In this document: positions 1 to 32,638 of the stretch, piece after piece
How the letters are laid out: each line of letters opens with the position of its first letter
Numbering within the stretch: the stretch's first letter is position 1
NCBI GenBank assembly: GCA_027623205.1
Contig: JAQBYC010000049.1
Span: 1-32,638 of the forward strand
Direction: 5' to 3'
DNA from: Pseudomonadota bacterium
GTDB taxonomy: Bacteria > Pseudomonadota > Alphaproteobacteria > GCA-2731375
Length of the DNA: 32,638 bases
The notes under the pieces: model-generated
What the model saw: only the letters and a program-made list of their open reading frames with translations
Told to the model about the DNA's origin: nothing
Databases searched by the model: none
Translations under genes and position numbers: made by a program

Positions 1-65
1 CCTAGCAAATAAAAGCGGACATTTAATGTGCTACAAAAACCGGACATCTGTATGTGTCATTGACA
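1..65. mobile_element. IS terminal sequence, left copy
   Basis: The first 65 bases are a perfect inverted copy of 32571-32635. The element end is placed at 65, where the outward-reading strand begins TGTCAATGACA. Inside it are two imperfect copies of a module beginning CGGACAT, at about 20 and 41. Multiple short repeats behind a TG...CA terminus are typical of IS21-like insertion sequences, but no transposase lies in the window, so the family is a guess. The body of the element must lie to the left of the window. Positions 66-77 are an 11-of-12 match to the bases abutting the right copy. Confidence 0.7.
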
Positions 66-145
66 GGCGGCTTGCCTCGGATGACAGCTGCCGCCATAGT
101 AACCAGCGACCGAAGCCGACCCTGAAGCGCGGCCCAAAGGAGCAT

Positions 146-514
146 ATGGATATGTCAGCGAATCGCCGCATCTTGGACGACGTCTCCCGTCTTGCAACGT
201 CTGCCGCCGGTCTGGTACAGGGCGCCGGGCGCGAGGCGGAAAATTTGTTGCGGCAACGGCTCGACCGACTGTTGAATAGCATGGATCTTGTACCCCGAGA
301 GGAGTTCGAGGCGGTCAAAGCCATGGCGGCAAAAGCGCGGGCGGAGAACGAGGCTCTGGGCAAGCGTTTGGCGCGACTGGAAGGGGTGATTCAGGCAGGT
401 AATGCCAAACGCAAGTCCCAAGCGGTCCCGGCCGTCGCTCGCAAGGTCAGCGCGAAGAGCGGCGCAAAACCTGCTATTAAAGCTAAAAATTCCCATAAAA
501 CTGCCAAAAAATAA
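146..514 (+). CDS. UbiK/BMFP-family accessory protein
   Basis: This encodes 122 residues. The N-terminal part holds the conserved stretch DDVSRLATSAAGLVQGAG, then an amphipathic and coiled-coil segment with VPREEFEAVKAMAAKARAEN and LEALGKRLARLE-like heptads, which is the usual make-up of the BMFP/UbiK family (COG2960). Family members are small trimeric coiled coils that bind lipid, and UbiK assists the ubiquinone-biosynthesis complex. The C-terminal 40 residues are a lysine- and alanine-rich tail, common in alphaproteobacterial members. The ATG at 146 is chosen because AAAGGAG stands at 136-142. A longer frame opens at 26 inside the IS end and is unlikely to be used. Which UbiK-type role it plays here is inferred. 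Confidence 0.8.
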   Translation: MDMSANRRILDDVSRLATSAAGLVQGAGREAENLLRQRLDRLLNSMDLVPREEFEAVKAMAAKARAENEALGKRLARLEGVIQAGNAKRKSQAVPAVARKVSAKSGAKPAIKAKNSHKTAKK

Positions 515-730
515 ATCTATTTGACATTAGTTTGTAGTCCAACCGCGCCGTCTCGAGAGTCCACTTGCACCCCAAAGACCCATCTGCAAGATTACAGCAC
601 ATGGTGTATTTGCAATTTTACGCCACAATATGTGGGGGACGTTGGTGATATTTCCTATGCGCATGGGAGATCTTGTGAGCCGCGTATGGCGCGTGCAATC
701 CCAGCCTCAACCCGGCCGAGGGTTTTTGTT

Positions 731-1234
731 ATGAGTGTGAATGCAGAAGATTTCATCTCATCGGCAGAAAATCCACTTGATCTAGTAGAAGATATTGTTG
801 CCGCCAATCAATGGCCTTTCGAACGTAATTGCGACGAGGAATTGTCGGTAACCGTGGCCGGCACCTGGTGCGATTATCATTTGGGCTTTTCCTTCAATTC
901 CGCGCAGGGCGGGCTGCAATTGGCTTCTGCCTACGATATGCGGGTTCCTGGCAAGCGGCAGAGCGATGTCCACAGTTTGTTGGCCATGGTGAACGAGCGC
1001 ATGTGGCTGGGCCATTTCGACCTATGGATTGAAGATGGCGTGCCCATGTTCCGGCATGCGGTTTTGACCCGTGGCGGGTCCGGTCTGCATGCCAGCCAAA
1101 TGGAAGAACTGATCGAGATTGCGATTACCGAGTGCGAGCGATTTTATCCGGCCTTTCAATTTGTTATCTGGGGCGGCAAGGCACCTGCGGAAGCCATTGC
1201 CGCCGCCATGCTGGAAACCCAGGGGGAGGCGTAG
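731..1234 (+). CDS. YbjN domain-containing protein
   Basis: This encodes 167 residues. The sequence matches the alphaproteobacterial YbjN family (a type III secretion chaperone-like alpha/beta fold): NPLDLVEDIVAANQWPFER near the N-terminus, a central WCDYHLGFSF strand, and MNERMWLGHFDLW-like and RHAVLTRGG segments. The molecular function of the family is not settled; YbjN in E. coli has been linked to stress and motility phenotypes. The start at 731 is preferred over the frame opening at 521, because GAGGG lies about 8 bases upstream and the extra N-terminal residues are low in family similarity. It ends 3 bases before proC, so the two are probably co-transcribed. Confidence 0.8.
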   Translation: MSVNAEDFISSAENPLDLVEDIVAANQWPFERNCDEELSVTVAGTWCDYHLGFSFNSAQGGLQLASAYDMRVPGKRQSDVHSLLAMVNERMWLGHFDLWIEDGVPMFRHAVLTRGGSGLHASQMEELIEIAITECERFYPAFQFVIWGGKAPAEAIAAAMLETQGEA

Positions 1235-1237
1235 ACC

Positions 1238-2068
1238 ATGGCGGATAGCGGCGGGTTTTCAGGTCCTCTGCTGCTCGTAGGCTGCGGCAAGATGGGGGGC
1301 GCACTGCTTGGCGGCTGGCTGGATCAGGGCATCGCCGCCGATGCGATGTTGGTGGTGGAACCGGCCTTGGATACCAGACACGGCAATGTGCCCGCCGAGG
1401 TTACTGTATTGGCGAACGCCGGCGGTATCCCCGCGAATTTTACCCCGGCGGTTGTGGTCTTTGCGGTCAAGCCCCAGGTCATGGCGGAGGTGGTTCCCAA
1501 CTATGCACGCTTCGTCGCCGACGGCGCTGTTTTTCTCTCCATCGCGGCGGGGACGCCAATCAGCTTTTTTGAACGCAACTTGGGTGCCGGTGCAGCCGTT
1601 GTGCGGGTCATGCCCAACACACCGGCAGCGGTGCGGCGTGGTATGTCTGTGCTGTGCGCCAATGACCATGCCAGCGCGGCGCAGCGGGATTTGTGCGGCG
1701 GCTTGATGGCAGCCGTGGGCGACACTGCGTGGCTGTCGGACGAGACTCTGATGGACGCGGTGACAGCCGTCAGCGGTAGCGGGCCTGCCTACGTCTTTCA
1801 TCTGATCGAATGCCTGGCGCAGGCTGGCGTAGAGGTGGGATTGGAACCGGGTCTAGCCGCCCGTCTAGCCCTGCAAACGGTTGCCGGTTCTGGCGAACTC
1901 GCGCGTCATTCCGACGATGATGCGGTACAATTACGCATTAACGTCACCTCCCCCGGCGGCACGACCCAGGCGGCCCTGGAAATTCTGATGGGCGAGGGCG
2001 GGCTGCAGCCATTGATGACAGCCGCGGTTCGGGCGGCGGAGAAAAGAGGCCGGGAATTGGGCGCCTAG
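1238..2068 (+). CDS. proC: Pyrroline-5-carboxylate reductase
   Basis: This 276-residue enzyme performs the last step of proline synthesis, NAD(P)H-dependent reduction of 1-pyrroline-5-carboxylate. The N-terminal Rossmann motif LLVGCGKMGGALL is clear, followed by VVFAVKPQ and VRVMPNTPAAV. The C-terminal helical dimer domain carries the family signature TAVSGSGPAYVFHLIE and VTSPGGTTQAAL. Its length is normal for the family. It begins 3 bases after the YbjN gene, with GGGGGAGG just upstream overlapping the end of that gene. Its TAG stop lies inside the edge of a dispersed palindromic repeat (2065-2169), so the repeat inserted directly against the coding end. Confidence 0.95.
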   Translation: MADSGGFSGPLLLVGCGKMGGALLGGWLDQGIAADAMLVVEPALDTRHGNVPAEVTVLANAGGIPANFTPAVVVFAVKPQVMAEVVPNYARFVADGAVFLSIAAGTPISFFERNLGAGAAVVRVMPNTPAAVRRGMSVLCANDHASAAQRDLCGGLMAAVGDTAWLSDETLMDAVTAVSGSGPAYVFHLIECLAQAGVEVGLEPGLAARLALQTVAGSGELARHSDDDAVQLRINVTSPGGTTQAALEILMGEGGLQPLMTAAVRAAEKRGRELGA

Positions 2069-2169
2069 AGCATGTTTCTTCTAAACATGCTCGGACTGTT
2101 AAGAAAAGAGCAATTGAACCAATCACTTGGATCGCCAAAGCAAATCCAAGTGATTGAAAATTGCTCTAG
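2065..2169. repeat. 105-bp palindromic repeat, copy A
   Basis: The unit starts CTAGAGCA and ends TGCTCTAG. It holds two hairpins: GAGCATGTTT (2068-2077) with AAACATGCTC (2083-2092), and a longer one with arms from 2107 and to 2167 pairing AGAGCAATT and ATCACTTGGAT with their complements. The reverse complement of copies B and C has the same layout. It resembles a small non-autonomous element (MITE/REP-like). It could also act as a transcription terminator after proC, though there is no U tract. Confidence 0.8.
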
Positions 2170-2284
2170 CGGCGTCCTTCCGGGCAGGCTCTATAGACAG
2201 CCCGGCAGGCCCCTGCTAAATAGCGGCCATGTTTATGACCCTTCGCCATAGCCACCGGATAGCCTTGATCGTACGAATTATCAA

Positions 2285-2307
2285 CCCGGCCTCGAAATAG
2301 GGCCGGG
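2285..2307. other. GC-rich hairpin upstream of ileS
   Basis: CCCGGCC at 2285-2291 pairs with GGCCGGG at 2301-2307 across a 9-base loop. It lies in the 233-base leader between repeat A and ileS and is followed by AATGTTTTC, only weakly U-rich. It could be a terminator for the upstream operon or a leader structure of ileS. The rest of the leader shows no recognisable gene or T-box. Confidence 0.35.
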
Positions 2308-2402
2308 AATGTTTTCGACGGCCTTGTTGGCGTGCTATGTCGTTGCGATATGCGGCGGGCGCTTCAAAAATTTTTATCTCTCAATTTCGGGGACCTAACC
2401 CC

Positions 2403-5216
2403 ATGACTACCGATTACAAAGCGACCCTGTTCCTGCCACAAACCGATTTCCCCATGCGCGGCGGGTTGCCCCAGTTGGAGCCAAAGCTGCTGGAACATTG
2501 GGAAAGGATCGATCTGTTTGAACGTCAGCGGACGGACGCCAAGGGACGAGAAAAATTTATCCTCCACGATGGCCCACCCTATGCCAACGGCAATATCCAT
2601 ATTGGCCATGCCCTGAATAAGATCCTCAAGGATATCATCAACCGTTCGCAGCAGATGTTGGGCAAGGATGCCAATTATGTCCCCGGTTGGGACTGTCACG
2701 GCCTGCCCATCGAATGGCAGATAGAGGAACGTTACCGCAAGGCGGGTAAGGACAAGGACGATATCCCGATTGATGAATTCCGCAAGGAATGCCGCACTTT
2801 CGCGGATAAATGGATCACGGTGCAGACGGAAGAGTTCAAGCGCCTGGGCGTCATCGGCAATTGGAAAGACCCTTATACAACCATGGCATTCGAGGCGGAG
2901 GCGCAGATCGTCGCCGAGTGTTTGAAGTTTCTCATGAACGGATCGCTATATCGCGGCTCGAAACCGGTGATGTGGTCGGTGGTGGAAAAAACCGCTCTGG
3001 CCGAGGCGGAGGTGGAATATCACGATCATACCTCAACCACCATTCATGTACGTTTTCCCGTCATCGCTAGCAGCGACGAACGACTGGCCAAAGCCTCGAT
3101 TGTGATCTGGACGACCACGCCCTGGACCATGCCGGGTAACCGGGCGATCTGTTACGGCCCTCGTCTGGCCTATCGCCTGATTGAGGTCGAGGCGGTGGCG
3201 GATTGCTCTCTAGCGCGAACCGGCGAACGGATGGTGGTGGCAGAAAGTCTGATCGCGGATGTCTGCGAGCAGGCTGGCATCACGAGCCATAAGGCATTGG
3301 GTCCGGTTGACCACGACGTTCTGGCTGCCACCGTTTGTGCCCACCCCTGGCGGGGCAAGGGCTATGAATTCGACGTGCCGCTGTTCCCAGGGGATCACGT
3401 TACCGATGAAACCGGCACCGGCTTTGTCCATACAGCGCCGGGGCACGGCACCGAGGATTTCGAGGTCGGCATGGCCCACGGCCTGGAAGTGCCGCAAACC
3501 GTTAACGGTGATGGCGTGTTCTTTGATCACGTGCCGATATTTGCCGGCCGTCATGTTTTTAAGGCCGATGCCAAGGTGGTGGCGGAACTGACTACGGTCG
3601 ACGCCCTGTTGGCCCATGGCAAGCTGCAACACAGCTATCCTCATTCCTGGCGGTCCAAGGCCCCCCTGATTTTCCGCAATACGCCACAATGGTTCATCTC
3701 CATGTCCACCACGGGCTTGCGGGAGAGCGCCCTGGCGGGAATCGACAATGTGCGTTGGGTGCCCGCCTCGGGCCGCAACCGTATTCACGCCATGATTGCG
3801 GATCGGCCCGATTGGGTGCTGTCGCGGCAACGGGCCTGGGGTGTTCCGATCACTCTGTTCGTGGACAAGCGCAGCGGCGAACCCCTTAGGGACGACGCGG
3901 TGAACGGACGGATCATCGCCGCCGTGATGAAAGATGGCGCGGACGCCTGGTTCAATGCCGACGTCAGTGTCTTTCTGGGTTCCGATTATGATGCCGACAA
4001 TTACGAGAAAATCGAAGATATCCTCGACGTGTGGTTCGATTCCGGATCAACCCACAGCTATGTGCTGGAGCACAGACCCGAACTGCAATGGCCGGCTTCG
4101 TTGTACCTGGAAGGCTCGGACCAGCATCGTGGCTGGTTCCATTCCTCGCTTTTGGAGGCTTGCGGCACGCGCGGACGCCCGCCCTATGAGGCGGTATTGA
4201 CCCACGGCTTCACCTTGGATGAACAGGGCAGGAAGATGTCCAAATCTCTGGGCAATGTGACGGCGCCGCAGAAAATTTGTGATCAGTTTGGGGCCGATAT
4301 TCTGCGCCTGTGGGTGGTCAGTTCGGACTATGCGGTGGATCAGCGCATCGGCGACGAGATCATCAAAAGCCAGGTTGATGCCTATCGCCGCCTGCGCAAC
4401 ACTTTACGCTTTCTATTGGGCAATCTCGCGGGTTTCGACGACGCCGAACGGTTGCCGTTTGCCAAGATGCCGGAGTTGGAGCAATGGGCGTTGCATCGCC
4501 TTTCGGAATTGGATCAATTGGTGCGGCAATGTTGTGCTGATTTTGACTACCATCGCCTGTACGTTGCCTTGGGCAACTTCTGTACCAATGATCTATCGGC
4601 GTTCTATCTGGATATTCGCAAGGACGCGCTGTATTGCGATGGCCGCATGTCCACTCGACGCCGGGCCGTCCGCACGGTGCTGGATCAGGTGTTTTCCTGT
4701 TTGACCGCTTGGTTGGCGCCCATACTCTGTTTCACGGCGGAAGAAGCCTGGCGCGCGCGCTTTCCCGAAGACGACAGCGTGCATTTGCGGCAGTTTCCCA
4801 ATATCCCCGCGGATTGGCGAAATGAGGCCCTGCAGGAACGCTGGTCCAAAATCCGTACTTTGCGCCGGGTGATCACCGGCGCTCTGGAAGTCGAGCGGAG
4901 GGCAAAACGAATCGGCGCCAGCCTACAGGGGCATCCCGTGGTTTATGGGCCGGCCGAATACCTCGCTGCCCTTGACGGATTGGATGCCGCGGAAATTTGC
5001 ATCACCTCGGCTATTACGTTGCATGAAGGGGCAGCCCCCGCGGGCGCCTTCACAATGGAAGATGTCGCCGATATTGGCGTCGTCGTCGGACTGGCGGAAG
5101 GGGGTAAATGTGTCCGCTGTTGGCAGATCCTGCCCGAAGTCACCGCCGTTGATAATGGTGAGGATACAATCTGTCACCGCTGCGTGACCGCGGTGGCGGC
5201 TCACGCCGCGGCATGA
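2403..5216 (+). CDS. ileS: Isoleucyl-tRNA synthetase
   Basis: This 937-residue cytoplasmic enzyme charges tRNA-Ile. The class I signature HIGH is at residues 66-69 (after PPYANGNI) and KMSKS at 611-615. The editing (CP1) domain lies between, with WTTTPWTMPGN and GTGFVHTAPGHG. The C-terminal zinc site has CxxC pairs at 903/906 and 924/927, the bacterial IleS arrangement. The ATG at 2403 is chosen because GGGG ends about 10 bases upstream and the next residues match the family's N-terminus; the frame is open back to 2337 without similarity. It ends in TGA, so TGA works as an ordinary stop in this genome. lspA follows after 10 bases. Confidence 0.97.
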   Translation: MTTDYKATLFLPQTDFPMRGGLPQLEPKLLEHWERIDLFERQRTDAKGREKFILHDGPPYANGNIHIGHALNKILKDIINRSQQMLGKDANYVPGWDCHGLPIEWQIEERYRKAGKDKDDIPIDEFRKECRTFADKWITVQTEEFKRLGVIGNWKDPYTTMAFEAEAQIVAECLKFLMNGSLYRGSKPVMWSVVEKTALAEAEVEYHDHTSTTIHVRFPVIASSDERLAKASIVIWTTTPWTMPGNRAICYGPRLAYRLIEVEAVADCSLARTGERMVVAESLIADVCEQAGITSHKALGPVDHDVLAATVCAHPWRGKGYEFDVPLFPGDHVTDETGTGFVHTAPGHGTEDFEVGMAHGLEVPQTVNGDGVFFDHVPIFAGRHVFKADAKVVAELTTVDALLAHGKLQHSYPHSWRSKAPLIFRNTPQWFISMSTTGLRESALAGIDNVRWVPASGRNRIHAMIADRPDWVLSRQRAWGVPITLFVDKRSGEPLRDDAVNGRIIAAVMKDGADAWFNADVSVFLGSDYDADNYEKIEDILDVWFDSGSTHSYVLEHRPELQWPASLYLEGSDQHRGWFHSSLLEACGTRGRPPYEAVLTHGFTLDEQGRKMSKSLGNVTAPQKICDQFGADILRLWVVSSDYAVDQRIGDEIIKSQVDAYRRLRNTLRFLLGNLAGFDDAERLPFAKMPELEQWALHRLSELDQLVRQCCADFDYHRLYVALGNFCTNDLSAFYLDIRKDALYCDGRMSTRRRAVRTVLDQVFSCLTAWLAPILCFTAEEAWRARFPEDDSVHLRQFPNIPADWRNEALQERWSKIRTLRRVITGALEVERRAKRIGASLQGHPVVYGPAEYLAALDGLDAAEICITSAITLHEGAAPAGAFTMEDVADIGVVVGLAEGGKCVRCWQILPEVTAVDNGEDTICHRCVTAVAAHAAA

Positions 5217-5226
5217 GGATGATGTA

Positions 5227-5724
5227 ATGCGCCTTGGTCTGACCTTGGCCGCCGCCGTAGTGATCCTGGATCAGACGAGCAAGGCTTGGTTGATTGGCTG
5301 GTTGGCGGGGCAGGGTGGCTGGCTGCCAGTCACTAGCTTTTTCAATCTCGTGATGGTTTGGAATCGAGGCATCAGTTTCGGTATGCTGCAATCGGGTGAG
5401 ACCGGTCGCTGGCTGCTGGCGTTTTTTTCCATTCTGGTTTGTCTTGGCCTTGGGATCTGGCTGCGGCGGCAGACACATCGCTTGCCCATTCTGGCGTTGG
5501 GTGCAGTGATTGGCGGGGCGGCGGGCAATATTATTGATCGGATTTGGCGCGGCGCCGTTGCGGATTTTTTTGATTTTCATCTATTAGGTTATCATTGGCC
5601 CGCCTTCAACGTGGCCGATAGTGCCATCACAATTGGCGTGACTATGCTATTGTACGATAGTTTCCGCCCTGGCGCCGCTCAGGACGGCTCAGGGGCGAAA
5701 GGTCACCGGGTGAAGGACAATTAG
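5227..5724 (+). CDS. lspA: Lipoprotein signal peptidase
   Basis: This 165-residue inner-membrane aspartyl protease (signal peptidase II) cleaves prolipoproteins before the lipidated cysteine. Four membrane segments are visible. The family motifs are WNRGISFGM, GNIIDRIWRGAVADFF and FNVADSAI. By alignment with known LspA the catalytic dyad is Asp113 and Asp131. It lies 10 bases after ileS and 4 bases before the DUF3035 lipoprotein gene, which would be one of its substrates. The ileS-lspA pairing is widespread in Proteobacteria. Confidence 0.95.
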   Translation: MRLGLTLAAAVVILDQTSKAWLIGWLAGQGGWLPVTSFFNLVMVWNRGISFGMLQSGETGRWLLAFFSILVCLGLGIWLRRQTHRLPILALGAVIGGAAGNIIDRIWRGAVADFFDFHLLGYHWPAFNVADSAITIGVTMLLYDSFRPGAAQDGSGAKGHRVKDN

Positions 5725-5728
5725 GACC

Positions 5729-6382
5729 ATGGCACGGTTTGCAATTACACGGTTCGTCATTGGCGCGAGACAACGGCATATGGGACTGGTTGCGGCGGCC
5801 GTTCTGGCGCTTGGCCTTTCCGCTTGCGATAGCTTGAAGGAGCAGGCTGGAATGACAAAAAAGTCGCCAGATGAATTTACTGTTATTACCAAAGCGCCCT
5901 TGGTTATGCCTCCGGATTTCTCTCTGCGCCCGCCGCGTCCCGGCGCCAAGCCACCGCAAGAGGTCGCCCCGCGCGACAGCGCCCGAGCCGCGCTTTGGCC
6001 GGCAAGCAAAAATGGCGGTACCACGGACACTCAAACCGAGCAGCCGGAGCAAAATGCCGCGCCGGGGCAAGCCGGCAAAGAAGCAGTCAGTAAACCTGAC
6101 GGTGCTGAACTTGCTCTGTTGCGCAGAGCCGGGGCCCTGGATGCCGATCCCTCGATCCGGCAAATCGTGAACAGGGAAACTTCCGTGCTGGCGGAAAAAG
6201 ATTCATCTTTTACCGACCGCCTATTGTTCTGGCAGCAAAAAGCGCCGTTCGGCACAGCCGTTGATGCAGACAAGGAATCGCAACGCCTGCGCGAGGCCGC
6301 GGCGGCCGGGGATGCCCCAAACACAGGCGAAACACCGACGATCAAACGGCGCAAACGTGGATTGTTGGAAGGCATCTTTTAG
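5729..6382 (+). CDS. DUF3035 lipoprotein (BamF-like)
   Basis: This encodes 217 residues with a lipoprotein signal: a hydrophobic stretch ending LGLSAC, with the lipidated cysteine at residue 33. The diagnostic stretch PDEFTVITKAPLVMPPDF, followed by a proline-rich LRPPRPG segment, is typical of the DUF3035 family. In alphaproteobacteria such a protein (BamF) belongs to the outer-membrane beta-barrel assembly complex, so that role is inferred here. The middle is low-complexity, and the C-terminus ends in a basic KRRKRG patch. The start is 5729, with GAAGGA 12 bases upstream inside the lspA end. An internal ATG at 5780 would also leave an intact signal peptide. Confidence 0.85.
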   Translation: MARFAITRFVIGARQRHMGLVAAAVLALGLSACDSLKEQAGMTKKSPDEFTVITKAPLVMPPDFSLRPPRPGAKPPQEVAPRDSARAALWPASKNGGTTDTQTEQPEQNAAPGQAGKEAVSKPDGAELALLRRAGALDADPSIRQIVNRETSVLAEKDSSFTDRLLFWQQKAPFGTAVDADKESQRLREAAAAGDAPNTGETPTIKRRKRGLLEGIF

Positions 6383-6403
6383 AGCTGCCCCATGGTCTCG
6401 CGC

Positions 6404-6509
6404 CTGGAGCAATTTTCAATTAATCGGAGTCGCTTTCGTGACTAAAATAATTGGTTCAATTGCTCTAATCCTAAAGAGTGAGAGCATGTTTTAAGGAAAC
6501 ATGCTCCAG
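6404..6509. repeat. 105-bp palindromic repeat, copy B
   Basis: It starts CTGGAGCA and ends TGCTCCAG. Its reverse complement has the same order as copy A: the GAGCATGTTT hairpin, then a short CTTTA linker, then the AGAGCAATTGAACCAAT hairpin. The two copies are similar along the full unit, with most differences in loops and paired bases. Confidence 0.8.
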
Positions 6510-6594
6510 CGCACTTCACGAGGTCTTGAGTGTAATTGTCGATTGAGACCTTGCGTTACTTCTCTCTGGATCATATCTGGGATGATAACCGATT

Positions 6595-6699
6595 TAGAGC
6601 AATTTTCATTTGGTTAGAGCCGCGAACGCGACCTGCCGAATTGCTTCAATTGCTCTTCATTTAAAGAGTCTGAGCGCATTTGGACCAAATGTGCTCCAG
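6595..6699. repeat. 105-bp palindromic repeat, copy C
   Basis: It starts TAGAGCAATTTTCA and ends TGCTCCAG, in the same orientation as copy B. The first hairpin is more diverged, with a GGTTAGAGCCGCGAACGCGACC core. The second has GAGCGCATTTGG with CCAAATGTGCTC. Confidence 0.75.
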
Positions 6700-6725
6700 G
6701 CTTTTACAATAGGAGAGGTGGTCGT

Positions 6726-8078
6726 ATGACCATGTCACGAATAATCATCGCTTTCGGCATTTTGTCATTGGCCATTGCCGGTTTTCAGCCATCGGCGACG
6801 GCCGCCCTCTTTCACCCCAAAACCCATACCCTAGCGAATGGTATGCAGGTGGTCGTGATCGAAGATCACCGTGCGCCCGTGGTCACCCATATGGTCTGGT
6901 ATAAAGTCGGCGCCGCGGATGAACCGCCGGGGAAATCCGGCATTGCCCATTTCCTGGAACATTTGATGTTCAAGGGCACGCCAAAGGTGCCGTCGGGCCA
7001 GTTCTCCAAAATTGTTGCCCGTAATGGCGGCCGCGACAACGCCTTCACCTCGTATGATTATACCGGCTATTTCCAGAATGTGGCTCAGGATAAATTGGAC
7101 CTGGTCATGGGCATGGAAGCCGACCGCATGACCAATCTGGTATTAACGGCGGAGGATGTGGATACCGAAAGGGCGGTGATCCTGGAAGAACGCCGTTCCC
7201 GCACCGATAACAGTCCGGCCGCGCAAATGAACGAAGCCATGAGCGCCGCGCAATATCTGGCCCACCCCTACCGCATTCCGGTGATCGGCTGGAAGCATGA
7301 AATCGAAAAACTGGATCAAGCCGACGCCCTGGCGTTTTATCGTCGGTATTACGCTCCCAACAACGCAATTCTGGTCGTGGCCGGCGATGTCGAGGCGGAG
7401 GCGGTCTTTGCTCTGGCGGAAAAGCATTTTGGTCCGTTGGCGCGCGTTTCGCTCCCACCACGCTGGCGCCTGCAAGAGCCACCGCAACGGGCGGCACGGC
7501 AGGTCGTTTTTAGGGATGGCCGCGTCAGCCAGGCGGATTGGCAGCGCAGTTATCTCGCGCCTACCCGTGCCGCCGGCGCCAGCCAACATGCGATTCCACT
7601 GAGTTTGTTTGCCGATATGCTGGGCGGCGGCACAACCTCGCGGCTCTATCGCGGACTGGTTGTGGAGCGCAAATTGGCCACCAGCGCGGGCGCATATTAT
7701 AGTTCCACCGGCCTGGATTATGGCCGTTTCATGCTGCACGTAACCCCTTCACCTGGCGTCGGCCTGGGGGAAATCGAAGCGGCCGTGGACGAAACGATCA
7801 CTGCCGTCCTGAAGGATGGCTTGCTGGCTGCGGATCTGGAGAGGTCGCGCACCGGATTACTCGCGGCCGCGGTCTATGCCCGGGACAGTTTGTTCACCTC
7901 GCCTAGGATTTTCGGCGATGCCCTGACGACGGGCGTTAGCGTGGAACAGGTGGAATCCTGGCCTGACGAGGTCCGGGCCGTGACCATGGAACAGGTCATC
8001 GCGGCCGGTAGGGCGGTGCTCAAAATGGATAACTCGGTCACCGGGCTGTTGCTGCCGGATGCGAAAGAGGGAAAATGA
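6726..8078 (+). CDS. M16 zinc peptidase, catalytic subunit
   Basis: This 450-residue pitrilysin-family peptidase has a signal peptide (cleavage likely after SATAA near residue 27), so it acts in the periplasm. The inverted zinc motif HxxEH is at residues 75-79 (HFLEH), with downstream glutamates in ERAVILEE (149-155) as third-ligand candidates. The second half holds the inactive repeat domain with GGGTTSRLYRGLV. The ATG has GGAGAGG at a good distance. Its stop overlaps the next gene in ATGA, so the two are translationally coupled. Such pairs usually form heterodimers, with this as the catalytic partner. Confidence 0.9.
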   Translation: MTMSRIIIAFGILSLAIAGFQPSATAALFHPKTHTLANGMQVVVIEDHRAPVVTHMVWYKVGAADEPPGKSGIAHFLEHLMFKGTPKVPSGQFSKIVARNGGRDNAFTSYDYTGYFQNVAQDKLDLVMGMEADRMTNLVLTAEDVDTERAVILEERRSRTDNSPAAQMNEAMSAAQYLAHPYRIPVIGWKHEIEKLDQADALAFYRRYYAPNNAILVVAGDVEAEAVFALAEKHFGPLARVSLPPRWRLQEPPQRAARQVVFRDGRVSQADWQRSYLAPTRAAGASQHAIPLSLFADMLGGGTTSRLYRGLVVERKLATSAGAYYSSTGLDYGRFMLHVTPSPGVGLGEIEAAVDETITAVLKDGLLAADLERSRTGLLAAAVYARDSLFTSPRIFGDALTTGVSVEQVESWPDEVRAVTMEQVIAAGRAVLKMDNSVTGLLLPDAKEGK

Positions 8079-9412
8079 TGACGATCCTGATGCGGTCATT
8101 TTCTGTTGTTGTTTTTGGTCTTACCCTGATCCTACTGGCGCCGATTTCGGCCAATGCAGCCAAGATCCTGGAAGTTCGCAGTCCTGGTGGGATTACGGCG
8201 TGGCTGGTGCACGAGCCGACAATACCCCTGTTGAGTGTCAATTTTTCGTTTGCTGGCGGCGCCAGCCTTGATCGACCCGGCCGCAATGGTACCGCCAATC
8301 TTGTTTCGGGGCTGCTGGATGAAGGTGCTGGATCATACGATTCCCTCGCCTTTCAGACACGGTTGCAGGATCTGGCGGTTCGCATGAGTTTCAGTGCTGA
8401 CCGCGACAGCTTTTCAGGCGGTCTGAGTACCCTGAGCACCAACCGCGACGCCGCGTTCGAGCTTTTGCGTCTGGCCCTGATCGAACCACGTTTTGAAACG
8501 GAGGCTGTGGAGCGGGTGCGCCGGCAAATCATCACTGGCCTGGTCGAAAGCCAGGAGGACCCGGGGACCATCGCCACACGGTTGTGGTTCGCCACGGCTT
8601 TCCCGGACCACCCCTACGGTCGGCCTAGCAATGGCAGCATTGAAAGCGTCAAGGCGATTTCGACCGATGACCTGCGGGACTTGCTGGGCAGGATGTTGGC
8701 GCGCAACCGCCTGACTATTGGCGTGGTCGGCGATATATCGGCGGCCGAACTGGCACCGCTGCTGGATAAAACCTTCGGTGCCCTGCCTGTCAGCGTGGCC
8801 ATTGAGCCAGTGCCCGAAGTTTCTCCCGTAGGCGCCGGGGTCTTGAAGGTCGTGCAGAAGGCGAACCCGCAGAGCCAGGTAATGTTTGGCGGCCCTGGCC
8901 TTAAGCGTGATGATCCTGACTGGTATGCGGCATATGTCCTGAATTATGTTCTGGGCGGCGGCGGTTTTGCCTCGCGTTTGTATGCGGAAGTGCGGGAAAA
9001 ACGGGGGCTCGCCTATTCGGTCTATAGCTATCTTTATCCCCTTGAACATGCAGCGATCTATATGGGGGGCGTCGGCACCAAGAACCAACGGGTGGCCGAG
9101 GCACTGACGGTGATCAAGGAACAGATCGGCCTCGCTGGGGAGAACGGCATAACCGAGGCGGAGTTGGTGAACGCCAAGACCTATTTGAATGGTTCGTTTC
9201 CGCTGCAGTTGACGTCGTCGGGGCGAATCGCAAACCTGTTATTGGCCATTCAACGGCACAATCTGGGTATCGACTATATGGACCGTCGCGCCAGTCTGAT
9301 TGACGCCGTCACCATGGCGGACGTTCGCCGTGTCGCAAAACGGCTGTTGCGCCCCGAAAACCTGTTGATCGTGGTGGTTGGCGAACCGGCGGGATTGACC
9401 AGCAGCAACTAG
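8075..9412 (+). CDS. M16 peptidase-like protein, inactive partner
   Basis: This encodes 445 residues with an N-terminal signal peptide ending near ISANA. It has the M16 fold, but the zinc motif is lost: where HxxEH is expected, residues 75-79 read NLVSG. The second-domain arginine/tyrosine motif is kept (GGGGFASRLYAEVREKRGLAYS), which in paired M16 enzymes helps bind substrate in the partner's active site. It overlaps the catalytic gene by 4 bases. This active/inactive pairing is well known in Proteobacteria. The substrate is unknown. Confidence 0.88.
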   Translation: MMTILMRSFSVVVFGLTLILLAPISANAAKILEVRSPGGITAWLVHEPTIPLLSVNFSFAGGASLDRPGRNGTANLVSGLLDEGAGSYDSLAFQTRLQDLAVRMSFSADRDSFSGGLSTLSTNRDAAFELLRLALIEPRFETEAVERVRRQIITGLVESQEDPGTIATRLWFATAFPDHPYGRPSNGSIESVKAISTDDLRDLLGRMLARNRLTIGVVGDISAAELAPLLDKTFGALPVSVAIEPVPEVSPVGAGVLKVVQKANPQSQVMFGGPGLKRDDPDWYAAYVLNYVLGGGGFASRLYAEVREKRGLAYSVYSYLYPLEHAAIYMGGVGTKNQRVAEALTVIKEQIGLAGENGITEAELVNAKTYLNGSFPLQLTSSGRIANLLLAIQRHNLGIDYMDRRASLIDAVTMADVRRVAKRLLRPENLLIVVVGEPAGLTSSN

Positions 9413-9461
9413 GGCCGCGGGTCCGCTTCCGGCAATGGCTGAGCTCTGATAGCGTGGCGCC

Positions 9462-10775
9462 ATGGATTATGTGCTTCCTATAAAACAGGATATTTCTGGC
9501 TGTTTGCGCGCCGTCGCCGGTCCTGTGGCCATGGACGAAGGCGAGTTGGCGCCATTGTTGCGTCAATGCGAAGCGGCGCGCCTGCGTTTCACGGCGGAAT
9601 TGGCGGCGGGGAGGCTCGCACCTCTGGCCCTAGCCCGTCAACGGGATGATTTGACGGGCTTGCAAACAATTGCTGCCGATTGGCGCCGCCGCTTTCGCCG
9701 CGTGGTGCTGTTTGGGACCGGCGGTTCGGCGCTGGGCGCCCGCACCCTGGCCGCTCTTGCCGCGCCAGCATCCGCCGGTAAACGAAGTCAAGACGAAAGC
9801 CCGGTTCTCTGCGTACCCGACAATCTGGATCCAGATTTGATGGCGCGGGTTCTGACCTCGGATGATCTGGCTGAGACAGGTTTTTTGGTAATCTCCAAAT
9901 CGGGCGGCACCGGAGAAACCCTGGCCCAGGCCTTGACCGCCGTAACCGCCGTGCGTGATGGGCTTGGCACCGCTGCCCTGGCAAAACATTTTCTGGCCAT
10001 CAGCGAACCTGGGCAGGGCGCGTTGCGGCGACTAAGCGCCGATATTGGCGCCCAAGTACTCGATCACGATCCTGATGTTGATGGGCGCTTTTCGGTCCTC
10101 TCTCTTGTGGGCCTGTTGCCGGCCATGATGCTTGGTTTGGATGCCGCCGCCGTGCGCAATGGCGCCGAAGCGGTGCTGGCGCACACCCTGGCGACCCCTG
10201 ATAGCCCACCCGCCATGGGCGCCGCCCTGCAGGTTGGTTTGCAACGCCATGGATTAAACCTGTCGGTGCTGCTGGCATATGGCGAGGCGTTCAAGCCGTT
10301 CGTGCGTTGGTATCGCCAGCTTTGGGCCGAAAGCCTGGGCAAGCAGGGCCACGGCACCACGCCTATTGATGCCTTGGGCCCGGTCGATCAACATAGCCAG
10401 TTACAGCTTTATCTCGACGGCCCCGTGGACAAGCAATTCACTTTGCTAATGCTGCAACAGGCCGGGCGGGGACCGGTGGTGGATGCAGACCTTGCCACTG
10501 GCCTGGGCCAGGACTATCTGGCGGGGCGGCGGATTGGTGATCTGGTGGCGGCCATGCAAGCGGCCACTGCGGACACATTGATCAGACAGGGGCGCCCGGT
10601 GCGCCGCCTGACGGTGCAATGTCTGGATGAAACCAGCATGGGCGCGCTGTTGATGCATTTCATGTTGGAAACTCTGTTCGCCGCGGATTTGATGGGAGTT
10701 GATCCCTTTGGCCAACCGGCGGTCGAGGAAAGCAAGGTGTTGGCTAGGCGGTATTTGAAGGAACTCGCACCATGA
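9462..10775 (+). CDS. pgi: Glucose-6-phosphate isomerase, short type
   Basis: This encodes 437 residues. It interconverts glucose 6-phosphate and fructose 6-phosphate. It has two SIS-type sugar-phosphate domains, with [13 protein letters not shown] near residue 86 and [14 protein letters not shown] near 145. Catalytic candidates are Glu290 (WAESLGKQG), His311 (VDQHSQLQL) and Lys425 ([13 protein letters not shown]), in the order known from Pgi. It is shorter than the enterobacterial enzyme of about 550 residues; short forms are common in alphaproteobacteria. No strong Shine-Dalgarno is seen before the ATG. The stop overlaps the mutL start in ATGA. Confidence 0.9.
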
Positions 10776-12586
10776 ACAGGCTGCGCAGATTGCCGGAAAT
10801 CACCGTCAATCGCATCGCCGCGGGCGAGGTTGTGGAACGCCCCGCCAGTGCCTTGAAGGAATTGGTGGAAAATGCCATTGATGCCGGTGCCACACAAATC
10901 GACGTCGTCTTGCTGAACGGCGGACGGGAATTGATTTCCGTCATTGATAACGGCGCCGGCATGACAGCGGATGATTTGGTGTTGGCGGTACAGCGGCACG
11001 CAACCTCGAAACTGCCCGACGAGGATTTGCTGCATATCCAATGGCTGGGATTTCGCGGCGAGGCGCTGCCTTCGATCGGTGCCGTGGCCCGCCTGGTTAT
11101 CACCTCGCGCATCGCCGGCGCTGGCAACGGCAGCGAGGCCTGGCGCATCAGGGTCGATGGTGGCCAGGTTGGCGAGGTGACGCCGGCGGCGCAGGTTACG
11201 GGCACCCGTGTCGAGGTGCGGGATTTATTTTTTGCCACCCCGGCCCGCTTGAAATTTCTGAAGACCGCGCGGACGGAATTCCAACATGCCGTCGATGCGG
11301 TCAAACGCCTGGCCATGGCGCGCCCGGATATTGCCTTTACGCTTTCCGACGGTGAGCGGCGCAGCCTTGATCTGACGACCAGTGGCGGTGATTTGTTTGA
11401 CGCCCGTCTGGCCCGTCTTGGCGCGGTCATGGGGCGGGAATTTGCCGACAACGCCATCGCGATCGATGCGGAAAGGGAAGGTTTGCGCCTGACCGGATAT
11501 GCTGGCTTGCCGACCCTGAACCGTACCAACAACCGCATGCAGTATCTATTCGTCAATGGCCGGCCGGTGCGGGATCGTCTGTTGGCGGGCGCCCTGCGGG
11601 CCGGCTATATGGATGTGCTGGCCCATGACCGGCATGCCATGGCGGCGTTGTTCCTGGAAGTGCCCGCCGATCAGGTCGATGTCAATGTGCATCCCATGAA
11701 GGCCGAAGTACGCTTTCGCGACCCGGGTCTGGTGCGTGGACTGCTGGTCTCGGCCCTGCGCCACGCACTGGCCGGCGCCGGCCACCGCAGTTCGACCACG
11801 GTCAGTACGGCCGCCCTGGGGCGGGTGCGGGAGCAGGGCTTTAATCTGCCTTACCGCCAGGGCATGGGACGGTCGGCAGGGTGGGGTGGCGCAGGCCTGA
11901 TGGAGGCGGCCGCGGCCTTTCAATCACCCTTTGCCGCGGTCGCCGAGCCCTCGGCCCGGTTGGAGTGGCAATCCGAGGGCGGCGACAACGTGGTCGCGGC
12001 CAACGATTATCCTCTGGGCGTGGCCCGGGGACAATTGCACGAGACCTACATCGTGGCGCAGACCGCGAACGGCATCGTGATTGTCGATCAACATGCGGCC
12101 CATGAACGCCTGGTGATGGAACGTATGCAGGCGCAATTGGCGGACCGTGGCGTCGCGCGGCAAATATTGTTGCTGCCCGATGTCGTGGAACTGGATGAGG
12201 ACGGCGCCCAGCGTTTGAGCGCGCGAGCGGATGAATTGGCTGAATTGGGTCTGATCCTGGAAGCGTTTGGTACCGGCGCGGTGGTGGTGCGTGAAATTCC
12301 GGCGCTTTTGGGGGAGAGCGACATACAAGGGCTGGTGCGTGATCTGGCGGACGAATTGGCCGAGATGGATCAAGCCCTGGCCTTGCGCGAGCGGCTGGAC
12401 AGTGTTTGTGCCTCCATGGCCTGCCATGGCAGCGTTCGCGCCGGCCGCCGCTTGAGCGTGGAAGAAATGAATGCCTTGCTCCGCGAGATGGAGCGCACCC
12501 CTCGTTCGGGCCAATGCAGTCACGGCCGCCCCACCTATGTGGAATTGCAGTTGAGCGATATCGAAAGCCTGTTCGGACGCCGTTAG
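10772..12586 (+). CDS. mutL: DNA mismatch repair protein MutL
   Basis: This 604-residue GHKL ATPase couples MutS mismatch recognition to strand incision. The N-terminal ATPase motifs are [31 protein letters not shown] and [11 protein letters not shown]. The [12 protein letters not shown] endonuclease motif begins at residue 439 and the C-terminal [10 protein letters not shown] metal-site motif is present, so this is the nicking type, as expected in bacteria without MutH. A variable linker lies around residues 340-415. It overlaps pgi by 4 bases and meets rsmD tail to tail with 10 bases between. Confidence 0.96.
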
Positions 12587-12596
12587 GTCTGATTGT

Positions 12597-13181
12597 TTAG
12601 CTGTTATCTTCGTCTGGACTGTCCCAGCGCAGGATCACGATGCGGGCGGCACCATAATGGCGTTCGTCCAGCTTGGTGAAGCTGGGACCGGGCCGAAAAT
12701 CTTCCTGCTTCGCCAACTCGATACAGCAAATGCCGCCATCCCGCAGCCAACCCATTTTCGCCAAGGCATTCAGACTCGGTTCCGATTGTCCCGTCCGGTA
12801 CGGGGCATCCAACAGTACCAGATGAAAGCCATCCTTGGTATGGCCCGGTTGCGTGGCATCGCGGGTCAGGACCCTGACCCGGGCGGTTTCCCCCATGGCT
12901 TTCGCGGTTTCCAGGATCAGGCGCGCCGCCGCCTTGTTCCGCTCGATAAAGCAGACCGATGCCGCGCCCCGCGATAACGCTTCAAAACCCAAGGCGCCGG
13001 TCCCGGCGAAAACATCCAGCACCGCTGTATCTTGGGGCAGGGGGCCATTTGGGGTGGCATAGTCGCCGTGCGAGAGAATATTGAACAGCGCTTCGCGTGC
13101 CCGATCAGAAGTCGGGCGAATATCCAGGTCCGCGGGTCCCGTCAAACGCCTGCCCCTGTGCTTGCCGGCGATGATCCGCAT
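12597..13181 (-). CDS. rsmD: 16S rRNA (guanine-966-N2)-methyltransferase
   Basis: This encodes 194 residues. RsmD uses S-adenosylmethionine to methylate G966 of 16S rRNA. The N-terminus MRIIAGKHRGRRL and RPTSDRAREALFNIL are hallmarks. The SAM-binding motif DVFAGTGALG is at 56-65. The usual catalytic DPPY motif reads DAPY at 125-128, a conservative variant. The ATG directly abuts the TAG of rluB (no gap), so rluB and rsmD form an operon on the minus strand. Confidence 0.92.
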   Translation of the reverse strand: MRIIAGKHRGRRLTGPADLDIRPTSDRAREALFNILSHGDYATPNGPLPQDTAVLDVFAGTGALGFEALSRGAASVCFIERNKAAARLILETAKAMGETARVRVLTRDATQPGHTKDGFHLVLLDAPYRTGQSEPSLNALAKMGWLRDGGICCIELAKQEDFRPGPSFTKLDERHYGAARIVILRWDSPDEDNS

Positions 13182-14024
13182 CTATTTTTTTTTGCGCGGG
13201 CGCCTGGCATCGCCCACGACCTCATCCATGCCAAAACGGGCGGCGTGACTGCCCAATTGGTCGCGCAGGATGCGGCGGGGTACGGGGGCTATATCGCCAC
13301 GGGCCAGATCGCCCAATTGAAAGGGGCCGTAGGACAGGCGGATCAGGCGGCTGACCTTTAAGTTCAAATGCTCCATCACCCGGCGGATTTCCCGGTTCTT
13401 GCCCTCTTTCAAGGCCAGGCTGAGCCAGGAATTGCCGCGCTGGGTGCTATCCAGTTTAGCCTCGATCGCACCATATGAAATGCCTTCGATACGCACGCCG
13501 TCGGCCAATCGGGCCAGGGCTTTCTCATCCACGGTGCCATACACCCGGACCCGGTATCGGCGGCTCCATCCCGTACTTGGCAATTCCAAATGACGGGCCA
13601 GGTCACCATCATTGGTCAACAGCAGCAGGCCTTCGGTATTCAAATCCAGACGGCCGACGGAAAGTACCCGAGGCAGGGAAGCGGGCAGGCTTTGAAACAC
13701 CGTGGCACGGCCCTCGGGGTCACTGTTGGTGGTCAGCAAACCCTTGGGCTTGTGATAGCGCCACAGTTTGGTGGGCTCCGCCAACGCAAGTGGCTTTTCA
13801 TCCACTTCGATCTTGCTTTTAGCGGTCACGACACAGGCGGGACTGTCCAGCACCTTGCCGTCCACCTTGACCCGGCCGGCGCCAATCCAGCGTTCGGCCT
13901 CGCGACGGGAACATAACCCCGCCCGGGCCAGGCGTTTGGCGATCCGCTCGCCGGCCTTCGTGCCGGCGCCAGCCTCTGATTTAGCGGCGGTTTCAGGCTT
14001 GACCATATTGCGCTTGCTGCTCAT
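13182..14024 (-). CDS. rluB: 23S rRNA pseudouridine synthase, RluB type
   Basis: This 280-residue enzyme has an N-terminal S4 RNA-binding domain (RIAKRLARAGLCSRREAERW, then VKVDGK) and an RsuA/RluB catalytic domain with VGRLDLNTEGLLLLTNDG, where Asp127 is the catalytic aspartate. KEGKNREIRRVMEHL is also conserved. The C-terminus ends in a basic RRPRKKK tail. The start is uncertain: ATGs at 14024 and 14006 both fit, and neither has a clear Shine-Dalgarno. The frame stays open to 14273, but that would run through tadA on the other strand. RluB versus RluE/F specificity is inferred from overall similarity. Confidence 0.88.
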   Translation of the reverse strand: MSSKRNMVKPETAAKSEAGAGTKAGERIAKRLARAGLCSRREAERWIGAGRVKVDGKVLDSPACVVTAKSKIEVDEKPLALAEPTKLWRYHKPKGLLTTNSDPEGRATVFQSLPASLPRVLSVGRLDLNTEGLLLLTNDGDLARHLELPSTGWSRRYRVRVYGTVDEKALARLADGVRIEGISYGAIEAKLDSTQRGNSWLSLALKEGKNREIRRVMEHLNLKVSRLIRLSYGPFQLGDLARGDIAPVPRRILRDQLGSHAARFGMDEVVGDARRPRKKK

Positions 14025-14034
14025 GTTGCACAAC

Positions 14035-14517
14035 ATGCCCATCGCGAAGACGAAATCAACCTTCATGAATCTGGCCCTGGAAGAAGCCCGGGCAGCAGCC
14101 GCCCGTGACGAGGTGCCCATCGGCGCAATTATCGTCGATGGCGCGGGTAATATCCTGGCCCAGGCCGGCAACCGCACCGAAGAAATGGCGGATCCCACGG
14201 CCCATGCGGAGATGGAGGCTATTCGGCAGGCGTGTGCGGTGCGGGGCGAACCCCGGCTGCCCGATTGCGCCATCTACGTCACGTTGGAGCCCTGTCCCAT
14301 GTGTGCAGCCGCCATTTCCTTCGCCCGCCTGGGCCGTCTTTACTATGGCGCCCCGGATCCCAAGGGCGGCGGCGTCGAACATGGCCCACGGATCTTCCAT
14401 CAAGCCACCTGTCATCACAAACCCGACCTCTACCCTGGTATCGGTGAAGACGCGGCGGCGGCCTTGCTAAGGGCATTTTTCCAGGCCCGGCGCCGACGAT
14501 CAACTGCGGCCCGGTGA
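14035..14517 (+). CDS. tadA: tRNA-specific adenosine deaminase
   Basis: This 160-residue zinc deaminase converts A34 to inosine in the anticodon of tRNA-Arg(ACG). Zinc ligands and catalytic glutamate are visible: His57 and Glu59 in TAHAEMEAIR, Cys87 and Cys90 in LEPCPMCAAAI. The ATG at 14035 is used; 14065 (MNLALEEAR) is an alternative and would free space for promoters. It is divergent from rluB with only about 10 bases between the chosen starts. It ends 22 bases from the convergent CoA-transferase gene. Confidence 0.9.
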   Translation: MPIAKTKSTFMNLALEEARAAAARDEVPIGAIIVDGAGNILAQAGNRTEEMADPTAHAEMEAIRQACAVRGEPRLPDCAIYVTLEPCPMCAAAISFARLGRLYYGAPDPKGGGVEHGPRIFHQATCHHKPDLYPGIGEDAAAALLRAFFQARRRRSTAAR

Positions 14518-14539
14518 CTCGATGAATAGCTAAAATGGT

Positions 14540-15733
14540 CTAAATCACACCCGCCGTCTGGAATGCCTTGATTTCGTCCGGGCTGTAGCCAGCTTCGGTC
14601 AGGACCTCGATGGCATGTTCGCCGGGGGCTGCGGGCGGCCGGTTGATGGAGCCGCCACCGTGGGCGAGACGGAAGCCGGAGCCGATCAAATTCAAGGTGC
14701 CATAGGGACTTTCGACCGACTGCAACACGTCCCTGTGTTCCAGTTGCGGGTGCTTCACGGCCTCGGCGATAGTGCGAACCTGGCTGGCGGGCGCCCCGGC
14801 TTCGGCCAGACGGGCCTCCCAAGTGGCGATATCGGCCGTGGCGAAGGCGGTCTCGATAATTTCGCGCAAGGCCGGTTCATGTTCCGCCCGGCCGTGCCAG
14901 TCGGCGAAGCGTGGGTCATCCAGCAATTCCGGCTGGCCAATGGCGCGCATCAAGGCTTGGAATTGTCTTTCCGTGTTTACCGCGAGGAGCAAATTATCCT
15001 CGCCCACCTTGAACAGATTGGCGGTGGGCCGCCGGCTGATGGCCTGGTTGCCGTATTGGCCGTGCACGTGGCCGGTGGTGGTGTGTTCGCTAACCAGGGG
15101 CGAGAGGAAGGTCAGGGTAGCGTCCAGCATGGCAACATCGATACATTGTCCCTTGCCCGTATGACTGCGCTGAAACAGGGCCGAGGCGATGGCGAAGGCC
15201 GAGGTCATGCCGCCGATGGCATCGCAGACGGCAAATCCGGCCCGGGTCGGTCCCGTGCCTTCATGCCCGGTGATCGACATGATACCTGATACCGCCTGAA
15301 TGCGGCCATCGTAGGAGGGGGTATTGCGTTCCGGCCCGTTTTGCCCAAAGCCAGATACGGCGCAATAGATCAACTGGGGATTGATTGCCGAGAGCGCCTC
15401 ATATCCAATACCCAGGCGGTCCATGACGCCGGGACGGAAGTTTTCAGTCACCACATCCGCCGTTTTGACCAGACGTTTGACAATTTCGACGGCGGCCGGG
15501 TCCTTCATATCCAGGGCGATATTGCGCTTGTTGGCGTTGATCGCCAGCCAGCCGGGCGCCATGCCCCGATCGCTCCATTCCTTGGACAGTGGACCATTGC
15601 GCATTTCCTCACCGCCCGGCCGTTCCACCTTGATGACATCGGCGCCCAGCAGGGCCAGTTGGAAGCTGCCGAACGGACCGGCGAAGACTTGGGTGAAATC
15701 CAGGACGCGTATGCCGGCAAACGGTTTCGTCAT
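14540..15733 (-). CDS. CaiB/BaiF-type (class III) CoA transferase
   Basis: This encodes 397 residues. The family moves CoA between acyl-CoA and free acids through an aspartyl-CoA thioester. The N-terminal LDFTQVFAGPF and GADVIKVERPGGEE, then NKRNIALDMKDP and AVSGFGQNGP, are characteristic. The catalytic aspartate candidate is Asp142 in PSYDGRIQAVSG. Its substrate cannot be told from sequence. It begins 21 bases after the selenoprotein gene on the same strand, with GGGGGAG about 10 bases before the ATG, so the two are likely one operon. That link is the main clue to function. Confidence 0.92.
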   Translation of the reverse strand: MTKPFAGIRVLDFTQVFAGPFGSFQLALLGADVIKVERPGGEEMRNGPLSKEWSDRGMAPGWLAINANKRNIALDMKDPAAVEIVKRLVKTADVVTENFRPGVMDRLGIGYEALSAINPQLIYCAVSGFGQNGPERNTPSYDGRIQAVSGIMSITGHEGTGPTRAGFAVCDAIGGMTSAFAIASALFQRSHTGKGQCIDVAMLDATLTFLSPLVSEHTTTGHVHGQYGNQAISRRPTANLFKVGEDNLLLAVNTERQFQALMRAIGQPELLDDPRFADWHGRAEHEPALREIIETAFATADIATWEARLAEAGAPASQVRTIAEAVKHPQLEHRDVLQSVESPYGTLNLIGSGFRLAHGGGSINRPPAAPGEHAIEVLTEAGYSPDEIKAFQTAGVI

Positions 15734-15754
15734 GGCCCCATCGGCTCCCCCAAA

Positions 15755-16714
15755 TTATTCCGCCGCGTCGGATCGCGCCGCATCGTCCCGGCGCTGCTTG
15801 GCGATCCGTTTGGTCTCATCGAATTCAGCCCGGCGGCGGGCGATTTCCTCTGCCGGTATACGTTCGATATTCTGGAAATCCAGTTTCCATTCGCCATCTT
15901 CGTTCCAGCGTTGTGGCGACTGCCGCGTGGTGCGGGGGCCCGTGGCGCTTGCCAGCAGGTCCAGCGCCATGGCCAGGGTTTCTGCCTGGGAAACCGGGTC
16001 ATGAGGTTTGCCGGCTGCATTGCCCAGTGGAAAGTCACTGAACAGGAAGCGCGGCACGCCGCAGAATTCAACGATGTCCTTGGCGCAACCCATGATTACC
16101 GTGGGGATGCCGTTGGCTTCCAGATAACGTGCGGTCAGACTCACGGTCTGATGGCACACCGGTCAAGCCGCAACGATAATTGCCGCTTCGGCCCCGTCCT
16201 CGCGCAGACGGGCCAGGATCTCCGGACAATCCTGATCCAGGGTGGTCTGTTGGCTTCGATTGGTCGGGGTGCCGTGAAAACGTGGCGCCAGTGCACCGAT
16301 CCGGCCTTCCTGGGCAGCAATCTTTAACTGCGCCAGGGGGAAGTAACTGTTGCGATCGGCGGCGGTGGTATATTTCCGATCGTAGCCAAGATGAGAAATT
16401 CGTACATCGGGCTCGTCTTCCACCGGATCTGAATAGACTCGATAGAACTTGGCCGAGGCATTGTATGCCGCGCCGGGTCCCTGATCGCCCTTGTCTGGCT
16501 GATAGCGGGCTGAAGTGACGACCAGGCCGACCTTGGTCTTGTTTAGCGGCTTTGCCAGCGGCGTAAACGGCACCTCCGAATACTGCGCCCAGCGATAGGG
16601 GTTGCCGTAGCCAAGTGCGAGATAATAATCCCGCAGCCGCTGCATATAGGGGACCGGCACGTCATGTTCGGCGGCGAAGTCCAGTCCGCCATTCTCTGTT
16701 CCACGTCCATCCAT
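15755..16714 (-). CDS. GrdB-like selenoprotein with in-frame TGA (UxxC)
   Basis: Reading through TGA at 16165-16163 gives an intact 319-residue protein. Selenocysteine is residue 184 in AAUPVCHQTVSLT, so there is a U-x-x-C redox motif (Cys187). As recalled, GrdB, the Sec subunit of glycine/betaine/sarcosine reductase, has U-G-T-C at the matching place, followed by GIPVV and HPLGDP; here GIPTV and FPLGN follow. The N-terminal half has RDYYLALGYGNPYRWAQY. It is shorter than classical GrdB (about 430 residues). The start at 16714 has GAAAGGGCG upstream; an open frame to 16861 lacks similarity. No grdA, C, D or E is nearby. The function is unknown. A homologue with the same TGA lies at 21997-22812. 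Confidence 0.85.
16129..16165 (-). promoter_or_regulatory. Putative bacterial SECIS element 1
   Basis: On the transcript, UGA (16165-16163) and CCG are followed by GUGUG (16159-16155), pairing with CGCAC (16133-16129). After an internal loop (CCA / C), UCAGAC (16151-16146) pairs with GUCUGA (16140-16135) around apical loop CGUGA. The loop G falls 19 bases after UGA, within the known spacing for bacterial SECIS hairpins that recruit SelB. The structure is drawn by eye, with no folding energy computed. Confidence 0.7.
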
Positions 16715-16878
16715 CACAAACGCCCTTTCGTAAATTAGATGCTGCGACAACATAGCACATTTCGCCGGACAAACTGATAGGAGACTCGGGCTCCGACAGG
16801 CGTTAGATTGTCGGTGAACAAGGAAACAAACGGTCAAGGTCGGGTGCAAAGGTGCCCGCAAGGAAGGATAGGTAAGTG

Positions 16879-18087
16879 ATGATCCCAGAATATTCAGATC
16901 GCTCGAAGGATTTGCAGGAGCGGCTGCTGAAATTCATGGACGACGTGGTGTACCCGAACGAGGACCTTTACAAGGAACAACTCGACTCGGCCGCCGAACG
17001 GTGGAGCGTACCGCCGGTGCTGGAGGAAATGAAAGCCAAGGGACGTGAAGCCGGCTTATGGAACCTCTTTCTACCGGAGAGCGACCAGGTGGAACCCATG
17101 AGCAACCTTGATTACGCGCCGCTGTGCGAAATCATGGGACGTTCACCCATTGCCGCTGAAGCCACCAATTGCTCGGCGCCCGATACGGGCAACATGGAAG
17201 TGTTCACCCGGTATGGCACCGCCGAGCACAAGGAGCGCTGGTTGAAGCCTCTGCTGGACGGTAAGATCCGCTCCGCTTTTGCCATGACCGAGCCGGCCGT
17301 AGCTTCATCCGATGCCACCAATATTGAAACCGCGATCGTGCGCGAGGGTGATGAGTACGTCATCAATGGCCGCAAGTGGTGGACCTCCGGCATCGGTGAT
17401 CCCCGTTGCGAAGTTCTGATCCTGATGGGCAAAACCGACCCTGATAACCCCGACCGTTACCGTCAGCAATCCATGGTCGTGGTGCCGCGCGACAGCGCCG
17501 GCATCACGGTGGAAAAAATGCTGCACGTTTTCGGTTACGACGATGCTCCACACGGTCATGGCCAGGTGCTGTTCGAGGACGTGCGAGTGCCTGCGGATGC
17601 GATCCTGCTGGGCGAGGGCCGTGGCTTTGAGATTGCCCAGGGGCGGCTTGGCCCGGGCCGAATTCATCACTGCATGCGGCAGATCGGCGTTGCCGAACGG
17701 GCCCTCGAAAGCATGTGCAAGCGGGCCAAATCCCGTTTTGCCTTTGGCAAGCTGGTTTCGGAACAATCGGTCACGACCGAGCGGATCGCCGAAGCGCGCA
17801 TCGCCATCGATCAGTCCCGGTTGCTGGTACTCTTCGCGGCCCACAAGATGGACACGGTTGGCAACAAGGAAGCCCGCAAGGAGATCGCCATGATCAAGGT
17901 AGCGGTGCCGAACATGACCTGCCGTGTGGTTGATATGGCGATGCAGGTACATGGCGGCGGTGGTGTCAGCCAGGTCTTCAACCTGGCCCATGCCTATGCC
18001 CATTCCCGTACCCTGCGCTTCGCTGACGGTCCGGATGAGGTGCATCGTGCGCAAATCGGACGGCTGGAACTGCGTCGCTGGAACTAA
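16879..18087 (+). CDS. ACAD10/11-type acyl-CoA dehydrogenase 1
   Basis: This 402-residue flavoprotein dehydrogenase is of the ACAD10/11 type. FAD and substrate motifs include [17 protein letters not shown], the [11 protein letters not shown] segment and [18 protein letters not shown]. The C-terminus reads [10 protein letters not shown], where medium-chain enzymes have the YEGT catalytic glutamate, as in human ACAD11. Such enzymes can act on unusual or 4-hydroxyacyl-CoA substrates; no APH kinase domain is fused or adjacent. The ATG at 16879 directly follows a GTG at 16876, with AGGAAGGATAGG upstream. It is divergent from the first selenoprotein gene across 164 bases. A close paralogue is at 28643-29848. 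Confidence 0.92.
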
Positions 18088-18121
18088 GCATGGGTAACGA
18101 TTAAATTCATCACCACTAAGA

Positions 18122-18157
18122 TTGGGGCGGGGCCGTTGATAATCGGCTCCGCCCCAA
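18122..18157 (+). terminator. Strong hairpin after acyl-CoA dehydrogenase
   Basis: TTGGGGCGGGGCCG (18122-18135) pairs with CGGCTCCGCCCCAA (18144-18157), 14 base pairs with one G-U wobble, across loop TTGATAAT. The following CGTCTATT is only weakly U-rich. It most likely ends the dehydrogenase transcript before the DUF2817 pair. Confidence 0.65.
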
Positions 18158-18192
18158 CGTCTATTAGGGGCTTATCCTGGAAGTGAAATACC

Positions 18193-19278
18193 ATGGCAAT
18201 TGATGACTGGTTCTCGGCCAGCTATGCCCAGGCACGAGAGAAATTTATCGCAGCTGCAACTGCGGCGGGCGCCATTGTGCGCAGTTATCCCCATCCCCTG
18301 AAAGGTCCCGATGGCGGTGATTTGGCAATGGATCTGGCCTATCTGGGGCCTCGGGATGCCGACCGTGTTCTGGTGACGTCGTCGGCGACCCATGGGATTG
18401 AAGGTTTTTGCGGCGCCGGCTGTCAGACCGGCTTTCTGGCAACCGGTCTGCACAGCGAATTGCCCGCGGGCATGGCGCTGCTGCATGTGCATGCCCATAA
18501 TCCCCATGGTTTCGCCCACGAGCGCCGGGTGACGGAAGACAACGTGGATTTGAACCGCAACTTCATCGATTTCAGCGCGCCCCTGCCGGACAATCCGGCC
18601 TATGAGGCGGTCCACCCCTGGTTGGTGCCCAGCGACTGGGACGGCCCGGCGCGGCAGGCGGCGGACGCGGCGATCCAAGGTTTCATCGCCGCCAACGGCA
18701 TGTTCGCCTTTCAGGCGGCGGTAACCTGCGGCCAGCATGGTCATCCCGACGGCCTGTTCTTCGGCGGCCGGGCGCCGACTTGGTCGCGGCGCACCATTGA
18801 AGCCCTGGCCAGGGAATATCTGGCCGGGCGTCGCCATGTGGCGTTGATCGATTTTCACACCGGTCTGGGCCCGAGGGGGCATGGCGAATTGATTTCGGTC
18901 GATGCCCCGGGTGGGGACGAATATCTGCGCACTGTCGCCTGGTACGGTGACGAGGTTCGCACGCCCAGTTCCGGCGACAGCGTCTCGGCCGACGTCAAAG
19001 GCACGATCGAGACCGGCTATCACGCCATATTGGCGAATACGCAGAGCACGACTATCGCCATTGAATTCGGCACCTTGCCGCCCGAACGGGTTCTGCAGGC
19101 CCTGCGCGCTGACAATTGGCTGTATCTGCATGGCGCGGTGGCCTCGGAAACGGGCCAGGCGATCAAGCGGGAGATCCGCGCCGCGTTCTATGGCGAGGAT
19201 TCTGAATGGAAGGCCATGGTCTGGGAGCGCGGCCTGGATATCACGCGCAAGACCATACGGGGCCTGGCGGACGGATGA
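18193..19278 (+). CDS. DUF2817 (M14-like) zinc hydrolase 1
   Basis: This 361-residue protein belongs to the DUF2817 family, related to M14 zinc carboxypeptidases and aspartoacylases. The first zinc motif HxxE is at 67-70 (ATHGIEGF), a second ligand His near 222 is in IDFHTGLGPRGHGE, and a catalytic glutamate candidate is in IAIEFGTLPPERVL. NVDLNRNFIDF is the typical DLNRNF signature of the fold. There is no signal peptide, so it is cytoplasmic, and it likely hydrolyses an amide bond in a small molecule or peptide. Its stop overlaps the start of a second DUF2817 gene in ATGA. Confidence 0.88.
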   Translation: MAIDDWFSASYAQAREKFIAAATAAGAIVRSYPHPLKGPDGGDLAMDLAYLGPRDADRVLVTSSATHGIEGFCGAGCQTGFLATGLHSELPAGMALLHVHAHNPHGFAHERRVTEDNVDLNRNFIDFSAPLPDNPAYEAVHPWLVPSDWDGPARQAADAAIQGFIAANGMFAFQAAVTCGQHGHPDGLFFGGRAPTWSRRTIEALAREYLAGRRHVALIDFHTGLGPRGHGELISVDAPGGDEYLRTVAWYGDEVRTPSSGDSVSADVKGTIETGYHAILANTQSTTIAIEFGTLPPERVLQALRADNWLYLHGAVASETGQAIKREIRAAFYGEDSEWKAMVWERGLDITRKTIRGLADG

Positions 19279-20351
19279 ACGCCGCCAACAACGGGTACGC
19301 CGCGCATTTTCGCCCGGATTATGCCGCCTGCCGGGACTATTTTCTCGACCTGGCGGCGTCCTCGGGCGGGGAGTTGGTGCGGGCGGCCAACCCGGTCCCA
19401 GGGCCGGACGGTATTGAATTAAGCACCGAGTTCCTGCACCTGGGCCCGCGGGATGCGGAACGCGCCCTGATTTTGGTATCCGGCACCCATGGGGCCGAGG
19501 GCTTCGCGGGCTCCGCCATTCAGTGCGCCTGGCTCGCAGCGGCGACGGCCGCCAGCTTGCCGGAAAATCTGGCGGTGTTGCTGGTGCATGGCATAAACCC
19601 CTTCGGCTTTGCGCATTTACGCCGGGTCAATGAAGACAATGTGGATTTGAACCGCAACTTCATCGATCACGAGACTGAGCATCCGCATAATGAAAATTAT
19701 GTGCGGATCGGCGAGGCAATGGCGGCAACGGCCCTGGACGGCCCTAAGCGGGCCAAAGCCGATAAAGATCTGGACCGCATCAGCGCGGACATGGGCCAAT
19801 TGAACGTCATGCGCGCCGTGGGCGGACAATACGACGCAGCCGAGGGGATGTTTTACGGCGGCCGGGTGCCCGTCTGGTCCAACCGGACCCTGCGGGAATA
19901 CTTAGCCAGCTTTCTGCCGGCTGTGAAACTGGCGGCCTACGTGGATATTCATACCGGTCTGGGGCCATCGGGCCATGGCAGCCTCCTGGGGTATCACTGG
20001 AAGGGCACCGAAGGCCATGATCTGGCGCGGTCCTGGTGGGGCAAGGATATAACCGCCGCCTCGGTCAAGATCAACCACGGCAAGACCGGCCACGGCGCCA
20101 TGGAGGCCTTGGCCCCGGCCCAGGTGGTCTGCCTGACCCTGGAATTCGGTACTTTGCCCTTTGCCGCGGTGCTGGCGGCCTTGCGCGATGAACATGCCCT
20201 GTGGTGGCATGGCGCGGGGCGCGAGAGCAGCGCCATCAAGGCGGCCTTCCGGGCCGCCTTTTGCCGCGACGATCCGGCTTGGCGGGAGGCGGTGGTGAAA
20301 CGTGGCCTGCAAATCGCCACAGATGCCATTACAGGTTTGACTGGCGTCTAG
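19275..20351 (+). CDS. DUF2817 (M14-like) zinc hydrolase 2
   Basis: This encodes 358 residues, a tandem paralogue of the preceding gene. The zinc motif HxxE is at 72-75 (SGTHGAEGF), the later His in VDIHTGLGPSGHG, the glutamate in LTLEFGTLPF, and DLNRNF is present. Differences from the first copy include the middle segment and a more open N-terminus. The start at 19275 overlaps the previous stop; an in-frame ATG at 19206 lies inside the first gene and is unlikely. The 3' end overlaps the convergent GMC gene by 23 bases. It may form a complex with the first copy or act on a related substrate. Confidence 0.88.
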   Translation: MNAANNGYAAHFRPDYAACRDYFLDLAASSGGELVRAANPVPGPDGIELSTEFLHLGPRDAERALILVSGTHGAEGFAGSAIQCAWLAAATAASLPENLAVLLVHGINPFGFAHLRRVNEDNVDLNRNFIDHETEHPHNENYVRIGEAMAATALDGPKRAKADKDLDRISADMGQLNVMRAVGGQYDAAEGMFYGGRVPVWSNRTLREYLASFLPAVKLAAYVDIHTGLGPSGHGSLLGYHWKGTEGHDLARSWWGKDITAASVKINHGKTGHGAMEALAPAQVVCLTLEFGTLPFAAVLAALRDEHALWWHGAGRESSAIKAAFRAAFCRDDPAWREAVVKRGLQIATDAITGLTGV

Positions 20352-21951
20352 AGCGTGTCGCCAAAACCATGTCGGCGGCTTTCTCGCCAATCATGATGGC
20401 GGGCGCATTCGTGTTGCCCGAAGTCAGTGTCGGCATAATCGAGGCGTCAGCCACCCGCAAACCAGTCAGCCCGCGAACCCGAAGCTGATCATCGACGACG
20501 GCCATGGGGTCCGTGCCCATCTTGCAGGTTCCGACTGGGTGATAGGTGGTCTCCGCCACCTCCCTGACCCAGGCCAGGATATCTTCGTCCGAAGTCCGTG
20601 ATGGACCCGGCGCCAGTTCCGTCGTGTGCAATGCCGCCATCGCGGGCGCGGTCATCAGCGCGCGCGCGATACGGACGGCGCGCACGGTAATCTCTGCGTC
20701 AAGCGGCGCGGAGAGAAAGTTGAAATTGATCGCCGGCGGCGTCCGCGGATCGGCCGACGTGATGTGTACATGGCCCGTGCTGTCGGGGCGCATGGGGTGC
20801 GCATAGCAGGTGATGCCGGCAGTGCCGGAAAGCTTGTAGCCCGGCTCATAAAGCATCGGCACAAATCCCAACAGGACATCCGGCGAGGCGAGGCCCTCGC
20901 GGCTGCACACGAAAGCGCGGATCGGGGCAGCGGGGATGCCCAGCATGCCTTTCTGTAAAAAAACATAGCGCAACGCCTGTTTGACCAGCCCCAGTCCGCT
21001 GCCCATGTCGTTATAGGTGACGCCGGGCGCACCGATCGCCCAGCGGGTCCGGGGCGCATAATGGTCGCGGAGATTCTCCCCGACGCCCTTCAGCGCGTGC
21101 CGCACTTCGATCCCGAGGCCCTGTAGACGCTCGGGCTGTCCGATGCCTGAGAGCTCCAGTAATTGTGGCGAGTTGATCGTGCCCGCGCTCACCACCACCT
21201 CGCGGGTCACCCGCGCCTCGCGTGGTTTTCCGCCGACGGCATAGCGCACGCCCGTACACCGCTGGCCTTCCAGCACCAGCGCTTCCGTCCAGGCGCCGGT
21301 TTCGATGGTCAGGTTCTTGCGCTTCCGGATCGGGTCCAGATAGCAATGCGCCGTGCTCATCCGGCGGCCATTGGCAATGGTTGCCTGACTTAGGGCGATG
21401 CCCTCCTGGGTCGCACCGTTGTAGTCGGGATTTTGCGGTATCCCCACCTGGCCGGCGGCCGCGATCAGGGCGTCGTAAAGCGGGCCGCGTTCGTCCGGAT
21501 CGGTGACACGCAGTGGGCCGGTGCGGCCGCGGTAGGTGTCCTCGCCACCCTCGTAACTCTCCAAACGCTTAAAAAAGGGCAGAACATCCGCATAGCTCCA
21601 ACCCCTGTTGCCCAGTTGCGCCCAGGTATCGAAATCCTGCGCCTGCCCACGGACAAATACCAGGCCATTGATCGAACTTGACCCGCCCAGCAATCGCCCG
21701 CGTGGCACAGGGATTCTCCGCCCACTGGTACTGGGCTCGGGCTCTGCCGCATAGCACCAGTTGGCGGCGGGATTCTCAACCAGTTTGGCATAGCCGATCG
21801 GGAAACGGGACCAGGGATGACTGGCGGGACCGGCTTCCAGCAACAGCACGCGATTGCCCGGATCCGCCGACAAACGGTTGGCGACGACTGCGCCGGCGGA
21901 ACCGGCGCCGACGATGATGTAATCGTAAGTCTTTATATCCGCGTCTTTCAT
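20329..21951 (-). CDS. GMC-family flavin oxidoreductase
   Basis: This 540-residue flavoprotein belongs to the glucose-methanol-choline family and resembles choline or alcohol dehydrogenases. The FAD dinucleotide motif IVGAGSAGAVVANRL is near residues 14-28, with LLLEAG after it. GGSSSINGLVFVRG and the C-terminal active site THPVGTCKMG-like (TYHPVGTCKMG) and SGNTNAPAIMIGEKAADM follow. His471 and Asn515 align with the catalytic pair of choline oxidase. The substrate is unknown. It lies 45 bases downstream of the second selenoprotein gene on the same strand, so they are probably co-transcribed. Confidence 0.93.
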   Translation of the reverse strand: MKDADIKTYDYIIVGAGSAGAVVANRLSADPGNRVLLLEAGPASHPWSRFPIGYAKLVENPAANWCYAAEPEPSTSGRRIPVPRGRLLGGSSSINGLVFVRGQAQDFDTWAQLGNRGWSYADVLPFFKRLESYEGGEDTYRGRTGPLRVTDPDERGPLYDALIAAAGQVGIPQNPDYNGATQEGIALSQATIANGRRMSTAHCYLDPIRKRKNLTIETGAWTEALVLEGQRCTGVRYAVGGKPREARVTREVVVSAGTINSPQLLELSGIGQPERLQGLGIEVRHALKGVGENLRDHYAPRTRWAIGAPGVTYNDMGSGLGLVKQALRYVFLQKGMLGIPAAPIRAFVCSREGLASPDVLLGFVPMLYEPGYKLSGTAGITCYAHPMRPDSTGHVHITSADPRTPPAINFNFLSAPLDAEITVRAVRIARALMTAPAMAALHTTELAPGPSRTSDEDILAWVREVAETTYHPVGTCKMGTDPMAVVDDQLRVRGLTGLRVADASIMPTLTSGNTNAPAIMIGEKAADMVLATRSRRQSNL

Positions 21952-21996
21952 TTATTTCCTCGGCCGCTGCGCGGGGCCGGTTTCAGAATACTGGTT

Positions 21997-22812
21997 TTAC
22001 TTTTTCAATTGCCGGGCCAGCGCTTCGGGTGTTGTTTCAACAGCGAAATAAACGAAAGTGTCCTCCCATTGCAGCGGTAGATCGACCAAGATGCCGGGCT
22101 GTTCCGCCGTGACGGCCAGGTCCAGCGCCGCACGCAGGATCTCTCTCTGCATCGCGCTATCGCCCGCCCGCCCGAAGGTATTGCCCATGGGAAAGTTGAC
22201 GAACAGGCTGCGCGGCGGCCGCACCAGGGCGGTGATGTCCCGCCCTGTCGAAACGGTGACGGTCGGGATGCCGCTCTCTTCCACTACCCTCGCGACCAGA
22301 CCCACGGTCTGGTGGTCGAGCGGTCAGGCCGGTATGGCGATGAGCAGATCTACCCCGTCCGCCTTGAGCTCGTCCACCAGTGCGGGGGCGGATTCCTCGA
22401 TCACCTTGCTGCGGTTATAGGTCCGGCCCATGAAGCCGCTCCACAGCCTGCTTGCGACGGCGCCGATTTCGCCGGCCGCGGCCAGTTCGGCCAGGCGGTC
22501 CACGGGGAAGATGCAGTTGAGGTCCCGGTCCGCATCGCTGTGATCATAATAGCTGTCGTGGATCTGATACTGGTCCAATGGCGTTGCCGGATCAATGGCG
22601 TCCACCCGGTGGTCATTGCGCGCGTCCGGGTCGAACGGTGCGGCCGTACAATGGGAAATGCCGCCGCTGACCAGCATGCCAACGGTGCACGCCGTCAAAG
22701 GCCTGGCAAGCGGCGTCCATGGCGCGCTATGGTTTTCGCTCCATTGATAGGGCGGAAATCCCATGGCGCCGTACTTGTTGTTCAGGGCGTCGACATAGCG
22801 GATCGGTTCCAT
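21997..22812 (-). CDS. GrdB-like selenoprotein with in-frame TGA (UxxD)
   Basis: Readthrough of TGA at 22326-22324 gives 271 residues. Selenocysteine is residue 163 in IPAUPLDHQTVGL, aligned exactly with Sec184 of the paralogue at 15755-16714, but the partner cysteine is replaced by Asp166. N-terminal MGFPPYQWSENHSAPWTPLARPL mirrors the paralogue's PYRWAQYSEVPFTPLAKPL; downstream GIPTV and FVNFPMGNTFGR match as well. The start at 22812 has GGAGA about 10 bases upstream. Without readthrough the product would lose 40% of its length although coding similarity continues in frame. Loss of the resolving cysteine suggests a single-selenol mechanism or another partner. The function is unknown. Confidence 0.83.
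22289..22326 (-). promoter_or_regulatory. Putative bacterial SECIS element 2
   Basis: After UGA (22326-22324) and CCG, CUCG (22320-22317) pairs with CGAG (22292-22289). After an internal loop (ACC / CG), ACCAGAC (22313-22307) pairs with GUCUGGU (22301-22295) around apical loop CGUGG. The loop G is 19 bases after UGA, the same as in element 1. The stem bases differ from element 1 but pairing is kept. Confidence 0.7.
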
Positions 22813-22945
22813 CGTCGAAGGTCTCCATAGTTGTGGGACGAATACGGCGACATGTTACCGTCCGGCCGGGGACCGTGCAAATCGGCTTATATTGTGTCCC
22901 CGTAAGCAGGCGGAAATTTTGGCCTTGAGCGCCATGGGGTAAATA

Positions 22946-22973
22946 TTGTTAACCCTATGGTATTAAGTATAAC
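22946..22973 (+). promoter_or_regulatory. Possible sigma70-type promoter within an inverted repeat
   Basis: TTGTTA (22946-22951) and TATAAC (22968-22973), 16 bases apart, read toward the lipoprotein gene in an AT-rich patch. The site is bracketed by ATGGGGT (22934-22940) and ACCCCAT (22972-22978), an inverted repeat that could be an operator. Element strength is judged by eye only. Confidence 0.35.
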
Positions 22974-23047
22974 CCCATAATCGGTCCGAAAATATGTCGC
23001 CCCATCAAGGCCGTTCTATCCGAGACTGGCGCCACGCGAGGGCTATC

Positions 23048-23503
23048 ATGAAATTGCCAACCGCATTGATATGTTTCTGGCTATTGAATGGCTGTGTCGG
23101 AACCTCCAGCGCGCCAATTATCGATGCGTCGGCGGCGCCTTGTGCGGCGGATGCCGGAGGCGCCACGCCGGGCAACTGGCTCATTGGCCGCTGGACAAGG
23201 CCCCACAATTCCCTGGTGATCCATCGCGAGGGGGTCTCCCTGGTTTATGAATGGGAGCGGGCGCCCGGCCTCGTGTCGGCCGGGTGGGGCGAGAAGGCGC
23301 CCGCGAGAGGTGAAGGTCTGGTTACGCGGATCACCGGCTGTACGGTCGTAATGAAGGGTTACTATTCCTGGAGCACGACGAGAGAAATCATCGGCCGGGA
23401 AATGACCTATAGGTTGAACCTCGACGAACCGGCCGTGCTGCGTGGCGAATGGTACGGCGCCGGCCGAACCTGGCTGCCAGCCTACTGGCGCAAGGAAGCA
23501 TAA
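23048..23503 (+). CDS. Hypothetical lipoprotein
   Basis: This encodes 151 residues. A short signal MKLPTALICFWLLNGC ends in a lipobox with the lipidated cysteine at 16. I do not recognise the family. The mature part is small and rich in Trp, Gly and Tyr (NWLIGRWTRPHNSLV, MKGYYSWSTTRE, GEWYGAGRTWLPAYW), which suggests a compact beta fold exposed to the periplasm. The start at 23048 is chosen because it begins the signal peptide; the frame is open back to 22994. It is divergent from the second selenoprotein gene. No link to selenium metabolism is visible apart from position. Confidence 0.65.
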   Translation: MKLPTALICFWLLNGCVGTSSAPIIDASAAPCAADAGGATPGNWLIGRWTRPHNSLVIHREGVSLVYEWERAPGLVSAGWGEKAPARGEGLVTRITGCTVVMKGYYSWSTTREIIGREMTYRLNLDEPAVLRGEWYGAGRTWLPAYWRKEA

Positions 23504-23997
23504 AAAACCCAACCCGGCGCGCAATGAGCCATATCGACAACGCCCGGCGGTCTCCCCATCCTGATACCGCATAACACGGCGAGCCAACTGGTCTCCGTTG
23601 CATGGGCCCATGGTCCTTGGTCTCGCCTTCAAGTTGCGCGGAATGAAATTTGCATTGGGTGCCATGGTACCCGGCGTTTGCACGTTGGATCATGGCGAGC
23701 CAGGCAATCGCTGCAAGGGCTGGCACAAAGACGAAACTGAACTTGTTCATGGACAGATCGCGACGCCTCGCCATACGTTGCTTTCGTTTTACAACTGGGC
23801 AAACCGTCATCGGCGTTATGCCATTGGTACGCGGCTGAATTATCGATCAGGCGGGGCGGGCCCGGCAAGCGATCGCAAGGCTTGATGGCCATCGCGCGGT
23901 GGGCAGCAGGTTTCCAGGTCCGGGTTGCGCCGGATCACCACGATTTCGGACCGGTCCTGCATTGCCTGCCTGCAGATAGCTTCGACTGGAAGCCCGT
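23504..23997. other. Gene-poor stretch with weak small ORFs
   Basis: There is no convincing gene in these 494 bases. On the minus strand, 23388-23750 could encode a secreted protein starting MNKFSFVFVPALAAIAWLAM with a fair signal peptide, but it overlaps the lipoprotein gene and its tail has no character. A 40-residue minus frame at 23840-23962 is listed separately. The region may be a decayed gene. Confidence 0.4.
23840..23962 (-). CDS. Possible 40-residue ORF after the flavin enzyme
   Basis: A short frame begins MQDRSEIVVIRRNPDLETCC and continues with a PPRDGHQALRSLAG stretch. It starts 35 bases after the luciferase-like gene on the same strand. The residues look protein-like, with a Cys-Cys pair, but there is no recognised family and no clear ribosome-binding site. 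It may be a remnant. Confidence 0.2.
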   Translation of the reverse strand: MQDRSEIVVIRRNPDLETCCPPRDGHQALRSLAGPAPPDR

Positions 23998-25026
23998 CTA
24001 CTGAAAATGCGGCACGACTTTCTCGGTGAACATGATGAAGGAGGCATGGCTGAGCGGCGCGATCATCAGATACTCCAGGGGCAGGGTTTCCTGCAGTTCC
24101 TGAATCTGAGCAATGACTTTCTCCGGCGTGCCGCAAATCGCGATCTCCGCCACATAGCGCCCGACCGGGTCTGCGTTCTCGCTGATGGAGCGGTCCAGCG
24201 CGTCGGCATGCATCGATTTTTGTGCGCCAGCGGCCGTGCCTCTGATATTCGCCTTGTGGCGCAGGTAGTTGCCGAACATGAACTCCGCGCCGCGCCGGCC
24301 CACATCCTCTGCCTCCGCCGCAGTGGCCCCCATTGCCAAGGTCCGGGCCATGGGAATATCCCGCCCGGCGATGGAATAGCCGGCGGCTTCCAACAGCTGT
24401 TTGTAGGCGGCGCGCTTCCTGGCGATTTCCAGGTGGGTGGCATGGGGGTCCATCAGAATGGAGAAGCCGCGCTCTGCCGCCCATTCAAGTGCTTCCAGCG
24501 AGGTGGCGGCCAGCCAGACCGGCATGGGGTCCTGCAACGGCTTGGGCAGCACCTCGACATCCTCGAACTGCCAGAATTCGCCGTGATGGTTGACCTTGTC
24601 GTCGTTCCACGCCTTGAGCACGATTTCAACGGCTTCCCGATACCGGGCATAGCTTTCCTTGGGCTCGACGCCAAAGATCCTGTGCTCGGTCGGATCAAAG
24701 CCGCGTCCGGCGCCCCAGTTCACCCGGCCGCCCGATACCTGGTCCAGCAAGGCGACCTCCTCCGCCAGGCGCAGGGGATGATAGAACGAGGCCAGGGACA
24801 CCGCCGTGCCGATGCGCAAATTCTTGGTACGCGCCGCGATATGGGTGCCCATGATATGCACCGACGGGCAGACACTGTAGGTGCTGAAATGGTGTTCGGC
24901 CAGCCAGACCGCGTCGTATCCGGTCTTGTCCATGACGTCCATACGCTGGAACGCCCGTTCATACACGCTCGTCAAGGGCACGCGCCGGCCCGGCCAACTG
25001 AAGAACTGAAGCACGCCGAATTTCAT
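23998..25026 (-). CDS. Luciferase-like (LLM class) flavin oxidoreductase
   Basis: This 342-residue TIM-barrel enzyme belongs to the bacterial luciferase family, using reduced FMN or F420-like flavin to oxidise organic substrates, often as a monooxygenase. Typical segments are AVWLAEHHFSTYS, RIGTAVSLASFYHPLRLAEEVALLDQVSGGRVNWGAGRGF and GEFWQFEDVEVLPKPLQ. A C-terminal ICGTPEKVIAQIQELQE module is also usual. The start at 25026 is preferred because GGGAGA precedes it by about 8 bases; an ATG at 25041 adds 5 residues. The substrate is unknown. It is 42 bases downstream of the VWA gene on the same strand, so it is probably in one operon with it. Confidence 0.9.
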   Translation of the reverse strand: MKFGVLQFFSWPGRRVPLTSVYERAFQRMDVMDKTGYDAVWLAEHHFSTYSVCPSVHIMGTHIAARTKNLRIGTAVSLASFYHPLRLAEEVALLDQVSGGRVNWGAGRGFDPTEHRIFGVEPKESYARYREAVEIVLKAWNDDKVNHHGEFWQFEDVEVLPKPLQDPMPVWLAATSLEALEWAAERGFSILMDPHATHLEIARKRAAYKQLLEAAGYSIAGRDIPMARTLAMGATAAEAEDVGRRGAEFMFGNYLRHKANIRGTAAGAQKSMHADALDRSISENADPVGRYVAEIAICGTPEKVIAQIQELQETLPLEYLMIAPLSHASFIMFTEKVVPHFQ

Positions 25027-25068
25027 GATGCCATCTCCCACGCTAACAATATTAAGCGCACGCCGCGT

Positions 25069-26457
25069 TCAGGCGCGGGCGTAGCTTCTCAGGATGTCGT
25101 CGATCACCCGTTCCAGGTGCATCACGGTGCTGCAGGTTTTTGCCACGTGGCAGAATTGGCGGTAGCGGGGCATCTCGGAGTCCCCGGTGCCCCAAAAGGT
25201 TTCCGGTTCCGGATTGAGCCAGATTACCGCGCGGGAGCGGTCGTGCAGACGGCGCATGATATCGATGCGCGGATCGGTGAAGTTGGAACGGCCATCGCCC
25301 AGAATGATGACCGTGGTATGGCGGTCCAAATCCGCCATGAAATTTTCCTCATAGTCATCCAGGGCCTGGCCGTAATCGGTGGAGCGGAAGCCGATCTTGG
25401 CCATGATCTCGGGAATGGCCGTTTCAACATCGTGGTGCTCCAGAATGTCGCCCACATCGACCAGGCGGTCGGAAAAGGCATAGGCCTGTAACTGCGCGAT
25501 GACCTCGTTCAGGGAATAGAGGAAAAGCAGCAGAAACCGCGCCGCGGCGGCGACCGAGCGGGAGACATCGCAGATCACGACAATTTTGGGCCGTTCAATC
25601 TTGATATGTTTCCACAATACCTCGAACGGGATGCCGTCGTGGGGCATGTTGCGGCGCATGGTGCGGCGCACATCCAATTGGCCCCGCCTGGTATGCTTGC
25701 GCCGGCGGCTGTAGCGGCTGGCCAGGCGCTTGGCCATGCGGCGGACGATATTGTGCATGCGCGCGAAATCCCGCTGCTCCAGGTTGGACATGCGGGTTTC
25801 CATCAGGAACTCTTCGCGCAGGGCCTCGCCGTTGGAACGGGCGTAAAGTTCGTACTGGCGCTCGACAAATTGCCGGGATTCATCCAGCAGGAAGCGGCGG
25901 CCCTGTTCCAGCCGTTGCGCCAGATCGGTGGCATCGCCGCTGTCGTCACCGCCGTCATCGCCGGTACCGCCGCGCCGCAGTTGGGCGATCAGTTTTTCCA
26001 GATCGCGCAGGCCCATGTCGTCCAGAATGCGCCGGGCGAAATAACCCCGTTGGCTGAAATACCGGATTTCGGTCGCGCCGACCCGGTTGGCCGATTGTTC
26101 CATGGCCGCCGCCATTTCGCTGCCGTCGCCGGCCAAAAGCATTTCCGCCAGGGGGACGTTGCCCAGTTCCTCGCCGAAGGCGGCATCACTATCCGCCCTT
26201 TCGGGCGGCTGGCGGTTGCCCGTGCCATCATCGGCGCTGAATTCCTCGCGGGCGAAAAACATCTCGAAGCAATCGTTATAACTCGCGACCTCATCGGGCG
26301 TTTTAGCCAAGGCGACGCACAAGGCATCCTTGAACAACTGCCGGTCAGCATATCCGACCAGGTCGACGGTGCGGTGAGCGTCGATGCTTTCCGCCGGCGA
26401 AACGCGGATATCGGCGGCGCGCAGGGCGCGGAAAAAATTCTCAAGAGGTCGCTGCAT
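25069..26457 (-). CDS. VWA domain-containing protein, CoxE-like
   Basis: This encodes 462 residues. The C-terminal half is a von Willebrand A domain of the CoxE type: VVICDVSRSVAAAARFLLLFLYSLN with the MIDAS motif DxSxS at 297-301, a threonine/serine in FRSTDYGQAL and aspartate in ILGDGRSNFTDPR. The N-terminal half is helical and charged, with a variable acidic insertion of GGTGDDGGDDSGD. Such proteins work with a MoxR-type AAA ATPase as a metal-dependent chaperone pair; CoxD/CoxE mature the molybdenum-copper CO dehydrogenase. No such target is in the window. It overlaps the ATPase gene by 17 bases. Confidence 0.9.
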   Translation of the reverse strand: MQRPLENFFRALRAADIRVSPAESIDAHRTVDLVGYADRQLFKDALCVALAKTPDEVASYNDCFEMFFAREEFSADDGTGNRQPPERADSDAAFGEELGNVPLAEMLLAGDGSEMAAAMEQSANRVGATEIRYFSQRGYFARRILDDMGLRDLEKLIAQLRRGGTGDDGGDDSGDATDLAQRLEQGRRFLLDESRQFVERQYELYARSNGEALREEFLMETRMSNLEQRDFARMHNIVRRMAKRLASRYSRRRKHTRRGQLDVRRTMRRNMPHDGIPFEVLWKHIKIERPKIVVICDVSRSVAAAARFLLLFLYSLNEVIAQLQAYAFSDRLVDVGDILEHHDVETAIPEIMAKIGFRSTDYGQALDDYEENFMADLDRHTTVIILGDGRSNFTDPRIDIMRRLHDRSRAVIWLNPEPETFWGTGDSEMPRYRQFCHVAKTCSTVMHLERVIDDILRSYARA

Positions 26458-27409
26458 AGCCCCGGTCTCCAGCCTGGCGGGCCTTGCGGGTCATTTCGGC
26501 GATCTGCGGCCGTACCGCATGAATATCCTGCTCGAACTTCAACAGCACATTCAGGGTATCGCGGATCAAATCAGGCGCCAGATCGTCGGCATGCAGCAAC
26601 AATAGAACACGGGCCCAATCCAGGGTTTCAGAAATAGACGGCAGTTTTTTCAGGTCCTGTTCCCGCAGCATCTGTACGAAAGCGACCAGCTTGCGCCGCA
26701 GCTTCACTTCGATATCGGGTACCCGGGCCGCGACGATTTGTTCTTCCAGCCTGGCGTCCGGCAAGGGGATATACAGATGCAGACAGCGCCGTTTCAGCGC
26801 ATCGCCCATTTCACGCATATTATTGGAGGTCAGGAATACAATTGGCGGCACGGTGGATTTGATGGTGCCGATTTCCGGAATGGTGACCTGAAACGCCGAG
26901 AGAATTTCCAGCAGAAACGCCTCGAACTCTTCGTCGGATTTGTCGATTTCATCGATCAGCAGAACCGCGCCGTGTTCCTGGCGCAGGGCGCGCAGCAAAG
27001 GCCGCGGCTCGAGAAACTGTTCGGAAAAAAATAAATCGCCAAACCCCTGCAGCTTTGTCATCGCCGCGTCCAGGCTGGGCGTATCACCGAGGACATCGCC
27101 CATTTTGTCCTTCAGGATCTGGGTATAGAGCAATTGCTTGCCGTATTTCCATTCATACAGGGCCTTGGATTCGTCCAGGCCTTCGTAGCATTGCATGCGT
27201 ATCAGCGGCAGATCCAACCAGGCCGCGGTGGACAGGGCCAACTCGGTCTTGCCGACGCCAGCGGAGCCTTCCACCAGAATCGGCTTGGTCAAATTCTGGG
27301 CGACAAAGATGGCGGTGGCGATCTGCCGGGAGGTGATATAGCCGACATCACCCAGGCCGGCGATGATCTCATCTACGTTATTGATTTTTGCGGCGCGAGG
27401 TTCGGTCAT
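26441..27409 (-). CDS. MoxR-family AAA ATPase
   Basis: This encodes 322 residues. Walker A is EGSAGVGKTE (48-55), Walker B VLLIDEIDKSDEE, sensor 1 FLTSNN, and RRCLHLYIPLPD provides the arginine region. The N-terminus matches the MoxR/CoxD subgroup that acts with a VWA protein. It probably forms a hexamer that remodels or loads a cofactor into a client enzyme. Two ATG codons, at 27418 and 27409, are possible and neither has a good Shine-Dalgarno; 27409 gives the common MTEPR start. It overlaps the VWA gene. The acyl-CoA dehydrogenase gene lies just upstream on the same strand, 36 bases away. Confidence 0.92.
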   Translation of the reverse strand: MTEPRAAKINNVDEIIAGLGDVGYITSRQIATAIFVAQNLTKPILVEGSAGVGKTELALSTAAWLDLPLIRMQCYEGLDESKALYEWKYGKQLLYTQILKDKMGDVLGDTPSLDAAMTKLQGFGDLFFSEQFLEPRPLLRALRQEHGAVLLIDEIDKSDEEFEAFLLEILSAFQVTIPEIGTIKSTVPPIVFLTSNNMREMGDALKRRCLHLYIPLPDARLEEQIVAARVPDIEVKLRRKLVAFVQMLREQDLKKLPSISETLDWARVLLLLHADDLAPDLIRDTLNVLLKFEQDIHAVRPQIAEMTRKARQAGDRGYAATS

Positions 27410-27445
27410 GGTTCTCATTTCACTAACTGCGGTTACTGGTCTGCG

Positions 27446-28585
27446 TCAACTGGCCGCCAGCAAGGACTGGCCGCGCTTTTGGGCCTGAAGATCACGGGCG
27501 CTGGCCGCAATACCCAGGGACTCCACAAGGTCTCGATTGGCGATGGCGAGTGCGGTCGAGACCTCTATATCCCACGTGTTGATAAATGCCTCAACCTCCG
27601 CCTCGACCCATTTGGTTGTTTCCCGGGCAGCGGCGGCCAGGGATGAGAGGGTTTCGTCAATGTCATCGCGGTTGCCATCCAGCAGATCGGCCGCCCGCCA
27701 GGCCATGGCCGACAGACCATCGGGCATCGCCGCCAGGCGCCCCAGGCTTCCCGTCATCGCCATCGTGGCGGCGCCCGGTTCGCTGGCTTGCGACGCCGCC
27801 TGGCACAGCAGACGCAGGCGGTGGCGCATGGCGCCGGCGGTCTTGGCTGCGGCAAGGGTATCTTCCACCCGCCGCATGGGCAGGGAAATGGCATTGAAGG
27901 CATCGCCCAAAGGACCCAGGCGGTTGCTGGACGGAATGCGGCAATTATGAAGCTTGATGCCGCAATGGGGCGAGGGGTGCAGAAAATCGACCTTCACCCC
28001 GGCCGTGATCTCCAATCCCGGACTATCCCGGGGCACGATAAACGAGGTGAAGGCGCGGCGGCCATCCACCTCATCGGTAATGGCCAGAACCAGAAACAGA
28101 TCCGCCAAGGGGCCATTGGTCAAAAAGGTCTTTTCTCCATTCAGGATGACGTCATCGCCGACCATTTCGGCACGGGTTGAAAGCTTTTTCGGATGCGCCC
28201 CGGCGCCCGGTTCCGAGATCGCCATGCACACCGTATGTTGACCGGACGCCAGACCCGGCAGATAGCGCGCCTTCTGCGTCTCCGTGCCCTGGCCCAGAAT
28301 ATGCAGACGGGCGTTCAGGGCATGGGACATCCAGGAAATGGCAACCCCCTGGCAGCCGCCCACATCGGCCAGAATTTCCAGGGTCAGGGCCAGGGCGCGG
28401 TAATCGCCGCCGCGCCCGCCATGGTCTTCTGGAATGGCGATCGCCATCAGGCCCGATTGTCCCATAGCCGTCCAAAGATCCGCGGGGAAATCATCGCGCT
28501 GGTTCAGATCCTGCCGTACCGCCACCTTTGTCCGGGCAAATTCCACTACCTCGGCCCGTAGGGCGGTATAATCAAACACGGTCAT
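27446..28585 (-). CDS. Acyl-CoA dehydrogenase, divergent
   Basis: This encodes 379 residues. The N-terminal and middle domains are standard: IPEDHGGRGGDYRALALTLE, CMAISEPGAGAHP, ILNGEKTFLTNGPLADLFLV. The C-terminal helical domain is divergent and lacks a YEGT- or DGPDEVH-like active-site stretch; instead it reads MRRVEDTLAAAKTAGAMR, then TTKWVEAEVEAF. The catalytic base is therefore not evident. It is unlike the two ACAD10/11-type copies in the window. It is divergent from the second of these across a 57-base gap, and probably heads the minus-strand operon with the MoxR, VWA and flavin enzyme genes. Confidence 0.8.
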   Translation of the reverse strand: MTVFDYTALRAEVVEFARTKVAVRQDLNQRDDFPADLWTAMGQSGLMAIAIPEDHGGRGGDYRALALTLEILADVGGCQGVAISWMSHALNARLHILGQGTETQKARYLPGLASGQHTVCMAISEPGAGAHPKKLSTRAEMVGDDVILNGEKTFLTNGPLADLFLVLAITDEVDGRRAFTSFIVPRDSPGLEITAGVKVDFLHPSPHCGIKLHNCRIPSSNRLGPLGDAFNAISLPMRRVEDTLAAAKTAGAMRHRLRLLCQAASQASEPGAATMAMTGSLGRLAAMPDGLSAMAWRAADLLDGNRDDIDETLSSLAAAARETTKWVEAEVEAFINTWDIEVSTALAIANRDLVESLGIAASARDLQAQKRGQSLLAAS

Positions 28586-28607
28586 GACGGTACATCCATA
28601 CTTCCGC

Positions 28608-28613
28608 TATACT
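28608..28613 (+). promoter_or_regulatory. Possible -10 element
   Basis: TATACT stands 35 bases before the ATG of the plus-strand acyl-CoA dehydrogenase, in the 57-base divergent gap. The matching -35 is weak. GGGAGA (28631-28636) is the ribosome-binding site. Confidence 0.3.
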
Positions 28614-28642
28614 GAGCCCGAATATACCCTGGGAGAAAGCAA

Positions 28643-29848
28643 ATGTTCGAGTTTACTGACCGCAGCAAAGATTATTCAGAGCGTGTGCAGACCTTCATGG
28701 ACCGCCATGTCTATCCGGCCGAGGCGCTGCACGAAGAACAGATCGCCAGTATGGAGGATCGCTGGAAAGGTGTGCCGCCGATCATGGAAGAGCTGAAGGC
28801 CAAAGCCAGGGGCGAGGGCCTATGGAACATGTTCATCGCCGAGGAACGTTTTGGCCCGGGTTTGTCGAACTTTGAATTCGCCCCGATCATGGAAATTCTG
28901 GGCCGCTCCGCCATGGCGCCGGAGGTCTTCAACTGCGCCGCACCGGACGTGGGCAACATGGAAGTGCTGGCCCAATTCGGCAATGAGGCGCAACAGCAAC
29001 GTTGGTTGACGCCATTACTGGCAGGCGAGATCCGTTCGGTCTTTTGTATGACCGAGCCCAATGTCGCCTCGTCGGACGCCACCAATATCGAGACCAGTAT
29101 CGTGCGCGACGGTGACGACTATGTGATCAATGGGCGCAAATGGTGGAGCAGTGGCATCGGCCACCCGCGCTGTGAAATTGCCATTGTCATGGGCAAGAGC
29201 GACCCCAACGAGGAACGCCACCGCCAGCAATCAATGATTTTGGTGCCGGTGCATACGCCGGGTCTGGAAGTGGTCCGTATGCTGCCCGTGTTCGGCTATG
29301 ATCATGCCCCGCACGGCCATGGCGAGGTGACCTTCACCGATGTACGGGTGCCCGCCGCCAATATACTGTTGGGCGAGGGGCGGGGCTTCGAAATCGCCCA
29401 GGGACGTCTGGGGCCGGGCCGCATTCACCATTGCATGCGTCTGATCGGCAAGGCCGAACGGGCCTTGGAGGCGATGATGCGCCGGGCCAAGGCGCGCGTG
29501 GCCTTCGGCCGTGCGCTGGCGGACCGGGACACGGTGCGGGCCGATATCGCCAATTCCCGTTGCGAGATTGATCAGGCCCGTCTGTTGATCCTGCATGCCG
29601 CCTGGAAAATGGACAAGGAAGGCAACAAGGCCGCCCGCAAGGAAATTGCCATGATCAAGGTGGTAACGCCGTTGATGGCGCAAAAGGTGATCGACCGGGC
29701 CATTCAGATCCACGGAGGCGGCGGTGTCTCGAACGATTTCGGCCTGGCCCATGCCTTTTCCGAAGCCCGTTATCTGCGTATCGGCGACGGCCCCGACGAG
29801 GTGCATCGGGAAGCCATCGCCAAGCTGGAACTGCGTTCGCTGAATTAA
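28643..29848 (+). CDS. ACAD10/11-type acyl-CoA dehydrogenase 2
   Basis: This encodes 401 residues and is a clear paralogue of the gene at 16879-18087 along its whole length, sharing [51 protein letters not shown] and DGPDEVHR. By eye well over half of residues are identical. The same ACAD11-like C-terminus, with DGPDE in place of YEGT, is kept. It starts with GGGAGA ten bases upstream. It ends 30 bases before the stop of a convergent small membrane protein. The two copies suggest related substrates, or old duplication of one pathway. Confidence 0.92.
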
Positions 29849-29878
29849 TGTTTAGTGTGGGACGGGCTGGAAACAACT

Positions 29879-30049
29879 TCACCGAGCGTGCAGGCTGTTC
29901 CTGATCGTATCGGACTGGGAAGATAGCGGCCGGGTAATGTTACTGCGGTAGTCGTGGGTGGCATTCCAGGCAACCATAAAGGTGGCGACATAGAGGACCA
30001 GGCCAAAGAGCACCATGCTCCAAATCACCAATTCATGGTTTTCTTTCAT
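29879..30049 (-). CDS. Small single-pass membrane protein
   Basis: A 56-residue frame begins MKENHELVIWSMVLFGLVLY and ends DTIRNSLHAR. A hydrophobic segment runs from about residue 8 to 28 (IWSMVLFGLVLYVATFMVAW), followed by a polar tail with NATHDYRSN. AAGGATA lies 4-10 bases before the ATG, a good ribosome-binding site. No known family is recognised. The frame is followed by the ACAD gene convergently. It is likely real because of start signal, codon make-up and membrane segment, but it is short. Confidence 0.55.
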   Translation of the reverse strand: MKENHELVIWSMVLFGLVLYVATFMVAWNATHDYRSNITRPLSSQSDTIRNSLHAR

Positions 30050-30210
30050 TCTTATCCTTGCCGCCGAGGGCGATTAACATCATCGATGTCTTGTCGGGTT
30101 TTGGGCGGGAGAACCCCGCTGTTCAATAAAGGCAGCATGTTGACCTTTAGTGCAAGGTATAAGTTTTTCTGGCTTGCGGCACGATGCGGCCGTTCAGGCT
30201 GCGGGTGGAC

Positions 30211-30735
30211 CTAATCGCCGAATAAACTGCGTACCGGGACGGCATAGGTCAGCATCAGGCTTTCGCTGCCGGGATTTTTGTCGCCGATGGAGGCGTTGGA
30301 CATGTGCGAGAACGACAGGCCGAGGCGTGACCGGTCATTGAAGCGATAAGCCACTTCCAATTGCGATCTGAACTCCAGGCCATGGCCCAGATCCTTGCCA
30401 TCGCCCTCGCCATAAATGCCCGGCGCGAAGCTGAGGGTGGCGACCACGCGGCGGCTATAGAACATGTCCACCAGCACGCCGGCATAACCATAAGCCCCGC
30501 CGTCGGATGTGCCCATGACGCCGGTAAAGGGTTTGAATATCCAGATGCGGGTGCCAGAGCGGTACTCCAGCCGCCCTTCCGCGGCAGCTTCATCCTTGCC
30601 CACGTCGAAGGCCCCGGCGCTGAAGGCGATAAAGGCGGGTTCATCCGCCCGCGCCGGCTGCAGCAGCAACAACAAGGCAATCGCGCCGGCCCAGACGGCG
30701 CCTGGGAAACCTCCGTGGTAAATTTGCAAGCCCAT
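30211..30735 (-). CDS. Lipid A 3-O-deacylase (PagL-like)
   Basis: This 174-residue outer-membrane beta-barrel enzyme removes the 3-O acyl chain from lipid A. A signal peptide ends after LLLQPARA (residue 30). The C-terminal active-site stretch SHMSNASIGDKNPGSESL is typical of PagL: His144, Ser146 and Glu158 have the spacing of the known His-Ser-Glu triad (positions 149, 151, 163 in Pseudomonas). The ATG at 30735 follows GGAAGGA at 7-8 bases. It is divergent from the nuclease-like gene and 161 bases upstream of the small membrane protein gene; those 161 bases show nothing recognisable. Confidence 0.9.
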   Translation of the reverse strand: MGLQIYHGGFPGAVWAGAIALLLLLQPARADEPAFIAFSAGAFDVGKDEAAAEGRLEYRSGTRIWIFKPFTGVMGTSDGGAYGYAGVLVDMFYSRRVVATLSFAPGIYGEGDGKDLGHGLEFRSQLEVAYRFNDRSRLGLSFSHMSNASIGDKNPGSESLMLTYAVPVRSLFGD

Positions 30736-30824
30736 GCCGCGAATCCTTCCGCATTTTGCAACAGTTTAGGGGAAGCCCGGGGCCGGGGGAAGCATGTCCC
30801 GTTGCGGAGTGATATAAACCCCCA

Positions 30825-31625
30825 ATGATTGTCCGTTTTCTGTTGATCGTTTTACTGCTTTTTGGGGGTGAGGTGGCGGCGGCGGCCGCGCCGGCCAAAG
30901 GTGAGCTTGTCAAAAGCGGGCTTGTCAAGGGCGGCTGGGGCCGGGTGGCGCGGGTGGTGGACGGCGATACCCTGTTTCTCGACGACGGCGTACAGGTGCG
31001 CCTGGTGGGTATTCAGGCGCCAAAACTGCCCCTGGGGCGACGCGACTTCAAGGCCTGGCCCTTGGCCGATGAGGCCAAGCAGGTGCTTGAAACGTTGACC
31101 CTGGGCCGTCAGGTCACCCTGTTCTATGGCGGTCAGCGGCTGGACCGTTATGGCCGGGCGCTGGCCCATCTATACCGCGACGACGGCCTTTGGATACAGC
31201 AGCGGCTGTTGCATATGGGACTGGCGCGGGTCTACAGCTTTCGCGACAACCGGGCCGTGGTGCCCGAAATGCTGGCGGCGGAACAGCAGGCGCGGGCCGC
31301 CCATGTGGGCATCTGGGGCCATGGCTGGTATCGGATCTGGCAACAGGCGGACTTGCACGCCGGCTTGGAGGGATTTCAATTGATCGAAGGGATCGTATTG
31401 AAAACCGCCCTGGTGCGGGGCCGGATTTATTTGAACTTCGGCCAGGACCAGCGCCAGGATTTTACCATCACCGTCGCGCCGCGGGACCGCAGGCTGTTTG
31501 ACCGTGCCGGCTTCGACCACCAGGGCCTGGCCGGCCATCGGGTGCGGGTACGGGGCTGGCTGAAGCATTTCAATGGCCCCTCGATCGAGGCCAGCCACCC
31601 CGAACAGATCGAGATTCTGGATTAG
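30825..31625 (+). CDS. Thermonuclease-fold (SNase) protein, altered active site
   Basis: This encodes 266 residues with a signal peptide ending near AAAAAP. The staphylococcal nuclease fold is clear from VVDGDTLFLDDG (Asp46, Asp48), VRLVGIQAP (Arg59), LDRYGRALAHLY (Arg111) and the C-terminal GLARVYSFRDN. By alignment with staphylococcal nuclease, Asp40 becomes Gln64 and catalytic Glu43 becomes Lys67, so nuclease activity is doubtful. The region after residue 170 is an extra beta domain. It probably binds, rather than cuts, nucleic acid, or does something else in the periplasm. It starts 89 bases from the divergent pagL-like gene. Confidence 0.8.
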   Translation: MIVRFLLIVLLLFGGEVAAAAAPAKGELVKSGLVKGGWGRVARVVDGDTLFLDDGVQVRLVGIQAPKLPLGRRDFKAWPLADEAKQVLETLTLGRQVTLFYGGQRLDRYGRALAHLYRDDGLWIQQRLLHMGLARVYSFRDNRAVVPEMLAAEQQARAAHVGIWGHGWYRIWQQADLHAGLEGFQLIEGIVLKTALVRGRIYLNFGQDQRQDFTITVAPRDRRLFDRAGFDHQGLAGHRVRVRGWLKHFNGPSIEASHPEQIEILD

Positions 31626-31642
31626 GCGAACAAAATGGGGTG

Positions 31643-32488
31643 TTAGGGAATGCTACCCGCCAGTTCGGCGCTGAGTTGCCACAGCCGTTCCTGGGCCGCC
31701 GTATCCAGGCTTTCGGGCGAGGATATTACAGCCTGGCATTTTTCATAATACTGCCCGCTGCTGTCCGCCAATTCGGGCGCGCAGGCCAGATGCAGCGGGG
31801 TTTTGGCGCCGGCTTCAGGGGAAATGGCGAAGAGGATCTGGCTGAGGCGCACCGTCAGACCAGCGAAGCCGGGATTGTTGTGCCCGAATTTGCTGCGCAC
31901 GAAACCCGGGTGCAGACTGTTGACGGTAATTGGCGTGTTTGTAAGGCGACGGGCCTGGGCATAGGTGAACATCACGTTCATCAACTTGGATTGGCAATAG
32001 GCGGGCCAGCCGGCATAGCTATGTTGCCCTTGCAGATCTTGGAAGTTCACCGTGCCGTTGCGATGCGCGCGCGAGGCGACATTGACGATACGGCCTTGAT
32101 TGGACTGCTTCAGGGCGGGCAACAACAGATCGGTCAGGACAAAATAGCCCATGTGATTTAGGGCGAAGGTGTATTCCAGTCCTTCGGCGGTGATCCGGCG
32201 CTGGCGATAAAAGCCGCCGGCGTTGTTCAGTAAAACATCTATGTGACCGTGCTTGTCCAGTATACGGCCGGCCAGGGCACGGAGGTCCCGTAACAGGGAC
32301 AGATCGGCCACCTGGAAGGATACCTTGCCGTTGTCCGTGCTGTTCCGGATGGTCGCCACCGCATCGGCGCATTTTCGTTCGTCCCGGCCCACCAGGATCA
32401 CTTTGGCGCCCCGCGCCGCGATATTTTGCGCGCAGACAAAACCGATGCCATCGCTGGCGCCGGTTACCAGAACCACGGAATTCTGCAT
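31643..32488 (-). CDS. Short-chain dehydrogenase/reductase
   Basis: This 281-residue NAD(P)-dependent oxidoreductase resembles retinol dehydrogenases. The cofactor motif TGASDGIG is at 9-16, LLNNAG at 86-91, and the catalytic tetrad is Asn111, Ser139, Tyr164 and Lys168 (YCQSK). The substrate loop LHPGFVRSKFG follows. GRDERK after the second strand suggests NADP preference. The gene meets the nuclease-like gene tail to tail with 17 bases between. Its 5' end is 82 bases from the right IS end; that gap has no recognisable gene. Confidence 0.9.
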   Translation of the reverse strand: MQNSVVLVTGASDGIGFVCAQNIAARGAKVILVGRDERKCADAVATIRNSTDNGKVSFQVADLSLLRDLRALAGRILDKHGHIDVLLNNAGGFYRQRRITAEGLEYTFALNHMGYFVLTDLLLPALKQSNQGRIVNVASRAHRNGTVNFQDLQGQHSYAGWPAYCQSKLMNVMFTYAQARRLTNTPITVNSLHPGFVRSKFGHNNPGFAGLTVRLSQILFAISPEAGAKTPLHLACAPELADSSGQYYEKCQAVISSPESLDTAAQERLWQLSAELAGSIP

Positions 32489-32570
32489 CTGCCGTCCATT
32501 TCACCGCCGTTGCTTCGGGGCGTTATTCAAACATGCTTAGTGGTGTCCGGGCAATGGTGGCGGATTGCCT

Positions 32571-32635
32571 TGTCAATGACACATACAGATGTCCGGTTTT
32601 TGTAGCACATTAAATGTCCGCTTTTATTTGCTAGG
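32571..32635. mobile_element. IS terminal sequence, right copy
   Basis: This is an exact inverted copy of bases 1-65, starting TGTCAATGACA and running out of the window (three more bases follow, CCT). Two GTCCG modules are again visible. The 12 bases just before it, 32559-32570, are GGCGGATTGCCT, compared with GGCGGCTTGCCT just after the left copy. No transposase is visible in the window. The IS family is a guess. Confidence 0.7.
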
Positions 32636-32638
32636 CCT

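Follow-up and report, generated by a model that had tools for sequence, protein, structure and literature searches.

The closest described systems

D-Proline reductase is a trait of anaerobic amino acid fermenters. Both in this enzyme and in glycine reductase, selenocysteine (Sec) displaces a substituent of the substrate, and in the respective PrdAB and GrdBE pairs, a pyruvoyl partner makes the C-N bond labile. The characteristic motif of GrdB is UxxCxxC (PMC13188914). FarB, a GrdB-like selenoprotein, is encoded in the fluoroacetate reductase operon of Cloacibacillus, and cleavage of the C-F bond has been proposed for it (PMC10838667). In addition, two metagenome surveys report marine selenoproteins under the name "Proline reductase PrdB", 42 genes (PMC1088965) and 235 genes (PMC2398784), and place them among the more abundant selenoprotein families of the surface ocean.

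A predicted selenoprotein gene with a single in-frame TGA

The window, that is, the whole 32,638-nt stretch of alphaproteobacterial DNA analysed here, contains a frame, 16714-15755(-), that runs from ATG to TAA with one in-frame TGA (16165-16163), placing U184 in VAAUPVCHQTV (Table 1). The frame, the coordinates, the lone TGA and the 319-residue product given in the original prediction are all exact on re-reading. We estimate at about 0.92 the probability that this gene encodes a genuine selenoprotein of a stand-alone PrdB/GrdB branch, in a CoA-transferase operon; the figure covers selenoprotein nature, family and operon jointly, and excludes the chemistry.

Table 1. Predicted features of the locus (positions in the window)
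Feature	Position	Strand	Remarks
Type III (CaiB/BaiF) CoA-transferase	14540..15733	-	21 nt downstream of the selenoprotein gene, same strand
PrdB/GrdB-like selenoprotein gene	15755..16714	-	319 aa, Sec at residue 184 (UPVCHQ)
SECIS-like hairpin of the selenoprotein gene	16129..16157	-	z -2.27
In-frame TGA, predicted Sec codon	16163..16165	-	within gene 15755..16714
Acyl-CoA dehydrogenase	16876..18087	+	divergent; neighbour conserved within the genus
Second paralogous selenoprotein gene	22000..22812	-	Sec in UPLDHQ, no Cys at +3
SECIS-like hairpin of the second paralogue	22295..22313	-	z -2.05
In-frame TGA of the second paralogue	22324..22326	-	within gene 22000..22812

The SelA, SelB, SelD and tRNA-Sec encoded in this genome would insert Sec at UGA codon 184, under the direction of a hairpin that lies 15 nt further downstream. 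Because five independent lines of evidence agree (machinery, conservation, Sec/Cys exchange, co-occurrence and RNA structure), the selenocysteine reading of the original prediction is strongly supported. That prediction had proposed a search of the genome for sel genes and an alignment with homologues that carry Cys at the TGA column. The genome (5.0 Mb, 97% complete) encodes tRNA-Sec with the anticodon UCA, selB with selA adjoining it on contig C213, and selD. There are two selD genes (L018 and L019, on contigs C63 and C163), one of which itself contains a TGA, in the motif GGGUGSK; the other forms part of an open frame of 794 residues and may be a fusion.

The same TGA is present in orthologues, 80-89% identical, from 10 other genomes of the genus. 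At the level of the taxonomic family, 14 of the 15 genomes have 2 to 11 matches, about 90 in total, nearly all with exactly one TGA, and U occupies the Sec column in all 70 aligned copies that were fetched. On either side of the TGA, the dN/dS ratio is low, about 0.05-0.2, which indicates purifying selection on both parts; the downstream part, which contains the hairpin, has the lower dS. Two in-frame TGA codons are seen in the matches to family members L189 and G003:C51:156149-156979 (L056, L172).

For the frequency of Sec and Cys, an unselected class-wide sample of 385 genomes was used; that the class is Alphaproteobacteria is concluded from the relatives that carry names. A relative of the selenoprotein gene is found in 31 of these, and in the 25 aligned copies the Sec column holds U (14) or C (11) and nothing else; a quick tree requires at least five Sec/Cys changes. 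Outside the taxonomic family of the window, selA is present in 15 of 17 sampled genomes with an in-frame TGA copy and in none of the nine with Cys copies only (Fisher p 1.8e-5), the background in the whole sample being 56/385; Cys homologues accordingly occur in genomes that lack the Sec machinery. No selA was detected in two TGA-carrying genomes, G025 (77% complete) and G325 (95% complete), which may reflect gaps in the assemblies or a Sec pathway that was lost recently. A separate scan of genome contigs used a Cys pattern, so that its 80 Cys homologues are uninformative on Sec/Cys frequency. TAG-coded Sec was considered for genomes G084 and G104 and rejected, their in-frame TAG codons falling off the Sec column.

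The predicted SECIS-like hairpin begins about 15 nt after the TGA and consists of a core stem at 16135-16151 (TCAGAC-CGTGA-GTCTGA) and an outer GUGC/GCAC stem. Across its six pairs, 95.5% of the cells are paired, with compensatory changes, and the covariation score is 0.593 against 0.210 for shuffled alignments, none of the 500 shuffles scoring as high. The hairpin is kept in Sec copies and eroded in Cys copies. In the former, stem and loop fix the codons GTG-AGT-CTG (GTG in 13/13 copies of the class sample and 50/51 of the taxonomic family), and the Cys homologues mostly encode the same residues by GTC-AGC (58/80 and 67/80). According to PMC1088965, a bacterial SECIS element is a hairpin that follows the UGA directly on its 3' side and carries a G in a small apical loop, and this is the arrangement found after TGA 16165-16163. 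A match to the Rfam family sR2 is sub-threshold and was dismissed as chance.

Six paralogues in one genome

The genome contains five further TGA-containing paralogues (24-56% identity over the alignment), with one TGA each. One of them, 22812-22000(-), lies within the window and was overlooked in the original prediction, as were the four elsewhere in the genome (L023, L024, L025 and L027, on contigs C154, C202, C37 and C129); L027 (428 aa) is extended at its C-terminus by a region that matches no Pfam family. In a congener, up to eleven matches occur in one genome. Annotation blind to selenoproteins would split or truncate all six genes.

The active-site motif differs among clades of the family: UPVCHQ in clades A-D, UPLDHQ in clade E, and UPLC/UPNC-TRAV in clades F and G, which also carry a C-terminal extension. 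Clade E, to which the second gene of the window belongs, keeps Sec and has Asp in place of the resolving Cys, and a Cys homologue of this clade from another taxonomic family has CPLD, so that the UxxC pair is not universal.

Genomic context

The selenoprotein gene and the downstream CoA-transferase gene are, we infer, co-transcribed. In the genus, the CoA-transferase directly follows at 10 of 11 loci and is 87-94% identical where measured. In the class sample, the partner is found at 8 of 13 Sec loci and 1 of 7 Cys loci, in five further taxonomic families, and these CoA-transferases are mostly 55-65% identical to that of the window. Twelve of the scanned Cys loci, mostly from Acetobacteraceae and other Rhodospirillales, also have it (57-63% identity where measured). 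The pair is thus found in six families of the class, with Sec in some members and Cys in others, and its persistence where Sec and Cys have been exchanged speaks for a functional link between the two genes. Many Cys homologues, including all those of Bradyrhizobium, have no such CoA-transferase beside them, and the same is true of paralogue clades B, D, E and G; clades C (in the same genome) and F have a different CoA-transferase just upstream, 28-32% identical.

Other recurrent neighbours are acyl-CoA dehydrogenases (clades A and D), a D-2-hydroxyacid dehydrogenase (F) and TauD (G), and clade C is accompanied by a D-threonine-aldolase-like PLP enzyme and a D-aminoacylase-like amidohydrolase. 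The nitrilase and aldoxime dehydratase genes beside some Bradyrhizobium Cys homologues were set aside, given that they are missing at other Bradyrhizobium loci. Two tandem DUF2817 genes of one cluster occupy 18193-20351 (+) and adjoin the acyl-CoA dehydrogenase gene in congeners too.

A search of the open-access literature found no paper joining this selenoprotein family with a CoA-transferase; the conserved operon is new in this sense. Nor did that literature mention so large a set of paralogues or a UPLD variant, and the passages on "PrdB" in the two marine surveys showed no analysis of operons or paralogues.

Family placement

A profile search detects similarity to Pfam GRDB (PF07355) with 34 bits, above the gathering threshold of 22, in a match that covers the C-terminal half only (positions 207-346 of the 347 in the model). 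The original prediction called the protein GrdB-like, and this stands at the superfamily level; PrdB, however, is closer, the best NCBIfam model being TIGR04483 with 86.7 bits against a curated equivalog cut-off of 300. The cut-offs of the GrdB models TIGR01918 and TIGR01917 are missed as well (39.2 against 65.45 bits and 36.9 against 602 bits), so that no PrdB or GrdB model is matched at its curated cut-off. On these profile scores, the protein resembles PrdB, with a single domain and no fused partner, but fits the curated definition of neither PrdB nor GrdB. The description "stand-alone, in a proteobacterium" thus holds, and the further claim that the other reductase subunits are lacking fits the finding of no PF09338 (PrdA/GrdE) or PF04723 (GRDA) match in the genome in searches run without a positive control. 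The protein is not a lone oddity, given the six paralogues, the widespread family and the conserved CoA-transferase partner.

Two relatives deserve mention. L248, a Cys homologue on a plasmid of Roseomonas haemaphysalidis, is convergent to a gene for the protein adenylyltransferase SelO. L198:7186-7890 (+) in genome G012 is very divergent (UPDCCRNVPV, branch length 2.36) and may represent another family.

AlphaFold models the joined protein with confidence along its whole length (mean pLDDT 94). Foldseek and fold searches with this model return generic Rossmann/periplasmic-binding-like matches only (E >= 0.01; best Z 8.8, LacI), so no functional inference is drawn from structure, and sequence searches of the PDB give no match.

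Predicted function and alternative readings

Given that Sec displaces substituents in this superfamily and that the partner makes CoA esters, a tentative proposal is that the protein is a selenolate reductase whose substrates are alpha-substituted acids linked to CoA. The CoA-transferase would turn a 2-substituted carboxylic acid into its CoA ester, with thioester activation standing in for pyruvoyl activation; the Sec selenolate would attack the substituted carbon, displacing an amine, halide or sulfur group; Cys187 would resolve the selenyl bond, and cellular thiols would re-reduce the enzyme. The acyl-CoA product would enter beta-oxidation, an acyl-CoA dehydrogenase being encoded next door, and the six paralogues would serve different substrates. 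Against this chemistry, the pyruvoyl partner of PrdAB and GrdBE was not found in the genome (in searches that had no positive control), clade E lacks the resolving Cys, the CoA-transferase is missing at many loci, and none of the solved structures is close. It is a longer shot that selenolate enzymes without a pyruvoyl group have radiated in the class and that each of them takes another alpha-substituent off CoA-activated acids; if true, this would be Sec-dependent reductive catabolism of an undescribed type.

Roughly level with alpha-substituent reduction is a possible general role in thiol or peroxide redox chemistry, in which UxxC would act as a thioredoxin-like selenenylsulfide/selenolate couple that serves detoxification or repair and has no carbon substrate of its own. 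Such a role is compatible with the retention of UxxC/CxxC in clades A-D, with the interchange of Sec and Cys that is seen in many redox selenoproteins and with the wide distribution of the family in probably aerobic bacteria. However, UPLD in clade E indicates that the Cys at +3 can be dispensed with, the neighbouring genes point to catabolism (CoA-transferase, acyl-CoA dehydrogenase, D-2-hydroxyacid dehydrogenase, TauD) and not to stress responses, and the known superfamily members cleave C-N bonds.

It is far less probable that the protein is a true subunit of D-proline reductase (or of a glycine-type reductase) whose PrdA/GrdE pyruvoyl partner is encoded elsewhere in the genome. Although PrdB is the best curated model, and the Sec column and the flanking UxxCH match bona fide PrdB, real PrdBs encoded on clostridial plasmids score 310-425 bits on TIGR04483. 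The PF09338 model recognises a real PrdA and has no match in this genome, with the control genomes giving none either; nor was a PrdA recognised near any paralogue examined.

A real stop at the TGA, with the halves forming two separate proteins, is very improbable: a GTG start at 16159 does directly follow the TGA, but in the Cys homologues a single uninterrupted chain has the length of the joined product, the Sec forms track selA, and the structural model is confident throughout. Last, a sequencing error or pseudogene stop, conceivable in a 228-contig draft, is already refuted by the comparative data, namely the same TGA in orthologues of other assemblies, the five paralogues with TGA, selection on both sides and a covarying hairpin.

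Comparison with known systems

The predicted selenoprotein is aligned with bona fide PrdBs of Terrisporobacter and Peptoclostridium such that Sec184 falls on the PrdB Sec column (UPVCH versus UGTCH). It is of the same single-domain length class, apart from an N-terminal extension of about 40 residues, and shares the invariant residues H108, D112, D120, E199, R222, G231 and Q243. It differs from PrdB in its low identity (28-33%), far under the curated cut-off, and in having a CoA-transferase as the partner instead of an adjoining PrdA.

With GrdB, GrdF and GrdH (glycine, sarcosine and betaine reductase), the C-terminal half is homologous and the Sec motif is in the same place, whereas the N-terminal half of the model is missing, and searches of the genome without a positive control found no GrdA or GrdE. 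The UxxCxxC motif of GrdB is not matched, UPVCHQT lacking its second Cys. The resemblance to FarB lies in the GrdB-like selenoprotein, proposed there to displace a substituent of a carboxylic acid, and in the multiple GrdB paralogues within one genome, eight in Cloacibacillus; FarB, however, is paired with the GrdE-like FarE and occurs in an anaerobe, whereas here the partner is a CoA-transferase, with no GrdE (PMC10838667).

Annotated relatives in Roseomonas and Haematobacter are named "glycine/sarcosine/betaine reductase selenoprotein B family protein" at NCBI. These are 54-60% identical homologues, with clear similarity along the full length (60.6% identity with 90% of the query covered, and 57.4% with 82%), that differ in having Cys where Sec stands here and in their neighbours.

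The marine "PrdB" likewise has Sec in UxxC and is abundant in surface ocean bacteria, according to the surveys (PMC1088965, PMC2398784). It very probably belongs to the same family as the present protein; the family is already known, also under its NCBI name, and its Sec form would have been counted as "PrdB" in the marine surveys since 2005. The selenoprotein/CoA-transferase operon, kept through Sec-to-Cys exchanges, offers a testable lead to the role of this abundant family. Given that the family abounds in the surface ocean and the true enzyme is anaerobic, the name "PrdB" for it is very probably misleading.
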